A stretch of DNA of 64,000 nt from Psychroserpens algicola (lineage in GTDB: Bacteria; Bacteroidota; Bacteroidia; Flavobacteriales; Flavobacteriaceae). The stretch covers positions 62,001 to 126,000 of the forward strand of contig NZ_JACNMJ010000003.1 of NCBI RefSeq assembly GCF_014526325.1. Direction: 5' to 3'. Within the stretch, counting starts at the first letter, position 1, and each line of letters begins with the position of its first letter. Of the stretch, positions 1 to 64,000 are shown piece by piece. A program made the position numbers and the translations under genes. The notes beneath the pieces are model-generated. The model made no database searches, had not been told where the DNA came from, and worked only from the letters and a program-made list of their open reading frames with translations.

Positions 1-1838
1 CAGAATCTGGAATGAACTCCAGTTACTTTACAGTAGATTTAGATGGTTATCAAACCGATGTCAATGGCCTATTACTTATTGGTAGTAACTCGGTGAGTCC
101 TGTACCACAATTTCTCATTTCTGAAAATGTAATTCAAAATGGCGCAGATGCCGTTGCTATTTATCAGGCCGATGATACCGACTTCCCTGAAGGAACTGTC
201 GCAACCATAGATAATTTAATCGATGTGTTGCTTTACGATACTACAGATGCCGATGATACCGATATGATTGCTATTTTTAGTCAGGATCCGCGTTTTGCCA
301 CAATTCAGCAAATAAACGAAGGCTCGGGTAATAATACCAATTCAATTCAGCGTTTTGTAGATATGGATGATAATGTTACTTATACATCTACTACGCCTAC
401 ACCTCGACAATTAAATGATGGTAGCGGAATTGTGCTTAACGGAATCAGCATAGGTATTGCTCAATCTCAGTACGATGAAGATGAGAGTTTTGAAATTACC
501 TTTACTTCAGAAACTCCTGTAACTGAAAATTTGAACTTCAATATCTTATTAGATAATTTCGGATTTAATACCTCAGATTTTACTGGAAATACGTCACTAA
601 CAATTCCTATAAATCAAACAACAACATCTACTACAATTACTTTGGTAGATGACAGTGATGATGAAGGAGATGAAGTCACCAGAATACGTTTTGAAAGCCT
701 GCCTGCTGCATACCTAGCGCTAAATAACAATTTGCAAATTCGTATAGTGGATAACGATTTTACTATGGCAAATTTTGGAACGCCATTAAATCCTACCTTC
801 GGAAATGTAACCAGTACACAGCCATCAGGCTATTATAATTCATTAGATGGATTGGCAGACGATGATTTGCGTCAGGCTTTACAGGATATTATTGCCAACC
901 CAAATGTAGTAAGAGCTCAAACCTATGCCGATGTTTTAGATATTCTGGTTGAAGCCGATCAAAACCCTTTAAATAGTAATCAGGTCTGGTTGCTTTATAC
1001 CGAACAAGGTCGTGCAAAATTAGATTTACAAACAGGTTCTAATAACAACGGAAAATGGAATAGAGAACATACTTATCCAAGATCACGTGGCGGATTTTTT
1101 GATATTGAAGACGATGAAGTAGCCGATGGGAGAGACGTGTTCTGGACAACAAAAGCCGATTCATTACGTCATGGAAACTCTGATGCGCACGCACTTAGAG
1201 CTGCTGACGGACCAGAAAATAGTACACGAAACAATAAACATTACGGAGATCCGGCTTTAGGCGGCTATGATGGTTCTATGGCGTCAATGGAAGACCCGTT
1301 GCGACTGGGAGAAAGTTTCCGAGGTGATGTGGCGCGAAGTGTCCTGTATATGGAAATAAGATACAATGGCTTAGCAGTTGTTAATGGGTATCCTGAAAAT
1401 GGTCCAGGAGAATTAGGAGATTTGGCAACCTTACTGGATTGGCATAGAAATGATCCGCCAGACGATTATGAAATGAATCGTAATAATGTGGTGTACACAT
1501 GGCAGTTTAATAGAAATCCGTTTATTGATCAACCCGATTTGGTAGAATATATTTGGGGAACCGATGTAGGTAATGCCTGGGATCAAGAATTAAGTATTGC
1601 AGAGTTTGATGCAAATGCTATTCAGGTGCATCCTAATCCTACCAATGGAAGTGTGTCTATCAAGGGATTACAAAATGAAGCTGTAGTAGACGTTTTTTCT
1701 GTTGAAGGCAAATTGATACAATCGTTTGAGGTGAATTCAGCAAGTTCTGATGTACAACTTCATCTAGCGAAAGGGTTGTATTTGTTTCAAATTACGTCTG
1801 AACAACAATCAACAGTTAAAAAAATAATCGTTAATTAA
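1..1838 (+). CDS. secreted endonuclease I family protein with T9SS sorting domain (5' partial)
   Basis: Probably a secreted, non-specific nuclease of the endonuclease I (EndA/NucM-like) family. The reading frame is open to the window edge, so the first ATG at position 12 is probably internal and the signal peptide lies outside. Counting from that ATG, residues 1-140 resemble a lamin-tail-like domain. Residues about 145-252 resemble a Calx-beta module with an acidic DDSDDEGDE stretch. Residues about 274-510 carry the nuclease domain with the WNREHTYPRSRG signature. The last 75 residues (HPNPTNG start, KKIIVN end) are a type A T9SS sorting domain, so export by the type IX system and surface anchoring or release is expected. 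The gene is followed by a strong terminator. Confidence 0.9.
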   Translation, partial: ESGMNSSYFTVDLDGYQTDVNGLLLIGSNSVSPVPQFLISENVIQNGADAVAIYQADDTDFPEGTVATIDNLIDVLLYDTTDADDTDMIAIFSQDPRFATIQQINEGSGNNTNSIQRFVDMDDNVTYTSTTPTPRQLNDGSGIVLNGISIGIAQSQYDEDESFEITFTSETPVTENLNFNILLDNFGFNTSDFTGNTSLTIPINQTTTSTTITLVDDSDDEGDEVTRIRFESLPAAYLALNNNLQIRIVDNDFTMANFGTPLNPTFGNVTSTQPSGYYNSLDGLADDDLRQALQDIIANPNVVRAQTYADVLDILVEADQNPLNSNQVWLLYTEQGRAKLDLQTGSNNNGKWNREHTYPRSRGGFFDIEDDEVADGRDVFWTTKADSLRHGNSDAHALRAADGPENSTRNNKHYGDPALGGYDGSMASMEDPLRLGESFRGDVARSVLYMEIRYNGLAVVNGYPENGPGELGDLATLLDWHRNDPPDDYEMNRNNVVYTWQFNRNPFIDQPDLVEYIWGTDVGNAWDQELSIAEFDANAIQVHPNPTNGSVSIKGLQNEAVVDVFSVEGKLIQSFEVNSASSDVQLHLAKGLYLFQITSEQQSTVKKIIVN

Positions 1839-1860
1839 ACAATGTGTTCTAAATTAAAAG

Positions 1861-1893
1861 AGCGTCCTGAAATGTATCAGGACGCTTTTTTTT
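1861..1893 (+). terminator. intrinsic terminator after endonuclease gene
   Basis: AGCGTCCTGA, a 6-nt loop and TCAGGACGCT make a perfect 10-bp stem, followed by a run of eight T. It ends the endonuclease transcript and faces the end of the convergent M56 gene. Confidence 0.9.
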
Positions 1894-1908
1894 GGAGTTT
1901 GTTGATTA

Positions 1909-4083
1909 TTAATGACCAATTGCTCTAATAAATAATTTATCATTATTAGATTTTCCCATGACGATATTTGGAATCGCTTTTTCTTTCTCTTTCCAGCTTG
2001 AACTAGATTTTCTACCTTGATTATCGTCTAATGTAATTTTAATGCTAGTGATTTCACCAGCTTTATTGCGTCTAATTTTGCTGAATTTTGCGTCGATGCC
2101 GTGTGTTTTAAGTGCATTTTTTTGACGATCTAAAAACGCATCTGATGCGTCTTTGGTCAATACAAATTCTATTACTTTAATATCTTCATCATCATCGATA
2201 TACTCAATCTCACTAACTTCTACAGTCCAAGGACTGTTGTCTTCTCTTTCAACCAGAATAGGCTTGTTTTTGCTTGTAAATATTTTAGATTTATCACCAG
2301 CTTTAGAGTTTATAACAATTACGCCATTCTGCCCTTTTTCACCATAAGCTTTTACCGCATTATCGTCTTTTAAAACCTCAACGCTCATAATGTAGTTAGA
2401 ATCAAGTGTTCTTAATTGTTTTTCGGATGCTTCTTTGCCGTTTATGATAATAAGTGGTTGCTTTGCGTCTTTGTTTCTGTACCTGAACTCAACTTCTGAA
2501 TCACCATCATTATTCATAAAAAGGCTATTAGAGCCTTTTTTAGTCATAACGATGACGCCATTTTTTCCTTTGTCTCCAAAATATTCTAAGGCTGTTTTAC
2601 CTTTTAATACATCAATAGACTGAATTTCATCAGAATCAATGTCCTCAAACAATGATTTTTTAACCACTTTTCCGTCTACAACGAATAGAGGTTCTTCTGA
2701 TGCTGTAATAAAGATATTTGAATCACTACTGCTCTTAGTTATCACCTTAGTTTTTGGTGCATTTTTATAAATAACAATCTTGTCTTCCTTTTTATTATTA
2801 TCAGATTTGATATCTTCTTCCTCGTCGTCCTCTTCAAACACATATACATTAGCTCCTGTGCCTTGAACTTTTGTGCTACCATCTTTGGTTTCGTAGGTAA
2901 AAGTGTTTTTGTGTTTTTTTATTGAGCCTACACTAAAAGTTTCACCATCACGTTTAAAGTGAAATGCTTCAATGCCTTTGTCTCCATTAATATTATAATT
3001 AGCAGATTGACCATCACCTTTAAAATCAGTTTTAATGCTGGTGATTTGACCATCGCTATTGCGTTTTACATTTTTATATGTAAATGTGATGCCTTCATCA
3101 GCAAGTTGTTCCTGAATGGCTTTCAACTCGTCATCAGTAGTATCTTTAGTAATTGTGACTTCTGTAATTCCTTTTTCCGAAGTAGAAGTCTCAGTAGTTT
3201 TTGATGTTTCGGAAGGGGATTCGATATAAATTTCCTTGATGCTAAAACTCATCATAAACAAAGCAATAACAGGTAATACTATGATGAACTTTAATTGATG
3301 TAGTTTGTTAGATTTTGATTTGTGTAACATAACGATTCGTTTTTTGATTAATGATGTATAAAATTGATTTGTGAAGGCTAATTGATGGTTTTTAACGCTA
3401 GCCTTTAATAAAACTGTTTGATAGCTTTTGCCACATTTAGATATGTGTTGCGCTTTTTGATCAGCTATAAATTCTAAATTTTGTTGTAATGCTTTTTTGT
3501 AAAGCCAGATAAATGGATTAAACCAAAATAAAACACACGAAAGTTGCACTATTAAAATGTCAATAGAATGCCATTCTCTTATATGTACTTTTTCATGATT
3601 AATAATATGAGTTAGTTCTTGTTTTTGAAACTGAGCCGGATTGTAAACAATACGATTAAAGAATGAAAAAGGCGAAACAGGTTCGGTGGTTTCCATAAGT
3701 TTATAAGGCGATTCTAAAGTTGTTTTGCTCTTCTTTAATACCTTTCTAAGTGATAGGAATTCCAAAATCAATTTGCCAGAGAAAAATAAAATGCCAGCAA
3801 AATAAAGCCATACAGCTAGTTTTAGGTAATTAAAAGGTTCTGCTTCGTCAATTGTAGGTGTGAGAAGTAGATTTTCAGTGTTGTAACTGTATTCGAAATT
3901 TGATGTAATAGGTGTGTATTCAATATAATTTGGGATAACTATTGCCGGAATAATAAAGGCAAATAGCAATCCTGAAATAAAGAACCAGCGATTGGCTTGA
4001 AAAAAAGTGTCACGCTGTAAAAACAACTGATAGCACAGATAAAAAATAACGATTACAGCTGATGATTTTAACAAATAGTCCAT
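1909..4083 (-). CDS. M56 (BlaR1/MecR1-type) membrane metallopeptidase with plug-like repeats
   Basis: A signal-transducing membrane protease of the BlaR1/MecR1 family. The N-terminus has four hydrophobic segments (about 5-22, 34-52, 86-105, 172-195) around a zinc motif HEKVH at 163-167, with a downstream E-x3-D (NLEFIAD, about 203-208). A further hydrophobic segment near 265-285 precedes a long periplasmic part. That part lacks a penicillin-binding domain. It has two copies of a TonB-plug-like motif (VDGK...VLKGKTALEYFGDKGKNGVIV near 462-515, and a second near 539-592) and two copies of another module (near 307-365 and 636-690). The BlaI-type repressor gene lies 2 bp upstream, so both are probably one autoregulated operon. 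The inducing ligand cannot be deduced. Confidence 0.88.
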   Translation of the reverse strand: MDYLLKSSAVIVIFYLCYQLFLQRDTFFQANRWFFISGLLFAFIIPAIVIPNYIEYTPITSNFEYSYNTENLLLTPTIDEAEPFNYLKLAVWLYFAGILFFSGKLILEFLSLRKVLKKSKTTLESPYKLMETTEPVSPFSFFNRIVYNPAQFQKQELTHIINHEKVHIREWHSIDILIVQLSCVLFWFNPFIWLYKKALQQNLEFIADQKAQHISKCGKSYQTVLLKASVKNHQLAFTNQFYTSLIKKRIVMLHKSKSNKLHQLKFIIVLPVIALFMMSFSIKEIYIESPSETSKTTETSTSEKGITEVTITKDTTDDELKAIQEQLADEGITFTYKNVKRNSDGQITSIKTDFKGDGQSANYNINGDKGIEAFHFKRDGETFSVGSIKKHKNTFTYETKDGSTKVQGTGANVYVFEEDDEEEDIKSDNNKKEDKIVIYKNAPKTKVITKSSSDSNIFITASEEPLFVVDGKVVKKSLFEDIDSDEIQSIDVLKGKTALEYFGDKGKNGVIVMTKKGSNSLFMNNDGDSEVEFRYRNKDAKQPLIIINGKEASEKQLRTLDSNYIMSVEVLKDDNAVKAYGEKGQNGVIVINSKAGDKSKIFTSKNKPILVEREDNSPWTVEVSEIEYIDDDEDIKVIEFVLTKDASDAFLDRQKNALKTHGIDAKFSKIRRNKAGEITSIKITLDDNQGRKSSSSWKEKEKAIPNIVMGKSNNDKLFIRAIGH

Positions 4084-4085
4084 AA

Positions 4086-4445
4086 TTAATTCTTTTTTTC
4101 AATTAAAGCAATTATCTCCTTGAGTTCATCAACACTAATTTTTTCTTCTTTAGCAAAAAAAGAAACCACATTTTTATAAGAGTTATTAAAGTAGTTTTCA
4201 ATAGCTGTATTCATAAACCGCGTTTTATAGGCTTCTTTACTTATAATAGGGTAGTATTGATGTGTTTTTCCATAAGCATTATAACTCACATATCCTTTTT
4301 CTTCTAAATGTCTAATTATAGTTGACAATGTATTGTAGTGAGGTTTGTCATCTTTAATTTCGGCAAGTACATCTTTAACAAAAGCTTTTTCAAGCTTCCA
4401 TAAGATATGCATGACTTCTTCTTCTTTATTGGTGAGTTTTAGCAT
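4086..4445 (-). CDS. BlaI/MecI-family transcriptional repressor
   Basis: A 119-residue winged-helix repressor of the BlaI/MecI/CopY family. The N-terminal half has the typical start (LTNKEEEVMHILWKLEKAFVKDV) and the wing region EEKGYVSYNAYGKTHQYYPI. The C-terminal helices would dimerise and carry the site cut on induction. It is the first gene of a two-gene operon with the M56 protease (gap 2 bp), the standard arrangement in which the protease relieves repression. A cluster of TAGTT/AACTA boxes lies just upstream and is the likely autoregulatory operator. Length and layout are normal for the family. Confidence 0.93.
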   Translation of the reverse strand: MLKLTNKEEEVMHILWKLEKAFVKDVLAEIKDDKPHYNTLSTIIRHLEEKGYVSYNAYGKTHQYYPIISKEAYKTRFMNTAIENYFNNSYKNVVSFFAKEEKISVDELKEIIALIEKKN

Positions 4446-4480
4446 TGTTTTTTGTGCTTTGAGATTGTCTAAACAAATCT

Positions 4481-4527
4481 ATAACTATTTTTGTAGTTAT
4501 ACAACTATATAATTAGTTATTTAACTA
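4481..4527. promoter_or_regulatory. putative BlaI operator: five alternating TAGTT/AACTA boxes
   Basis: ATAACTA (4481-4487), TAGTTAT (4494-4500), AACTA (4503-4507), TAGTTAT (4514-4520) and AACTA (4523-4527) form overlapping inverted repeats. One of them is TTGTA-4 nt-TACAA at 4491-4504, close to the TACA/TGTA core known for BlaI/MecI operators. The cluster begins about 35 bp upstream of the repressor start, where autoregulation would act. Confidence 0.6.
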
Positions 4528-4593
4528 AAAATTAAGTTTTCAGAATTAGAAAGAAGGAGTGCTTTAAATTATTTTACAGTATTCAAATTATAG

Positions 4594-4601
4594 TATCTTC
4601 G
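4594..4601 (+). promoter_or_regulatory. -7 element TATCTTCG of the antiporter gene
   Basis: A match to the flavobacterial -7 box (TAnnTTTG, with the common TTCG variant). It puts the transcript start a few bases before the antiporter ATG. No clear -33 box was seen. Confidence 0.45.
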
Positions 4602-4617
4602 CAAAAATTTAATGTTT

Positions 4618-5565
4618 ATGAGTCTAGTCTGGATAATCTTGGGATTAATACTGTTGGTAATAGGAGGTGAGTTTTTGGTTCGATCTTCTGTAGCTTTATC
4701 GTTTAAATTAAACATATCTAAAATGGTTATTGGTATGACGGTTGTAAGTTTTGCAACATCTGCTCCAGAATTATTGGTTAGTTTAAATGCTGCCTTAACA
4801 GGGTCTCCAGCGATTGCGATAAACAATGTGATTGGTTCTAATATTGCTAATATTGGATTAGTCTTAGGAATTACAGCATTGGTAAGTTCTATTGCTGTAG
4901 ATAAGTCATTTTATAAGCTCAACTGGCCCGTTATGATGCTGTTTTCAATAGCGTTGTATTATTTTCTATATAATGACAACCAATTAATACCTCTAGAAGG
5001 AGCGGTTCTGTTTGGTGCATTAATTATCTTTTTAATTGTGCTTATTAAATCAGCAAAAAAGGATAAAGTAATCGAAGATGTTGATGATAGTCTTGCTGTA
5101 GTATCCAATTTCAAAATTGTTTTATGGTTGCTTATTGGAGCTCTTGCATTGTATTTTGGTTCAGAATGGTTAGTGGATGGCGCAAAAGATTTAGCTGCCG
5201 CATTAGGTGTCAGTGATGCTGTAATTGCCGCTACAGTTATTGCCATAGGTACAAGTGTTCCTGAGTTGGCAGCTTCGGTAATTGCAGCTGTAAAAAAGGA
5301 AAAAGCATTATCTCTCGGAAATTTAATTGGCTCCAATATATTTAATATTGGTTCGGTTTTGGGGCTTACCTCTATAATAAAAACGATTCCTGTAACGGAT
5401 AGTGCAATTTTAAATCGTGATATCTTTTGGATGTTGGCTTTTGCTGCAGTTTTAATTCCCTTAATAATAATCCCAAAGAAATTTCAGATATCCAGATATA
5501 AAGGTTTGCTGTTGGTAGTTGCTTATGGAGCGTTTATTTTTATGGCGTTTAAATCTCAGGCATAA
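4618..5565 (+). CDS. calcium/sodium antiporter (CaCA family, YrbG-like)
   Basis: An inner-membrane cation/Ca2+ exchanger with about ten hydrophobic segments. The two inverted alpha repeats are plain. The first has FATSAPELLVS and IGSNIANIGLVLGI; the second has AIGTSVPELAAS and IGSNIFNIGSVLGL. These carry the acidic and asparagine residues that bind the cations. An ATG six bases earlier (4612) is also possible, but the start used here fits family N-termini (MSLVWIILGL) and leaves a more normal leader after the -7 box. The gene stands alone, divergent from the BlaI operon and convergent with glutamine synthetase, with a shared two-way terminator. Confidence 0.92.
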   Translation: MSLVWIILGLILLVIGGEFLVRSSVALSFKLNISKMVIGMTVVSFATSAPELLVSLNAALTGSPAIAINNVIGSNIANIGLVLGITALVSSIAVDKSFYKLNWPVMMLFSIALYYFLYNDNQLIPLEGAVLFGALIIFLIVLIKSAKKDKVIEDVDDSLAVVSNFKIVLWLLIGALALYFGSEWLVDGAKDLAAALGVSDAVIAATVIAIGTSVPELAASVIAAVKKEKALSLGNLIGSNIFNIGSVLGLTSIIKTIPVTDSAILNRDIFWMLAFAAVLIPLIIIPKKFQISRYKGLLLVVAYGAFIFMAFKSQA

Positions 5566-5602
5566 AAAAAACGCCTTCTAAAAATTTAGAAGACGCTTTT
5601 AT
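5564..5602. terminator. bidirectional terminator between antiporter and glutamine synthetase II
   Basis: An inverted repeat (CGCCTTCTAAA / TTTAGAAGACG, one G-T pair) at 5572-5596 is flanked by A-run and T-run, so it can work for both converging genes. Confidence 0.8.
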
Positions 5603-5622
5603 GAACAAAAGTTTTTAATAAT

Positions 5623-6642
5623 CTAGCTAATATCTGCAGATTTCACAGTCTTGATGATGCGACCTGCAATTTTGTATGGGTCACCATTTGAAGCTGGACG
5701 ACGATCTTCTAACCATCCTTTCCATCCTTTCTCAACCGTAATAATTGGAATACGAATTGATGCGCCTCTATCAGAAACACCATAACTAAAATCGTTAATT
5801 GAAGCTGTTTCATGTAAGCCAGTTAAACGTTGGTCGTTAAACTCACCATATACTTCGATGTGTTCTTTTACAACAGGTCTGAAAGCTTCACATATTTTTT
5901 CATAAGTTTCTTTGCTGCCACAAGTTCTCAATGTTGTATTAGAGAAATTGGCATGCATTCCAGAACCATTCCAATCCATATCTTTTCCTAATGGTTTTGG
6001 GTGGTATTCAATATAATAACCGTATTGTTCTGTTAAACGGTCTAACAAATAACGTGCTACCCAAATTTCATCTCCAGCTTTCTTTGCGCCTTTTGCAAAT
6101 AATTGGAACTCCCATTGTCCTGAAGCCACTTCCTGATTGATACCTTCAAAATTCAATCCGGCAGCAATACATAAATCAGCATGCTCTTCAACTAAATCTC
6201 TTCCGTGTGTATTTTTTCCACCAACAGAGCAGTAATACATACCTTGAGGAGCAGGATATCCACCTATTGGGAAACCTAAAGGTAATTGTGTTTTTGTGTC
6301 CATGATAAAATACTCTTGCTCAAAACCGAACCAGAAGTCATTATCTTCATCTTCAATAGTTGCTCTCCCGTTAGATTCGTGAGGTGTGCCATCTGCATTA
6401 AGAACTTCAGTCATTACTAAATAGCCATTCTTTCTAGCAGGATCTGGATAAATAGCCACAGGTTTTAATAAGCAGTCTGAAGAACCTCCTTCTGCTTGTC
6501 TTGTTGAACTTCCATCAAAAGACCAAATAGGACAATCTTCTAATTTACCACTAAAGTCTTCTTCAACTTTAGTTTTACTTCTCATGTTTTGCGTTGGTTT
6601 GTAACCATCTAACCAAATGTATTCTAACTTTGATTTGCTCAT
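5623..6642 (-). CDS. glutamine synthetase type II
   Basis: Makes glutamine from glutamate, ammonia and ATP in the cytoplasm. At 339 residues it is short and matches the eukaryote-like GSII class, not the 470-residue GSI. A beta-grasp start (LEYIWLDGYKPTQNMRSK, WSFDGSSTRQAEG) is followed by a catalytic domain with FGFEQEYF, the metal-binding GINQEVASGQWEFQ region, and NGSGMHANFS for ATP/glutamate. SIRIP near the C-terminus is also typical. It is divergent from a class III enzyme gene across 184 bp, which suggests joint nitrogen control. I see no truncation. Confidence 0.95.
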   Translation of the reverse strand: MSKSKLEYIWLDGYKPTQNMRSKTKVEEDFSGKLEDCPIWSFDGSSTRQAEGGSSDCLLKPVAIYPDPARKNGYLVMTEVLNADGTPHESNGRATIEDEDNDFWFGFEQEYFIMDTKTQLPLGFPIGGYPAPQGMYYCSVGGKNTHGRDLVEEHADLCIAAGLNFEGINQEVASGQWEFQLFAKGAKKAGDEIWVARYLLDRLTEQYGYYIEYHPKPLGKDMDWNGSGMHANFSNTTLRTCGSKETYEKICEAFRPVVKEHIEVYGEFNDQRLTGLHETASINDFSYGVSDRGASIRIPIITVEKGWKGWLEDRRPASNGDPYKIAGRIIKTVKSADIS

Positions 6643-6747
6643 GTTGTGTTTAATTTAAAAATTTAAAGAGCAAATATTGCAATTTTTATGGTTTAGTCAA
6701 AAAAAAGAGGGGTGTTTTAAGTTAAATGTTATTAACAATTATTTATA

Positions 6748-6763
6748 CCCTAATTTTTTAGGG
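6748..6763. promoter_or_regulatory. inverted repeat CCCTAA-4 nt-TTAGGG between divergent glutamine synthetase genes
   Basis: A perfect 6-bp inverted repeat around TTTT, about 30 bp upstream of the -7 box of the class III gene. It is the only G/C-containing symmetric element in this AT-rich spacer. It could be an operator for a nitrogen regulator, but that is only inferred. Confidence 0.35.
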
Positions 6764-6792
6764 GTTAAATCGATGAATATTTAATTATTGTT

Positions 6793-6800
6793 TAAATTTG
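6793..6800 (+). promoter_or_regulatory. -7 element TAAATTTG of the class III glutamine synthetase gene
   Basis: An exact TAnnTTTG match ending 26 bp before the ATG of the type III glutamine synthetase gene. No good -33 TTG was found at normal spacing. Confidence 0.55.
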
Positions 6801-6826
6801 CATCATAAAAATATTAAATTAACAAT

Positions 6827-9013
6827 ATGTCAACTTTAAGATTTCATGCTTTAAAAGAAGTGTTCAACCATAAACCGGTTCGTGTCGAAGAAAATATAAG
6901 ACGTTCAGAATTGTTTGGGTCAAATGTGTTTAACGAATCTACAATGCGTCAATACCTAACAAAAGAAGCTTATGAAAGTGTTATGGATGCCGTTGGTAAA
7001 GGTTCTAAAATTGATAGAATTGTTGCGGATCATATCTCTACAGGAATGAAAGAATGGGCTATCTCTAAAGGTGCAACTCATTATACACATTGGTTTCAGC
7101 CTTTAACAGGAGCAACTGCTGAAAAGCATGATGCTTTTTTTGAAACGATAGGAAATGGTTTGGCAATTGAAAAGTTTGGCGGCGGACAACTCGTTCAGCA
7201 AGAACCAGACGCGTCAAGTTTTCCTAACGGAGGAATTAGAAATACATTTGAAGCTCGTGGTTATACAGCTTGGGATCCAACATCTCCAGCTTTTATTTTT
7301 GGAACCACTTTATGTATTCCAACTGTTTTTGTGGCTTATACTGGAGAAGCTCTCGATTATAAAACACCATTATTACGTGCACTTCAAGCTGTTGATTCAG
7401 CGGCAGTAGCCGTTTGTAAATATTTTGATAAAAATGTAAAAAAAGTAAATGCTTCACTTGGTTGGGAGCAGGAATACTTTTTAATAGATAACGGTCTGGC
7501 TATGTCACGACCAGATATTGTATTGACAGGACGTACACTTTTAGGCCATTCGCCTGCTAAAGGTCAACAATTAGATGATCATTATTTTGGTACAATACCT
7601 AACAGGGCAATGGCTTACATGCGCGATTTAGAAACGGAGTGCATGTTGTTAGGTATTCCAGTAAAAACAAGGCATAATGAAGTAGCGCCTAATCAGTTTG
7701 AATTGGCTCCAATTTTTGAAGAAGCTAACCTGGCTGTGGATCATAATTCATTGTTAATGGATGTCATGGATAAAATAGCAGAACGCCATAATTTTAAAGT
7801 GCTATTTCATGAAAAACCATTTGCAGGAGTTAATGGGTCTGGAAAACACAATAACTGGAGTTTAAGTACAAATACAGGTGTGAATCTACTGAGTCCGGGA
7901 AAAACACCGATGAGCAACCTTCAGTTTTTAACCTTTTTTATTAATACGATTAAAGCGGTTTATGATAATGAAGAATTGTTAAGAGCTGCTATTGCTTCTG
8001 CTAGTAATGATCATCGTTTGGGAGCAAATGAAGCACCACCTGCTATAATTTCAGTATTTATTGGTGAACAGTTAACTAAAGTATTAGATGAACTTGAAAA
8101 CGTCACTAACGGAAAATTATCACCTCAGGAAAAAACAGATTTAAAGTTAAATGTTGTTGGTAAAATTCCTGATGTTCTTCTTGATAATACCGACAGAAAT
8201 AGAACGTCTCCATTCGCATTTACAGGAAACAAGTTTGAGTTTAGAGCTGTAGGTTCTACTGCAAATTGTGCCAACCCGATGACCATTTTAAATGCTATAG
8301 TGGCAAAGCAACTCATCGATTTTAGAAATGAAGTAGAGGCTTTAATTTCTAAAAAGGATATGAAAAAAGACGATGCTATATTTAATGTACTAAGAGAATA
8401 TATTAAGACATCTAAACCTATCCTTTTTGAAGGAAATGGATATGGTGAAGCTTGGGAAAAAGAGGCTAAAAAACGCGGATTAAGTAATAACAAGACAACG
8501 CCAGAAGCTTTGAAAGCCAAAGTATCTAAACAAGCTATCAAAATGTTTGACGATCTAGGAGTCATGAATAAAGTTGAATCTGAAGCGCGTTATGAAATTG
8601 AAATGGAAGAATACGTATTAAGAATTCAAATTGAAGGTCGTGTTCTTGGTGATATTGCAAGAAATCATGTTGTGCCTACAGCTGTTCGTTATCAAAATAT
8701 ATTAATTGATAATGTCAAAGGACTTAAAGAAATTTATGGAACATCGTTCAAAAACCTGGCTAAAGAGCAGCTTAATCTCATAGAAGAAATATCAAATCAT
8801 ATAGAAGGTATCAACTCTAATGTGACTAAAATGACAGCAGAACGTAAAAATGCCAATGCTATTGAGAGTCTTGAGAAAAAAGCTAGTGTTTATTGTAATA
8901 AAGTTAAGCCGCTTTTTGATGATATCAGATACCACTGTGATAAATTAGAATTACTTGTAGATGACGAACTTTGGCCTCTTACAAAATATAGAGAATTACT
9001 ATTTACTAAGTAA
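6827..9013 (+). CDS. glnN: glutamine synthetase type III
   Basis: The large glutamine synthetase typical of Bacteroidetes and cyanobacteria, 728 residues. It starts with the GSIII-specific N-terminal domain (RFHALKEVFNHKPVRVEE). It then has GATAEKHDAF, LGWEQEYFLID, RHNEVAPNQFELAPIFEEAN, and FHEKPFAGVNGSGKHNNWS for substrate and metal binding, and ends with a long helical tail. It works as a cytoplasmic dodecamer in ammonia assimilation. Having this gene divergent from a GSII gene gives the cell two unrelated-class isoenzymes under one intergenic region. No terminator is obvious directly after it. Confidence 0.96.
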   Translation: MSTLRFHALKEVFNHKPVRVEENIRRSELFGSNVFNESTMRQYLTKEAYESVMDAVGKGSKIDRIVADHISTGMKEWAISKGATHYTHWFQPLTGATAEKHDAFFETIGNGLAIEKFGGGQLVQQEPDASSFPNGGIRNTFEARGYTAWDPTSPAFIFGTTLCIPTVFVAYTGEALDYKTPLLRALQAVDSAAVAVCKYFDKNVKKVNASLGWEQEYFLIDNGLAMSRPDIVLTGRTLLGHSPAKGQQLDDHYFGTIPNRAMAYMRDLETECMLLGIPVKTRHNEVAPNQFELAPIFEEANLAVDHNSLLMDVMDKIAERHNFKVLFHEKPFAGVNGSGKHNNWSLSTNTGVNLLSPGKTPMSNLQFLTFFINTIKAVYDNEELLRAAIASASNDHRLGANEAPPAIISVFIGEQLTKVLDELENVTNGKLSPQEKTDLKLNVVGKIPDVLLDNTDRNRTSPFAFTGNKFEFRAVGSTANCANPMTILNAIVAKQLIDFRNEVEALISKKDMKKDDAIFNVLREYIKTSKPILFEGNGYGEAWEKEAKKRGLSNNKTTPEALKAKVSKQAIKMFDDLGVMNKVESEARYEIEMEEYVLRIQIEGRVLGDIARNHVVPTAVRYQNILIDNVKGLKEIYGTSFKNLAKEQLNLIEEISNHIEGINSNVTKMTAERKNANAIESLEKKASVYCNKVKPLFDDIRYHCDKLELLVDDELWPLTKYRELLFTK

Positions 9014-9254
9014 AACGAGATCTAGAGATTAAAAAGTAAACACTTTAACTAGTATTCTAAGCGCGTAGTCGAGTTTATAATAACAAACATTAAATAATTA
9101 TAGTTATTTGAGCAACAATTGTTTTTGGCTTATTAAACCCTCAACCTTTGCCAAAGCTAATGACGACAATTGTTTCTTGATTAATAGTCCATTGTATTTA
9201 TAACCCTAAATTAATGATTGAATGCTTATAACATTCAAGCAAAACAATGTGATT

Positions 9255-9944
9255 ATGACTAAAGCTACTACAATTAAATGTTTGTTAATGATTGTTTTTC
9301 TTTTTCTTTCTGTAAACTCTTTTGCTCAGGGTTTATTGGAAATTGGAGAAAAACCACCTGAAGATTCTTTATCGGTGACAACGTTACGTTCTAAAAATGC
9401 AATTTCTATTAGTATCGGAAGCGCCTTACTAAATGGTGATTTTAACGATTCAGATTTTGAGAATTTTTTAGAGTTGCAACTCAAGCGCTTTATAGCACCT
9501 AAATTTGCCATAAGTGGAAATATCAAAAAGTTTGATATTAAAAACTATGATTTTGAAGAACAGGGATTTTTATCAGGAGATTTAAATGTCGAATGGTTGA
9601 TACTTTCTAATGATAAATTTTCACCATTTATTTTTGTCGGACCTGGAATACTCCTTTCAAATGACTTTAATGATAAAAATTATAAAGTTCAAGGCGGATT
9701 TGGACTAGAGCATTTGATAACAAATAATTTTGCTGTGTATGGAGCTTTAGAGGCTAATTATATTTATGACGAACAAAAGGGATCGATGTTGCTTCAGGAA
9801 GCCGATCAATTATATTTTAATGGGAGTATAGGCATTTTGTTTTACTTCGGAAATAGAAACTATTCAAAAGCAGTAAAATCTAAGAAAAAATTGTCTAAAA
9901 ATGAGCCTTCAATTATTAAATCTAATACCATAGGCTATTATTAA
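9255..9944 (+). CDS. outer-membrane beta-barrel protein, paralog A
   Basis: A predicted secreted or outer-membrane protein of unknown job. The start used (MTKATTIKC) gives a clean signal peptide ending ...SVNSFAQ; an earlier ATG at 9222 would only add a polar tail in front. The mature part alternates hydrophobic and polar residues like an 8-strand barrel: NAISISIGSALLNGDF, FSPFIFVGPGILLSND, KVQGGFGLEHLI, GSIGILFYFGN. It is clearly paralogous to the protein at 10562-11239 (NGDF, KVQGG, FSP and YFG blocks align). The barrel recalls C-terminal extensions I associate with flavobacterial CsgG-like curli proteins, but no CsgG domain is present. The function is unassigned. Confidence 0.75.
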   Translation: MTKATTIKCLLMIVFLFLSVNSFAQGLLEIGEKPPEDSLSVTTLRSKNAISISIGSALLNGDFNDSDFENFLELQLKRFIAPKFAISGNIKKFDIKNYDFEEQGFLSGDLNVEWLILSNDKFSPFIFVGPGILLSNDFNDKNYKVQGGFGLEHLITNNFAVYGALEANYIYDEQKGSMLLQEADQLYFNGSIGILFYFGNRNYSKAVKSKKKLSKNEPSIIKSNTIGYY

Positions 9945-9968
9945 CAATTTTTGTTTATATCCATATAG

Positions 9969-9994
9969 AAGCCTCAGTTTTTGAGGCTTTTTTT
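9969..9994 (+). terminator. intrinsic terminator after barrel paralog A
   Basis: AAGCCTCA and TGAGGCTT form an 8-bp stem with a 5-nt loop, followed by a T-run. Confidence 0.88.
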
Positions 9995-10021
9995 GTTGCT
10001 TAAGAGTCTGTGTAAATGTTA

Positions 10022-10047
10022 ATAAGTACGTAGTCTTACGTACTTAT
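10022..10047. promoter_or_regulatory. perfect 11-bp-arm palindrome (ATAAGTACGTA / TACGTACTTAT)
   Basis: The two 11-bp arms are exact inverted copies around a 4-nt centre (GTCT). There is no T-run after it, so it does not look like a terminator. It lies about 87 bp upstream of the -7 box of the small secreted peptide gene, so an activator or repressor site is likely. Confidence 0.55.
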
Positions 10048-10133
10048 AATGAGCTAATAATGTATTTCAACGCATAATTATATCAACTAATCGAAAATAT
10101 AGTTAAAGCTACAAAAACACTAACATAATTGGT

Positions 10134-10141
10134 TAAGTTTG
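10134..10141 (+). promoter_or_regulatory. -7 element TAAGTTTG before the 46-residue peptide gene
   Basis: A match to TAnnTTTG, 28 bp before the ATG at 10170. It supports the small reading frame being expressed from its own promoter. Confidence 0.5.
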
Positions 10142-10169
10142 TAGTGCTATTAATCAATTTTTTGTAAAA

Positions 10170-10310
10170 ATGAAAAAGTTACTACTAAGTGTAGCAGCGC
10201 TTATGTTTGCTACCTTGTTGTTTTCTCAGGACGATTCTAACGACGTACAAGATGACCTAACTCAGGACAACGTTGTAAAGACTGAAGCGAGATTTCAAGC
10301 AGAATCGTAA
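10170..10310 (+). CDS. small secreted peptide, 46 residues
   Basis: A short gene with an ATG at 10170 and TAA at 10308-10310. The first 20 residues (MKKLLLSVAALMFATLLFSQ) are a textbook signal peptide. The mature part is about 26 residues, acidic and polar, rich in Asp, Asn and Gln (DDSNDVQDDLTQDN). It has its own -7 box and is followed by a strong terminator at 10363-10408, which argues for a real single-gene unit. It sits between two paralogous barrel genes. It could be a truncated relative of secreted Asn/Gln-rich (curlin-like) proteins that share this kind of leader, but the repeats are missing. The function is unknown. Confidence 0.6.
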   Translation: MKKLLLSVAALMFATLLFSQDDSNDVQDDLTQDNVVKTEARFQAES

Positions 10311-10362
10311 AAGGTTTTGATGCTTACAAAAATGAGTTGGCATTGTTGACCTTTGCCACAAG

Positions 10363-10408
10363 AAAGACAAGTGAATTTTAAATAAAATCATTTGTCTTTT
10401 TTTTTTTT
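10363..10408 (+). terminator. intrinsic terminator after the small peptide gene
   Basis: AAAGACAAGTGA pairs with TCATTTGTCTTT (12 bp, one G-T) across a 13-nt AT-rich loop, followed by more than ten T. Confidence 0.88.
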
Positions 10409-10561
10409 GGTTTATCGTTTATTTTAATGAAAACGTAAGCCATTGATAATTAATTTTTTATATTGCCCAGCCTTTAATACCAATTTAAGTTGGTATAATC
10501 CAAGTCTTTTTGAATCTAAATCTTATATGTTATTGGTAAAGTTTAACCAAAACAAGATTTG

Positions 10562-11239
10562 ATGATAGCGCAACAAATTCGTTTTATTTTACTGGTATGT
10601 ACCTTAAGTTTGATTGGTTTCCAATCTTATGCTCAAGACCTAGTAAATATTCCAGAGCCCAAGACCAAATTTTATGACCTTAGAGGAACTAATGCTTTTG
10701 ATGTTGCATTAGGAACTTCTGTTATTAATGGAGATTTTCCAGATCCAATGTTTGAAATATACTCTCACTTTGGTTACAAAAGGCATCTGACTCCACATTT
10801 AGCTTTAGATATTGGATATCATAAGTTCAATTTGGCTTTTATTGATACATACAATGAAGGTTTTATGTCTTTCGATTTTAATGTAGAACTACTCATGATT
10901 CCTCATGAACGATTCTCTCCTTATATGTTTGCAGGAGTAGGATATAATGCTTCTAATCATTTCAAACAGTCGGCTTCTAAAGTTCAGGGCGGAATCGGAT
11001 TAGAATATGTGGCTTCAAACAAGTTAGGGCTAAAATTATATACAGATTATAATTATGTGTCTAGTGATACACTTGATGGTTTAGAAGCAGGAGCGTCAGA
11101 TGATACCTATTTTAGAATAGCTTTTGGTTTAAATTTTTATTTTGGTGGAGCTGAAAAGAAAGCGAAAATATTGAAAGACCATTCTACAGAAATTGAATCA
11201 AATTCAATAACTGATGATAGAAATAGGCTTAAATTGTAA
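10562..11239 (+). CDS. outer-membrane beta-barrel protein, paralog B
   Basis: A 225-residue predicted outer-membrane protein, paralogous to the protein at 9255-9944. A signal peptide (ILLVCTLSLIGFQSYAQ) is followed by barrel-like strands: NAFDVALGTSVINGDFPDPMF, FMSFDFNVELLMI, FSPYMFAGVGYNA, KVQGGIGLEYV, FRIAFGLNFYFGG. A short polar tail ends the protein. The start is the ATG at 10562. As for its paralog, the shape recalls the barrel part I associate with flavobacterial CsgG-type proteins, but there is no direct proof and no csg gene nearby. Its end lies just before the promoter of the PurM-like gene. Confidence 0.75.
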   Translation: MIAQQIRFILLVCTLSLIGFQSYAQDLVNIPEPKTKFYDLRGTNAFDVALGTSVINGDFPDPMFEIYSHFGYKRHLTPHLALDIGYHKFNLAFIDTYNEGFMSFDFNVELLMIPHERFSPYMFAGVGYNASNHFKQSASKVQGGIGLEYVASNKLGLKLYTDYNYVSSDTLDGLEAGASDDTYFRIAFGLNFYFGGAEKKAKILKDHSTEIESNSITDDRNRLKL

Positions 11240-11250
11240 TTAACAATTCT

Positions 11251-11258
11251 TATTTTTG
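11251..11258 (+). promoter_or_regulatory. -7 element TATTTTTG of the PurM-like gene
   Basis: An exact TAnnTTTG box. A GTG that would extend the downstream protein overlaps this box, so the true start must be the later ATG at 11276. Confidence 0.6.
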
Positions 11259-11275
11259 TGGCTCAAACCAAACAC

Positions 11276-12454
11276 ATGAGTCAAGATATAAGTAAACGTT
11301 ATGCGCAACGAGGTGTTTCTGCTTCAAAAGAAGATGTGCATAATGCTATTAAACATATAGATAAAGGTTTATTTCCTAAGGCATTTTGTAAAATTGTTCC
11401 AGATTATTTAACAAATGACGACGATTATTGTCTGATTATGCATGCCGATGGTGCCGGAACAAAAAGTTCTCTGGCCTACATGTACTGGAAGGAAACTGGA
11501 GATGTTTCTGTATGGAAAGGTATTGCTCAAGATGCACTTATCATGAATATTGACGATTTGCTTTGTGTTGGAGCAACAGATAATATTATGCTATCATCTA
11601 CTATAGGGCGTAATAAAAATCTGATTCCGGGAGAGGTCATTTCAGCAATAATAAACGGTACCGAAGCCCTAATCAAAGACTTGAAAGCTTTTGGTGTCAC
11701 TATTCATTCTACAGGAGGAGAGACTGCCGACGTTGGTGATTTGGTTCGAACTATAATTGTCGATTCTACCGTGACGGCTCGTATGAAACGCAGTGATGTG
11801 ATTGATAATGCTAATATTAAACCAGGTGATGTTATTGTCGGCCTCGAAAGTTTTGGACAGGCAACTTATGAAACCGAATATAACGGAGGCATGGGAAGTA
11901 ACGGATTAACCTCTGCGCGACATGATGTTTTTCATAAGTATTTAGCTGAAAAATACCCTGAAAGTTTTGATGCTTCTGTTCCTGAAGATCTGGTCTATTC
12001 CGGACAAACTAAATTAACTGATGCTGTTGAAAATGCGCCTATAGATGCTGGTAAACTTGTATTGTCACCAACACGAACTTACGCGCCAATTATAAAAGCG
12101 ATACTGTCTAAATTTTCTTCGGAAAAATTGCACGGAATGGTGCATTGTTCTGGAGGAGCACAGACCAAAATACTTCACTTTATAGAGAACTTACATATTA
12201 TAAAAGATAATATGTTTGCTATTCCACCGTTGTTTAAACTTATTCAGGAACAATCTAAAACAGATTGGAAAGAAATGTATCAAGTGTTTAACTGCGGACA
12301 TAGGATGGAACTCTATGTGTCGCCCGAAATTGCCGATGAAATTGTAGAGATTTCAAAATCTTTTAACGTGAATGCTCAAATTATAGGTCGTGTTGAAGCT
12401 TCCGAAGAGAAAAAACTTACCATCTCTAGTGAATACGGCGTTTTCGAATATTAG
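11276..12454 (+). CDS. AIR synthase-related (PurM-like) protein
   Basis: A phosphoribosylformylglycinamidine cyclo-ligase homolog of about 392 residues, longer than the usual 345-residue PurM and of the type common in Bacteroidetes. It should close the imidazole ring of AIR in purine synthesis, using ATP. Visible motifs are the N-terminal SQDISKRYAQRGVS, the glycine-rich ATP segment HADGAGTKSSLAYMYWKETGD, NIDDLLCVGA, STGGETADVGD and GLESFGQATYE. It has its own promoter. It is not in a pur cluster here, so it might have a related rather than identical role. Confidence 0.82.
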   Translation: MSQDISKRYAQRGVSASKEDVHNAIKHIDKGLFPKAFCKIVPDYLTNDDDYCLIMHADGAGTKSSLAYMYWKETGDVSVWKGIAQDALIMNIDDLLCVGATDNIMLSSTIGRNKNLIPGEVISAIINGTEALIKDLKAFGVTIHSTGGETADVGDLVRTIIVDSTVTARMKRSDVIDNANIKPGDVIVGLESFGQATYETEYNGGMGSNGLTSARHDVFHKYLAEKYPESFDASVPEDLVYSGQTKLTDAVENAPIDAGKLVLSPTRTYAPIIKAILSKFSSEKLHGMVHCSGGAQTKILHFIENLHIIKDNMFAIPPLFKLIQEQSKTDWKEMYQVFNCGHRMELYVSPEIADEIVEISKSFNVNAQIIGRVEASEEKKLTISSEYGVFEY

Positions 12455-12466
12455 ATATTTATTAAA

Positions 12467-13411
12467 ATGAAACAAATTTTTATTGCAGTTGCCCTACTGT
12501 GCTATCAATTGTCTAGTGCCCAAATTGATTCCCTTCTAATAGAACAAGCAGAATATACCTGGTTGCAAACAAATAAAGTAGGAGTAGATATAAGTGAAGT
12601 TACCTTTGTAAATTGGAATGCAGGAGGTAGTAATTCCATTTCAGCTTTACTCAATGTTGCTACAGCATTAAAGTATGAAGACAGCTATTTTAAATGGAAA
12701 AATTCTGCACTTTTGAGGTATGGTATCAATAAACAAGAAGCCCAAAAAATTAGAAAAACTGAAGACCAATTAGAATTGATTTCTACACTTGGGTTTAGAA
12801 AAGACACATTGACTAACTGGTATTTTTCTGGACGATTTAATTTTAAAACTCAACTCACCAATGGCTTTAGTTATCCAGACCGAACCAATGAGATTTCAAA
12901 ATTTATGGCGCCAGGTTATTTGTTTTTTGGAGGTGGAGCCGAATATGGTAAGAATCTTGAAAAATTTTCCTTCTATTTTTCACCACTAACGGTTAAAGCC
13001 ACTTTTGTACTAGATGAAGACTTATCTAATGCAGGCTCTTTTGGCGTTGAACCAGCTGTTTACGATGAAAATGGTGTGCTGATAGAACAAGGCGAACGGG
13101 TGAGAACAGAAATGGGAATATTATTAACCAATGCACTCGAAGTCGATATTTATGATAATATAAGTCTGATTAATCAATTAAGCCTCTATACCGATTATTT
13201 AAATAATTTGGGAAACACAGATATAGACTGGGAAATCGTGTTTAATTTCACAGTTAATGAGTATGTCAAAGCGACATTAGGATCGCATGTGAGATATGAT
13301 GATGATATTAAAATTCTAGAACCGACAGAAGTGGAAGGTGAATTCGAAGAATCTGGCGCACGAGTGCAATGGAAACAGTTATTAGGTGTTGGAGTGGTTA
13401 TCGATTTCTAA
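12467..13411 (+). CDS. DUF3078 domain-containing protein
   Basis: A 314-residue outer-membrane-type protein of a family seen widely in Bacteroidetes. The signal peptide (IFIAVALLCYQLSSAQ) is followed by WLQTNKVGVDISEVTFVNWNAGGSNSISALLN, the characteristic DUF3078 start, and then many amphipathic strands ending in the aromatic ...VVIDF typical of outer-membrane barrels. It lies 12 bp after the PurM-like gene and may be cotranscribed. Its stop overlaps the stop of the convergent membrane-protein gene by a few bases. The function is unknown. Confidence 0.85.
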   Translation: MKQIFIAVALLCYQLSSAQIDSLLIEQAEYTWLQTNKVGVDISEVTFVNWNAGGSNSISALLNVATALKYEDSYFKWKNSALLRYGINKQEAQKIRKTEDQLELISTLGFRKDTLTNWYFSGRFNFKTQLTNGFSYPDRTNEISKFMAPGYLFFGGGAEYGKNLEKFSFYFSPLTVKATFVLDEDLSNAGSFGVEPAVYDENGVLIEQGERVRTEMGILLTNALEVDIYDNISLINQLSLYTDYLNNLGNTDIDWEIVFNFTVNEYVKATLGSHVRYDDDIKILEPTEVEGEFEESGARVQWKQLLGVGVVIDF

Positions 13412-13698
13412 ATAAACCCTTTTATTAATAATAAAAAAGCGCTGGTTAAAAGGCTGTCAAATAAAAAGATAACAGCAAAGAATTTGATGTTTGAAACACC
13501 ACTAATTCTATAAAAGCGCAAACGCTGCCTTACCTTTCGGTCGCTTATCATAAACCATAAAACAAATATTAAAAATAGTTTAGTAGAGAGCGCTAAAATC
13601 AATTCTGGGTTGATAATCGTTATTCCCAGAGTGACAATAAATGACCAGAGTGCCATTGATTTGTAGTAGTTTAGTATAGATTTTACTTGCTTTCGCAT
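13408..13698 (-). CDS. small integral membrane protein, unknown
   Basis: A 96-residue protein with three predicted membrane segments: about 14-30, 33-50 (ELILALSTKLFLIFVLWFM) and 72-95. A basic loop DRKVRQRLRFYR lies between the second and third. I do not recognise a family. It is convergent with the DUF3078 gene (stops overlap) and divergent from prfA. Hydrophobic pattern, positive-inside layout and clean boundaries support it as a real gene. Confidence 0.6.
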   Translation of the reverse strand: MRKQVKSILNYYKSMALWSFIVTLGITIINPELILALSTKLFLIFVLWFMISDRKVRQRLRFYRISGVSNIKFFAVIFLFDSLLTSAFLLLIKGFI

Positions 13699-13780
13699 AA
13701 GCGTATAACGTCAAAACCTGCTAGAATATTTTTCAGCGATTGAAACAAGTTTTCAACCGTAATAAATCCATAAATTATCG

Positions 13781-13788
13781 TATTTTTG
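13781..13788 (+). promoter_or_regulatory. -7 element TATTTTTG of prfA
   Basis: An exact TAnnTTTG match ending 20 bp before the prfA ATG. Confidence 0.55.
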
Positions 13789-13808
13789 AATCACAATTTT
13801 GAAGATAG

Positions 13809-14885
13809 ATGTTAGAAAAGTTACAAATAGTAAAACAACGTTTTGATGAAGTGAGTGATTTGATCATTCAACCAGATATTATTACAGATCAAAAGCGTTA
13901 CGTTCAACTTAATAAAGAATACAAAGATTTACGCTTGTTAATGGATAAGCGTGAAGCCTATATAGAACTTACCGAAAATTTAAAGGAAGCCGAAGAAATT
14001 ATTGCTGATGGAAGCGACCCTGAAATGGTTGAAATGGCCAAGCTGCAATATGATGAAGCAAAAGAAGGGATTCCTAAACTGGAAGATGATATTCGGTTTT
14101 TATTAATACCAAAAGATCCGGAAGATTCTAAAAATGCAGTAGTTGAACTGCGTGCTGGAACTGGAGGTGACGAAGCCAGTATTTTTGCTGGTGATTTGTA
14201 TCGCATGTATACAAAGTATTGTGAGAGTAAAGGTTGGAGAGTTGATACTGTAGATTATAGTGAAGGAACTAATGGTGGATTTAAAGAAATTCAGTTTGAA
14301 GTTTCAGGAGAGGATGTTTACGGGACTTTAAAATTTGAAGCCGGAGTGCATCGCGTTCAACGTGTACCACAAACTGAAACTCAAGGTCGTGTTCATACGA
14401 GTGCAGCAACGTGTATGGTATTTCCTGAAGCCGAAGAATTTGATATTGAAATCGATCCAAAAGATGTACGTATTGATTTTTTCTGCTCTTCTGGACCAGG
14501 AGGACAATCGGTAAACACAACTTACTCTGCTGTGCGATTAACACATGAGCCAACAGGATTAGTAGCTCAATGTCAGGATCAAAAATCGCAACATAAAAAC
14601 AAAGAGAAAGCGTTCAAAGTATTACGATCTCGATTGTATGAAATGGAATTAGCAAAAAAGAATGAAGCCGATGCCGAAAAGCGTGGTTCTATGGTGAGTT
14701 CTGGAGACCGAAGCGCTAAGATCAGAACGTATAACTATCCGCAAGGGCGTGTTACAGATCATAGAATCGGATTAACACTTTACGATTTGCAAAATATCAT
14801 TAATGGTGATATTCAAAAAATAATAGACGAACTCATGCTGGCAGAAAATACTGAAAAATTAAAAGCTAGTGACGAACATATATAA
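13809..14885 (+). CDS. prfA: peptide chain release factor 1
   Basis: Ends translation at UAA and UAG. At 358 residues it has normal length. The catalytic GGQ is at 231-233 in [16 protein letters not shown]. The codon-reading PxT motif is PQT at 187-189 ([15 protein letters not shown]), which marks RF1 rather than RF2 (SPF). The N-terminal helical domain and the [18 protein letters not shown] region are typical. No prmC methyltransferase gene sits next to it. A hairpin terminator follows, placed directly before pyrF. Confidence 0.97.
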
Positions 14886-14890
14886 TATTT

Positions 14891-14914
14891 AAGCCTCTTT
14901 TATGAGGCTTTTTT
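14891..14914 (+). terminator. intrinsic terminator ending 3 bp before pyrF
   Basis: AAGCCTC, a 6-nt loop and GAGGCTT, then a T-run. The pyrF ATG is at 14918, so the hairpin occupies the leader and the ribosome-landing zone of pyrF. Confidence 0.75.
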
Positions 14915-14917
14915 GAT

Positions 14918-15733
14918 ATGACTACACAACAACTTACTGAACAAATAAAGAAAAAGAAATCCTTTCTATGTATCGGATTGGATGTCGATTTAAATAAAAT
15001 CCCTAAACATTTATTGAAAGAAGAAGACCCAATCTTTGCTTTCAATAAAGCGATTATCGACGCAACTCATCATTTGTGTGTTGCTTATAAACCTAATACA
15101 GCGTTTTACGAAGCCTATGGTTTAAAAGGGTGGAAGGCACTTGAAAAAACCATCATGTATCTTAACGTGAAGCATCCAGAACAATTTACAATTGCAGATG
15201 CCAAACGTGGTGATATTGGTAATACAAGCACAATGTATGCTAAAGCTTTTTTTGAGGATTTAAATTTTGATAGTGTTACTGTAGCGCCTTATATGGGAAA
15301 AGATTCTATAGAACCTTTTCTGGCTTTTGAAGACAAACATACAATTATGCTAGCGCTAACCTCCAATCAAGGTGCTTTCGATTTTCAAACTAAAAAAGTT
15401 GAAGATAAAGAATTGTATAAACAAGTCTTAGAAACGTCAAAATCCTGGACCAACTCTGAAAATTTAATGTATGTTGTTGGTGCTACAAAAGCAGAATATT
15501 TAGCAGATATCAGAACTATAGTTCCAGATAGTTTCTTGCTGGTTCCTGGTGTTGGTGCTCAAGGCGGAAATTTGCAAGACGTTTGTAAGTATGGAATGAA
15601 TGATTCTATTGGTTTATTAATTAACTCTTCACGAGGAATTATTTACGCTTCTGAAAATGAGTATTTTGCTGAAGCTGCTGCAGAAAAAGCAAGAGACTTA
15701 CAGGCGCAAATGGAAGCGATTTTATCCAAATAA
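14918..15733 (+). CDS. pyrF: orotidine 5'-phosphate decarboxylase
   Basis: Decarboxylates OMP to UMP, the last step of pyrimidine synthesis. At 271 residues it is the longer, type 2 subfamily. Motifs are [14 protein letters not shown] at the start, [12 protein letters not shown], and the catalytic [14 protein letters not shown] (Asp-Lys pair). The phosphate end is VPGVGAQGG. No alternative in-frame Met lies near the N-terminus, so the start next to the terminator hairpin is real. Either readthrough from prfA or a promoter inside prfA must supply the transcript. Confidence 0.96.
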
Positions 15734-15734
15734 A

Positions 15735-15766
15735 TTGTCATGCTGAATATGTTTCAGCATCTCATC
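15735..15766. repeat. palindromic repeat element, copy in gene leader
   Basis: TGTCATGCTGAA (15739-15747 core), 5-nt loop and TTCAGCATCTCAT form a hairpin. The same element occurs at 23111-23146 and 28628-28663, and a variant forms the core of each 76-bp unit at 25104-25515. Here it occupies the leader of the binding-protein gene right up to its probable ATG (15767). Confidence 0.7.
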
Positions 15767-16552
15767 ATGAAATATAAAGATCAGCTCAATAGAACTTTAG
15801 AATTTAAAGAGACGCCTAAGCGAATTGTTTCATTAGTGCCTTCACAAACCGAATTACTGGTCGATTTGGGTTTAGAATCTTCTATTGTTGGTGTCACTAA
15901 GTTTTGTGTGCATCCAAAACATCTTATAAAGGAAAAGACGATTGTTGGCGGAACAAAACAAGTAGACTTAGATAAGATTAAAGCTTTGAATCCAGATATT
16001 ATTCTTTGTAATAAAGAAGAAAATACCAAGGCAATGATTTTAGATTTAGAAGAAATTGCACCTGTACATATCAGTGATATTTATAATGTGCCAGATGCTT
16101 TAGAACTCATTAGAATGTATGGTGTATTGTTTTCAGTAGAAAAAAAGGCAAACATAATTATTCAGAATATATCTAAAGCTCATATAGATTTTACTAGATG
16201 TATTGAAGGGAAATTAAAACTTAAGGTGGCGTATTTCATTTGGAAAAACCCTTGGATGGTAGCAGCAAATAATACCTTTATAGATGCTATCCTTAGTTTA
16301 AATAATTTTGAAAATTACTTTAAGGAACTTGAGCGTTATCCTGAGGTAAATTTAAAGAAAATGGATACAGCACTTGATGCGATATTATTATCAAGTGAGC
16401 CATATCCGTTTAAAGACAAGCACATTGAAGATTTAAAGCATCAGTTTCCTGATACTAAGGTTGTTTTAGTAAATGGTGAGTATTTCTCCTGGTATGGATC
16501 ACGATTGCAGTATGCGTTTGACTATTTTAAAACGCTGCATCAAGATCTTTAG
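15767..16552 (+). CDS. helical-backbone metal receptor / BtuF-like substrate-binding protein
   Basis: A periplasmic-binding-protein fold of the vitamin B12/iron-complex class (TroA/BtuF-like). It has the domain start PKRIVSLVPSQTELLVDLGLESSIVGVTKFC, then the second strand pattern VDLDKIKALNPDIILCNKEENT. The single connecting helix and the DAILLSSEPYPFKDKH end are also typical. It lacks a signal peptide or lipobox with the ATG at 15767; the longer frame from 15740 only adds residues encoded by a repeat element. No ABC permease or ATPase is nearby, so it may act with a transporter elsewhere or inside the cell. Confidence 0.75.
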   Translation: MKYKDQLNRTLEFKETPKRIVSLVPSQTELLVDLGLESSIVGVTKFCVHPKHLIKEKTIVGGTKQVDLDKIKALNPDIILCNKEENTKAMILDLEEIAPVHISDIYNVPDALELIRMYGVLFSVEKKANIIIQNISKAHIDFTRCIEGKLKLKVAYFIWKNPWMVAANNTFIDAILSLNNFENYFKELERYPEVNLKKMDTALDAILLSSEPYPFKDKHIEDLKHQFPDTKVVLVNGEYFSWYGSRLQYAFDYFKTLHQDL

Positions 16553-16754
16553 AATTTGTTCGTTTGAGACTTAAAATAATTTGTTTTAGTTTTTTAGCCT
16601 CATAACGCAAAATGTCACTTAAACTCATATCGGTTTGTTCAACATTATACGCTTCTTCAACAAAACGAATATATTTATCTTCTAAATCTTTAAGACTGAA
16701 AATTTTATTATTGTTTGGACTTGTTTTACCAACTTTACAAAAGTGTGAATTCAT
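16527..16754 (-). CDS. small Lacal_2735-like protein, paralog 1
   Basis: A 75-residue protein. The core KYIRFVEEAYNVEQTDMSLSD, followed by YEAKKLKQIILSLK, aligns with the neighbour at 16831-17031 (RYKRLIEQAYNFRQTDSALSD, then FQAIKLLHKLNKLK). This pattern (KY..L..EAY....N...SD....A..L...I..L) is like the small helical Lacal_2735 family of Flavobacteriaceae. It should fold as two or three helices. The end overlaps the convergent binding-protein gene by 26 bp. The function is unknown. Conservation between the two copies is the main evidence that both are real. Confidence 0.62.
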   Translation of the reverse strand: MNSHFCKVGKTSPNNNKIFSLKDLEDKYIRFVEEAYNVEQTDMSLSDILRYEAKKLKQIILSLKRTNSKDLDAAF

Positions 16755-16830
16755 AATACTTGTTTTTATTCCATATATACGGTTAAAAAACAGGTGTTAG
16801 ACGCTCTAAGTACGTTAAATAATTGTAAAA

Positions 16831-17031
16831 TTAGTTTTGTTGGATTCTTCCTAAATCTCGATTAAGATACTTTAGTTTATTTAATTTGTGAAGTAACTTT
16901 ATGGCCTGAAATTCGGAAATGTCACTAAGAGCAGAATCAGTTTGCCGAAAGTTATAGGCTTGTTCAATCAAGCGTTTGTAACGTAAGAGTAGTTTGTTTT
17001 GATGGTCCAGAATTTTACGTGGTGGTTTCAT
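16831..17031 (-). CDS. small Lacal_2735-like protein, paralog 2
   Basis: A 66-residue, basic, helical protein paralogous to the one encoded at 16527-16754. Both share the EQAY/EEAY...QTD..LSD core. Upstream of it (about 17032-17100) there is only AT-rich leader. The two paralogs run in the same direction, 76 bp apart, and probably arose by tandem duplication. No catalytic residues stand out. Small Lacal_2735-type proteins have no assigned function. Confidence 0.6.
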   Translation of the reverse strand: MKPPRKILDHQNKLLLRYKRLIEQAYNFRQTDSALSDISEFQAIKLLHKLNKLKYLNRDLGRIQQN

Positions 17032-17104
17032 TACAAAAGAAATTTGAACACTTAAATGTATTTAAAATAATGTAAATCAGCAACTAAACTCTAAAAATAA
17101 TAGC

Positions 17105-17135
17105 AAAAAAAAATCGGCCTAAGACTAAGACCGAC
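17105..17135 (-). terminator. terminator for the DUF4197 lipoprotein gene
   Basis: Read on the minus strand, TCGGTCT, a 7-nt loop and AGGCCGA (one mismatch) precede a run of nine T. It lies about 140 bp after the DUF4197 stop, so the transcript would have a long 3' end. Another small AT-rich hairpin at 17255-17275 may also contribute. Confidence 0.55.
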
Positions 17136-17275
17136 TTTAATAACTAACTTTTCTAATTCAAAAAAATAATAATGTAGTTTATTGAATGCTAACTGATACA
17201 AAGATGTATCTTATTTATGCTTTTGGTGTTACCTTAATATTAGCTTTGTATTAAAAGTAATTTAATTACTTTTTT

Positions 17276-17983
17276 TTAATCCTGTAATGCAAATACTTTT
17301 TGCAATAGACTTGTGGTTCTAGAAGACACCTTAGATCTAATCTCTTTTTCTTCTACGGCAATCATAGTGTACACACCTTTTAAAGCTTCACCTGTCACAT
17401 AATCAGTCAAATCAGGATTTACATTACTTGTAAAAGGTATCGCATTATACTTATTTATTAAGTTTTCCCAGATTTGATCGGCTCCAACTTTTGAGAACGA
17501 ACTGTTAATTACAGGTTTAAATTTATCGTATAATGCAGTCTGAGTTTTACTGGTTAAATATTGCGTTGCAGCATCATCATTTCCAAGTAAAATCGTTTTA
17601 GCATCATTAAATGTAATGTCCTTTATGGCGTCAATAAATATAGGAGTCGCTTCGCTAACAGCATCTTCGGCAGCTCGGTTTAAAACTTTTAATCCTTCAT
17701 CAGCTAAGTTGCCTAAGCCTATGTCACGTAAACCCTTGTCTACTTTTTGTAGTTCTTGAGGTAATGCTATTTTAACTAATTCATTCTTGAAAAAGCCATC
17801 TTTTTGAGTGAGCTTACTCACTTGCTTGTCTATGCCTAAGTCTAAAGCTTGGCGCAGGCCAGAGGCAATGTCTGCATTGCTGAGAACATCTCCGCCTTGA
17901 GGGAGATTATTAACCACGTCTTGCAATTCAGCACAAGCTGTGAAGTTTAAAATAAGAATAAAAGCTAAAATTTTACGAATCAT
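17276..17983 (-). CDS. DUF4197 domain-containing lipoprotein
   Basis: A 235-residue protein with a lipobox-type start (ILAFILILNFTAC, Cys17), so probably an outer- or inner-membrane lipoprotein. The mature part is all helical: ALDLGIDKQVSKLTQKDGFFKNELVKIALPQELQKVDKGLRDIGLGNLADE fits the DUF4197 family, with the second half (FNDAKTILLGNDDAATQYLTSKT) also typical. The family is widespread in Bacteroidetes and Proteobacteria but has no known role. It is a single gene with its own terminator. Confidence 0.88.
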   Translation of the reverse strand: MIRKILAFILILNFTACAELQDVVNNLPQGGDVLSNADIASGLRQALDLGIDKQVSKLTQKDGFFKNELVKIALPQELQKVDKGLRDIGLGNLADEGLKVLNRAAEDAVSEATPIFIDAIKDITFNDAKTILLGNDDAATQYLTSKTQTALYDKFKPVINSSFSKVGADQIWENLINKYNAIPFTSNVNPDLTDYVTGEALKGVYTMIAVEEKEIRSKVSSRTTSLLQKVFALQD

Positions 17984-18141
17984 AATTTCGGGTTATTAAT
18001 TAAGATGCAAATATAAAGTATAAAACTTTTTAGAGTTTAAAATTTTGTAAATAAGGTCTTAAAGAAAATTTAAATTTTTAGTATAAAATACTATTTTAGC
18101 ATAATAGTTGTTAATATTAAGGGAGTAATAAAAACAAATTG

Positions 18142-19254
18142 ATGAATTTATACAAACGCTTATTAATCCTAATATGTTTTGTTATATCGAGTTTTAGCTA
18201 TGGCCAAATTCGATTTTCTGAAACGATTCAAACTTCCAAAACAGCAACAAATACTGAAGCTTCCTTATTTTTTATTGATTTTTGGGCAACCTGGTGTAAA
18301 CCTTGTGTCTATGCTTCAGAATATCTGGGTGTATTACAAAAACAATATCCTGACCGGTTTTATGTAGTCTCTTTGTCAGAAGAAAATCCTGATGTGGTTA
18401 AACGATTTTTAAAGAAGCATCCAACAGATTTAGCAGTATCTATAGATTATAAAGGTGAAACGTTCAAAGCTAATAATACACGAACATTGCCTTACGGACT
18501 ACTTATTAATGCAAATGGAACTGTGTTGTGGAAAGGAAGTCCGACAGATTTTAAGAAAACAGATTTAGAGCACTATTTAAGACAAAACACAAAAATCAAA
18601 GAAGTTAATAAGGTCTTGAAAGTCCAAAAGATAAAAGAAGAGGTCTTTAAAGCAGATTATATGCCTTCTGATGATTTTGAAATCAAGCAGCTTAAAAATG
18701 AAACCTTTGAAACTTTAGTGAGTAGTTCACGAGGTGACTATACAGTTTACAAAGGAGATCTAAAAAGTATAATAGCTAAGGAAAAAAAAATATTGAAGAG
18801 TCAGGTGCAAATTGCTCCGACTCTAAATAAAACCTACGAAGTTTATATCAAAAAGGGAGGTAATGGGTTATTTCCAATTTTGGAGGAGTTAAAATTAGAT
18901 ATATTTCATTCTGAAATTCAAGGAGAAGTGTTAATGCTAGACATATCTAATATGATCTGTTGGGATACACATCAAATAGATTGGGGAGAAAATACAGCCA
19001 ATTATCTAATAGACGATACTCAAATTCAAGCAGATAATGTCACTTTTGAAGATGTGATGTTTCAATTAGCTTCTGTTTTAAATTTGCCTTTAGCTACTAA
19101 AGGGGCAGAAGCTGATTTGGATAAACACGATTGGCAAATTCATCATCGTTTTTACAATTTAATGCAAACCAATTTGGAAGATGCTTATGGTATTAAAGCA
19201 ACAAAAGAAAAGGGACGCTTTAAAACGTATATGATAAGAAAAAAGACACCTTAA
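18142..19254 (+). CDS. TlpA-like thioredoxin-fold protein with C-terminal extension
   Basis: A 370-residue exported thiol-disulfide protein. The signal peptide ends near FSYGQ. The thioredoxin domain (about 30-150) has the active site FWATWCKPCVYAS, preceded by FIDFWA and followed by the cis-Pro region TRTLPYGLL. Residues 170-370 form an extra domain (YEVYIKKGGNGLFPILEELKLDIF, then FEDVMFQLASVLNLPLATKG) that resembles the DUF3738-like tails found on some TlpA proteins. The start is the ATG at 18142. A likely role is periplasmic disulfide reduction. The final codons overlap the terminator stem. Confidence 0.85.
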   Translation: MNLYKRLLILICFVISSFSYGQIRFSETIQTSKTATNTEASLFFIDFWATWCKPCVYASEYLGVLQKQYPDRFYVVSLSEENPDVVKRFLKKHPTDLAVSIDYKGETFKANNTRTLPYGLLINANGTVLWKGSPTDFKKTDLEHYLRQNTKIKEVNKVLKVQKIKEEVFKADYMPSDDFEIKQLKNETFETLVSSSRGDYTVYKGDLKSIIAKEKKILKSQVQIAPTLNKTYEVYIKKGGNGLFPILEELKLDIFHSEIQGEVLMLDISNMICWDTHQIDWGENTANYLIDDTQIQADNVTFEDVMFQLASVLNLPLATKGAEADLDKHDWQIHHRFYNLMQTNLEDAYGIKATKEKGRFKTYMIRKKTP

Positions 19255-19272
19255 AAAGGTGTCTTTTTTTTT
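19245..19272 (+). terminator. intrinsic terminator overlapping the thioredoxin gene stop
   Basis: GACACCTT and AAGGTGTC form an 8-bp stem over a 3-nt loop, then ten T. The stop codon TAA is part of the stem-loop. Confidence 0.9.
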
Positions 19273-19294
19273 TGATATGTTTAGAAAAGGCGTT

Positions 19295-20395
19295 CTAGTT
19301 ATTTAATATTCTAAACTCAGTACGTCTGTTTCTTCTGTGTTGTTCTTCTGAACAATCTACACCATTAGAACAACGGTTAGTTAATCTTGTCTCACCATAA
19401 CCCTTAGCAGATAAACGGCTTCTAGATATTCCTTTAGATACTAAGTAGTTAACTACAGAGTTTGCACGTTGTTGTGATAACGACATGTTGTAATCATCAT
19501 TACCTCTAGAATCTGTATGCGCCATGATTTCAATATTCACAGGTTTATCATTTAAGATAGGTAATAAAGTTTCGTCAATAGTACGCTTAGATGCTGGTGT
19601 TAAACGAGCACTAGCAGTTTCGTAAAAAATTGGAATAACAGTTGGGTTTAATAATTCACATTCAACTTCTTCCCAAGTTGTGATACCTCCTTTTTGATCA
19701 AGAATAGTTCTTGTAACAGTTTCTGTTCTGGCAGGAATTGTATTACTTCGTGTAGATGCAGGAACATCAATAACCTGACGTGTAATCGTCTTGTATTCAG
19801 CTGGTATTTCTACTTTATCCATACGAGCAGGAGTTTTTATAACTCTTTTCTTATAGGTAGCAGTACGCTCAGGTACAGGAACACTTGATGTGCTAGCGTC
19901 TGTAGCTAAAGTTGTGAAAGGAACATCTCTGTTAGTTGCAGGATACTCAACAAAACAAGCAGCAACACAGTCGTCTTTGTTTACAGAAGGACAGTCTTCA
20001 AGAATTTTGTATTCCCAACCCGAAGTTGCAGGATACGTTTGAAATGTTCTTGAATCTCTACCAAAAGTAGCAGGAATTACATTTAAATCTGTACGTGCTT
20101 CTTTACTTACATAGGATACATCAACAGTTTCGTATGTAGCTGGTGTATAAACAAATTTTTCTGTAGCTTCTTTAACTAACACAGTTTCCTCTACTGTTTT
20201 ATAAGTAGCAGGAACAACTTCTAAAGTTGTATAAGCAGGATAAACTTGTAAGGTTTCTGTAACCTCTTTAAATGTATCTTTTGTGATACACTTCACATAA
20301 CACTTTCCAGGTTCTGGATTTGTTGGAAGCCCTTGGGCTTGAACGTAACCTACACTAGCAAGCAAGCATAGGAATAAAAATAATTTTTGTTTCAT
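19295..20395 (-). CDS. OmpA-family protein with degenerate PA-Y-T repeats
   Basis: A 366-residue cell-envelope protein. A signal peptide (LFLFLCLLASVGYVQAQ) precedes about 200 residues built of imperfect repeats of the type VPATYKTVEETVLVKEA, TPATYETVDVSYVSKEA, IPAEYKTITRQVIDVPA. The C-terminal 120 residues are an OmpA peptidoglycan-binding domain: PIFYETASARLTPASKRTIDE, IEIMAHTDSRGNDDYNMSLSQQRANSV and GETRLTNRC...EEQHRRNRRTEF. It probably anchors the outer membrane to the wall. Four cysteines in the linker (CPSVNKDDCVAAC) and two near the end may form disulfides. It is a single gene. Confidence 0.9.
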   Translation of the reverse strand: MKQKLFLFLCLLASVGYVQAQGLPTNPEPGKCYVKCITKDTFKEVTETLQVYPAYTTLEVVPATYKTVEETVLVKEATEKFVYTPATYETVDVSYVSKEARTDLNVIPATFGRDSRTFQTYPATSGWEYKILEDCPSVNKDDCVAACFVEYPATNRDVPFTTLATDASTSSVPVPERTATYKKRVIKTPARMDKVEIPAEYKTITRQVIDVPASTRSNTIPARTETVTRTILDQKGGITTWEEVECELLNPTVIPIFYETASARLTPASKRTIDETLLPILNDKPVNIEIMAHTDSRGNDDYNMSLSQQRANSVVNYLVSKGISRSRLSAKGYGETRLTNRCSNGVDCSEEQHRRNRRTEFRILNN

Positions 20396-20675
20396 AATTA
20401 AAAATTAGTTAATGGTTATAGATATTTGTATAAGCCAACACATTTTGTGCGGCAATTAGTTAGACACCTAAATATTTGATAGGTCACTTTAGACTCTAAG
20501 AAGTAAAGTGTGGTTTTTATTAAAATTTTATCAAATCATCAAAATTAAAGGGTTTAATGCGTGAAATTAATAAAAAATTAACATAAAATAAAGTTAACAT
20601 TTAAAAATTTAATATAAAAAACCTTACAAAAACAACTTGGTGTAATGATGAAAACTCTTAAAAAGTAAATTTTTG

Positions 20676-21524
20676 CTAATAAAAAATAACAGTCTTATTA
20701 TTATAGACCATAACCTTGCGGTTGATGTGGTGTTTAATTGCAGTCGCAAGCACAATTTTTTCTAGATCTCGTCCTTTTGTAATTAAATCCTTTATAGAAT
20801 AGGTGTGAGATACCCTCGCAACGTCTTGTTCTATAATGGGACCTGCATCTAGTTCTTCGGTAATATAATGACTAGTTGCTCCTATAATTTTCACACCTCT
20901 TTTTAATGCAGAATGGTAGGGTTTTGCACCTACAAATGCTGGTAAAAATGAATGGTGAATATTGATAATCTTATTATGGTAGCGCTCTATTAATTTGGTC
21001 GAAACAATCTGCATATATCTGGCTAGAACGATAAAGTCTACGTTATGATGTTCTAAGAGTTTTAGTTGCTTTGCTTCAGCTTGTGCTTTAGTCGTTTTCG
21101 ATACTGGAATATGATAAAACGGAATATTAAAATTATCTGCAATAGGTTGCAAATCCTTGTGATTGCTGATAATGAAGGGTATTTCACAATGTAATTCTCC
21201 TGAGCTATAACGACCAAGAATGTCATAAAGACAATGGTCATATTTTGACACAAAAATTGCCATTTTTGGTTGTTCTTCGGCATCATAAATACGCCATTTC
21301 ATTTGAAATTTATCTACCAATACATGTTTGAAATTTGAAGTGAACTTATCCATAGATAGCGAATCAAATTCACTTTCAATACGCATAAAAAAGATATTTT
21401 GTTCACGGTCCACATGCTGGTCAATATAGACAATGTTTCCACTGTGATCTGCTATAAATTTGGTGACCGATGCAATGATTCCAGATTGATCTTTACAATG
21501 AATTTGTAGGGTGATTTTTTTCAT
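20676..21524 (-). CDS. purU: formyltetrahydrofolate deformylase
   Basis: Hydrolyses 10-formyl-THF to formate and THF, balancing one-carbon pools. At 282 residues it has an N-terminal ACT domain (about 1-85, HCKDQSGIIASVTKFIADHSGNIVYIDQHVD) and a formyltransferase domain. The catalytic set is Asn-His-Asp: IINIHHSFLPAF, GATSHYITEELDAGPII. It is normal length and complete. The 280-bp stretch upstream of the OmpA gene that separates the two (20396-20675) is AT-rich and shows only a weak CACTTTA/TAAAGTG inverted repeat. Confidence 0.95.
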   Translation of the reverse strand: MKKITLQIHCKDQSGIIASVTKFIADHSGNIVYIDQHVDREQNIFFMRIESEFDSLSMDKFTSNFKHVLVDKFQMKWRIYDAEEQPKMAIFVSKYDHCLYDILGRYSSGELHCEIPFIISNHKDLQPIADNFNIPFYHIPVSKTTKAQAEAKQLKLLEHHNVDFIVLARYMQIVSTKLIERYHNKIINIHHSFLPAFVGAKPYHSALKRGVKIIGATSHYITEELDAGPIIEQDVARVSHTYSIKDLITKGRDLEKIVLATAIKHHINRKVMVYNNKTVIFY

Positions 21525-21614
21525 ATCAATACTCCAATTTAAGTCAACTAAGTTACTGTAAAATCATTCCGACCGTTTTGAAAATTTAACTTTTAGATAA
21601 TTGATTATAAACTC

Positions 21615-21643
21615 TTGTATTTTTTGAATATTCCGTAAATTTG
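21615..21643 (+). promoter_or_regulatory. promoter of the mutase gene (TTG-N18-TAAATTTG)
   Basis: TTG at 21615-21617 and an exact TAnnTTTG box (TAAATTTG) at 21636-21643, 18 bp apart, 27 bp before the ATG. It is a good fit to the flavobacterial consensus. Confidence 0.65.
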
Positions 21644-21670
21644 TGTCTTTAAATCCTCATAATATTACGA

Positions 21671-24600
21671 ATGAAGCAAGTCGCACCTTATAAGCCAAAA
21701 CATAAAGTTAGAATCGTAACTGCAGCATCACTATTTGATGGGCATGATGCATCTATTAATATCATGCGTCGAATTATTCAGGCCACAGGTGTTGAGGTGA
21801 TTCATTTAGGCCACGATAGAAGTGTTGAAGAAGTCGTTAATACAGCTATTCAAGAGGATGTCAATGCTATTTGTATGACGTCCTATCAAGGTGGTCATAA
21901 TGAGTATTTTAAATACATGCACGATCTTTTAAAGGAGAAAGGCGCTGGTCATATCAAAATCTTCGGTGGTGGAGGTGGTGTGATTTTACCTTCGGAAATT
22001 AAAGAGCTCATGGACTACGGTATTGACCGAATCTACTCTCCGGATGACGGACGAGAAATGGGACTGCAAGGCATGATTAATGATTTGGTTCAACAATCAG
22101 ATTTTGCCATTGGAGATACTTTAAATGGCGAACTTGATACGCTTCCGAAGAAAAACCCTAAAGCTATAGCACGTGTGATTTCTTCTGCTGAAAACTTTCC
22201 AGAAGTCGCCAAAGCAACTTTAGATGAAATTCATGTTAAAAATAAAAATTCTAAAACACCGGTTCTCGGAATTACAGGAACTGGTGGCGCAGGAAAATCG
22301 AGTTTGGTTGACGAACTGGTGAGACGCTTTTTAATCGATTTCCCCGAAAAAACTATAGGTATCGTTTCTGTAGATCCTTCAAAACGAAAAACAGGTGGTG
22401 CGCTTTTAGGCGACAGAATTAGAATGAATGCCATCAATTCACCTCGGGTTTATATGCGTAGTTTGGCGACACGTCAATCTAATTTAGCTTTGTCTAAATA
22501 CGTCAACGAAGCGGTAGAAGTGCTTAAAGCTGCCGAATATGATTTAATTATTTTAGAAACTTCGGGTATTGGTCAAAGTGATACCGAAATTATAGAACAT
22601 AGCGATGTGTCTTTGTATGTGATGACTCCAGAATTTGGTGCTGCCACACAACTCGAAAAAATCGATATGCTTGATTTTGCCGATTTAGTCGCTATCAATA
22701 AATTTGATAAACGTGGTTCGTTAGATGCTTTACGTGATGTGAAGAAACAATACATGCGCAACAATAATCTTTGGGATATTCCTCAAGATCAATTGCCTGT
22801 TTTTGGAACGATTGCCTCTCAATTTAATGACCCAGGAATGAATACGCTCTACAAAGCGATCATGGATAAGCTTGTAGAGAAAACAGATACCGATTTACAA
22901 TCGACCTTTCAAATTTCTGATGAAATGAGCGAAAAGGTGTTTGTGATTCCTCCAGCGAGAACCCGTTATTTATCTGAAATAGCTGAAAACAATCGCGCTT
23001 ACGATAAAACGGTCAATGATCAAGTAGAAGTAGCGCAAAGACTCTACGGCATTTATAAAACCATAGAATCTGTGGCTGAAACTACACCAGAACTTGATAA
23101 AGCTGGAATTAATAATGAGATCCTGAAACAAGTTCAGGATGATAACACAGACTTTGCAAGACTTCTTATTGCCGAATTTGATCGCGTAAAACTCAACCTC
23201 GATCCTTATAACTGGGAAGTGATTACGGGTTGGGACGACAAAGTTAATAAATACAAAAATCCGATTTATTCCTTTAAAGTTAGAGACAAGGAAATAAAAA
23301 TAGAAACGCATACCGAATCTTTATCGCACACGCAAATTCCGAAGGTCGCATTACCAAAGTATCAGGCTTGGGGAGATATTTTACGATGGACTTTACAAGA
23401 AAATGTGCCTGGCGAATTTCCGTATACTTCAGGATTGTATCCGTTTAAACGCACAGGTGAAGATCCCGCGCGTATGTTTGCTGGTGAAGGTGGGCCAGAA
23501 CGTACCAACCGTCGTTTTCACTATGTGAGTATGGGACTGCCTGCAAAGCGTTTATCGACGGCTTTTGACAGTGTGACGCTCTACGGAAATGATCCAGATC
23601 ACAGACCAGATATCTACGGAAAAATTGGTAATGCAGGTGTTTCAATCTGTTGTTTAGACGATGCTAAAAAATTGTATTCTGGTTTTAATTTAGCCGATGT
23701 AATGACCTCAGTGAGTATGACGATTAATGGTCCGGCTCCAATGTTATTAGGCTTTTTTATGAATGCAGCCATCGATCAGCAATGCGAAATTTATATCAAA
23801 GAAAACGGATTAGAAAAAGAGGTTGAAGCAAAAATAGCTAAACTCTATAAAGGAAAAGAACGTCCAACATACAATGGTGAATTACCTGAAGGCAATGATG
23901 GTTTAGGCTTGATGTTGCTTGGTGTTACTGGAGATCAAGTATTACCAGCAGATGTTTATAATGATATCAAAACCAAAACCATTGCTCAGGTGAGAGGAAC
24001 CGTTCAAGCCGATATTTTAAAAGAAGATCAGGCGCAAAATACCTGTATTTTTTCTACGGAATTTGCGCTGCGTTTAATGGGTGATGTTCAGGAATATTTT
24101 ATCGAAAATAACGTACGTAATTTCTATTCGGTGTCTATTTCAGGATACCATATTGCCGAAGCTGGCGCGAATCCAATTTCGCAATTGGCGTTTACTTTGG
24201 CTAACGGATTTACCTATGTTGAATATTATTTATCACGAGGTATGGACATCAATAAATTTGGTCCAAACCTATCGTTCTTTTTCTCCAATGGTATCGATCC
24301 AGAATATGCTGTGATTGGTCGTGTTGCACGAAAAATTTGGTCTAAAGCCATGAAGCATAAGTATGGGGCTAATGCCAGAGCGCAAATGTTGAAATATCAC
24401 ATTCAAACATCTGGACGTAGCTTACATGCTCAGGAAATCGACTTTAATGATATTCGTACAACGCTTCAAGCCTTGTATGCTATTTATGACAATTGTAATT
24501 CCTTACATACCAATGCATATGATGAAGCGATTACGACGCCTACGGAAGAATCGGTACGTCGTGCCATGGCCATTCAGTTGATTATTAATAAGGAATTAGG

Positions 24601-25087
24601 ATTAGCGAAAAATGAAAACCCAATTCAAGGCTCGTTTATTATTGAGGAATTAACCGACTTAGTAGAAGAAGCGGTGTTGCTGGAATTTGATCGAATTACA
24701 GAGCGTGGAGGTGTTTTAGGCGCAATGGAAACCATGTATCAGCGCAGTAAAATTCAGGAGGAAAGCTTGTATTACGAAACCTTAAAACACAACGGGCAAT
24801 TTCCTATTATTGGTGTGAATACATTCTTGAGTTCTAAAGGGTCTCCAACGGTTATTCCTGCGGAAGTCATTCGAGCGACTGAAGAAGAAAAGCAATTTCA
24901 GATTAACACTTTAGAAAACCTTCATAAAGCTAACGATACTACAACCTTGTTGAAAGACCTTCAGCATAAAGCCATTTCTAATGAAAATATTTTTGAAGCT
25001 TTAATGGATGTCTGTAAAGTGTGTTCTTTAGGTGAAATTACGTCAGCCTTGTTTGAAGTCGGAGGTCAGTATAGACGAAACATGTAA
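21671..25087 (+). CDS. icmF: fused acyl-CoA mutase (IcmF-type, B12-dependent)
   Basis: One 1138-residue chain with three parts. Residues 1-140 are the cobalamin-binding domain with DGHD at 23-26 (His25 ligates cobalt). Residues about 195-420 are the MeaB/ArgK-like GTPase chaperone with Walker [10 protein letters not shown] at 203-211. The rest is the mutase barrel with [18 protein letters not shown] and [14 protein letters not shown]. This order defines IcmF, which interconverts isobutyryl-CoA and butyryl-CoA or related acyl-CoAs; classic methylmalonyl-CoA mutase has a different layout and active-site segment. Residues 481-492 ([12 protein letters not shown]) are encoded by a palindromic repeat element inserted in the linker between the GTPase and the mutase. 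Confidence 0.92.
23111..23146. repeat. palindromic repeat element inside the mutase gene
   Basis: ATCCTGAA (23120-23127), a short loop and TTCAGGAT (23133-23140) form an 8-bp perfect stem, flanked by AATGAG and GATAAC. It is translated as [12 protein letters not shown]. It matches the copy at 28628-28663 (opposite orientation) and the leader copy at 15735-15766. Confidence 0.8.
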
Positions 25088-25103
25088 GCAGGAATCCAAT
25101 TTT

Positions 25104-25515
25104 GCAAAGCGAAGCGCATGCAAAATTGAGATTATCGCTTATCCCGAACTAGATTCGGGATCTCATAGCAGTATTAAAAGCAAAGCGAAGCGCATGCAAA
25201 ATTGTGATTATCGCTTATTCCGAACTGGATTCGGGATCTCATAGCAGTATTAAAGGCAAAGCGAAGCGCATGCAAAATTGAGATTATCGCTTATCCCGAA
25301 CTAGATTCGGGATCTCATAGCAGTATTAAAAGCAAAGCGAAGCGCATGCAAAATTGAGATTATCGCTTATCCCGAACTGGATTCGGGATCTCATAGCAGT
25401 ATTAAAAGCAAAGCGAAGCGCATGCAAAATTGAGATTATCGCTTATTCCGAACTGGATTCGGGATCTCATAGAAGTACTAAAAGTAAAGCGAAGCGCATG
25501 CAAAATCGAGATTAT
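25104..25515. repeat. tandem array of 76-bp units (5 full, 1 partial)
   Basis: Units begin with GCAAAGCGAAGCGCATGC at 25104, 25180, 25256, 25332, 25408 and (partial, GTAAAGC) 25484, exactly 76 bp apart. Each unit holds GCATGC, an AAGCG/CGCTT pair and a hairpin CCCGAACTAGATTCGGG followed by ATCTCATAG. That hairpin is a variant of the dispersed palindromic element. Units differ at only a few sites (for example ATTCCGAACTGG in units 2 and 5), so the duplications are recent. The array fills most of the 444-bp gap between the mutase stop and the toxin gene. Confidence 0.92.
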
Positions 25516-25531
25516 TTCTTTTTTGATTATT

Positions 25532-25819
25532 TTAAAGAATATGATCTAAATCTTGTTTTCCTATTATTGTCATTATTTCAATAATTTCTCCATTTATTTT
25601 GAAAAAAATACTGTCAGATCCACAAACACATCTTCGATATCCCTTTTTTATATAATCGACCGATTCAAAAGAAAATGGTCTTTGAGCAATAATTTTAAAA
25701 TAATCAAAAAAGGAGTTATAATATTTGTCAGCTTGAGTAATCCCAAACGTATTAACGCCATAATGATGAATTCTTATTAAATCTTCTTTAGCTGTATTAC
25801 TTATTCTAAATTCAGCCAT
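25532..25819 (-). CDS. RelE/ParE-family toxin
   Basis: A 95-residue toxin of a type II toxin-antitoxin pair. The ParE-like pattern is clear: FRISNTAKEDLIRIHHYGVNTFG at the start, PFSFESVDYIKKGYRRCVCGSDSIFFKINGEIIEIMTIIGKQD at the end. ParE members poison DNA gyrase while RelE members cut mRNA; sequence alone does not decide. The start overlaps the antitoxin stop by 8 bp, so the two are translationally coupled. It lies next to the tandem array. Confidence 0.88.
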   Translation of the reverse strand: MAEFRISNTAKEDLIRIHHYGVNTFGITQADKYYNSFFDYFKIIAQRPFSFESVDYIKKGYRRCVCGSDSIFFKINGEIIEIMTIIGKQDLDHIL

Positions 25820-26051
25820 TGAGTAAGTCCTTCGATTGTTTTAGAATTTGCGATTTACTGTCAGAAGTAAATCCGCTATTTTCAGCTCTTTCCAGCTTCG
25901 TTCTAATCCAATCAATTTGAACCTGTTGATTTCTTGCTTGTCTAATTAAATCATTGACTAATTCACTCTTACTTGAATATTCTTTATTGTCAACTTGATT
26001 TTTCAACCATTCATCATTGGGTTCTGTAAATGATATACTTTGTCTAGCCAT
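25812..26051 (-). CDS. ParD-family antitoxin
   Basis: A 79-residue ribbon-helix-helix protein. The N-terminal DNA-binding part (RQSISFTEPNDEWLKNQV, then YSSKSELVNDLIRQARNQQ) is typical for ParD/CC2985-type antitoxins, and the C-terminal helix would wrap the toxin. It is first in a two-gene operon with the toxin. A near-perfect 22-bp palindrome just upstream is the likely autoregulation site. Confidence 0.88.
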   Translation of the reverse strand: MARQSISFTEPNDEWLKNQVDNKEYSSKSELVNDLIRQARNQQVQIDWIRTKLERAENSGFTSDSKSQILKQSKDLLNG

Positions 26052-26060
26052 AATAATTCG

Positions 26061-26082
26061 TTTGATGTAAATTTACACCAAA
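26061..26082. promoter_or_regulatory. near-perfect 22-bp palindrome, probable ParD operator
   Basis: Centre TGTAAATTTACA is perfect; the outer arms TTTG and CAAA also match, with one mismatched pair. It lies 9 bp upstream of the antitoxin start and overlaps a -7-like CATATTTG on the minus strand (26079-26086), which fits repression by the ribbon-helix-helix antitoxin. Confidence 0.65.
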
Positions 26083-26217
26083 TATGAATCTTGTACAAGT
26101 TTTTATAATTATTGCAGCAAAGAGGTCAAGCAAACGTACATTCTTTAGTGAAATCATTACTTAAATTCAATGGTCTTAAAAAAGTTTCTCAAAAATGCAT
26201 CTTTTTTAAAACTCTCA

Positions 26218-26226
26218 CGTCTATAG
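26218..26226 (+). promoter_or_regulatory. possible ECF-type -10 element CGTCTATAG
   Basis: CGTC is a common core of ECF sigma -10 boxes. It lies 24 bp before the Cys-rich peptide ATG. A matching GTAAC-like -35 was not found, so this is only suggestive. Confidence 0.3.
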
Positions 26227-26250
26227 TATGAACCTTAAAAATGAAAACTT

Positions 26251-26352
26251 ATGAATTCTATAAATTGTACTTGTAACTGTGAAGGTTGCAAAGATGGAAA
26301 TTGTAACAACTGTACATGTGATAATTGTACATGTAGTAATTGTAACTGTTAA
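26251..26352 (+). CDS. cysteine-rich small peptide (33 residues, 11 Cys)
   Basis: ATG at 26251, TAA at 26350-26352. Eleven of 33 residues are cysteine, at 6, 8, 10, 13, 18, 21, 23, 26, 28, 31 and 33, set in C-x-C and C-x2-C pairs (NCTCDNCTCSNCNC). The rest is mainly Asn, Thr, Asp, with no hydrophobic core and no signal peptide. This spacing is like metallothioneins, so metal binding in the cytoplasm is the best guess, but no known family is recognised. The gene for a SigZ-like sigma factor begins 78 bp downstream on the same strand. Ten of 11 Cys codons are TGT. Confidence 0.62.
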   Translation: MNSINCTCNCEGCKDGNCNNCTCDNCTCSNCNC

Positions 26353-26430
26353 GTTATATGTAAATATTTAATTCGTAATGTCTGTTTTGGTAACTTTATA
26401 CTAGAATAGGCATTGCTTATTTTTAGGAGT

Positions 26431-26976
26431 ATGACAACAACTAAAGACATATGGAAACAGTACGCAGAGGTCATTAAATACTTTATTTTGAGTAAAGTTA
26501 AAGACGTTTCTGTAGCCGATGATTTACTTCAGGAAACCTTTATTAAAGTACATACGAAGCTAGAAACACTTAAAGACGATGATAAGGTGAAGTCCTGGTT
26601 GTTTTCAATCGCTAGATATACAGTTTTGGACTATTTCAGGCAGCGCGATCTTGTTTATGAAACTTCAGATGAAGACTTTATTTTTGAAGACCAGAAGTTA
26701 GAACATACTAAAGTCGACTGTTTGCGCGGCATTATTAAAAGTTTACCCAAAAAGTATCGCGATCCTTTGTTTTTAAGCGATATAAAAGGTCTTAAACAAG
26801 CGCAGGTTTCTAAGCAATTACATTTACCATTACCTACTGTAAAATCTCAAATACAACGCGGAAGAAAACTCATTGCTCAAGGTTTCGTCGACTGTTGTGA
26901 TTTTAAAGTCAATGACGACGGATACTTAGTTGGTGAGTTAAAAGAAAAAGCCGATTGTAAAGTGTGTAACCATTAA
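26431..26976 (+). CDS. ECF-type sigma-70 factor, SigZ-like
   Basis: A 181-residue alternative sigma factor. Region 2 is DLLQETFIKVHTKLETLKDDDKVKSWLFSIARYTVLDYFRQ; region 4 is LPKKYRDPLFLSDIKGLKQAQVSKQLHLPLPTVKSQIQRGRKLI. After region 4 comes a short tail with CC (GFVDCCDF) and C-x2-C (ADCKVCNH), as in SigZ relatives. This could bind metal or sense thiol state. The ATG at 26431 is used; an upstream TTG only adds six residues. No anti-sigma gene is next to it, so the tail or the neighbouring Cys-rich peptide may have the sensing role. Stops overlap with the convergent gene by 4 bp. Confidence 0.88.
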   Translation: MTTTKDIWKQYAEVIKYFILSKVKDVSVADDLLQETFIKVHTKLETLKDDDKVKSWLFSIARYTVLDYFRQRDLVYETSDEDFIFEDQKLEHTKVDCLRGIIKSLPKKYRDPLFLSDIKGLKQAQVSKQLHLPLPTVKSQIQRGRKLIAQGFVDCCDFKVNDDGYLVGELKEKADCKVCNH

Positions 26977-27368
26977 AGTGTCATCATCCAGCGATGTTGT
27001 AATCGCTTAAACTTTCTCAATTCACTTTGTAAAATTGGTAAGTAATCTTTACCATTGCTATTACAATGCTGTAAACGATTACAGTTAAGATGTAATCGAT
27101 GCGTTAAGCGCTCAATAGAAGCTAAATGTTTGTGTTTTTTTTCTGAAAAACGCTCAGCTTGAGCTTTTTCTATTTCGGGAGCTAGTGATTCTGATTGTTG
27201 AACAATATCTCCAGAAAAATAGATGTCTGTATCTTCACTACCATCAGGACGCAAATACGATAAATCCTGATTGATATAGGTAGAGATGCTTCTTGATAAG
27301 ACAAGAATATCCATAGCCTTTTGATATATAGGCAGTTCAGATAAGTGAGATGGGATATTATAATTCAT
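26973..27368 (-). CDS. helical protein of unknown function
   Basis: A 131-residue, soluble, all-helical protein with no signal peptide. The N-terminus LPIYQKAMDILVLSRSISTYI and later amphipathic helices (ESLAPEIEKAQAERFSEKKHKHLASIERLTHRLHLNCNRLQ) recall small four-helix bundle proteins of the S23/avd type, but the match is weak. A PDGSEDTDIYFSGDI loop splits the first and second helices. It is convergent with the sigma-factor gene and divergent from the Lrp regulator. It may be in the same response unit, though only position suggests this. Confidence 0.55.
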   Translation of the reverse strand: MNYNIPSHLSELPIYQKAMDILVLSRSISTYINQDLSYLRPDGSEDTDIYFSGDIVQQSESLAPEIEKAQAERFSEKKHKHLASIERLTHRLHLNCNRLQHCNSNGKDYLPILQSELRKFKRLQHRWMMTL

Positions 27369-27484
27369 TTTTCTTTAGCAAAGTGTAACAAATTTAGTGA
27401 CAACTAACGACATTATGCTTTAACATTTAAAGTAAAAGCGTATATTTGATTTAATTATTAATTTATTTTATTAAAATACTTTAA

Positions 27485-27931
27485 ATGCATATTGATTCTC
27501 TTAACTGGAAAATTTTGAAGTGTTTACAGTTAAATGCAAGACAGTCTAGTGCCGAAATTGGTCGGCAGGTTGGAATTAGTTCTCCAGCAGTTTCTGAGCG
27601 CATCAAAAAGATGGAAGATGCCGGAATTATTCAAAATTATAATGCCTTAGTGTCGCCTTTTGAAGTGGGCTATCAACTTAAAGCGTTAATTACCTTACGT
27701 GCTTTTATGGGCATGTTGAAACCTTTTTTAGAAAAGGTGACAACTTATGATGAAGTTGTTAATTGTTATCGAATTACAGGTAATGAAAATTTTGTGATGG
27801 AAGTGATTTTAAAAAACCAAAAACATCTTGAATCCTTTATTGATCAGTTGATTGTTTATGGTGAGACCAAAACACAAATTGTGTTATCTCATGTCGTCAA
27901 ACACAATGAGGTGAAACCTTTGAAAAAGTAA
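27485..27931 (+). CDS. Lrp/AsnC-family transcriptional regulator
   Basis: A 148-residue regulator. The N-terminal helix-turn-helix is LDxxxWKILKCLQLNARQSSAEIGRQVGISSPAVSERIKKMEDAGII-like, and the C-terminal RAM/ligand domain follows (VNCYRITGNENFVMEVILKN...). It would respond to an amino acid or similar small molecule and bind DNA as an oligomer. It stands alone, and its target is not visible here. The divergent neighbour at 26973-27368 could be one target by position. Confidence 0.9.
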   Translation: MHIDSLNWKILKCLQLNARQSSAEIGRQVGISSPAVSERIKKMEDAGIIQNYNALVSPFEVGYQLKALITLRAFMGMLKPFLEKVTTYDEVVNCYRITGNENFVMEVILKNQKHLESFIDQLIVYGETKTQIVLSHVVKHNEVKPLKK

Positions 27932-27979
27932 GGTGTTTTGTTGCTGCTTCAGAGTATTTCTTATGTATGTAAAATGCTA

Positions 27980-28738
27980 TCAGTTAATGATAAGATGCGG
28001 TACTTCCTCCAATTTCCAATCAATTACTAATCCGCCAGCCAAGCTTTCAGCAATCGATTTTCCGTAGAGATGTTCACAAAGATACAGTGCCGCTTCAAAG
28101 GATTTTGCGCCTCCCGCTGACGTAATGTATTTTCCATCGTGGACAAATAAGACCTCTTTTCTAATATCTAAATCAGGAAAGCGCTCACGCATGGTATCAA
28201 TATCACTGGGAAAAGTTGTTGATACCGAATTATCTAATAAACCTGCTTGTGCCAACACAAAGGCACCATCACAGTGTGAGGTTATAAATTGCGCCTCTTT
28301 ATCGACGCGCTTTACAAAATCAAGCATCACGGTGTCGTCTAAATCGGTGTCCAAATGATGCTCAGCACTTGGAACAACCAGAATATCAATTTTCGGCAAA
28401 TCATCTTTGGTGTAATTGAAATCGGGTAGGATACGCATGCCTTCAAATGTGACAATTGGTGCGTCTGTATTTGCAACTGTAAATACATTCATAGGTTTAA
28501 TACCATCTCTAAAAATCGTATGTTGAAAAATATCAAAAGGTGCAGTTAATTCGGTATTATAAACACCATCCATAATTAAAAAAGCCACATTATAACGGTT
28601 CGCTTCTAATTTTGGAAACTGCTTTTCGTCATGCTGAACTTGTTTCAGTATCTCATTATTCTGACGTTCTTTTTTGTCTTCAGACATATTACAGCTAACA
28701 AAGCATAGCATACTACATAGTAAAAGGATGTATTTCAT
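27980..28738 (-). CDS. DJ-1/PfpI-family lipoprotein
   Basis: A 252-residue protein with a lipobox (CSMLCFVSC) and then a DJ-1/PfpI glutamine-amidotransferase-like domain: VAFLIMDGVYNTELTAPFDIFQHT, ILVVPSAEHH, the nucleophile elbow FITSHCDGAFVLAQAGLLD, and TSAGGAKSFEAALYLCEHLYG. It resembles the transcription-factor-associated GATase1 type. Using the ATG at 28738 gives the signal; the longer frame overlaps the VOC gene. Residues just after the lipobox ([12 protein letters not shown]) come from a palindromic repeat element. It is third in the run MFS, VOC, this gene, 5 bp after the VOC stop. Confidence 0.86.
   Translation of the reverse strand: MKYILLLCSMLCFVSCNMSEDKKERQNNEILKQVQHDEKQFPKLEANRYNVAFLIMDGVYNTELTAPFDIFQHTIFRDGIKPMNVFTVANTDAPIVTFEGMRILPDFNYTKDDLPKIDILVVPSAEHHLDTDLDDTVMLDFVKRVDKEAQFITSHCDGAFVLAQAGLLDNSVSTTFPSDIDTMRERFPDLDIRKEVLFVHDGKYITSAGGAKSFEAALYLCEHLYGKSIAESLAGGLVIDWKLEEVPHLIIN
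28628..28663. repeat. palindromic repeat element inside the DJ-1 lipoprotein gene
   Basis: GTCATGCTGAACTTGTTTCAG followed by TATCTCATTATT is the same sequence family as at 15735 and (reverse) 23111. The stem ATGCTGAA/TTCAGTAT has one wobble pair. On the coding strand it reads [11 protein letters not shown], the same frame as in the mutase. Confidence 0.8.
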
Positions 28739-28743
28739 TTGTA

Positions 28744-29127
28744 TTAATCTTGAATCCGCCATGGTGGATTTGTTCTGGTGTTTCCTGCTTTATATAAAAT
28801 AATGGGATTGCCATCTAAATCTTTTAAATGTGCTTCTCGCCATAACCAGTCTTTATCTTCGGGTTCTGAAGTAAATATAATTCCTTTTTGCTGAAGTTGT
28901 TCTACTAAATCATCAAGATGCTCGTCTTCAAAGTAAACCGTTATTCTGTGACCGTCTTCAGGTAATGAATCTACCTTGTGAATGGAAAATGTTGAGGTTC
29001 CGTCTGGACATTCAAATCTGACATATCTTGGTAAAGCATCAACAATAAGTTGTAGCCCTAAGGTTTTATAAAATATCGTTGCTTTTTCAACATCCAACGA
29101 TGGTATTGTTATTTGATTTAAATTCAT
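28744..29127 (-). CDS. VOC-family (glyoxalase-like) protein
   Basis: A 127-residue single-module vicinal-oxygen-chelate protein. It has the start LNQITIPSLDVEKATIFYKTLGLQLIVDALPRYVRFECPDG and the metal-site Glu region near LKDLDGNPIILYKAG, with EEHLDDLVEQL between. It should fold as paired beta-alpha-beta-beta-beta units and bind a metal. The substrate is unknown. It is 2 bp after the MFS gene and 5 bp before the DJ-1 gene, so they are one transcription unit. Confidence 0.88.
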   Translation of the reverse strand: MNLNQITIPSLDVEKATIFYKTLGLQLIVDALPRYVRFECPDGTSTFSIHKVDSLPEDGHRITVYFEDEHLDDLVEQLQQKGIIFTSEPEDKDWLWREAHLKDLDGNPIILYKAGNTRTNPPWRIQD

Positions 29128-29129
29128 AA

Positions 29130-30338
29130 TTATATTATCTTATTAATGAGTTTTGGTAAGTACATGATAATTATTGCAGCAAAACCCAATAATATAAACA
29201 TGCCATACCAGGTCATTTCAAAACCAAAAGAATGGATTGCATTCATGCCTGCGTTATGGCCGATAATATGCGAGATTGAGAAACTCATACTATACAATCC
29301 CATGTAACTTCCTTTTCGTCCTTTTGGAGCCATGTCTAACGCTAGTGCATTGGAAAATGGAGAACCTATCATTTCACCAATAGTCATCAATACCATACCG
29401 ATGATTAAAGTACCAAACAAATCAGAAAAATTTAGAATAATAAAGCTTATAGCAAGGAAAACGATGCCTAAAATAGTAGCTGTAATTTTTGTCATTCCTA
29501 ACCTTTCAACCCAAGCAATTAAAGGCATTTCTAGGAATACAATCATAATCCCGTTTAAAAATAAAATCGAGCCTATTGTGTCTTCAGATAATCCGTGAAT
29601 TTGCTTGTAGTATATAGGAACTGTAGAAAAATACTGAACAAAGGCAATCGCATTTATTACCATAACTACGAAAAATAGTAAGAAAGCTGGGTTTGCATAA
29701 GGTGAAATACCTTCTTTAACATGTACAATACTGACTTCTTTTTTTTCACTCTTTTTTGGTTTTAACAAGAGCACTAAAAGTAATGATGCAATCATACATG
29801 TAATGCCGTCTACCCAAAATATAGACTCGTAACTGGCTCTAGCAATTAAAATTCCACCAATCACAGGGCCAATAGAAAAGCCTAGATTTATAGCTAAACG
29901 TATAAGGCCTATATTTCTTGTGACATTATTATTAATACTATAGGCATCTGCAGCAACAAAAACAGCAGGACGATAGGTGTCTACTGCCAGCATAAGAAAG
30001 AACATACCTATACAAAGACTAGAAAAACTATCTAAAAACTGAATGGCAATAAACCCAATGCCTCCAATAAACAAACTTAAAACAATGGTCTTGTAATAAC
30101 CAATAATATCAGTTAGTTTTCCTCCTATAAAGTTACCAAATAAAGAACCAAAACCATAAAAGGTCATAATCCATCCAACCTGTGGTAATGTAAAGTCTTT
30201 TTGATCGGTTAAATACAATGATAAAAACGGAATTACCATTGCTCCAGCACGATTTATAAACGTTACGAATGATAGAAACCAAATTTCTTTGGCAATGCCT
30301 CTGTACGTATTGAGGTAGTTGTTGATTAACATTTTCAT
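29130..30338 (-). CDS. MFS transporter
   Basis: A 402-residue inner-membrane carrier with about 12 hydrophobic segments. The loop 2-3 motif is GNFIGGKLTDIIGYYKTIV, a normal MFS signature, and the second half repeats it weakly (WVERLGMTKITATI). It resembles drug- or sugar-efflux permeases of the YdhP/MdtH sort, but the substrate is not predictable. It is first in the operon with a VOC protein and a DJ-1 lipoprotein, which hints at export or handling of a reactive compound. An ATG two codons later is equally usable. Confidence 0.9.
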   Translation of the reverse strand: MKMLINNYLNTYRGIAKEIWFLSFVTFINRAGAMVIPFLSLYLTDQKDFTLPQVGWIMTFYGFGSLFGNFIGGKLTDIIGYYKTIVLSLFIGGIGFIAIQFLDSFSSLCIGMFFLMLAVDTYRPAVFVAADAYSINNNVTRNIGLIRLAINLGFSIGPVIGGILIARASYESIFWVDGITCMIASLLLVLLLKPKKSEKKEVSIVHVKEGISPYANPAFLLFFVVMVINAIAFVQYFSTVPIYYKQIHGLSEDTIGSILFLNGIMIVFLEMPLIAWVERLGMTKITATILGIVFLAISFIILNFSDLFGTLIIGMVLMTIGEMIGSPFSNALALDMAPKGRKGSYMGLYSMSFSISHIIGHNAGMNAIHSFGFEMTWYGMFILLGFAAIIIMYLPKLINKII

Positions 30339-30358
30339 TTTGGTTGATGTATAAATGT

Positions 30359-30388
30359 AAAAAGTCCGACGATATCGTCGGACTTTTT
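30359..30388. repeat. 30-bp perfect palindrome (GTCCGACGATATCGTCGGAC core)
   Basis: AAAAAGTCCGACGAT and its exact reverse complement meet without a spacer. It looks like a two-way terminator (A-run and T-run), but lies between two divergent genes, 20 bp before the MFS start. A weaker related hairpin (AAGTCCGAC...GTCTGTCTT) follows at 30431-30462. Confidence 0.75.
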
Positions 30389-30539
30389 ATGATTGATTGG
30401 TTAAATAATTATATTATCATAGCATATAGGAAGTCCGACTCTTTAAAAAAGAGGTCTGTCTTTTGGTATATGTTACGACGCAGTTTTGCATTATTCTTAA
30501 TTTATATAGTCCAAAGCTATGAAAAATTTCTTTAAGTTG

Positions 30540-30547
30540 TATTTTTG
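30540..30547 (+). promoter_or_regulatory. -7 element TATTTTTG of the DUF1684 gene
   Basis: An exact TAnnTTTG match 17 bp before the ATG at 30565. Confidence 0.5.
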
Positions 30548-30564
30548 AATTGAAAAATTGAATT

Positions 30565-31167
30565 ATGCGATATATTTTACTATTTGTTTTATTTGTATCT
30601 GCACTAAGTTGTGCTCAAGATAAAAGACCTATTGCTGGAACTACTGAATTTCAAAAAAAAATAAATTCAGAATATAAGGATGCCACAACATCTCCTCTTA
30701 AAGACAAAGACAGAAAAACCTTTAAAGGATTAGATTTTTTTAAATTCGATTCTACATATATTGTCAAGGCTACATTTAAAAGAACTCCTAATGAGAGCGT
30801 ATTTCAAATGAAAACAACTACAGACCGATTACCTGAATATGTTAAATATGGCGAAATTAGTTTTGAGCTTCAAGGAGAGACACATCAGCTTAATATTTAT
30901 CAAAATCAAGGTTTAATAAAAGAAGAAGGGTATGAAGATTATTTATTTCTTCCTTTTTTAGATCTTACTAATGGCGAGGAAAGTTATGGTGGTGGACGCT
31001 ATATTGATATGAGAATACCTGAAAGTAATGAACTCATCATTGATTTTAATACAGCTTATAATCCGTATTGTGCCTATAACGAGAAATATTCTTGCCCGAT
31101 AGTTCCTCGAGAAAATTATATCGACTTAAAGGTAAAAGCAGGAGTAAAAGCGTTTAAAAAGCATTAA
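30565..31167 (+). CDS. DUF1684 lipoprotein
   Basis: A 200-residue lipoprotein; the signal ends VSALSC with lipidated Cys at about 17. The DUF1684 family is clear from YLFLPFLDLTNGEESYGGGRYIDMRIPES, then IDFNTAYNPYCAYNEKYSCPIVPRENYIDLKVKAGVKAF. In the family the conserved Cys and the final KAG-K motif are common, but the role is not known. The last bases overlap the stop of the convergent crcB gene by 4 bp. It is a single gene with its own promoter. Confidence 0.9.
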   Translation: MRYILLFVLFVSALSCAQDKRPIAGTTEFQKKINSEYKDATTSPLKDKDRKTFKGLDFFKFDSTYIVKATFKRTPNESVFQMKTTTDRLPEYVKYGEISFELQGETHQLNIYQNQGLIKEEGYEDYLFLPFLDLTNGEESYGGGRYIDMRIPESNELIIDFNTAYNPYCAYNEKYSCPIVPRENYIDLKVKAGVKAFKKH

Positions 31168-31532
31168 GATTTCACGACATACATTCCGAAGAAAACAGCA
31201 AGAAAGCCAATAATAAAACTTGCTATAGTATAGATTGCAAAACTTGAGAAATCTCCAGACTTAAGTAATAGGTGGTTCTCGTAAGCAAAGGTTGAAAAGG
31301 TAGTAAAACCACCGCAAAAACCTGTCGCTAAAAGCAAGGTTTGGTTTGAGTTTAAAGTGTCGTTTTTAGCTGCTAAGCCTAAAATAATTCCTATAAGAAG
31401 GCTACCGAGAATATTAGCAGCAAAAGTGCCGTAGGGAATACCATTTTCGGGATTGTTCAGAAACTTGCCGATTACATATCTTAGGACGCTTCCAAAGCCT
31501 CCTCCTAAAAAAACAAGTAGGAGTTGTTTCAT
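31164..31532 (-). CDS. crcB: fluoride efflux channel CrcB/Fluc
   Basis: A 122-residue, four-helix membrane protein. Signature blocks are GGGFGSVLRYVIGKFL, GTFAANILGSLLIGIILGL and the conserved ATGFCGGFTTFSTFAYE. It works as a dual-topology dimer that exports fluoride. It starts directly after the stop of the SRPBCC gene (no gap), so the two are one operon. I see no fluoride riboswitch upstream of the operon. Confidence 0.95.
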   Translation of the reverse strand: MKQLLLVFLGGGFGSVLRYVIGKFLNNPENGIPYGTFAANILGSLLIGIILGLAAKNDTLNSNQTLLLATGFCGGFTTFSTFAYENHLLLKSGDFSSFAIYTIASFIIGFLAVFFGMYVVKS

Positions 31533-32552
31533 TTACTCAACCGCTAAATAGATTTCTGTAATCCATTCGGCAGGATTAGGCGTAGAAGCAGGATCAGTAA
31601 GATAAGATTCAATCACTGGCCCAGTTTCTGGTTGTATCAAATTGTTTTCAGCAATGTAAGCCATAGCCTTATTCCAGGTTTCTTCTAAGTTTACATAATC
31701 ACCTTTTAATACCGTTTTAACCGCTTTAAAAGGTTCTAATTGTCCTGTGAGAACTTCTGGGTCATTGGTGATGATTTTTGAAGTTGTTGGAATGCAGCAT
31801 GAAAACATAACTGTATTGTTTTCGGTATCCCATTTATGATAAATGACAAATGGTTTTCCCGCCATAACAATATTATTCGCCATAGCATAAGCTCCAATTT
31901 TTGGCATCATTTCCTGCATTTTTTGTTTGAAATCCTCCATTTTACAAGATGTTGTATTGTAGAGATAAAATCCGCCACTATGTTGTGTGATGCCTTCAAC
32001 AGTAATACTGTATTTTTTCATGTCTGAAACCAAAATACTATCGAGTTTCTCCAGGCTTCGCTCATAATTCGGACCAATTTGTTTTTCCATGCCACCCATA
32101 AATGCAGCAAAAGCTTTAAAAGTAAAAGGAAGGTCTTTTCCAGAAATATTCCAGGTTACATCAGTTTTATTTGTACCATTAGGTTCTAAATGCCAAGTGA
32201 CTTCAGATTTTGGAAATTCGGCAAACTGCATTTCTTGAACAATAGTCTCATTGGCTTTTGTGTCTATTGTTTTCATTACACCAACACCATCTTTGTCTTC
32301 CCAGGTATATGAGCCGTTGATACCTCGAGTTTTTTCTGGAAGCGTAATTACCATTTCAGGGTCAGCTTCAGCCCATGATGACCATGCTTCCCAGTTTTTA
32401 AAATCGATAACATTATCATAAACCATATTAATTGGAGCATTGATTGTTCTTTTTCGTTCGACTTCAAATGAATTGGGCTGAACGGCTATATAAATAGCTA
32501 AACCAATAAATAAAATTAATAGTAAAAACAGAATGTATTTTAGTGCTTTCAT
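31533..32552 (-). CDS. SRPBCC (polyketide cyclase-like) plus GyrI-like protein
   Basis: A 339-residue two-domain protein. After one N-terminal membrane anchor (about 4-24), residues 28-170 are a START/SRPBCC domain (VERKRTINAPINMVYDNVIDFKNWEAWSSW). Residues 180-339 are a GyrI/effector-binding domain (YSITVEGITQHSGGFYLYNTTSC, ending ETGPVIESYLTDPASTPNPAEWITEIYLAVE). The same combination is widespread in Bacteroidetes. It likely binds a small hydrophobic molecule. No DNA-binding domain is present. It is the upstream gene of crcB. Confidence 0.88.
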   Translation of the reverse strand: MKALKYILFLLLILFIGLAIYIAVQPNSFEVERKRTINAPINMVYDNVIDFKNWEAWSSWAEADPEMVITLPEKTRGINGSYTWEDKDGVGVMKTIDTKANETIVQEMQFAEFPKSEVTWHLEPNGTNKTDVTWNISGKDLPFTFKAFAAFMGGMEKQIGPNYERSLEKLDSILVSDMKKYSITVEGITQHSGGFYLYNTTSCKMEDFKQKMQEMMPKIGAYAMANNIVMAGKPFVIYHKWDTENNTVMFSCCIPTTSKIITNDPEVLTGQLEPFKAVKTVLKGDYVNLEETWNKAMAYIAENNLIQPETGPVIESYLTDPASTPNPAEWITEIYLAVE

Positions 32553-32712
32553 GTGTTTTATTAAGATTTTTTAATCATCGTATACAGCCTGATATGTTAA
32601 ATAAATCTCCGATAATAAACTGTTTCAAACCGTATAGGTTCAAATTCAAGATGGTATACAAATTAATTAGGTAATCAAAGATAATCAATTTTAAGAGATG
32701 TGTATAAATGTT

Positions 32713-32720
32713 TACATTTG
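32713..32720 (+). promoter_or_regulatory. -7 element TACATTTG of the M49 peptidase gene
   Basis: An exact TAnnTTTG box 25 bp before the ATG at 32746. Confidence 0.55.
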
Positions 32721-32745
32721 CGCATCAATAATTAAATAATTAACA

Positions 32746-34788
32746 ATGAAATTAAAATTTATACTGGTTCTGTGTATCGTAACTAGTTTTATGTTCTCAT
32801 GTGGAGAAGATAAAAAAAGTGATAACTCAGAAAACACTTCAGAAGTAACAAAAACTAATGATTTTAATTATAATGTAGAGCAGTTTGCTGACATTAAAAT
32901 CTTGCGCTATCAAATTCCAGGTTGGGAAAATTTGACCTTAAAAGAGCAAAAATTAGTGTACTATTTAACTCAAGCAGGTTTATCTGGTCGTGATATTATA
33001 TGGAATCAAAACTACAGACATAATTTAAAGATTAGAAAAGCTTTAGAGCATGTTTATGCCAACTACAATGGAGATAAGTCTTCAACAGATTGGAAAGCAT
33101 TTGAAACCTATATGAAACGTGTTTGGTTTTCTAACGGAATTCACCATCACTATTCAAATGATAAGATTAAGCCTGAATTTTCTTCAGACTATTTAAAAGG
33201 ATTATTAACTGATACAGATACAGCTTTAGAAGGCGAAGCTTTTGATGTGATCTTTAATGATAAAGATGCTAAAAAAGTTAACCTTACTAAGGATGTAGAT
33301 AATGTATTATTATCTGCTGTAAACTTCTACGGACCTGATGTAACTACTGCTGATGTAGAATCGTTTTATAAAAACAAGGTGTCTCCAAACCCTGAAAAAC
33401 CTTTGTCATATGGTTTAAACTCTCAGTTGGTTAAAGAAAATGGCGTGCTTAAGGAGCGTGTTTATAAATCTGGAGGATTATATGGTGAAGCTATCGATGA
33501 AATCATTAAATGGTTAGAATTAGCTAAAGGTGTTGCCGAAAATAAAGCTCAAGGTGATGCTTTAGGTTTATTGATCGATTACTATAAAACAGGAGATTTA
33601 CAAACATGGGATGATTATAATGTTGCCTGGACAGCAGCAACCGAAGGAAATATTGACTACATCAACAGTTTTATTGAAGTATATAATGATCCTGTGGGTT
33701 ACAGAGGTTCTTATGAAACTATTGTACAAATCAAAGATTTTGATATGTCTCAAAAAATGGCTGTATTATCTGAAAACGCTCAATGGTTTGAAGATAATTC
33801 TCCGCTAATGGACGCTCATAAAAAGAAAAATGTGGTTGGAGTAACATATAAAGTTGTAAATGTAGCAGGAGAAGCTGGAGATGCTTCGCCAAGTACTCCA
33901 ATTGGTGTTAATTTGCCTAATGCTAACTGGATTAGAGCTGCAGTCGGAAGTAAGTCGGTATCTTTAGGTAATATCATAAATTCTTACAATAATTCTGGAA
34001 GTACAGGTCGTTTAAAAGAATTTGTACACGATGATGAAGAATATGAGCTTGAAAAGAAATACGGGCAGTTAGGTGATAAATTACATACAGCACTTCATGA
34101 AGTAATTGGTCATGCATCTGGACAATTAAATCCAGGCGTTGGTGAAACTAAAGAAACTCTTAAAAAATATGCGTCAACACTTGAAGAAGGTAGAGCAGAT
34201 TTAGTTGGATTATATTATTTATACAATCCGAAATTACAAGAATTAGGTTTAGTGGATGATTGGAAATCTGTAGGAAAAGCTGCCTACGATGGGTATATCA
34301 GAAACGGACTTATGACTCAGTTAATTAGATTGAAATTAGGCGACGATGTTGAAGAAGCTCATATGGTTAACAGACAGTGGGTTTCTGCATGGGCTTTTGA
34401 AAAAGGCGCTGCTGATAACGTGATAGAAAAAGTAACAAGAGATGGTAAAACGTATTTCAATATTACTGATTATGATAAACTTCATGAGTTATTCGGACAA
34501 TTGCTAAGAGAAACACAACGTATCAAATCTGAAGGCGATTATAAAGCGGTTGAAGCATTGGTTGAAGGTTATGGTGTAAAAGTAGATCAGGATATTCATG
34601 CAGAAGTTTTAGAGCGTAACAAGCAATTTACATCTGCACCATACAGCGGATTTGTAAACCCAGTACTCGTTGCTGAAAAAGACGATAATGGAGAAATTAC
34701 TGCCATTAAAGTAACGCAACCTGAAACATTTGATGGTCAGATGTTGATGTACAGCAAAAATTACGGTTTCCTTCCTGAGGAAAACTAG
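32746..34788 (+). CDS. M49 family dipeptidyl peptidase III-like lipoprotein
   Basis: A 680-residue zinc exopeptidase. A lipobox (SFMFSC, Cys19) anchors it in the envelope. The M49 zinc motif is HEVIGH at 451-456, and the second motif EEGRAD lies at 480-485, at the right spacing. It would remove dipeptides from the N-terminus of short peptides. Bacteroidetes forms are extracytoplasmic, unlike the cytosolic eukaryotic enzyme, and are often misnamed dihydrofolate reductase. It is a single gene with promoter and terminator. Confidence 0.93.
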   Translation: MKLKFILVLCIVTSFMFSCGEDKKSDNSENTSEVTKTNDFNYNVEQFADIKILRYQIPGWENLTLKEQKLVYYLTQAGLSGRDIIWNQNYRHNLKIRKALEHVYANYNGDKSSTDWKAFETYMKRVWFSNGIHHHYSNDKIKPEFSSDYLKGLLTDTDTALEGEAFDVIFNDKDAKKVNLTKDVDNVLLSAVNFYGPDVTTADVESFYKNKVSPNPEKPLSYGLNSQLVKENGVLKERVYKSGGLYGEAIDEIIKWLELAKGVAENKAQGDALGLLIDYYKTGDLQTWDDYNVAWTAATEGNIDYINSFIEVYNDPVGYRGSYETIVQIKDFDMSQKMAVLSENAQWFEDNSPLMDAHKKKNVVGVTYKVVNVAGEAGDASPSTPIGVNLPNANWIRAAVGSKSVSLGNIINSYNNSGSTGRLKEFVHDDEEYELEKKYGQLGDKLHTALHEVIGHASGQLNPGVGETKETLKKYASTLEEGRADLVGLYYLYNPKLQELGLVDDWKSVGKAAYDGYIRNGLMTQLIRLKLGDDVEEAHMVNRQWVSAWAFEKGAADNVIEKVTRDGKTYFNITDYDKLHELFGQLLRETQRIKSEGDYKAVEALVEGYGVKVDQDIHAEVLERNKQFTSAPYSGFVNPVLVAEKDDNGEITAIKVTQPETFDGQMLMYSKNYGFLPEEN

Positions 34789-34806
34789 GATTTAAATATA
34801 AATGTT

Positions 34807-34842
34807 AAAAAAGGGTGTAGTGAAAATTACATCCTTTTTTTA
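34807..34842 (+). terminator. intrinsic terminator after the M49 peptidase gene
   Basis: AAAGGGTGTA and TACATCCTTT (one G-T pair) form a 10-bp stem with an 8-nt loop, followed by a T-run. Confidence 0.85.
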
Positions 34843-34970
34843 TTGATACTAAATTTTAATAGAATTAAATTAAGTACAATCAAACAAATAACAGAATAAA
34901 CAATAATCATAGTTGGTGTTTATAAAGCATCGAATACTTTCTGATTTGTCATCATTTAAATTAGATACAA

Positions 34971-35303
34971 CTATACCAAAGGATTAAACAAATACACCAA
35001 TACAAAAACTGCAATAGCACCAGATGCACTTACTGTGGGCTCCTTATCTAATAATGACATATTAGAAACCGCTTGAAAGGTTTGCACATTTCCGTTTTCA
35101 TCTTTTTGAGGTACATGATTAATGCTAATCATACCAGGAATTGAAATACTAATAGAAGCTGCTGCTAAAGCTGTCAGTACACGATAAAACCAAAAATTGG
35201 GTGAATCGAACGATAGTTCCATTTTACGCGTGATGATCATAATTGCAGCGAAAGCAATAACACCAAATAAAAACATGGTGACAGGAGAAACCAATTTTTT
35301 CAT
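34971..35303 (-). CDS. hypothetical membrane protein
   Basis: A 110-residue protein with three likely membrane segments: VTMFLFGVIAFAAIMII, FYRVLTALAAASISIS and ASGAIAVFVLVYLF. The start at MKKLVSPV is preferred; a longer frame up to 35360 would add a hydrophobic stretch without a good leader. No family is recognised. It lies alone between a peptidase and another small membrane protein. Confidence 0.5.
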   Translation of the reverse strand: MKKLVSPVTMFLFGVIAFAAIMIITRKMELSFDSPNFWFYRVLTALAAASISISIPGMISINHVPQKDENGNVQTFQAVSNMSLLDKEPTVSASGAIAVFVLVYLFNPLV

Positions 35304-35475
35304 AATAATTTGATTACATAATTTATAGTTTAGTGAGATGATGGCTAAGAGCCATATCATTATATATCCATTATTGGATATGACTAAAAATTAAATAGGG
35401 AGAGATGTAATTATGAATCAAATTACTAAAATATGTGCAGATAGCCAAAGAATTTAATATAAAGTCAGTTTGCTG

Positions 35476-35661
35476 TTAAACAAATACAAACTTAATCGTT
35501 GCAATCATCAATATAAACGCAATGAAAGCAATCAAGACCCAAACACTTCCTCTGTAGTATTTTTTGTGAATTTTAAGGTCTTTTCGGTAGGCAAGATAAA
35601 TTATGATAGCAAAAGCTATAGCAAATAAAATTCCGAAAATCAATTGACCGTTACTAAACAT
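35476..35661 (-). CDS. small membrane protein (MFSNGQLIF type)
   Basis: A 61-residue protein with two hydrophobic helices (IFGILFAIAFAIIIYLAY and VWVLIAFIAFILMIATI) separated by a basic loop RKDLKIHKKYYRGS. Very similar small proteins are common in Flavobacteriaceae, with the start at MFSNGQ, so that Met is chosen rather than one six codons earlier. Its role is unknown. Confidence 0.6.
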   Translation of the reverse strand: MFSNGQLIFGILFAIAFAIIIYLAYRKDLKIHKKYYRGSVWVLIAFIAFILMIATIKFVFV

Positions 35662-35806
35662 ATGGCTATTTTTATGCAAAAATAATTAAACCTTAACTAC
35701 TAACTTTGATATAAACTGTGAAAATTTTTATAATAATTGCAAGTAGCTCAACCTAAAAGATATACGAAAATTATAGCAGTTTGGTTCTAATTAGAATACA
35801 TATATT

Positions 35807-36193
35807 ATGAAAAACAAGATTGAAGCTGTAAAGGCATTTCATACAGCATTTAAAATTGGTCACAGAGAAACACCTAAGGCCGATTTGGGTATAGAAAAAA
35901 ACATGTTACGCTATAAATTAATGCGTGAAGAAAATGAAGAATACCTTGAAGCAGCCAATGATAACGATTTGGTTGAAGTAGCCGATGCATTAGGTGATAT
36001 GCTTTACATCCTTTGTGGTACAATTATAGAACACGGACTCCAATACAAAATTGAAGAAGTTTTTGATGAAATCCAGCGTAGTAATATGAGTAAACTTGGG
36101 GAAGACGGAGAACCAATTTATAGAGAAGATGGCAAAGTACTAAAAGGACCAAATTATTTCAAACCTCATATAAAGGAAATTTTAGAGTCATAA
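35807..36193 (+). CDS. NTP pyrophosphohydrolase (MazG/HisE-like all-alpha)
   Basis: A 128-residue all-alpha NTP-pyrophosphatase. The metal-binding core is MREENEEYLEAANDNDLVEVADALGDMLYI, the EExxE...D pattern of the family. It would hydrolyse NTPs or dNTPs to NMP and pyrophosphate, perhaps as a house-cleaning enzyme. A polar tail (GEDGEPIYREDGKVLKGPNY) is typical of a subfamily seen in bacteria and phages. Its stop codon begins the shared terminator with the branched-chain aminotransferase gene. Confidence 0.85.
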   Translation: MKNKIEAVKAFHTAFKIGHRETPKADLGIEKNMLRYKLMREENEEYLEAANDNDLVEVADALGDMLYILCGTIIEHGLQYKIEEVFDEIQRSNMSKLGEDGEPIYREDGKVLKGPNYFKPHIKEILES

Positions 36194-36222
36194 AAAAAGA
36201 GCCATTTGGCTCTTTTTTTATT
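36192..36222. terminator. bidirectional terminator (NTP-PPase / ilvE)
   Basis: AGAGCCA and TGGCTCT-type arms with long A- and T-runs (A7 before, T7 after). It serves two convergent genes. Confidence 0.9.
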
Positions 36223-37291
36223 TTATTTCGTATCTCCAATGATGCTTGTCTTCAGCAAGATTATGCTGAATATTAAGCATGCGTTGCTTTAACATTGAAG
36301 AATAAGAATGTGCGCCAATTTCTGGGAGCTCATAATACGTATCTTGGTATTCAAAACCTTCAATAGGACTAATCACAGCAGCTGTACCAGCACCAAAAAT
36401 TTCTTTCAAACTTCCATTTTTAGACGCTTCAACAATTTCATTAACCTTAATTGGTCTTACTTCACATTTGATGTTATTATCTTCAGCTAATTGAATTAAA
36501 CTTTTACGAGTAACACCATCTAATATTCTATCACTAGTTGGTGCAGTAATAAGCGTATCATTAATTCTGAAAAAGACATTCATAGTACCAGCTTCCTCTA
36601 AAAAAGTATGCGTATCAGCATCAGTCCAAATCACTTGTTGATACCCTTTTTGTTGTGCTAAATTGGTTGGGTAAAACTGAGCAGCATAATTTCCTGCTGC
36701 TTTAGCATACCCAACACCTCCATTTGCAGAACGACTAAACTGTTCGGCAATAAGCACTTTTACAGTGCCTTTATAATAAGCTTTAGCTGGAGCACAAATA
36801 ATCATGAAACGATAGCTTTCTCCTGGAGCAGCAGCGATAGCAGGATCTATAGCTATTGCAAAAGGGCGTATGTACAGAGAATTTCCAACACCAGGTTTAA
36901 TCCAATCTTTATCGAGGTTTAATAGTGTTGTTAATCCCTCGAAAAAATAATCTTTAGGAAATTCTGGCATAGCTAAACGCGCAGAAGATTTGTTAATTCG
37001 TTTAAAGTTTTCTTCTGGTCTAAACAAAAATACCTTACCATCATCATCTTTATAGGCTTTCATTCCTTCAAATACAGCTTGACCATAATGAAAAACTCGA
37101 GCAGATGGTTGCATAGTCATTGGTTGATATGGCATGATTTGCGGTTGCTGCCATTCGCCATTTACAAAATCACACATAAACATGTGGTCTGTAAATGTTT
37201 TTCCAAATGCAATATTTTCAAAATTAACATCTTTCAACTTTGAAGTCGCTGCTTTTTCAATACGTAAATTACTAGTATATGTGCTTGACAT
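36218..37291 (-). CDS. ilvE: branched-chain amino acid aminotransferase
   Basis: A 357-residue fold-type IV PLP enzyme that makes or degrades Leu, Ile and Val with 2-oxoglutarate. Motifs are FHYGQAVFEGMKAYKDDDG, LYIRPFAIA, GVGYAKAAGNYAAQ (PLP lysine), FLEEAGTMNVFFRI and ILDGVTRKSLIQLA. The Met at 37291 is chosen because the -7 box TAATTTTG (37312-37319) lies inside the longer frame. It is a single gene. Confidence 0.95.
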   Translation of the reverse strand: MSSTYTSNLRIEKAATSKLKDVNFENIAFGKTFTDHMFMCDFVNGEWQQPQIMPYQPMTMQPSARVFHYGQAVFEGMKAYKDDDGKVFLFRPEENFKRINKSSARLAMPEFPKDYFFEGLTTLLNLDKDWIKPGVGNSLYIRPFAIAIDPAIAAAPGESYRFMIICAPAKAYYKGTVKVLIAEQFSRSANGGVGYAKAAGNYAAQFYPTNLAQQKGYQQVIWTDADTHTFLEEAGTMNVFFRINDTLITAPTSDRILDGVTRKSLIQLAEDNNIKCEVRPIKVNEIVEASKNGSLKEIFGAGTAAVISPIEGFEYQDTYYELPEIGAHSYSSMLKQRMLNIQHNLAEDKHHWRYEIK

Positions 37292-37311
37292 TTTTTTGGT
37301 GTTTAGTTCTG

Positions 37312-37319
37312 CAAAATTA
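37312..37319 (-). promoter_or_regulatory. -7 element TAATTTTG of ilvE
   Basis: On the minus strand it is an exact TAnnTTTG, 20 bp before the start at 37291. Confidence 0.5.
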
Positions 37320-37436
37320 GTCATTTCTGATGGGTTAAAAAACATAATAATGTCTAAAAAAATGCATAACTTTGATATCTTAAAGTTAATTTTATTATAA
37401 CAAAAGGTTTATTAACACTTACAAAAGCACAAACCA

Positions 37437-37964
37437 ATGAAACATTTATTATCAATAGTCTTAATTGCTCTTCTATTAGTATCCTGCAAAGAAGAAAAGA
37501 AACAAAATGACGCTATTGCGACTATAGACAATGAGGCAAAAGAACAAGTTCAGGATATTACTTACGATTCTTTTGGTAAAAAAATCACAGATAAAGATGC
37601 ATTAACAGCAAAACGAATGGCTGTACATTATGAAAATATGGCAGTTGGAGATTCTATTGATGCTAAGATGATTGCCAAGGTAGATGAAGTATGTCAGGCT
37701 AAAGGATGCTGGATGAAATTAGATTTACCAAATGGCGAGCAAGTTATGGTGAAATTTAAAGATTACGGATTTTTTATGCCTAAAGATATTTCGGGAAAGG
37801 AAGTCGTGATAAACGGAAAAGCTTACGTTAATGAAGTCCCTGTTGATGAGCAACGACACTATGCTGAAGATGGTGGAGCAACACCTGAAGACATTGCAAA
37901 GATTACAGAACCTAAAAAAACATATTCGTTTTTAGCAGATGGCGTATTATTGAAAACAGAATAA
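37437..37964 (+). CDS. DUF4920 lipoprotein
   Basis: A 175-residue lipoprotein (lipobox ALLLVSC, Cys17). The domain is an OB-like DUF4920 fold: VDEVCQAKGCWMKLDLPNGEQVMVKFKDYGFFMPKDISGKEVVINGKAYV. The C-x4-CW pair may bind metal or form a disulfide. Downstream mnmD starts only 2 bp after the stop, so the two are coupled. Residues about 31-40 (DNEAKEQVQD) look like a decayed form of the palindromic-repeat peptide found in two other proteins here. Confidence 0.9.
   Translation: MKHLLSIVLIALLLVSCKEEKKQNDAIATIDNEAKEQVQDITYDSFGKKITDKDALTAKRMAVHYENMAVGDSIDAKMIAKVDEVCQAKGCWMKLDLPNGEQVMVKFKDYGFFMPKDISGKEVVINGKAYVNEVPVDEQRHYAEDGGATPEDIAKITEPKKTYSFLADGVLLKTE
37530..37556. repeat. probable decayed copy of the palindromic element in the DUF4920 gene
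   Basis: AATGAG, 7 nt, then AACAAGTTCAGGAT is identical to the mutase copy in both segments and spacing; the left stem arm has been lost. It lies in the variable linker after the lipobox and in the same reading frame as in the other two proteins. Confidence 0.5.
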
Positions 37965-37965
37965 T

Positions 37966-38643
37966 GTGCAGCGTAAAATAATTACCACAGCAGACGGTTC
38001 TAAAACCATTCAAATCGAAGATTGGAACGAGCAATACCATTCTGTTCATGGTGCAATACAAGAAGCAAATCATGTATATATCCAACATGGTTTGCTTTTT
38101 TTTATATCTGAAAATCAACCAGCTTTAAAGGAAAAGATTTCAATTTTAGAAATCGGATTTGGAACGGGCTTAAATGCATTACTCACAATCTTGAAGGCCA
38201 AAGAATTAGAACGTCAGATTGATTATGTTGGTGTTGAAGCTTTTCCGGTAGCTTCAGAAGAAGTTTCGCAATTGAACTATCCTTCCGAATTAAAAATTAA
38301 TGAAGACATATTTAAAAAGTTGCATGACGTTTCATGGGAAGATAAACACCAGATTTCTAAAGCATTTGCACTTACAAAGCAACAAAAGTTTTTTAAGGAT
38401 ATTTCCGAAGTAAATACGTTCGATATCATATATTTTGACGCCTTTGGTGCACGAGTTCAACCAGAATTATGGACAGAAACAATCTTTAAACTTATGCACA
38501 GGGCTTTAAAACCAAAAGGAGTGCTTACTACATATGCTGCAATTGGTAGTGTGCGACGTACGCTTGATTCTTTAGGTTTTGATGTTGAAAAACTACAAGG
38601 TCCTCCTGGTAAGCGCCATATGATTAGAGCGGTCAAACGTTAA
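37966..38643 (+). CDS. mnmD: tRNA 5-methylaminomethyl-2-thiouridine methyltransferase
   Basis: A 225-residue SAM methyltransferase for the last step of mnm5s2U34 in tRNA. The family start ITTADGSKTIQIEDWNEQYHSVHGAIQEA is clear, then the SAM motif ILEIGFGTGLNALL and the acidic FDIIYFDAFGARVQPELWTE. It begins with GTG at 37966, just past the DUF4920 stop; the overlapping ATG is out of frame. It corresponds to the MnmC2 part alone; the oxidase part of MnmC is absent. Confidence 0.9.
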   Translation: MQRKIITTADGSKTIQIEDWNEQYHSVHGAIQEANHVYIQHGLLFFISENQPALKEKISILEIGFGTGLNALLTILKAKELERQIDYVGVEAFPVASEEVSQLNYPSELKINEDIFKKLHDVSWEDKHQISKAFALTKQQKFFKDISEVNTFDIIYFDAFGARVQPELWTETIFKLMHRALKPKGVLTTYAAIGSVRRTLDSLGFDVEKLQGPPGKRHMIRAVKR

Positions 38644-38697
38644 ACCCTTACTAAAACCTGCAGGCTTGATTTAGGATTTCTGTAACTTTGTAAAGCT

Positions 38698-39606
38698 ATG
38701 AAGAAGATATTAATTACAGGAGCTACAGGTTTGATTGGACAAGAAATTGTAAAGGTTTGTCATGACCAAGACATAGGTGTTCATTACCTAACAACTTCAA
38801 AAAATAAACTGAGTTCCAAGGCCAATTATAAAGGGTTTTATTGGAATCCAACTACCAGTGAAATTGATATTCGGTGTTTTGAAGGCGTAGATAAAATAAT
38901 CAATTTGGTTGGAGCCACGATTTCTAAACGTTGGACAGATAGTTATAAAGAAGAAATTATACTTAGCAGAACACGAACTGCAAAATTACTCTACGATACT
39001 ATAAAGTCGAATAATCTATCTGTTAAACAACTAATTTCGGCAAGTGCCATTGGAGTTTATCCAGATTCATTAACTAATTATTACGACGAAGATGAACCAC
39101 TAAAGTCAGATTCATTTTTAGGTCAGGTTGTTCAAAAATGGGAAGCGGCAATTGACGAATTTTCATCACTAAACATGCAAGTAGCCAAAATACGAATAGG
39201 TCTGGTACTCTCTGAAAAAGGAGGTGCTTTACCAGAAATGACTAAACCGATACGTTTTGGAGCTGGTGCTCCTTTTGGAAGTGGCGATCAGTGGCAATCC
39301 TGGATTCATATTAAAGATTTAGCACAGCTTTTTGTATTTGCAGCCACCAATAATTTAGAAGGTGTTTACAATGGCGTAGCGCCAAACCCTGTCACAAATA
39401 CAGAACTTACCAAATCAATAGCTAAAGTACTACATAAACCGCTGATATTACCAAACATTCCTAAAGTAGCAATGAAAATTGTACTAGGAGAAATGCATAT
39501 ACTCCTATTTGAAAGTCAGCGTGTTAGTGCGTCTAAAATTGAAGAAGAAGGTTTTTTGTTTACCTATCATCATATAGAACCTGCGCTTTTAGATTTATTT
39601 AGTTGA
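38698..39606 (+). CDS. TIGR01777 family NAD-dependent epimerase-like oxidoreductase
   Basis: A 302-residue short-chain dehydrogenase-like protein. The nucleotide-binding start is KKILITGATGLIGQEIVKVC, followed by GVDKIINLVGATISKRW, SASAIGVYP and FLGQVVQKWE, the TIGR01777 pattern. The C-terminal DUF1731-like segment (LPNIPKVAMKIVLGEMHILLFESQRVSASKIEEEGF) is complete. Members of the group are proposed to act in envelope or division-linked processes, but the substrate is unknown. Confidence 0.9.
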   Translation: MKKILITGATGLIGQEIVKVCHDQDIGVHYLTTSKNKLSSKANYKGFYWNPTTSEIDIRCFEGVDKIINLVGATISKRWTDSYKEEIILSRTRTAKLLYDTIKSNNLSVKQLISASAIGVYPDSLTNYYDEDEPLKSDSFLGQVVQKWEAAIDEFSSLNMQVAKIRIGLVLSEKGGALPEMTKPIRFGAGAPFGSGDQWQSWIHIKDLAQLFVFAATNNLEGVYNGVAPNPVTNTELTKSIAKVLHKPLILPNIPKVAMKIVLGEMHILLFESQRVSASKIEEEGFLFTYHHIEPALLDLFS

Positions 39607-39670
39607 AACTAAATGTGTAGGATGAAAAATGGGTTTGCCTAATAATTTCATTATCTGCCTATACAGAAAT

Positions 39671-39706
39671 AAAAAAGCATTCATAAAATTATGAATGCTT
39701 TTTTTA
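39671..39706. terminator. bidirectional terminator (epimerase / YceI genes)
   Basis: AAAAAAGCATTCATAA and TTATGAATGCTTTTTTT arms, with A- and T-runs at both ends, between convergent genes. Confidence 0.88.
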
Positions 39707-39730
39707 TACTTTAAAAAAATGTAATTCAGT

Positions 39731-40405
39731 TTAAGCTTTTTTAGCCTTTACAATAATTTTTAGCTCCATATCATCATTGATAAATTTCTCTCCAATATTA
39801 TCAAAGACAGATTTTGATTTGAAGTTTATTCCCCAGGTAGTTCTATCAATAGTAAATGAATCACTTTCAATAGTCATCATGTCATTCTCATTTGTGATCG
39901 TAACCGGAAACGAAATGTTATGTTTTTGACCTACCATTGATAAATTTCCTGAAAGTCTCGTTTTTCCAGCAGCTATAGACTCGGTTCCTGTAATTTCGAA
40001 TACAGCTGTTGGAAACTTTGTAACATTAAAAAAGTCACCTTCTTTACCTTCAACAGTTCCCATAAGGTGTGCTTCCAAACTTTCTTTACCATTACCAGAT
40101 TCTAAATCGGTAACAGTGATTGATTTCATATCAATTAGAAAGGTGCCACTTTGTAATTTGCCATCATCTGTTTTAAATATCCCATTGTCTAAGTTGATTG
40201 TTCCTGTATGTGTTCCAGTGGGTTTGAAACCTTTCCAGTGAATTGCAGATTCAGAAACATTGACAGTGTATTTTTGTGATGTGCTTTCACTTACTGCAGC
40301 AGCTTCAGCATCACTTGTGTTTGCTTCAGCAGCTTTATCTTTGCAACTGGCAAAGGTAATTGCAAAAACCAACAGGATAGAAAATTTTAAAAATTTAGTG
40401 CTCAT
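39731..40405 (-). CDS. YceI-family lipoprotein
   Basis: A 224-residue lipocalin-like protein; the start at MSTKFLK gives a lipobox (VFAITFASC). YceI signatures are SAIHWKGFKPTGTHTGTINLDNGIF, LESGNGKESLEAHLMG, FFNVTKFPTAVFEITG and FTIDRTTWGINFKS. The barrel would bind a polyisoprenoid or similar lipid in the periplasm. A short Ala/Glu-rich linker follows the Cys. It is a single gene, divergent from grpE. Confidence 0.92.
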   Translation of the reverse strand: MSTKFLKFSILLVFAITFASCKDKAAEANTSDAEAAAVSESTSQKYTVNVSESAIHWKGFKPTGTHTGTINLDNGIFKTDDGKLQSGTFLIDMKSITVTDLESGNGKESLEAHLMGTVEGKEGDFFNVTKFPTAVFEITGTESIAAGKTRLSGNLSMVGQKHNISFPVTITNENDMMTIESDSFTIDRTTWGINFKSKSVFDNIGEKFINDDMELKIIVKAKKA

Positions 40406-40488
40406 AGTTTTAATATTTGAGTTAATGTCCTTCAAAAATACGCATTGATTAATAATATGTCAATTCAATAGAAAATAATTTGGTGACA

Positions 40489-40522
40489 TTTTGACATTTT
40501 AGTAATAATGGCAGTACTTTTG
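40489..40522 (+). promoter_or_regulatory. grpE-dnaJ promoter (TTTTG-N21-TACTTTTG)
   Basis: A -33 TTTTG (40489-40493) and a -7 box TACTTTTG (40515-40522), 21 bp apart, match the flavobacterial consensus; the ATG follows at 40560. A direct repeat TGACATTTTGACATTTT covers the -33 and could mark a regulator site. Confidence 0.65.
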
Positions 40523-40559
40523 CCATCTTAAATCGAAGATTTATTTAATAAACCATAAG

Positions 40560-41105
40560 ATGAGTAAAAAAGATAAAGATCAAACTATAGAAAAGCCACA
40601 AGTTCAGGAGGATGTTAATAATACTGAAACAGCATCTCAGGAGGAAGAACTTTCGGTTGAAGAACAACTTAAAGAAGATTTAGCAAAAGAAAAAGATAAA
40701 TTCATGCGTTTATTCGCTGAGTTTGAAAACTATAAAAAGCGTACTGCCAGAGAACGTATCGATTTATTTAAAACGGCTAGTGAAGATTTGATGTTGGCAA
40801 TGTTGCCAGTATTAGACGATTTTGAACGTGCGTTATTACATATTGAAGACGATAAAGAAGCCGAAGAATTAAGAAAAGGAGTACTGTTAATCTATAATAA
40901 ACTCTTATCAACTCTAGAGAAAAAAGGCTTAACTAAAATTGAAATACAACAAGGAGATCCGTTCAATGCAGATGACCATGAAGCAATAACGCAAATTCCT
41001 GCACCTAGCGACGATTTAAAAGGAAAAATCATCGATGTTGTTGAAAAAGGATATAAACTAGGGGATAAAGTGATTCGTTTTCCTAAAGTTGTAATCGGAC
41101 AATAA
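40560..41105 (+). CDS. grpE: nucleotide exchange factor GrpE
   Basis: A 181-residue DnaK exchange factor. It has an acidic, low-complexity N-terminus ([19 protein letters not shown]), a long coiled coil ([32 protein letters not shown]) and the C-terminal beta-wing ([47 protein letters not shown]). It lies 7 bp upstream of dnaJ, so they are cotranscribed. No dnaK is in the window. Confidence 0.96.
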
Positions 41106-41112
41106 TACAGAT

Positions 41113-42237
41113 ATGGCAAAGAGAGATTATTATGAAATACTAGGCGTTGATAAAAGTGCGTCTGCAGCTGAAATCAAAAAAGCCTATCGAAAGATGGCTT
41201 TAAAATATCATCCTGATAAAAATCCTGATGATAAGGATGCAGAAGCAAAGTTTAAAGAAGCGGCTGAAGCATATGAAGTTTTAAGTAACGCAGATAAGAA
41301 AGCACGTTACGACCAATTTGGACATCAGGCTTTTGATGGAGCAGGCGGATTTGGCGGAGGTGGTATGAATATGGATGACATATTTAGCCAGTTTGGTGAT
41401 ATCTTTGGAGGTGCTTTTGGTGGTGGAGGTTTCTCTGGATTTGGCGGCGGATTTGGTGGAGGCCAAAGACGTGTTAAAGGAAGTAATCTTAGAATTAGAG
41501 TGAGTTTGACATTAGAAGAAGTGGCTAATGGTGTAGAAAAGAAGATTAAAGTTAAACGAAAAGTACAAGCGCCAGGAACGACTTATAAAACCTGCGGAAC
41601 ATGTAATGGTTCAGGTCAGGTTACACGTGTTACTAATACCATTTTAGGACGAATGCAAACAGCGTCAGCTTGTCCAACCTGTGGAGGTGCAGGACAGAGC
41701 ATAGACAAAAAGCCATCTAATGCAGATGCGCAAGGGATGCTTGCAGAAGAAGAAACGGTTTCGGTTAAAATACCTGCAGGTGTTGTTGATGGTATGCAAC
41801 TTAAAGTTACAGGTAAAGGAAATGAAGCACCAGGTAATGGTATTTCTGGAGACTTACTAGTTGTTGTTGAAGAGAAGGAACATGATACACTTAAACGTGA
41901 AGGCGATAACTTACATTATGATTTGTATGTGAGTTTACCAGATGCTGTTCTTGGAACTTCAAAGGAAATAGATACCGTTACAGGTAAGGTGAGAATTAAA
42001 GTTGAAGCAGGTGTGCAGTCAGGTAAAATTCTTCGTTTACGCGGAAAAGGTATACCTAGTATAAATGGTTATGGTAGTGGTGATTTATTAGTTCATGTGA
42101 ACGTTTGGACACCTAAAACATTGAGTAAAGAGCAGAAAGAATTCTTCGAGAATATGAGGAGTGACGAGCACTTCGAGCCAAAACCAGAGAGCTCTGATAA
42201 GTCATTTTTTGAAAAAGTTAAAGATATGTTTTCATAA
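41113..42237 (+). CDS. dnaJ: chaperone DnaJ with half-size zinc region
   Basis: A 374-residue co-chaperone. It has a J domain with HPD (LKYHPDKNP), a long Gly/Phe region (about 77-118) and a client-binding C-terminus. The zinc region has only two Cys pairs, CGTC at 161-164 and CPTC at 187-190, in place of the usual four; these correspond to the inner pairs that make zinc site 2. The outer pairs are replaced by [10 protein letters not shown] and NADAQGML segments. I think this is normal in related flavobacteria. It is translated from the grpE transcript. Confidence 0.95.
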
Positions 42238-42262
42238 CATTCTCTTTTTTAAGAAAAAACAC

Positions 42263-42368
42263 TATATTTGAATTATCACTAATTTCAATTAGTGGTAATT
42301 TTTCTTTTTCATAGCAATTTTTTCCCATCCTTAATTAGTTTTAAGGGTGGGTTTTGTTTTTTTAAGAA
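42263..42368 (+). ncRNA. candidate small RNA between dnaJ and ABC genes
   Basis: A -7 box TATATTTG (42263-42270) is followed at once by a perfect 8-bp hairpin (CACTAATT/AATTAGTG, 42277-42294) and later by a strong terminator (42324-42368). This gives a predicted transcript of about 80-90 nt with hairpin, tail and terminator. There is no open frame inside. It could also be only a pair of terminators for grpE-dnaJ. Confidence 0.35.
42324..42368 (+). terminator. intrinsic terminator after dnaJ region
   Basis: CCCATCCTTAA and TTAAGGGTGGG (one G-T) make an 11-bp stem, 6-nt loop, then TTTTGTTTTTTT. It ends grpE-dnaJ or the candidate small RNA. Confidence 0.85.
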
Positions 42369-42506
42369 TTTTTATATCATAGGTCATGCAATTTTAACTT
42401 ATAAATAAATCTACTATTAGCGTTAACATTTTAGTGAGATAAGCACTGATTACGTGACTAACATTTTTATCTTTACAAGATAATACCAACTTATCATAAT
42501 TAATAT

Positions 42507-43433
42507 ATGAACAACCTATTAGTAGCAGATTCTGTTTCAAAAAACTTTGGAAATTTTACGGCACTCAATAATGTGTCTATTTCAGTTCCCAAAGGAAGTA
42601 TTTTTGGTTTGCTAGGACCTAATGGAGCAGGAAAAACAACGCTCATCAGAATTATCAATCAAATTACCATGCCAGATACAGGTCAGGTCATGCTTGACGG
42701 AGAACCTTTAATGCCTGAGCATATACAAAATATTGGCTATTTACCCGAAGAACGCGGTCTCTATAAATCTATGAAAGTTGGAGAACAAGCCTTGTATTTG
42801 GCCCAACTTAAAGGCTTAACTAAGCAAGAAGCCAAAAAGCGCTTAAAGTACTGGTTCGAAAAATTAGACATAGGGGATTGGTGGAATAAAAAAATTCAAG
42901 AGCTTAGTAAAGGACAAGCGCAAAAAATTCAGTTTATTGTAACAGTCTTGCATCAACCTAAATTATTGATTTTTGACGAACCTTTTTCAGGGTTTGATCC
43001 TATAAATGCCAATTTGATTAAAGATGAAATTCTTCAGTTAAGAGACGAAGGAGCGACAGTAATATTTTCAACACATCGAATGGAATCCGTAGAGGAGTTA
43101 TGTGATCATATTGCTCTAATCCATAAATCTAATAAAGTTTTAGATGGAAAGTTAACAGATATTAAACGTCAATATAAAACCAATACCTTCGAGGTTGGAC
43201 TGCAAACAGATACTGTAGAGAGTGTGACTAATGCTATCAAAGAAAAATTTGAAGTCATGCCAGCAACATTCAAAAATTTAAATGATGATGTAAAGCTAAA
43301 TGTGAAGTTGAAAGCTCAAGAGAATTCAAATGATCTGCTGAAATTTTTAACTTCAAAAGCTGAGGTGCACCATTTTGTTGAAGTCATTCCTAGTGCTAAT
43401 GATATTTTTATTCAAACTGTAAAAAATAATTAA
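42507..43433 (+). CDS. ABC transporter ATP-binding protein
   Basis: A 308-residue ATPase of the ABC-2 export type (NatA-like). It has Walker A GPNGAGKTT (about 38-46), the signature LSKGQAQKIQ, Walker B LLIFDEPFSGFDP and the H-loop STHRMES. A C-terminal domain of about 90 residues follows the ATPase, as in drug or Na+ exporter types. It precedes its permease gene by 1 bp. It is first in a seven-gene run up to 49176. Confidence 0.92.
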   Translation: MNNLLVADSVSKNFGNFTALNNVSISVPKGSIFGLLGPNGAGKTTLIRIINQITMPDTGQVMLDGEPLMPEHIQNIGYLPEERGLYKSMKVGEQALYLAQLKGLTKQEAKKRLKYWFEKLDIGDWWNKKIQELSKGQAQKIQFIVTVLHQPKLLIFDEPFSGFDPINANLIKDEILQLRDEGATVIFSTHRMESVEELCDHIALIHKSNKVLDGKLTDIKRQYKTNTFEVGLQTDTVESVTNAIKEKFEVMPATFKNLNDDVKLNVKLKAQENSNDLLKFLTSKAEVHHFVEVIPSANDIFIQTVKNN

Positions 43434-43434
43434 C

Positions 43435-44748
43435 ATGAACCATTTGCCGCTTATTATTAAACGTGAATATCTTACTAAAGTTAAGAATAAATCGTTTATC
43501 GTTATGACATTTGTAAGTCCGCTAATTATGGTCGCTCTTATAGCTGTTGTAGCTTATTTGTCGCAATTAAATAATGATAAAGACCGACATATTTCCATAT
43601 TAGATGAAACAGGAGTATTAAGTGAAGTATTTGTTGATAAAGAACATACGAAGTATACTATTTTAACTGATACTAATCTTGAAACGGCTAAAGAATTAAT
43701 AAAGTCTAATGAAGATTTTGGTTTACTATATATCGAAAAAAGTGAAAATCCCGAAGAGGTCATATCAAGTGTTCGATTTTATTCAGACGAGTCTCCATCG
43801 TTATCTATTATATCGAGTTTAGAACGTAAAATTGAAAAAAAACTTGAAGATGCCAAACTTCAAAAAAACGGTGTTGATATTGAGAAAATTGAAGCTTCAA
43901 AAACAAATGTAACCATCGCACAAGAAACATTTACAGGAGAGAAAACATCTAAAATAGATAGTGTTTTAAAATTAGCGTTTGGAGGAGCAGCCGGTTATTT
44001 GTTATTTATGTTTATCATTATTTATGGAAACATGATTATGCGTAGTGTAATCGAAGAAAAAACAAGTAGAATTATTGAGATAATTATCTCTTCGGTAAAG
44101 CCAGTACAATTAATGCTCGGTAAAATCATTGGAACATCTTTAGCAGGAATCACACAATTTGCAATATGGGTAGTTTTAGGAGGTGTTCTGATGCTGGTAT
44201 TGTCTATGATTTTTGGTGTCGATATGGCACAAATGCAAACACCGCAACAGGAAATGATGAATCAGGCAATGCAAAATCCTGACGTAGCAAACGAAATGCA
44301 GTTGGCTTGGCAATCGTTTCTTAATTTACCATTAGTGAATTTGGTGATAGCCTTTATGTTTTTCTTTATTGGTGGTTATTTATTATACAGTTCGTTGTAT
44401 GCAGCTGTTGGAGCCGCAGTAGATAATGAGACCGATACACAACAATTTATGCTGCCAATTATAATGCCGTTGGTACTGGCAGTTTATGTTGGGATTTTTA
44501 CAGTAATTGAGGATCCTCATGGAACCGTCTCAACTGTATTTTCATTTATACCATTCACATCACCTGTAGTCATGCTTATGCGAATACCGTTTGGTGTTCC
44601 TATATGGCAACAAATACTATCGTTTGCTATTTTAGCGTTTACTTTTATTTTTACTGTATGGTTTGCGGCTAAAATATATCGAGTTGGTATATTAATGTAT
44701 GGAAAAAAACCAAGTTATAAAGAACTGTATAAATGGATTAAATATTAA
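43435..44748 (+). CDS. ABC-2 type permease (NatB-like)
   Basis: A 437-residue export permease. The first membrane helix (SFIVMTFVSPLIMVALIAVVAYL) is followed by a large extracytoplasmic domain of about 150 residues, then five or six helices, including LLFMFIIIYGNMIMRSVIEEKTSRIIEIIISSVKPVQLMLGKIIG, the conserved ABC-2 region. It works with the ATPase just upstream. The substrate is unknown; NatAB relatives export Na+ or antibiotics. Confidence 0.9.
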   Translation: MNHLPLIIKREYLTKVKNKSFIVMTFVSPLIMVALIAVVAYLSQLNNDKDRHISILDETGVLSEVFVDKEHTKYTILTDTNLETAKELIKSNEDFGLLYIEKSENPEEVISSVRFYSDESPSLSIISSLERKIEKKLEDAKLQKNGVDIEKIEASKTNVTIAQETFTGEKTSKIDSVLKLAFGGAAGYLLFMFIIIYGNMIMRSVIEEKTSRIIEIIISSVKPVQLMLGKIIGTSLAGITQFAIWVVLGGVLMLVLSMIFGVDMAQMQTPQQEMMNQAMQNPDVANEMQLAWQSFLNLPLVNLVIAFMFFFIGGYLLYSSLYAAVGAAVDNETDTQQFMLPIIMPLVLAVYVGIFTVIEDPHGTVSTVFSFIPFTSPVVMLMRIPFGVPIWQQILSFAILAFTFIFTVWFAAKIYRVGILMYGKKPSYKELYKWIKY

Positions 44749-44750
44749 TA

Positions 44751-45632
44751 ATGGTTCAAGATTTATCTAAAATAGAGGAAAAAATTACTGAAAGTTCCGC
44801 TTGGGAAAATGTGAGAAATTTTCTGAATCTGCATATCGATGTTAATGATAAAATAAGCATTTCGATATTAGATCTTATCGTCATTATTACCGTAATTTTT
44901 ATTACAACTGTTGTACTTAGGTTGGTTTTGAGAATATTAACAAGAAACTTACCCGAAGATGATAAAGGTAAATTCAATGTTGTTTATGGGTATTTTAGAT
45001 GGTTAGTATATGTCGTAATACTCCTTATTACGCTCCATACAGTAGGTGTAAATGTAACCGCTGTTTTTGCAGCTTCTGCAGCATTATTAATTGGTGTTGG
45101 TTTAGCGTTGCAAACTTTATTTCAAGATATTATATCTGGAGTGTTTATCTTAATTGATCAATCTGTTCACGTTGGAGATATTATTGAAATTGAAGGGAAA
45201 GTAGGTCGTGTAGAAGAAATTAAATTAAGAACGACAAGGGCTGTGACTATTGATAATAAAGTACTGGTTATTCCTAATCATTTATATTTAACCAATAGCC
45301 TTTATAATTGGACACAAAACGGAACGCTAACCAGAGAAAGTGTTGAAGTTGGTGTTGCTTATGGTAGCGATGTACAATTAGTCAAGAAATTGCTTTTGCA
45401 AGCAGCAAGCACACATCCTGATGTTATAAGCTCACCAGAGCCGACCGTTGTTTTTACAAATTTTGGAGACAGTTCATTAAACTTTAAATTGGTGTTTACA
45501 CTAGCAGATAGTTTTAAAGCACAATTTCCAAAGAGTGATATACGTTTTGAGATAGATAAGTTGTTTAGAGAACATAATGTTACTATCCCATTTCCGCAAA
45601 GAGATATTCATATTATTCAGAAGCCTGAATAA
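44751..45632 (+). CDS. MscS-family mechanosensitive channel
   Basis: A 293-residue small-conductance channel. It has three N-terminal membrane helices, with the pore helix VTAVFAASAALLIGVGLALQTLFQDIISGVFILIDQSVHVGDIIEI and the beta domain after it (VGRVEEIKLRTTRAVTIDNKVLVIPNHLYLTNSL). It opens under hypo-osmotic stress. The start follows the permease stop by 2 bp. It is in the same run as the exporter. Confidence 0.93.
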   Translation: MVQDLSKIEEKITESSAWENVRNFLNLHIDVNDKISISILDLIVIITVIFITTVVLRLVLRILTRNLPEDDKGKFNVVYGYFRWLVYVVILLITLHTVGVNVTAVFAASAALLIGVGLALQTLFQDIISGVFILIDQSVHVGDIIEIEGKVGRVEEIKLRTTRAVTIDNKVLVIPNHLYLTNSLYNWTQNGTLTRESVEVGVAYGSDVQLVKKLLLQAASTHPDVISSPEPTVVFTNFGDSSLNFKLVFTLADSFKAQFPKSDIRFEIDKLFREHNVTIPFPQRDIHIIQKPE

Positions 45633-45669
45633 CGAAATGTCTAGTATTTAATCGTTAAATTTTATATTT

Positions 45670-46548
45670 ATGAAGTTGTATAAATCTGTTATTGTCATAT
45701 GTTTTTGTTTTTTTACACAAATGCTAATGGCTCAACTTACAGATTTAGCACGATTAGAATACTCGTTCATTCCTAAAAGTAATTCTGAAGATCAATACAC
45801 CAGGTTAAGAGCTTTGCTTAATTACCCGATAGAAACCAGTGAAGATTGTTATCTCATCGTTGGAGCCGAATATAATCGTGTCATTCTTAATCTAGAAGAT
45901 GATTATGCATTTGACACATCACTCTTAGAAACTATTAATATCATAGATCTAAACATAGCCTACACTTTTAAAACTAGTGAAAAATGGCGTTTAGGGTTAA
46001 AGTTCAATCCGCGTATTGCATCAACCTTAACCGAAAAATTAACCTCAGACGACTTTTTTTTAAATGGAGGTGTTTTTGCAATTAACGATAGGACCAAAGA
46101 CGAAAGTGCAAACAAGCCTTACCGATTGATATTAGGGCTAACCTATAATTCTACTACAGGTGTTCCTTTTCCATTGCCGTTTGTGAGTTATTACAGGCGC
46201 GTAAATGATAAATGGTCGTTTTCTGCAGGTGTACCTAAATCAAATGTTAAATATTTCTTTTCTGAAAAGAGCATTGTTCAAACTTTTGTAGCTTTAGATG
46301 GTTACTTTGCACACTTACAACGACCGCAAACCCTTAACGGAAAACAAGTGGATCATATATCATTATCTGTAGCAGTTGGCGGACTTGGGTATGAATATTG
46401 CTTTACTAAACATCTAGTCGCCTATATGTATACAGGTTATACATTTAGATTAAATAATGTATTGCGAAATGAAAATAGAGATGAAGTTTTTAAATTAGAC
46501 GATGTGAATGCATTCTATTTAAGAACCGGATTAAAATTTAAAATATAA
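45670..46548 (+). CDS. DUF6268-like outer-membrane beta-barrel protein
   Basis: A 292-residue barrel-type protein with a signal peptide (VIVICFCFFTQMLMAQ). Alternating strands with aromatic ends fill the rest (YRLILGLTYNSTTGVPFPLPFVSYYRRV, FYLRTGLKFKI at the C-terminus). It fits, by my memory, the DUF6268 family. The function is unknown. It sits 37 bp after the channel gene and 2 bp before the sigma-54 activator gene. Confidence 0.72.
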   Translation: MKLYKSVIVICFCFFTQMLMAQLTDLARLEYSFIPKSNSEDQYTRLRALLNYPIETSEDCYLIVGAEYNRVILNLEDDYAFDTSLLETINIIDLNIAYTFKTSEKWRLGLKFNPRIASTLTEKLTSDDFFLNGGVFAINDRTKDESANKPYRLILGLTYNSTTGVPFPLPFVSYYRRVNDKWSFSAGVPKSNVKYFFSEKSIVQTFVALDGYFAHLQRPQTLNGKQVDHISLSVAVGGLGYEYCFTKHLVAYMYTGYTFRLNNVLRNENRDEVFKLDDVNAFYLRTGLKFKI

Positions 46549-46550
46549 AA

Positions 46551-47714
46551 ATGGCAAAAATTTTAGTAATTGAAGACGAAGCAGCTATCCGAAGAGTGTT
46601 GGTTAAAATACTTTCAGAAGAAAATGATACTTATGAAGTTGATGAAGCTGAAGATGGTCTGGCTGGTGTAGAAAAAATTAAAAAAGAAGATTTTGACTTG
46701 GTACTTTGTGATATCAAAATGCCAAAAATGGATGGCGTCGAAGTACTAGAAGCTGTTAAAAAAATTAAGCCAGAAACGCCAATGGTAATGATTTCTGGGC
46801 ATGGTGATTTGGATACAGCTGTAAATACAATGCGATTAGGTGCTTTTGATTATATTTCTAAGCCGCCAGATTTAAACAGACTGCTTAACACTGTTCGGAT
46901 TGCTTTAGACCGAAAAGAACTGGTTGTTGAAAATAAAATGCTTAAAAAGAAAGTGAGCAAAAAGTATGAGATGATTGGCGAGAGTGAAGCTATTGCTCAT
47001 ATTAAAGATATGATTGAAAAGGTATCTGCAACAGACGCCAGAGTCTTAATTACTGGTCCAAACGGAACAGGTAAAGAATTGGTCGCTCATTGGTTACACC
47101 AAAAAAGCGAACGTTCAAAAGGGCCTTTAATCGAGGTGAATTGTGCAGCCATTCCTGCTGAATTGATTGAAAGTGAGCTGTTCGGACACGTTAAAGGTGC
47201 TTTTACCAGCGCAGTTAAAGATAGAGCAGGGAAGTTTGAAGCTGCTAATGGTGGTACGATTTTCTTAGATGAAATTGGAGATATGAGTCTTTCTGCGCAA
47301 GCCAAAGTTTTACGTGCCTTACAGGAAAATAAGATTCAGCGTGTTGGAAACGATAAAGACATCAAAGTAGATGTTCGTGTGGTTGCTGCCACTAATAAAA
47401 ATTTGAAAACAGAAATTGCTGAAGGTCGATTTAGAGAAGATTTGTATCACAGATTAGCGGTAATTCTTATTAAAGTTCCAGCTTTAAATGATAGACGTGA
47501 AGACATTCCGTTGCTGGTAAGTCACTTTTCAACTAAAATTTCCGAAGAACAAGGAACCGCAAAAAAAGAATTTTCAGATAAAGCCATTAAACTACTTCAA
47601 GAATATGATTGGACAGGTAACATTCGTGAATTAAGAAATGTTGTAGAACGTTTAATTATCTTAGGAGGAAAAGAAGTCAGTGAAACTGATGTCAAACTCT
47701 TTGCTACTAAATAA
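46551..47714 (+). CDS. sigma-54-type response regulator without a C-terminal HTH
   Basis: A 387-residue NtrC-like protein. Receiver domain 1-120 has the phospho-acceptor Asp in DLVLCDIKMPKMDGVE. The AAA+ domain has Walker A GPNGTGKE, the sigma-54 contact loop GAFTSA (usual GAFTGA), FLDEIGDMS and RFREDLYHRLAVILI. It ends in WTGNIRELRNVVERLIILGGKEVSETDVKLFATK, so the Fis-type DNA-binding domain is absent. Activation from solution or through another protein is possible. No partner kinase gene is in the window. Confidence 0.9.
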   Translation: MAKILVIEDEAAIRRVLVKILSEENDTYEVDEAEDGLAGVEKIKKEDFDLVLCDIKMPKMDGVEVLEAVKKIKPETPMVMISGHGDLDTAVNTMRLGAFDYISKPPDLNRLLNTVRIALDRKELVVENKMLKKKVSKKYEMIGESEAIAHIKDMIEKVSATDARVLITGPNGTGKELVAHWLHQKSERSKGPLIEVNCAAIPAELIESELFGHVKGAFTSAVKDRAGKFEAANGGTIFLDEIGDMSLSAQAKVLRALQENKIQRVGNDKDIKVDVRVVAATNKNLKTEIAEGRFREDLYHRLAVILIKVPALNDRREDIPLLVSHFSTKISEEQGTAKKEFSDKAIKLLQEYDWTGNIRELRNVVERLIILGGKEVSETDVKLFATK

Positions 47715-47723
47715 ATATTTAAA

Positions 47724-48281
47724 ATGATAAAATTAACCCAATACAATAAGAGAGCTTTATCTGGAGGAATAATTGCCTCTTTTGTTATTGGTTTGGGAGC
47801 ATACTTTTTAGGGAATATAAGTGGTTATGAAGCCAAGGAACTTATAAAAACATCTTTGCCTGGTACTAATACTTTGTGTAATACAATCGTACTGGCATCA
47901 GCAACAATTTTAGCTTTATTGTTAACTTTACTAAGTGTTAGCTCTAGTACGAAGTCTAAATTAACAGCCGAACACTACAAGCATGTGCTTTTAATTGCTA
48001 AGATTGATACTGTTGTTTTCGTTGCAGCTATGATTGTCTTTCAATTGTTGAATATACCGATTACTGAAGCAGATAATGTTCCTACAAGCTGGTATTCGAC
48101 TTTCTACTATTTAAGTTTAGCACTTTCAGCTATATTAAGTGGCGGACTGATTAGTGTCGTATTAATGCTATACAATGCTGTTAGTAGTATTATCAAAATA
48201 GTTGGTTTAGGAATGGATGATCATCCGCTTTTATTTAAAGAAGAACATCAAGAAAATAAAGAGAACCAAGAGCAAAAATAA
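47724..48281 (+). CDS. hypothetical four-helix membrane protein
   Basis: A 185-residue protein with four likely membrane segments: about 12-32 (GGIIASFVIGLGAYFLG), 50-70, 88-110 and 125-155. A charged C-terminal tail (KEEHQENKENQEQK) follows. I do not recognise a family. It is in the run between the sigma-54 activator and PPK2, 9 bp after the former. Its end overlaps an upstream frame of the kinase, but the kinase starts after it. Confidence 0.7.
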   Translation: MIKLTQYNKRALSGGIIASFVIGLGAYFLGNISGYEAKELIKTSLPGTNTLCNTIVLASATILALLLTLLSVSSSTKSKLTAEHYKHVLLIAKIDTVVFVAAMIVFQLLNIPITEADNVPTSWYSTFYYLSLALSAILSGGLISVVLMLYNAVSSIIKIVGLGMDDHPLLFKEEHQENKENQEQK

Positions 48282-48297
48282 GATTAACACCACTAAA

Positions 48298-49176
48298 ATG
48301 AAGAATATAAATATTGACGATTTTAAAGTTATTGCGCCTATCAACTTAGATAAGATATCGACAACTTTTGACTTAGATGCTAAGAAAAAAGAAATTGAAA
48401 ATGAACTCGAAGATGTAAGAGAGCAATTGGGTGATTTTCAAAATACAATTTATGCTCATGGCAAATATGCTGTCTTAATTTGTATACAAGGAATGGATAC
48501 TGCCGGAAAAGACAGTATGATAAGAGAGGTGTTTAAAGATTTTAATACCAGAGGAATTGTCGTACATAGCTTTAAAGTACCTACTGAATTAGAACGTGAC
48601 CATGATTACTTATGGCGACATTATATTGCGCTTCCTGCTCGTGGAAAATTTGGTGTGTTTAATAGAACTCATTATGAAAATGTATTAGTAACACGAGTGC
48701 ATCCTGGCTATATTTTAGGAGAAAATTTGCCTGATGTAACAACTGTTAAAGATGTTAATGATGCATTTTGGGATAAACGTTTTAATCAAATCAATGATTT
48801 TGAAAGGCATATTGCCGAAAACGGAACGATTATTTTTAAGTTTTTCTTACACCTTTCTAAAGAGGAGCAAAAAAACAGATTACTAAGACGTTTGCACAGG
48901 GCTGATAAAAACTGGAAATTCTCACCAGGAGACCTCGAGGAACGTAAACTTTGGGATCGCTATCAAGACTGCTACGAAGATGCAATAAACAGAACATCTA
49001 AAACACATGCGCCTTGGTATACAATACCTGCAGATGATAAACCTACAGCACGTTATATTGTTGCTAGAATTATATACGACACGCTCATACAATATAAAGA
49101 CATAGTAGAACCTGAGTTAGATGAAGATGTTAAGGCTAATCTCGATATGTATATAAAACAGTTAGAAAGTGAATAA
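48298..49176 (+). CDS. polyphosphate kinase 2 family protein
   Basis: A 292-residue PPK2-type kinase that uses polyphosphate to phosphorylate nucleotides. Walker A is GMDTAGKDS, followed by FKVPTELERDHDYLWRHYIALPARGKFGVFNRTHYENVLVTRVHPGYIL and the lid HRADKNWKFSPGDLEERKLWDRYQDCYEDAINRTS. The Met at 48298 is used because the frame before it overlaps the membrane-protein gene. It is last in the run with exporter, channel and activator genes. Confidence 0.93.
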   Translation: MKNINIDDFKVIAPINLDKISTTFDLDAKKKEIENELEDVREQLGDFQNTIYAHGKYAVLICIQGMDTAGKDSMIREVFKDFNTRGIVVHSFKVPTELERDHDYLWRHYIALPARGKFGVFNRTHYENVLVTRVHPGYILGENLPDVTTVKDVNDAFWDKRFNQINDFERHIAENGTIIFKFFLHLSKEEQKNRLLRRLHRADKNWKFSPGDLEERKLWDRYQDCYEDAINRTSKTHAPWYTIPADDKPTARYIVARIIYDTLIQYKDIVEPELDEDVKANLDMYIKQLESE

Positions 49177-49186
49177 GCTGATTATT

Positions 49187-49210
49187 TTAAGATTTATTTT
49201 TAAATCTTAA
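49187..49210. repeat. perfect 10-bp-arm hairpin after PPK2
   Basis: TTAAGATTTA, TTTT, TAAATCTTAA. There is no T-run after it, so it is at best a weak terminator. It could mark the boundary to the peptidase operon. Confidence 0.5.
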
Positions 49211-49255
49211 CTGTTTAAAATACTATCTTTAGGCTTCATTGAAAAATACCATCAT

Positions 49256-50659
49256 ATGAAGCGAATGCTTATTCTTTTATTTTGTTTTTTTACACTTCAA
49301 ATTTCAGCTCAAACAGATGCTGAAAATCTCAAACAAATTTTTTCAAATTCTTTAACTAATGGTATGAGTTACCAATGGTTAGACCACTTGTCTAATCAAA
49401 TTGGTGGTCGATTATCAGGTTCATTGAACGCTGAAAAGGCGGTACAATACACCAAAGAAGAACTTGAGAAATTAGGCTTAGATAAAGTTTGGTTACAACC
49501 AGTAATGGTGCCAAGATGGGTAAGAGGTGCTCCAGAATTTGCTTATATCGAAACATCACCTGGACAAACAACGAGTGTTAATATTTGTGCGCTTGGAGGA
49601 TCGGTTGCAACTCCTAATGGAGGTGTGAAAGCAAAAGTTATTGAAGTGAATAGTTATACAGACTTAGAAGCTTTAGGTACCGATAAAATCAAAGGAAAAA
49701 TAGTTTTTATAAACCGACCAATGCAAGCCGATTTAATCAATACATTTGAAGCCTATGGCGGTTGTTCATCAGAGCGTTATAGAGGTGCGGCTGAGGCTGC
49801 TAAATATGGTGCTGTTGGGACTATAGTGCGTTCATTAAATTTAAGACTTGATGATTATCCACACACGGGAAGTATGAGCTACGGAGATTTGCCAGTTAAC
49901 CAGCGTATTCCTTCTGCAGCCATTAGTACAAATGATGCAGAATTATTAAGCGGGATGTTAGCTTTGGACAAAGACATTAATTTCTTTTTTAGTCAAAGCT
50001 GTAAACAATTGGCCGATGTGCAATCGTATAATGTTATTGGTGAAATTACTGGTAGCGAATTTCCAAATGAAATTATTGTTGTTGGAGGTCACTTAGATTC
50101 TTGGGATTTAGGAGATGGCTCTCATGATGATGGCGCAGGCGTTGTACAGTCTATGGATGTGCTGAGATTGCTAAAGGAAAGTGGTATTCGACCAAAACGT
50201 ACTATTCGTGCTGTATTATTTATGAATGAAGAAAATGGTTTACGTGGCGGACGTAAGTATGCAGAAGTTGCCAAATCTAAAAAAGAAAACCATGTGTTTG
50301 CTTTAGAGAGTGACTCAGGAGGATTTACACCAAGAGGGTTTAGCTTTGATTGTAGTGAAGCTATGCTGGCTAAAGTTCAAAGTTGGAGACCTTTATTTAA
50401 ACCGTATTTAATTCATTTCTTTGAAAAAGGATACAGCGGAGCAGACATAGGACCATTAAAAGAAGAAGGATTGGTATTAGCTGGCTTGCGTCCGGATTCA
50501 CAGCGCTATTTTGATCACCATCATGCCGCGAATGATACATTCGAACATGTGAATAAACGAGAGTTAGAATTAGGTGCAGCTTCAATGACTGCCTTGGTGT
50601 ACTTAATTGACACCTATGGGACACAAACCATTTCAAATACTGAAGAGCTAAGAGATTAA
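49256..50659 (+). CDS. M28 family zinc aminopeptidase/carboxypeptidase
   Basis: A 467-residue exported peptidase with signal peptide (ILLFCFFTLQISAQ). The PA domain (about 120-235) is followed by the M28 catalytic core: GGHLDSWDLGDGSHDDGAGVVQ (His and Asp zinc ligands), FMNEENGLRGGRKYA (catalytic Glu) and FDHHHAANDTFEHV. It resembles carboxypeptidase Q (plasma glutamate carboxypeptidase). It is first of a four-gene operon. Confidence 0.92.
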   Translation: MKRMLILLFCFFTLQISAQTDAENLKQIFSNSLTNGMSYQWLDHLSNQIGGRLSGSLNAEKAVQYTKEELEKLGLDKVWLQPVMVPRWVRGAPEFAYIETSPGQTTSVNICALGGSVATPNGGVKAKVIEVNSYTDLEALGTDKIKGKIVFINRPMQADLINTFEAYGGCSSERYRGAAEAAKYGAVGTIVRSLNLRLDDYPHTGSMSYGDLPVNQRIPSAAISTNDAELLSGMLALDKDINFFFSQSCKQLADVQSYNVIGEITGSEFPNEIIVVGGHLDSWDLGDGSHDDGAGVVQSMDVLRLLKESGIRPKRTIRAVLFMNEENGLRGGRKYAEVAKSKKENHVFALESDSGGFTPRGFSFDCSEAMLAKVQSWRPLFKPYLIHFFEKGYSGADIGPLKEEGLVLAGLRPDSQRYFDHHHAANDTFEHVNKRELELGAASMTALVYLIDTYGTQTISNTEELRD

Positions 50660-50663
50660 TGGT

Positions 50664-51149
50664 ATGAATGGTTTTTTTGCTGAATTACTGGCCGAAATAC
50701 TTCTCATATACCTTGATATAAAATTTTGGTTTAAGAAAAGAAAACAGCGACGGTATGAGAAAGCAAACCGTCTTCCTCAAAAATCAATGTTATATCCTTC
50801 AGATAAAATAGGTATTGCCCTGTTCGTTATCAGCTTAAGCATTGCTATTCTGTTTGGAGTCTTCATCTATCCTAGTATTAAAATAAGTAGAACTGAAGAT
50901 AAGTTGCTTGAGATTGCTAATCTTCTCGAAAAAGAAAAGAGGGATATTGGTGTCTATCCATTAGTGTTAGAAACCATTATTAGAAATAACCCTTTAAGAA
51001 AGGATATCACTAAAGATGCTTGGGGACAAGAGTTTAGGTATCAGCTTTCAGAGGATAGTACAGCTTATTTGTTATTTTCCGTTGGAAAAGATAGAACGCC
51101 AAAAACTAAAGACGATATCGTATTAACCGACAAAACAACTTCAAAATGA
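50664..51149 (+). CDS. membrane protein with GspG-like pseudopilin core
   Basis: A 161-residue protein. A basic N-terminus and a membrane helix at about 50-72 (IGIALFVISLSIAILFGVFIYP) precede a T2SS major-pseudopilin-like C-terminal domain: LLEIANLLEKEKRDIGVYPLVLETIIRNNPLRKDITKDAWGQEFRYQL, then SVGKDRTPKTKDDIVL. The DAWGQEFRY and GKD...DDI blocks are typical for GspG. No prepilin peptidase site (GFTLIE) and no T2SS genes are seen, so it is a domain reused outside a secretion system. It lies 4 bp after the M28 gene and overlaps the next gene by 4 bp. Confidence 0.72.
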   Translation: MNGFFAELLAEILLIYLDIKFWFKKRKQRRYEKANRLPQKSMLYPSDKIGIALFVISLSIAILFGVFIYPSIKISRTEDKLLEIANLLEKEKRDIGVYPLVLETIIRNNPLRKDITKDAWGQEFRYQLSEDSTAYLLFSVGKDRTPKTKDDIVLTDKTTSK

Positions 51150-51724
51150 AACACCTAATAATTAGCTTGTCATTGATTTTAACAGCTATGAGTTTTGCTC
51201 AAGACAATTCAAAAGAACAACTTCCGTATTATGAAGTGCCAGAATATTCAAAAGAATTTACAGCAGGCACTGTAGCAGCCAGAATGGTAGATGCTCTTGG
51301 ATTTCGTTTTTACTGGTCCAGTGAAGGATTGTCGGAAAACGATTTAGCTTTTAAGCCTAATGCCGATGTGCGTTCTACTGGAGAAACTATAGACCATATT
51401 TTAAGTTTGTCGTACATTATAGTTAATTCAACTTTACAAAAGGGTAATGATAAAGTTGACACTTCTAAACTTACTTACGAAGACAAACGTAAACAGACTT
51501 TACTAAACTTAAAAACAGCTGCTGATATATTGAGAACAAGTGATGATATTTCGGAATACAAAATTATTTTTGGAGAACGTGAAATTCCGTTCTGGAATCA
51601 GATTAATGGTCCGATAGCCGACGCTATATGGCATTGTGGACAGCTGGCATCTTTTAGACGGTCTTCAGGAAATCCAATTAACTCTAATGTAAATCACTTT
51701 CGTGGTACTGTAAAAAAAGACTAA
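51146..51724 (+). CDS. DinB-family protein, exported
   Basis: A 192-residue DinB-like four-helix bundle with signal peptide (LSLILTAMSFAQ). ETIDHILSLSYIIVNS supplies the first His and ADAIWHCGQLASFRR the last His group, which bind metal in the family. The start ATGA overlaps the preceding stop, so translation is coupled. Exported DinB proteins are common in Bacteroidetes; the substrate is unknown. Confidence 0.85.
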   Translation: MKHLIISLSLILTAMSFAQDNSKEQLPYYEVPEYSKEFTAGTVAARMVDALGFRFYWSSEGLSENDLAFKPNADVRSTGETIDHILSLSYIIVNSTLQKGNDKVDTSKLTYEDKRKQTLLNLKTAADILRTSDDISEYKIIFGEREIPFWNQINGPIADAIWHCGQLASFRRSSGNPINSNVNHFRGTVKKD

Positions 51725-52113
51725 TGCATAAGGCTGTTTTACATCAAATTCATCCAGTTTTACCTGTTCGTGATGTCACAAAGGCTCTCAATTATTATGT
51801 AGAAAAACTGGGATTTAAACATGCTTTTTCTGATCATACCGATAAGCCTACTTATGGAGGCGTTGTGAGAGATAATATCGAGATTCACTTACAATGGCAT
51901 GATGAGAAGGACTGGATTGAAGGCATGGATAGTGTGCTTTTAAGAATATATGTTGATGAGGTTGATTTGTTATTTGAAGAATATAAAACGCAAAATGTGT
52001 TTCACGACAATACAGCTTTAAGAAACACAGCTTGGGAAACTAGAGAGTTTGGGTTTTATGATAATGATAAAAACGGACTAATTTTTTATAAGAATTTTCC
52101 TGCTTCGGTATGA
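51724..52113 (+). CDS. VOC-family (bleomycin-resistance-like) protein
   Basis: A 129-residue single VOC module: HQIHPVLPVRDVTKALNYYVEKLGFKHAFSD, then NIEIHLQWHDEKDW and EFGFYDNDKNGLIFYKNF. The end contains the Glu-type metal site. It overlaps the DinB stop by one base (TAATG). It might bind a small toxin or be a dioxygenase-like enzyme; the context gives no more detail. It ends the operon. Confidence 0.88.
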   Translation: MHKAVLHQIHPVLPVRDVTKALNYYVEKLGFKHAFSDHTDKPTYGGVVRDNIEIHLQWHDEKDWIEGMDSVLLRIYVDEVDLLFEEYKTQNVFHDNTALRNTAWETREFGFYDNDKNGLIFYKNFPASV

Positions 52114-52211
52114 TTTTTGATACTTAAAAAATAGCTTTTTAACACAATTCGTGAGAATAATCAACTCATGTATAAAAGTGCTTAAGAATTTACTAACCAA
52201 TCTTTATATCT

Positions 52212-54608
52212 ATGAAAGTAAAATCATACTTACTATCACTAACATTTGGTTTACTGCTTTTTAGTAATTCTGCGTTTTCTCAGGGCACAGACCTAATGTC
52301 ATCTTATGAAGACTATGCAGAATTAGAGCGCGAAGTGGTCTATTTACACCTGAATAAATCGACATATATCAAAGGTGAATCTATTGGGATTAAAGCTTAC
52401 GTTTTGGATAAGGCAAGTAAGTTGTTATCTACTGAAACTTCAAATTTGTATTGTACGATAAGTGATTCAAATAATTCTATTATTAAGAAAAAACTACTCA
52501 TGGTCAACAATGGCATAGCCATTAATGATTTTACCATAGATAGTCTATTTACTTCTGGGGAGTATAAAATTACAGCTTACACCAATTGGATGAAAAATTT
52601 TGATGAAAAAAACTACTTTTCTCAAAACATCCGTATCATCGATCCAGAAGTTGAAAAAGAAGCCAAACAACTCAAGGCGACATCTGAAATAGATGCACAG
52701 TTTTTACCAGAAGGTGGTCATCTAGTTGCTAATGTTGAAACTATTATTGGGGCTGTAATCAAAGATAATTTTGGTTTCGGAATTCCTAATTTAGAATGTG
52801 AGGTTTTAGATTCTGAAAACAATCAGGTCACTACATTTAAACTCAATCAGTTTGGTTTAGGGCAATTTAGTTTAACACCACTAACAGGTAAGGCCTATAA
52901 AGTAAGCTTAAAATTAGATGAAAAAGAGTATACATTTAATATTACTGCAGCTGAAACCCGAGGTATTGGGTTGCGAGTAAATCAACAAAAGGATAACACC
53001 TTTGTGACACTAAAAACGAACACTACAACTTTAAGTAGCCTTCAAAATCAAGTGTATACAATAGCATTGCATAATGGTAATGTACTCAAAGAATTCAACT
53101 TTAGATTTAATGATGAATTAGAGATTGTAAAAGCGATTTCAAATTCAGATTTATTTCCTGGTATTAATATTATCACAGTATTAGATGCAAATAATACACC
53201 ACTTTTAGAGCGAATGCTATTTAATTATGAGGGAGTTAACTTAATAACGTCTGGTCAACCTTCTGTAAAAAAGAAAGGCGATTCGCTTCTTGTATCATTA
53301 CCTTATAAAAGTTTGAATGTCGAGGAGTTTAATAATTTTAGTATTTCAGTAATGCCATCCAATACACGTGCTTATAATCATCATGAAAATATATCCTCAT
53401 CAATTTTATTACAGCCTTATGTTAGAGGATATATTGAAAACTCGCATTATTATTTTCAATCGGTTACACCAAAAAAGCAATATGAGTTAGATGTTTTACT
53501 ACGCACGCAAGGCTGGAGTAGTTATGATTGGGAGACAATTTTTAATGATCCTCCAGATTATGATTATGATTTTGAAAACGGAATTAGCTATGTAGCTAAT
53601 TTTACTAATAATAATCAGCAGCAACTAATTATTTACCCAACACTTAATAGTCCGCTGGAAATCATAGAATTACAGCCTGGAGAAATGGCGTTTGAGAAAC
53701 AGGAGTTTTTTCCAATTTCTGATGAAAAAATTGAAATAGGTGCTATTGATAATAAAGGAAAACCAACAACACCTAATATAGCTTTAAACTTTAGTCCTAA
53801 GCGTATTCCTGATTTTGAATTAGCCTCATCTTATACTGCATTAAGACCACGAGAATCCGGATTCTCAGGAATGAATAATTACAATGATTTTGAAAATGGC
53901 TGGAGAAAAATTGAGAAGTTGGATGAAGTCATATTAACGGGTAAACGTAAATACACTGAAGTTGAAAAGATTAAAAATTCGACTATAGGAAAAGTTCAGT
54001 TCTTTGATAATAAGAATAAGCAAAAATGGCAATCTGTTGGGCGTTATTTAAGTGCTAGAGGCTTTGTCGTTTTAGAAAACAAAGCAGGTGGTAATGGTTT
54101 TGAAATTTACAGGCGAAACCCAGCAACATTTAAAGGAACAAAATCAGCAGATAATATTCCTGTAGTCTATATAGATGATATTATTTTACATCAGGATTTA
54201 GGGCTTTTAAGGGACATGCGATTGGATGAAATTGATTATATCGAAATTAATCATTCAGGTGTAGGAGCAGGCATGCGAGGTGGTGGAGGTGTTATAAAAA
54301 TTAAAACTAATCCTATGAGTTCTTATGAACAGCCAACAAAAAAAGTAGAACATAAAAGCTTTGATGTGCCATTAAAATTTGATGTTACCAAGCGTTTCTA
54401 TATTCCAAAGTATACATCATATGAAAGTAATTTCTTTAATGAATATGGAATCATAGACTGGTTCTCAAATGTCAGTACAGACATTGATGGTGTGCTAAAT
54501 TTAAAACTATATAATAATCAAGTTACTAATCTTAAACTTTTTATCGAGGGAGTTTCTAATGATGGAACTTTTATTTCCGAAGTAAAAGAATTAAAAATCA
54601 ACGAATAA
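52212..54608 (+). CDS. MG2-like protein with TonB-plug-like C-terminus, paralog 1
   Basis: A 798-residue exported protein with signal peptide (LLSLTFGLLLFSNSAFSQ). Residues 30-150 look like an alpha-2-macroglobulin MG2 domain (VVYLHLNKSTYIKGESIGIKAYVLD, SGEYKITAYTNWMKNF). The middle is unassigned but has LLRTQGWSSYDWETIFNDPPDYD. Near 630-700 a plug-like motif appears (IPVVYIDDIILHQDLG, then MRLDEIDYIEIN...GAGMRGGGGVIKIKT). It is paralogous along its whole length to the next gene, which starts on its stop. A likely cell-surface or periplasmic binding role is inferred only. Confidence 0.8.
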   Translation: MKVKSYLLSLTFGLLLFSNSAFSQGTDLMSSYEDYAELEREVVYLHLNKSTYIKGESIGIKAYVLDKASKLLSTETSNLYCTISDSNNSIIKKKLLMVNNGIAINDFTIDSLFTSGEYKITAYTNWMKNFDEKNYFSQNIRIIDPEVEKEAKQLKATSEIDAQFLPEGGHLVANVETIIGAVIKDNFGFGIPNLECEVLDSENNQVTTFKLNQFGLGQFSLTPLTGKAYKVSLKLDEKEYTFNITAAETRGIGLRVNQQKDNTFVTLKTNTTTLSSLQNQVYTIALHNGNVLKEFNFRFNDELEIVKAISNSDLFPGINIITVLDANNTPLLERMLFNYEGVNLITSGQPSVKKKGDSLLVSLPYKSLNVEEFNNFSISVMPSNTRAYNHHENISSSILLQPYVRGYIENSHYYFQSVTPKKQYELDVLLRTQGWSSYDWETIFNDPPDYDYDFENGISYVANFTNNNQQQLIIYPTLNSPLEIIELQPGEMAFEKQEFFPISDEKIEIGAIDNKGKPTTPNIALNFSPKRIPDFELASSYTALRPRESGFSGMNNYNDFENGWRKIEKLDEVILTGKRKYTEVEKIKNSTIGKVQFFDNKNKQKWQSVGRYLSARGFVVLENKAGGNGFEIYRRNPATFKGTKSADNIPVVYIDDIILHQDLGLLRDMRLDEIDYIEINHSGVGAGMRGGGGVIKIKTNPMSSYEQPTKKVEHKSFDVPLKFDVTKRFYIPKYTSYESNFFNEYGIIDWFSNVSTDIDGVLNLKLYNNQVTNLKLFIEGVSNDGTFISEVKELKINE

Positions 54609-57088
54609 TGAGAAAGTTTACAATCATTCAATGTTTAGTTGCAATATTTTTATTAGGTCATGTTGTTAATGCTCAAGATCAAAATGAAGGTATAGATCTT
54701 ATATCTGCCTATAAGGATTATACCGAAATGGATAGGGAATTAGTTTATGCACATCTTAATAAATCTATCTATGTCAAAGGTGAAACTATAGGTATTAAAG
54801 CTTATGTTTTAGATAAATATTCTAAAACCTTGGCTAGCCAAGCAGCCAATTTGTACTGTACAATTTCAGACGAAAAAGGTGTTGTGATAGAACAAAAATT
54901 ATTAATGGTTGAAAATGGCATAGCAACTGGTGATTTTGAGATTAATGATTCGTATACTTCTGGTTATTATTCGGTTAAGTTATATACCAATTGGATGCGG
55001 AATTTTGAAGAAGAGAATCTTTTTATTGAAACGGTTAGAGTCATAGATCCTGAAGTAGAAAAAAAATTAGATTCTGAAATTGATACCAAAACAATTGATG
55101 CTCAGTTTCTACCTGAAGGCGGTCATTTATTATCTGAAGTTGAAAATACTATAGGCGTTATCATTAAAAATAGCCAAGGACTGGGAATACCTAATATTCA
55201 AGGTGAAATTGTAAATCAAAATGGTGTTGTGGTTACCAATTTTAAAGTCAATCATTTAGGAATAGGGAAGTGTTTGCTAACACCAAAAACGGGTGAAACA
55301 TATAAAGCTGTATTTAAGTCTGAAAGCCAAGAGTATTCTACAGATATAGATGCTATAAAAACTCAGGGGATAGCTTTAAGTGTAACTCCTTTAAGAGGGA
55401 AAGTTGCTTTAAAAATAAAGACAAATGCCACAACATTGGAGCGTATTAGTCAAAACCTATTTAAACTTGCCATTCACAATGGAAAAAACCTGAAAGAAAT
55501 TAGTTTTAAATTTGATGAAACTTCAGAGGTTATCAAGGTTATTGATAACCCAGATTTGTATAAGGGCGTCAATATTTTTACCATTTTTGATGATAAAAAT
55601 AATCCATTAGTTGAGCGACTTTATTTCAATCATGATGGTCTTGAAATGATAACTTCAGGTGTGCCAAGTACTACAGTTAATCACGACTCTATTAAAATTA
55701 CGTTAGCCTATACTATTGACGAAATTAAATCGACTAATGCAGTCAGTATTTCTGTGTTACCAAGTAAAACAAATGCATTTCATCACCATAACATGGCGTC
55801 CTATGTACTTTTGCAACCTTATTTAAAGGGATATATTGAACAAGCTCAGTATTATTTTACAGATATCACACCAAAAAAGCAATTTGAATTAGATAATTTA
55901 TTAATCACTCAAGGATGGAGCAGTTACGATTGGGATACAATTTTTAATAATCCTCCTGAATATGATTTCGATTATGAAAATGGTATAGGTTTTACGGTTA
56001 ATTCGTCAGAAAGGGAAGATCAACAATTGATGATTTACCCTACTTTAAACCATTCAACAAAATTTATAAGTTTAACCAAAGACAATCCGTCGTATACAGC
56101 TTCAGGATTGTTTCCGTTACAAGATGAAGTTATTAGAATTCGTAGTATAGATGGCATTAGTAAAAAAGCAAAGCCGAAATTATACATGCAGTTTGATCCT
56201 ATAAAAGTTCCTGAGCTTAATACTTCATTACAACCGCTCATAATTGCCAAGTTAAATTCTGAAGCACCATATGTCGATTTATCTACATCTAATATTTTGC
56301 AAAAGGTTGAAAAACTAGATGAGGTTATTATCAATAAGAAAAAGGGCTATACCGAAATTGAAAAACTAAAAAATAGAAGTCTTGGTAATGTTGAAGCTAT
56401 CGATGAGACGATTGTGAAGCGCTATAGAACTCTAGTACGTTACCTTAGAGATAAAGGCTGGACAATTTCAGACGCACCTGGTAAATTTGAAATATACAAC
56501 AATCAAACATCTGGATTCCAGGAACGTGCTGTACAAGTAGATGGTATAACATTTCAGAATGTAGAAAACCCAAGTAATACCAATGTGCCAGATGCTCCAA
56601 GCCTTGATGATCATACGCTTTTTGTGCAAAATGCAACTACGATTCCTATAGTATATTTGGATGGAATTATTTTACATGAGGATTTAACAATTTTAAAAAG
56701 CTTAACCTTAGACCAGATTGAATGGGTTGAAGTCAATAAGTCTGGAGTAGGAGGCGGAATGCGTTCTGGAGGCGCAGGTTTAATTCGTATAAAAACAAGA
56801 CCTGGCAGTAAGGTGAAAGCTACTGTTGATGATAATTATGGAACCTATCAAGTTCCATTAAAATTTTCAGCAGCTAAAAAGTTTTATATTCCAGATTATG
56901 TGTCTTATGATAATGCATTTTTTAATAAGTTTGGAGTTATCGATTGGTTTCCAAATTTAACAGTGAATAGTGATGGTACTATCGAATTTAAAATAGAAAA
57001 TAAACAATTCAGTGAAATTAAACTGGTTGTTGAAGGTATTGTAAATGATGCGTTTGTTTCCGAAGTAAAAACAATAAAATTAAATTAA
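54608..57088 (+). CDS. MG2-like protein with TonB-plug-like C-terminus, paralog 2
   Basis: A 826-residue exported protein, paralog of the one before it. It has signal peptide (VAIFLLGHVVNAQ), MG2-like start (LVYAHLNKSIYVKGETIGIKAYVLD), the middle block LLITQGWSSYDWDTIFNNPPEYDFDYENGI and the plug-like end IPIVYLDGIILHEDLTIL...IEWVEVNKSGVGGGMRSGGAGLIRIKT. It shares the first base of its ATG with the last base of the previous stop, so the genes are coupled. Differences are spread evenly, which suggests an old duplication. Confidence 0.8.
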   Translation: MRKFTIIQCLVAIFLLGHVVNAQDQNEGIDLISAYKDYTEMDRELVYAHLNKSIYVKGETIGIKAYVLDKYSKTLASQAANLYCTISDEKGVVIEQKLLMVENGIATGDFEINDSYTSGYYSVKLYTNWMRNFEEENLFIETVRVIDPEVEKKLDSEIDTKTIDAQFLPEGGHLLSEVENTIGVIIKNSQGLGIPNIQGEIVNQNGVVVTNFKVNHLGIGKCLLTPKTGETYKAVFKSESQEYSTDIDAIKTQGIALSVTPLRGKVALKIKTNATTLERISQNLFKLAIHNGKNLKEISFKFDETSEVIKVIDNPDLYKGVNIFTIFDDKNNPLVERLYFNHDGLEMITSGVPSTTVNHDSIKITLAYTIDEIKSTNAVSISVLPSKTNAFHHHNMASYVLLQPYLKGYIEQAQYYFTDITPKKQFELDNLLITQGWSSYDWDTIFNNPPEYDFDYENGIGFTVNSSEREDQQLMIYPTLNHSTKFISLTKDNPSYTASGLFPLQDEVIRIRSIDGISKKAKPKLYMQFDPIKVPELNTSLQPLIIAKLNSEAPYVDLSTSNILQKVEKLDEVIINKKKGYTEIEKLKNRSLGNVEAIDETIVKRYRTLVRYLRDKGWTISDAPGKFEIYNNQTSGFQERAVQVDGITFQNVENPSNTNVPDAPSLDDHTLFVQNATTIPIVYLDGIILHEDLTILKSLTLDQIEWVEVNKSGVGGGMRSGGAGLIRIKTRPGSKVKATVDDNYGTYQVPLKFSAAKKFYIPDYVSYDNAFFNKFGVIDWFPNLTVNSDGTIEFKIENKQFSEIKLVVEGIVNDAFVSEVKTIKLN

Positions 57089-57089
57089 A

Positions 57090-58667
57090 ATGATGCAAAG
57101 AATAATACAATCAGTCTGCTGTATTCTTATCTATATTGGTTTAAATCACGTTAATGCTCAAACGACTCCTGTAGCACCTGAAGACCGAGAAATTTTTTGT
57201 CAGGTTTTAGATCAGTCAGACAAGCTGCCAATTGTTTTTGCAACGGTGAGCATCAAAAATAAAAATAACGGCGTTATCGCAGATGAGGATGGTTATTTCA
57301 GACTTCCGTATAAGTATAAAATCCAAGATGATGTCTTAATCATTTCTTCCATTGGTTATGAGTCGAAAACAATAGATGCTAAGAGTTTAAAAGATGGTAT
57401 TCAAAATACGATTTACCTAAAACCTAAAATCGAAGCTCTAAACGCTGTCACGATTACTACTACGAAAGGAACAACAAAAAAGGAATACGAAAATGTAAGG
57501 GAAATTGTGGGTAAAGCTATCAGTAAAATGAGAGTTAATTTTCCAACACGACCACATTCGTATATTGGATATTATAGAGATTACCAACTGTTACAGAATA
57601 AGTATTTTAATTTAAACGAAGGTATTATTGAAGTTTTTGATGAAGGCTTTCAAACCAATAAATTACTGTACAAAAATAACCAAGCAGCATTTTATCAATT
57701 TAAACAAAACTCAAAATTCCCTAAGGATACATTGCTGACTCAAGAATATGATAACCAAAAATATAAGTATATTAAAGATGCAACTATTTCGTCTATTGGT
57801 GGTAATGAATTAAGTATTCTCAACGTTCATAATGCCATAAGAAATTATGAATATCATAGCTTTTCTTTTGTACATACGTTTAAAGAGGACTTTTTAAATA
57901 ATCATGAATTTAGAATCGCCCAGAAATTATACTTGGATGATACATTAATCTACGAAATCAAGTTCTTTGCTATTGAGGAGGTCACTGGAGTAAAAAATAC
58001 AGCTGATGGAACTATTTACATAGCAGCCGATAATTATGCGATTCATAAATTGGAGTGTTTTGGATATAATGTAGGTGATCCCGAGCCGTTCTTTTCGGTA
58101 AAAATAGAATACAAGCCTAAAGGCGATCGCATGTTTCTAAACTATATTTCTTTTAACAATAAATTTAAAGTGAAGAGTCGTGATGATTTTCAAATTGATG
58201 ATGTGTCTTTTGATCAAGGTGAAAATGCTTTTTATGTAAGATTTAATAATACAGTAGATAAGCGAACTATTGAAAATAGTAGAAATTTCAGGTTTATTTA
58301 CAAGCGAAAAAAACTTAAGATTAATAGTGTAACCTTAGATGATAGTAAGACTGTAAAGATAAGTTTGATAAATGGAGCCATTCCTTCTAGTAGTCCGATT
58401 ACTGAAGAAACAATGCAGGACCTTACTTATAAAATCAAAAATGTCACAGACATTACTGGACGAGATTTAAATAAGAAAACATTTATACGTGTCAATCAGT
58501 TTAGAGAGCTTTTTGTACAAGAAGTATTTACAGATAAAACATTGCCAGATGATTTGTACTTTGTTAACAAATCTGAAAGACTGAGTGAATCCTTGATAAA
58601 TACAGATAAGCTTAAAAATATTTCTGATTATTGGATTAATTCTCCTCTAAAAGCAACTAAGAATTAA
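57090..58667 (+). CDS. carboxypeptidase-regulatory-like (CarboxypepD_reg) envelope protein
   Basis: A 525-residue exported protein with signal peptide (ILIYIGLNHVNAQ). The N-terminal domain is a CarboxypepD_reg-like beta-sandwich: FCQVLDQSDKLPIVFATVSIKNKNNGVIADEDGYFRLPYK, LIISSIGYESKTI. The rest is a beta-rich unit of unknown type. It follows the second MG2-like gene by 1 bp and is thus third in an operon. No beta-barrel TonB receptor end is present. It is convergent with the serine hydrolase gene, with 4 bp overlap. Confidence 0.82.
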   Translation: MMQRIIQSVCCILIYIGLNHVNAQTTPVAPEDREIFCQVLDQSDKLPIVFATVSIKNKNNGVIADEDGYFRLPYKYKIQDDVLIISSIGYESKTIDAKSLKDGIQNTIYLKPKIEALNAVTITTTKGTTKKEYENVREIVGKAISKMRVNFPTRPHSYIGYYRDYQLLQNKYFNLNEGIIEVFDEGFQTNKLLYKNNQAAFYQFKQNSKFPKDTLLTQEYDNQKYKYIKDATISSIGGNELSILNVHNAIRNYEYHSFSFVHTFKEDFLNNHEFRIAQKLYLDDTLIYEIKFFAIEEVTGVKNTADGTIYIAADNYAIHKLECFGYNVGDPEPFFSVKIEYKPKGDRMFLNYISFNNKFKVKSRDDFQIDDVSFDQGENAFYVRFNNTVDKRTIENSRNFRFIYKRKKLKINSVTLDDSKTVKISLINGAIPSSSPITEETMQDLTYKIKNVTDITGRDLNKKTFIRVNQFRELFVQEVFTDKTLPDDLYFVNKSERLSESLINTDKLKNISDYWINSPLKATKN

Positions 58668-59806
58668 TGTTCAACGGTTTCTGAGTCCATATAATACTGA
58701 TGAAGCTGACGACCCAATTCTGCTAAAAACGGTATTCCAATAGATTCGTACTCATATAGGTCATCGTTAAATATCCTGTTCTTATTTACGTGTATGGTTG
58801 CAGTGACAATAAATGAAATGCCATTATCATGGTCTTGAATAAAAGCACAATCTGTTAAATATCCATAAGCATAGCCGACCTTATTTGATATGTTAATATG
58901 ATCAGGAATACGCTTTTTGGAGTCGCCATACATGAAGAATTTTACATAACCATCGTGATACTCTTTTTCATTAAATCCAGCTTTTCGCGGAACGATTTGC
59001 ATCACATCTAATAGAAATTCTTTATCGCTATCATTAAGCATAAAACGTTGATTTTCGTTATAAGATTCAGGAAACTGAACCCGTTTCATCAGTTCATGTA
59101 AAGTAGACACTGGCAGATAGTTTTTTTTCGAAAAATCCATTGGAGTATGTATCAAACTATCACTTTTATAATAACCGATTCCTTTTTGCAATGCCTTTAA
59201 CGCTATATGCTGAACCTCAGAATTGACCTGATACGGAAGCTGATACACTGAATCATTTTCCTTTTGAAATACGATCGGTTTTGTCTTAGGATTCAATGGA
59301 TTTTTGGTCTCCAATCGGTGTGAGATTCTAGCAGGCTGAAGTCCTTTTTGTTTCAATTTTGCATTGATATAATCACGACCCAAAAACTCGTACAAACGGT
59401 TGTAGGATGCATTGTCACTAACAGAAAAAATGGCTTTGATATCATCTCTTATTGTTGATGATATCGAATCTCCTAAAACGGTATAAGGGGTTTGACTCGT
59501 AACCAGTTTTAAAGAGTTCACCTTTTCTAAGGCTAAAACAGCAATAGGAAATTTGACCGTACTGGCAGGATAAAAATAAGCCTTATCGTCAACTTGAAAG
59601 CGATGCGTAACCGCATTGATGCCTTGGTCATTATGATCTAAAATTCGAGTTACGATAATCTGAACTTCATGACTGTCTAAGTTATCCATTACCGATTGAA
59701 TAGCTGGATGCTCAGAACCTAATATACCTTGTAAAGGGTCTTGGTCTTCATTCTTTTGACAACTCCACACCGTAAATAGAACTAAAGTAAAACACAGATA
59801 TTTCAT
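58664..59806 (-). CDS. serine hydrolase, class A beta-lactamase-like lipoprotein
   Basis: A 380-residue lipoprotein (start at MKYLCFT; lipobox LFTVWSC). The beta-lactamase-like fold has the catalytic S-x-x-K in YPASTVKFPIAVLALEKV, and the SDN-like motif SVSDNASYNRLYE. KVGYAYG stands near the expected KTG position. It is likely an envelope hydrolase or a weak beta-lactamase. It lies downstream of lysA with a terminator between. A longer frame up to 59863 would run over that terminator and is rejected. Confidence 0.85.
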   Translation of the reverse strand: MKYLCFTLVLFTVWSCQKNEDQDPLQGILGSEHPAIQSVMDNLDSHEVQIIVTRILDHNDQGINAVTHRFQVDDKAYFYPASTVKFPIAVLALEKVNSLKLVTSQTPYTVLGDSISSTIRDDIKAIFSVSDNASYNRLYEFLGRDYINAKLKQKGLQPARISHRLETKNPLNPKTKPIVFQKENDSVYQLPYQVNSEVQHIALKALQKGIGYYKSDSLIHTPMDFSKKNYLPVSTLHELMKRVQFPESYNENQRFMLNDSDKEFLLDVMQIVPRKAGFNEKEYHDGYVKFFMYGDSKKRIPDHINISNKVGYAYGYLTDCAFIQDHDNGISFIVTATIHVNKNRIFNDDLYEYESIGIPFLAELGRQLHQYYMDSETVEH

Positions 59807-59818
59807 AAGTGTAAAGAT

Positions 59819-59854
59819 AAAAAAAACGCAAGCTCTAAGTCTTGCGTTTTTTTT
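59819..59854 (-). terminator. terminator between lysA and the serine hydrolase gene
   Basis: ACGCAAG, 8-nt loop, CTTGCGT, with A6-plus and T7-plus runs on the two sides. It overlaps the lysA stop codon and would work in either direction. Confidence 0.88.
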
Positions 59855-61058
59855 ATAAATCAATTTCTACCTGATTGTTTAAAATATCATCAAAGGTTTC
59901 TCGTTTTCTGATAAGATGCGCTTTCTTATTATACCACAATACTTCTGCCGGACGGTAACGAGAATTGTAGTTTGACGCCATCGAATAGCAGTAAGCACCA
60001 GCATTTTTAAACGCGAGAATATCATCCTCGTTAATTTCTGAAATACGCCTGTTATTAGCAAATGTGTCTGTTTCGCAGATATAACCAACAACCGAGTAAA
60101 ACCGTTCACGACCATCAGGATTAGAAATATTTACAATCTCATGTTGCGATCCATAAAGCATGGGTCTGATTAAATGATTAAATCCAGAATCAACTTGAGC
60201 AAAAACAGTAGATGTTGTTTGTTTTACGACATTCACACTGGTTAAGAAATAACCTGCTTCACTTACCAAAAACTTTCCAGGTTCAAAGGCTAGAGTAAGT
60301 TGCTTGCCATAGGTTTTGCAAAATTGATTAAAACGCTTAGAAAGTTTTTCACCTAACTCTTCAACATTAGTTTCAATATCTCCACTTTTATAAGGTACTT
60401 TAAATCCGGAACCGAAGTCTATAAAATCTAAATTTTTAAAATTTTTAGCCGTATCAAACAAAATTTCGCTGGCATATAAAAAGACGTCGATGTCTAATAT
60501 ATCACTACCTGTATGCATGTGAATACCATTGATATTCATTTGGGTGTTTTCTACAATGCGTAATAAATGCGGAATCTGATGAATCGAAATCCCAAATTTA
60601 CTATCAATATGTCCTACGGAAATGTTCGTATTTCCACCAGCCATCACATGTGGATTAATTCTAATACAAACAGGTGTTTTAGGATGTTTGGTGCCAAATT
60701 GTTCTAATACTGAAAGGTTATCGATATTAATCTGAACACCTAGCTTTGCAGCCTTTTCAATTTCAGCAAGCGACACACCATTAGGTGTATAAATAATTTG
60801 CTCAGGTTTAAAGCCTGCTTTTAAGCCTAGCTGCACTTCTTGTATCGAAACCGTATCTAATCCAGAACCAAGTTGATTAAATAATTTTAATACTGAAATA
60901 TTAGATAATGCCTTTACAGCGTAGTTTAGCTTTAACTGTTTTACCTTACCAAATGCCGATGTTAAGCGTTTGTACTGAAATGTAATCTTTTCAGCATCAT
61001 ATACATAAACCGGACTTCCAAAGTCTTTTGCAATCTGTAATAAGGTATTGTGTTCCAT
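59853..61058 (-). CDS. lysA: diaminopimelate decarboxylase
   Basis: Makes lysine from meso-diaminopimelate with PLP. At 401 residues it has normal length. The PLP Lys is K49 in LNYAVKALSN. Other blocks are IGHIDSKFGIS, GIHMHTGSDI, FIDFGSGFKVPY, FEPGKFLVSEAG, and the end GYICETDTFANNRRI...AFKNAGAYCYSMASNYNSRYRPAEVL. It is the first gene on its transcript; a -7-like TATTTTCG lies at 61095-61102 on the minus strand. Confidence 0.96.
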   Translation of the reverse strand: MEHNTLLQIAKDFGSPVYVYDAEKITFQYKRLTSAFGKVKQLKLNYAVKALSNISVLKLFNQLGSGLDTVSIQEVQLGLKAGFKPEQIIYTPNGVSLAEIEKAAKLGVQINIDNLSVLEQFGTKHPKTPVCIRINPHVMAGGNTNISVGHIDSKFGISIHQIPHLLRIVENTQMNINGIHMHTGSDILDIDVFLYASEILFDTAKNFKNLDFIDFGSGFKVPYKSGDIETNVEELGEKLSKRFNQFCKTYGKQLTLAFEPGKFLVSEAGYFLTSVNVVKQTTSTVFAQVDSGFNHLIRPMLYGSQHEIVNISNPDGRERFYSVVGYICETDTFANNRRISEINEDDILAFKNAGAYCYSMASNYNSRYRPAEVLWYNKKAHLIRKRETFDDILNNQVEIDL

Positions 61059-61177
61059 TCGTGTTAAATCTTAGTTTTAAATATAAATTTTGGGCGAAAA
61101 TAAGTGTAATCCAAAATTAAAACATGAAAATGATAAAATATTGCTATTTTTACACAAAATGTTAAATAGTTAACAAA

Positions 61178-61834
61178 TTGAAGACCATTGCTTCTTGTGT
61201 ACAAGAGATTATAGCTTCAAGCCCTTTTTTAGAAGAAGGTTTGTCGCGAGATATTATTAATTTTTCTGCTTTAGCGAAAGATTTAAATCAGCCCATTTCA
61301 GAAATGTTGCGTAAGCCAGTGAAAGATGGCGCAATTATGATGGCTTTAAGGCGTCATCAACAACCTTTACATCTTGAAAATTCGAGTCGGTTAAAAGCCG
61401 TTTTTAATCAATTGGGAGATATAACTGTACGTTCAAATCTAAGCGATTTTACATTTCAAAATTCTAAAACATTGATTCATAGTCATTCTCAAATTTTGGA
61501 GAAAATAAGTGCAAATCATCAAATTTTTTATGCCTTTACACGAGGTATGTTTGAAAGTAATATGATTATTTCAACTTCAGAAAAGGAAAGCATTTTTGAG
61601 GCGTTTAAAAACGAGACACAAATTGGTCTGCAAGACAAATTATCAGCAATTAGTATTTATCTGCCAAGAGGTAATTCAAAAATTGCAGGTTTGTATTATC
61701 AGATTTTTAAGCGTTTAGCTTGGGAAAACATTACGATATATGAAGTGGTTTCTACAACTAATGAATTTACAATTGTAGTAGAAGATCATTTGGTTGACAA
61801 AGCTTTTTCTGTAATTAAGCGACTCAAAGACTAA
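61178..61834 (+). CDS. ACT-domain-like protein with TTG start
   Basis: A 218-residue cytoplasmic protein, divergent from lysA. Its start is TTG at 61178 (TTG AAG ACC ATT); the first in-frame ATG is 42 codons later and would remove the conserved EGLSRDIINFSALAK start. It has an N-terminal helical domain and a C-terminal ACT-like half (IGLQDKLSAISIYLPRGNSKIAGLYYQIFKRLAWENITIYEVVSTTNEFTIVVEDH). Such proteins are often named as aspartate kinase relatives. Being divergent from lysA it may sense an amino acid, by inference. Confidence 0.78.
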   Translation: MKTIASCVQEIIASSPFLEEGLSRDIINFSALAKDLNQPISEMLRKPVKDGAIMMALRRHQQPLHLENSSRLKAVFNQLGDITVRSNLSDFTFQNSKTLIHSHSQILEKISANHQIFYAFTRGMFESNMIISTSEKESIFEAFKNETQIGLQDKLSAISIYLPRGNSKIAGLYYQIFKRLAWENITIYEVVSTTNEFTIVVEDHLVDKAFSVIKRLKD

Positions 61835-61867
61835 AATACCTATGCAAAAAATCAATACTAAAAACTA

Positions 61868-61898
61868 TTGGTAAAAACTTTTAGTATGTTTATTTTTG
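61868..61898 (+). promoter_or_regulatory. sucC promoter (TTG-N20-TATTTTTG)
   Basis: TTG at 61868-61870 and TATTTTTG at 61891-61898, 20 bp apart, the best promoter match in the window; ATG at 61956 leaves a leader of about 50 nt. Confidence 0.72.
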
Positions 61899-61955
61899 TG
61901 CTCGTAAAATGCTTCGGAAAATGAACCGAAGACAAACCATAAATTTCAAAACCAA

Positions 61956-63146
61956 ATGAATTTACACGAATATCAAGGAAAAGAATTATTAAGCAGTTTT
62001 GGCGTACGTATTCAACGAGGTATTGTTGCACAAAATGCTGATGAAGCAGTTGCAGCAGCTAAGAAATTAACTGAAGATACTGGTACAGGATGGCACGTTA
62101 TTAAAGCACAAGTTCACGCAGGTGGTCGTGGAAAAGGTGGTGGTGTTAAACTAGCTAAGAACTTAGACGAGGTAAAAACAATTGCAGGGCAAATTATTGG
62201 AATGGATTTAGTTACTCCACAAACCTCTGCAGAAGGAAAACGTGTACACCAGGTTTTGGTTGCTGAAGATGTATATTATCCTGGAGATTCTGAACCAGAA
62301 GAATATTACATGTCTGTTCTTTTAAACAGAGGAACTGGTCGCAATATGATTATGTATTCTACAGAAGGAGGAATGGATATTGAAACAGTTGCTGAAGAAA
62401 CACCGCATTTAATTTTTACTGAAGAAATTGATCCTGCAACAGGGATTTTACCATTTCAAGCACGAAAAGTAGCCTTTAACTTAGGACTTTCAGGTGCTGC
62501 ATTTAAAGACATGACTAAGTTTGTAACAGCATTATATAGAGCGTATGTAGAATCTGATTCTTCATTATTTGAAATTAACCCAGTGTTAAAAACTAGTGAT
62601 GATAAAATTATGGCAGTAGATGCAAAAGTCTCTTTAGATGATAATGCATTATTCAGACATAAAGATTTAGCTGCTCTACGTGATTTACGTGAAGAAAACC
62701 CTATTGAAGTTGAAGCAGGAGAATTAGGATTAAACTATGTTGATCTTGATGGTAATGTAGGATGTATGGTAAATGGAGCTGGACTTGCAATGGCAACAAT
62801 GGATTTAATTAAACAAGCAGGAGGAGAGCCAGCTAACTTTTTAGATGTTGGTGGAACTGCAGATGCTGCTCGTGTTGAAGCTGCATTTCAGATTATTTTA
62901 AAAGACCCAGCTGTAAAAGCAATTTTAATCAATATTTTTGGTGGTATTGTTCGTTGTGATCGTGTCGCTCAAGGTGTTATTGATGCTTATAAAAATATGG
63001 GTAATATTGAAGTGCCAATTATTGTGCGTTTACAAGGAACAAATGCTGATATCGCTAAAGAATTAATTGATAATTCTGGATTAGATGTAATGAGTGCTAC
63101 TGAGTTTCAAGAAGCTGCAGATAAAGTACAAAAAGTATTAGCTTAA
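61956..63146 (+). CDS. sucC: succinyl-CoA synthetase beta subunit
   Basis: The ATP-grasp subunit that with SucD makes succinate and ATP from succinyl-CoA in the TCA cycle. At 396 residues it is complete: MNLHEYQGKELLSSFGVRIQRG, VKAQVHAGGRGKGGGVKLAKN, LFEINPVLKT, GCMVNGAGLAMATMDLIK and NIFGGIVRCDRVAQGVI. sucD is not adjacent; the gene is followed by a terminator, a split often seen in Bacteroidetes. Confidence 0.97.
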   Translation: MNLHEYQGKELLSSFGVRIQRGIVAQNADEAVAAAKKLTEDTGTGWHVIKAQVHAGGRGKGGGVKLAKNLDEVKTIAGQIIGMDLVTPQTSAEGKRVHQVLVAEDVYYPGDSEPEEYYMSVLLNRGTGRNMIMYSTEGGMDIETVAEETPHLIFTEEIDPATGILPFQARKVAFNLGLSGAAFKDMTKFVTALYRAYVESDSSLFEINPVLKTSDDKIMAVDAKVSLDDNALFRHKDLAALRDLREENPIEVEAGELGLNYVDLDGNVGCMVNGAGLAMATMDLIKQAGGEPANFLDVGGTADAARVEAAFQIILKDPAVKAILINIFGGIVRCDRVAQGVIDAYKNMGNIEVPIIVRLQGTNADIAKELIDNSGLDVMSATEFQEAADKVQKVLA

Positions 63147-63163
63147 ATAATAATAGTTATAAC

Positions 63164-63198
63164 ATAAAAAAAGCTCCTGTATTCAGGGGCTTTTTTTA
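63164..63198 (+). terminator. intrinsic terminator after sucC
   Basis: AGCTCCTG and CAGGGGCT (one G-T) form an 8-bp stem with TATT loop, with A- and T-runs. Confidence 0.88.
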
Positions 63199-63297
63199 TG
63201 CTGTGATACGACCTTCTATTATGGAGATTGTATTACGATTTTTTTTATATACGTCAAGTCATATATAAGTGTATGACCTTTTGGTAAATAAATTTAT

Positions 63298-63540
63298 TTA
63301 GGATTTCTTTTTTTGTGGTTTTGGCATTGGTCCACGTAAGTGAATGATTAATCCGTTGAGGAAGTTTCTTAGAATTTGATCACCACACTCCATATAGTTG
63401 GGATGGTCTTCTCGTCTAAACATTGCATTTAATTCACTTTTAGTGACTCTAAAATCTACAAGTTCTAAAATTTTTACAATATCATCATCGCGTAATTTGT
63501 GCGCAACTCTCAGTTTTTTAAATATATCGTTATTGGTCAT
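63298..63540 (-). CDS. DUF1456 (YehS-like) protein, single repeat
   Basis: An 80-residue protein. It carries one copy of the DUF1456 unit (MTNNDIFKKLRVAHKLRDDDIVKILELVDFRVTKSELNAMFRREDHPNYMECGDQILRNFLNGLIIHLRG). E. coli YehS has two such units, so this is a half-size form. It ends in a basic tail. The role is unknown. It lies 18 bp after the esterase gene on the same strand, so they may be cotranscribed. Confidence 0.85.
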   Translation of the reverse strand: MTNNDIFKKLRVAHKLRDDDIVKILELVDFRVTKSELNAMFRREDHPNYMECGDQILRNFLNGLIIHLRGPMPKPQKKKS

Positions 63541-63558
63541 GAATGTCGTATTAAAAGT

Positions 63559-64000
63559 TTAGTTGTTTTTAGAATTAGATGTCATAAGCCATTGAAAAGC
63601 TTTTGGGAAATTAGAACTCCAAAATGCTTCGTTGTGTGTTCCGCCTTCAATGACTTTACTTTGAATATGATTTGGGTCAACCCCTTTTTTTAATAGTAAG
63701 GCAACCATTTTTTCTTGATCAGGAACCATCGTTTCACTTTCTTTACTACCAGCTAAAAAATAAAATTTAGAGGTGTTCGGAATGTCAGTAGTGCTTGCCA
63801 ACTCATATATGCTTTCATTGATCCAAAAGGCAGGAGAAAACACACCTGCTTTACTAAATGTTCCAGGATATTTTAGAGTCGCATAAAATGCCATTAAACC
63901 TCCAAGAGACGATCCGAAAATACTCGTGTGTTCAACTTCTGGCTTTGTTCTGTAGGTAATATCAATATGAGGTTTTACCGTATTAATAATGAACTGCATA
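63559..64000 (-). CDS. alpha/beta-hydrolase (esterase D-like), 5' partial
   Basis: The C-terminal 146 residues of an esterase that runs out of the window; the Met at the edge (63999) is probably internal. The nucleophile elbow is GSSLGGLMAFYATLKYP. The Asp region is AGSKESETMVPDQEKM and the catalytic His is IEGGTHNEAFWSSNFPKAFQWL, which fits the putative esterase/enterochelin-esterase group. It probably acts on an ester in the periplasm, but the signal is outside the window. Confidence 0.88.
   Translation of the reverse strand, partial: MQFIINTVKPHIDITYRTKPEVEHTSIFGSSLGGLMAFYATLKYPGTFSKAGVFSPAFWINESIYELASTTDIPNTSKFYFLAGSKESETMVPDQEKMVALLLKKGVDPNHIQSKVIEGGTHNEAFWSSNFPKAFQWLMTSNSKNN

Follow-up and report, generated by a model that had tools for sequence, protein, structure and literature searches.

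A 33-residue peptide with 11 cysteines and the SigZ-like ECF sigma factor encoded just behind it probably form a self-contained homeostat for soft metals or metalloids, in which a sigma factor working without an anti-sigma factor and a putative metal-buffering peptide share one autoregulated operon. We put the probability of this reading at about 0.7. In the proposed mechanism, a soft metal or metalloid would bind the sigma factor's own cysteines (Cys 97, a CC pair and a C-x2-C tail) and so render it active. The active factor would transcribe from the near-private promoter of its own operon, whose conservation we observed and whose activity is predicted from it. The first gene would then yield the metallothionein-like peptide in excess, and a hairpin behind it would pass part of the transcripts on into the sigma factor gene. 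By taking up metal, the peptide would protect the cell and strip the sigma factor, closing the loop.

The unit lies in the 64,000-nucleotide stretch of Psychroserpens algicola DNA that we analysed as a whole (the window; Table 1). The sigma factor gene, with its ATG at 26431 and its stop at 26976, is on the same strand as the peptide gene and begins 78 bases 3' of the stop of the latter; the first-pass annotation had reported this arrangement of a 33-residue, 11-cysteine frame and a sigma factor gene, and coordinates and translation confirm it. Its statement that no anti-sigma factor is adjacent also agrees with our scan of five window neighbours against Pfam and NCBIfam, in which no anti-sigma family was found and the peptide and a 131-residue protein matched nothing. 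An adjacent anti-sigma factor is usual, but not obligatory, for members of the ECF group, and none was recognised at the window locus. The neighbours scanned included no metal genes. One window neighbour of the sigma factor gene encodes an Lrp/AsnC-type regulator. Upstream of the two-gene unit, directly after a methylmalonyl-CoA-mutase-like gene (named by eye), is a tandem array at 25104-25515 (76-base unit, 5.4 copies, 95% matches) whose unit contains the inverted repeat CCCGAACT..ATTCGGGATC.

Table 1. Positions in the window of the two-gene unit and the features beside it
Feature	Position	Strand	Details
ParD/ParE type II toxin-antitoxin pair	25532-26051	-	Between repeat array and peptide promoter; named by Pfam/NCBIfam scan
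Candidate ECF-type promoter of the two-gene unit	26196-26226	+	TGCATCTTTTTT (-35 side) ... CGTCTATAG (-10 side); 17 bases from TGCATC to GTCTA
Cys-rich metallothionein-like peptide gene	26251-26352	+	33 aa, 11 Cys, CxCxCx2Cx4Cx2CxCx2CxCx2CxC
Terminator-like hairpin in the peptide/sigma gap	26375-26416	+	18 pairs, loop of 6, then TTATTTTTAG
SigZ-like ECF sigma factor gene	26431-26976	+	181 aa; Cys 97, 155, 156, 176 and 179 invariant
131-aa ORF convergent with the sigma factor gene	26973-27368	-	No matches in Pfam/NCBIfam

To collect related loci, we searched genome contigs with the sigma factor and used the best 80 of 124 relatives, a set therefore biased towards close kin; some of these loci apparently duplicate genomes of our genus set, and close kin are not independent. 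Their record titles name genera that we take to belong to the Flavobacteriaceae, or just Flavobacteriaceae, Flavobacteriales or Bacteroidia. The first-pass annotation had proposed looking for Cys-rich frames upstream of the sigma factor gene in relatives and had named their absence as a refutation; the result went the other way. A search that at first made no use of cysteine spacing found such a frame, on the same strand, at all 80 loci, with 11 cysteines in each (12 in L016). At 79 of them the frame ends no more than about 135 bases from the sigma factor match (about 700 bases in L085). A strict pattern of 11 cysteine codons in the spacing given in Table 1, followed by a stop, also matched at 80 out of 80 loci. 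With four genus loci added, the 84 rows comprised 75 distinct peptides, and both TGT and TGC were used at every one of the 11 cysteine positions. The 131-residue protein gene was present at 49 of the 80 loci and an Lrp/AsnC-type regulator gene at 47.

We then counted ORFs by a fixed criterion (ATG start, at most 60 residues, at least 7 Cys and at least 20% Cys). This yielded 80 ORFs near the sigma factor gene and none elsewhere in the same 80 loci (544,076 bases). Nor did any occur in the flanks of 40 wider SigZ loci (224,536 bases) or around 15 non-SigZ ECF genes in the window genome (14 stretches, 44,014 bases). Sigma factor and peptide were also distributed together. Within the genus set, 7 of 23 genomes carried the sigma factor (E <=1e-40), the same seven carried the peptide, and both were absent from the other 16. 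In a phylum sample, the peptide family was present in 5 out of 395 genomes, each time adjoining a SigZ match. We conclude from the conservation of the reading frame that it is a real gene (ORF 26251-26352, + strand; product MNSINCTCNCEGCKDGNCNNCTCDNCTCSNCNC) and not a chance frame.

One could suppose instead that the Cys-rich frame is untranslated and that the conserved element is an RNA leader or a terminator of the sigma factor gene, a possibility that the conserved hairpin 3' of the frame would suit. The 11 cysteine codons and the stop, however, stay in frame at all 80 loci while TGT and TGC alternate, and no Rfam match was found near the peptide gene. Because of this codon evidence and the absence of Rfam matches nearby, we rejected the RNA-only reading as very improbable.

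At 33 residues with 11 cysteines, the translated peptide has the size and composition of a metallothionein (some 30% Cys, arrayed as CxC and Cx2C), and the metallothionein-like C-x-C and C-x2-C spacing noticed in the first pass proved to be fixed at the 80 loci. We found no match to described metallothionein families in Pfam (E <=10), NCBIfam (<=0.1) or PDB chains (E <=1), searches for which short peptides are hard material. The second half of the gene (26302-26344) is a degenerate 15-base repeat of 2.9 copies, as if the cysteine array had grown by duplication.

Upstream of the peptide gene, we found the consensus TGCATCTTTTTT-N10-CGTCTATTATATGAAC, with the near-invariant core TGCATCTTTTT-N-CGTCTA. 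This promoter motif was present in 80 out of 81 upstream regions, the window included, with a constant 17 bases from TGCATC to GTCTA; the sole exception was L078. In the motif-bearing regions, the end of the -10 hexamer lies 23-28 bases before the peptide ATG. Excerpts of a study of Flavobacterium psychrophilum treat a CGT box at -10 as a sign of ECF promoters (PMC9723704). The motif matched once in the 64-kb window, against 0.01 matches expected. Across the genus, the exact pattern at 17-base spacing occurred once in each of the seven sigma-bearing genomes and was absent from the remaining 16, and two shorter-spaced matches (G006 and G021) compared with one in a backward control. All three patterns that we used, from exact to looser, gave a single site in the window genome. 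Over all 23 genomes of the genus, these patterns gave 2, 1 and 9 extra sites, compared with 1, 8 and 32 in the backward controls; given this comparison, none of them stands out, and we dropped the idea of a wider regulon in the window genome or the genus, the extra sites lying at background. A sigma factor devoted mainly to a single target, its own operon, would be expected to show such a distribution. From these sites, the sigma factor appears to activate the two-gene unit and little else.

The gap between the two genes folded stably (z below -2, 60 mononucleotide shuffles) in 76 of 77 loci, the test having omitted three of the 80 with gaps of 5, 13 or 705 bases. The hairpin is not universal, since two of the 80 loci are nearly gapless and one has the 705-base gap. 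Compensating changes were found at 10 of 16 pairs of a 16-pair stem in 26 aligned rows, and the covariation score of 0.514 exceeded both the mean for shuffled alignments (0.284) and the values obtained by sliding (0.089 to 0.172); the 26 rows had been picked as alignable, and the structure was derived from the same alignment. A terminator scan of the window, weak on its own, gave three such sites in 2.5 kb versus 0.9 in shuffles. Together, the stem and the tract that follows it have the terminator-like shape of a candidate intrinsic terminator, the likely effect of which would be more peptide message than sigma factor message.

The sigma factor itself scored above the Pfam gathering thresholds for Sigma70_r2 (47.5 bits) and Sigma70_r4_2 (49.7 bits), so that both regions of an ECF factor are present. 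Its best-matching named family was SigZ, with 156.1 bits for TIGR02959 and 172.9 bits for PRK09637, scores that fall short of the curated cut-offs of 168.65 and 212, respectively. The earlier label of a SigZ-like ECF sigma factor holds, and because both scores lie under the cut-offs we keep to 'SigZ-like'. The window genome has one gene of this kind; its 15 other matches are ECF factors with 23-33% identity. In plasmid records, we found ten SigZ relatives with 26-35% identity (E <=1e-15).

Five cysteines are invariant in 29 close relatives of the sigma factor: Cys 97 before region 4 (between regions 2 and 4), Cys 155 and 156, the CC pair with which region 4 ends, and Cys 176 and 179, which form a C-x2-C tail. 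The CC and C-x2-C at the end of the protein had been described in the first-pass annotation, and the translation bears them out. An AlphaFold model of the sigma factor (pLDDT 82.7) had a pTM of 0.44, too low to show whether the five cysteines meet; the structures that matched it best were those of ordinary ECF factors.

We looked for SigZ-type factors more widely in the phylum sample, in which 52 of the 395 genomes had a SigZ match (E <=1e-30). These gave 53 places, of which we read 52, leaving out that in G412; 12 of the 52 were covered to about 1.5 kb per side and judged by a looser criterion. A small Cys-rich frame was found near 18 of the 52 loci, comprising the window's peptide family at 5 out of 12 and other designs at 13 out of 40. 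The other designs included peptides of 36-41 residues with CxC and Cx2C spacing, 12-14 Cys and a CC or CCN end, peptides of 26-27 residues (TECTCxECDC...) and a 43-residue peptide with 13 Cys, with others besides. One of the 18 paired loci is doubtful (L152, G264:C20): its frame is a Gly-Cys one with 8 Cys, and the sigma factor gene is cut by the contig end. That Gly-Cys frame stands behind a SigZ-type promoter motif.

A similar motif preceded 10 of the 12 other SigZ-peptide units tested, all except L140 and L144. At four loci (L158-L161), a peptide of a different type is encoded downstream of the sigma factor gene; there, the motif stands before the sigma factor gene and a second copy stands before the peptide gene, found by the standard pattern in L158-L160 and by a looser pattern alone in L161. 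Across 40 phylum SigZ loci (299,966 bases), a pattern drawn up after the paired loci had been inspected gave 27 matches on the sigma factor strand, in 22 loci, and one on the opposite strand. The backward control gave 0 and 1 by strand, and 30 shuffles averaged 1.5 matches on both strands (maximum 4). The remaining 18 of the 40 loci had no motif on the sigma factor strand. Around the non-SigZ ECF genes of the window genome, the pattern matched once in 44,014 bases. The single opposite-strand match of the 40 loci (L166) lies about 0.36 kb upstream of the sigma factor gene, before a divergent MATE-type-like efflux gene (named by eye).

In a tree that combined 26 sigma factors paired with a peptide and 34 unpaired ones (60 in all), the paired label required 5 changes, compared with 19.6 for shuffled labels, and well-supported branches require at least three of the five. 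Peptide pairing is thus clustered on the sigma factor tree, yet not confined to one side of a single branch. All five cysteines were kept in 26 out of 26 paired factors. Among the 34 unpaired ones, the tail cysteines were kept in 24 to 29 and Cys 97 in 13; since the rows are related, we regard a possible tie between Cys 97 and peptide pairing as a lead.

These comparisons bear on what the peptide does. The first-pass annotation had named it a target, a sensor or a buffer of the sigma factor. Its role as a target is the best supported of the three, given the conserved ECF-type promoter and the second motif copies, and a role as a metal buffer follows by inference. A specific sensor or anti-sigma role is less likely, given that Cys spacing and position vary among the peptides that partner other SigZ-type factors. 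One could nevertheless take the peptide for a soluble redox- or zinc-dependent anti-sigma factor, which would bind the sigma factor through a shared metal and be released when oxidised or demetallated. It adjoins, and is inherited together with, an ECF factor whose scanned neighbours showed no recognised anti-sigma family, both proteins have conserved cysteines, and the excess of peptide message implied by the hairpin would suit an anti-sigma factor too. The partners of other SigZ-type factors, however, vary in Cys pattern, length and position, a poor fit to a specific partner; moreover, in a 45-row alignment of the window's peptide family just Met1 and the 11 Cys were invariant, with G16, T22 and N32 at >=90%. 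Because peptide designs vary while the promoter stays similar, a metal sink is favoured over a specific anti-sigma partner, and we consider the latter unlikely.

Genes near the unpaired SigZ-type factors indicate what such factors might respond to. A similar motif stands before arsenite methyltransferase (ArsM) genes in L141, L164 and L165, before ArsI/CadI genes in L167 and L170, and before a small thioredoxin-like gene plus a permease in L145 and L173; in L145, L167 and L173, its second element is GACT, not GTCT. Our NCBIfam scan, which had no control neighbour set, covered 20 proteins from 14 of 27 unpaired loci, picked by eye as metal-like or standing behind a motif, and gave metal(loid) families above curated cut-offs at 11 of the 27 loci: ArsM at three, ACR3 at two, ArsI/CadI at four, a copper P-type ATPase at two and MerTP with an ArsR-type regulator at one. 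L170 carries both ArsI and ACR3, and in L137 the ArsI gene is separated by another gene. Counting L145 and L173, which were below the cut-off, 13 of the 14 scanned loci gave a metal(loid) family; the other (L138) gave a PhzF isomerase. PhzF-like isomerase genes lie 3' of SigZ-type factors in both L138 and L175, and the NCBIfam name applies to L138 alone. The gene in L138 stands behind the motif TGCGTCTTTTT-N-CGTCTA and may be a target outside metal detoxification.

The metal response proposed in the first-pass annotation gains support from these sigma factor relatives near arsenic, copper and mercury genes, some of them behind a similar motif. The same neighbours argue against a thiol or oxidative stress unit, in which the peptide would be a thiol reservoir, the sigma factor cysteines would form disulfides and metals would have no direct part. 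CC and CxxC motifs can act as redox switches, and the wider neighbourhoods of the 80 related loci include OsmC-like genes (32 of 80) and disulfide-reductase-like genes (YpdA-like; 25 of 80), all named by eye. These genes nevertheless lie outside the operon, and we rate such a unit as quite unlikely. Where present (for example in L016), most of them are found either about 0.7 kb before the sigma factor gene or 2.2 kb behind it.

Returning to the metal homeostat, genes near the sigma factor relatives point to arsenite, copper or mercury as candidate metals; for cadmium and zinc, CorE2 is the precedent. Mammalian metallothionein has a four-metal alpha domain that likewise contains eleven cysteines; because this count equals that of the peptide, one might start from an assumed capacity of about four divalent ions. 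A broader reading, to which we give even odds, is that the Bacteroidota possess, in their SigZ-type factors, a large and so far overlooked class of one-component sensors for soft metals and metalloids, all sharing one promoter code (TGyrTC-TTTT-N-cGTCT). Their target slot would have been refilled repeatedly, either with detoxifiers (ArsM, ArsI, efflux pumps) or with miniature thioneins of unrelated design and more than one origin. The paired class would be marked by the extra cysteine before region 4, which would make a composite metal site with the tail.

If the homeostat reading is true, metal-sensing ECF factors without an anti-sigma factor are commoner than the CorE examples suggest, and thioneins are frequent in the Flavobacteriaceae, where their small size makes them easily overlooked. 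A sigma factor with an apparent one-operon regulon would also be an unusually clean natural metal biosensor. The ingredients, a metal-sensing ECF factor and a metallothionein, are known; we rate the arrangement as not found described in the literature searched, and the peptide families match no model. Passages on SigZ or on metallothioneins from that literature did not describe such a pair, and by term counts no paper in the joint search contained both SigZ and metallothionein. The nearest named family is SigZ of Bacillus subtilis (TIGR02959, PRK09637), with the window factor below both cut-offs. The table of a 2023 review lists SigZ as an ECF factor without a function (PMC10141391); nameless in function in that one table, SigZ would gain a directly testable one.

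SmtA/BmtA-type and MymT metallothioneins have roughly 50-60 residues, whereas the window peptide is shorter (33 residues), contains no His and has no sequence match. The pairs of SmtA/BmtA with the repressor SmtB and of MymT with RicR, as given in excerpts of two papers, also place a small Cys-rich peptide under a dedicated metal sensor (PMC12193353, PMC10141476). Control in the window would differ in that an activating sigma factor takes the place of a repressor. OrbS of Burkholderia cenocepacia resembles the window factor in being an ECF factor whose cysteines are grouped at the end of region 4.2 and beyond it, a cluster described for OrbS as sensing metal directly; Fe(II), however, inhibits OrbS, whose targets are siderophore genes (PMC9023288).

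Among the closest known parallels are CorE and CorE2 of Myxococcus xanthus (former ECF44, now ECF238). Two papers describe them as ECF factors without an anti-sigma factor, with Cu(II) as the activator of CorE and Cd(II)/Zn(II) as that of CorE2, and with cysteines both in an extension at the C terminus and in the linker that joins regions 2 and 4 (PMC8999054, PMC9023288); a survey reports CorE homologues from marine bacteria of several phyla (PMC10141476). The window factor likewise has cysteines in the linker and the C-terminal tail and no recognised anti-sigma factor. It differs in its apparent target, a Cys-rich peptide in place of an oxidase or ATPase, and in that its metal response is a prediction. 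The spacing of the C-terminal Cys domain differs as well: the window factor has CC-x19-C-x2-C and, in its linker, the single invariant Cys97 and no CxC, in contrast to a CxC together with the C-x4-C-x2-C-x-C domain of CorE or the CC-x3-C-x2-C-x-C domain of CorE2 (PMC9023288). Because of this difference in spacing, the window factor is not a CorE by the defining motifs but may work like one.
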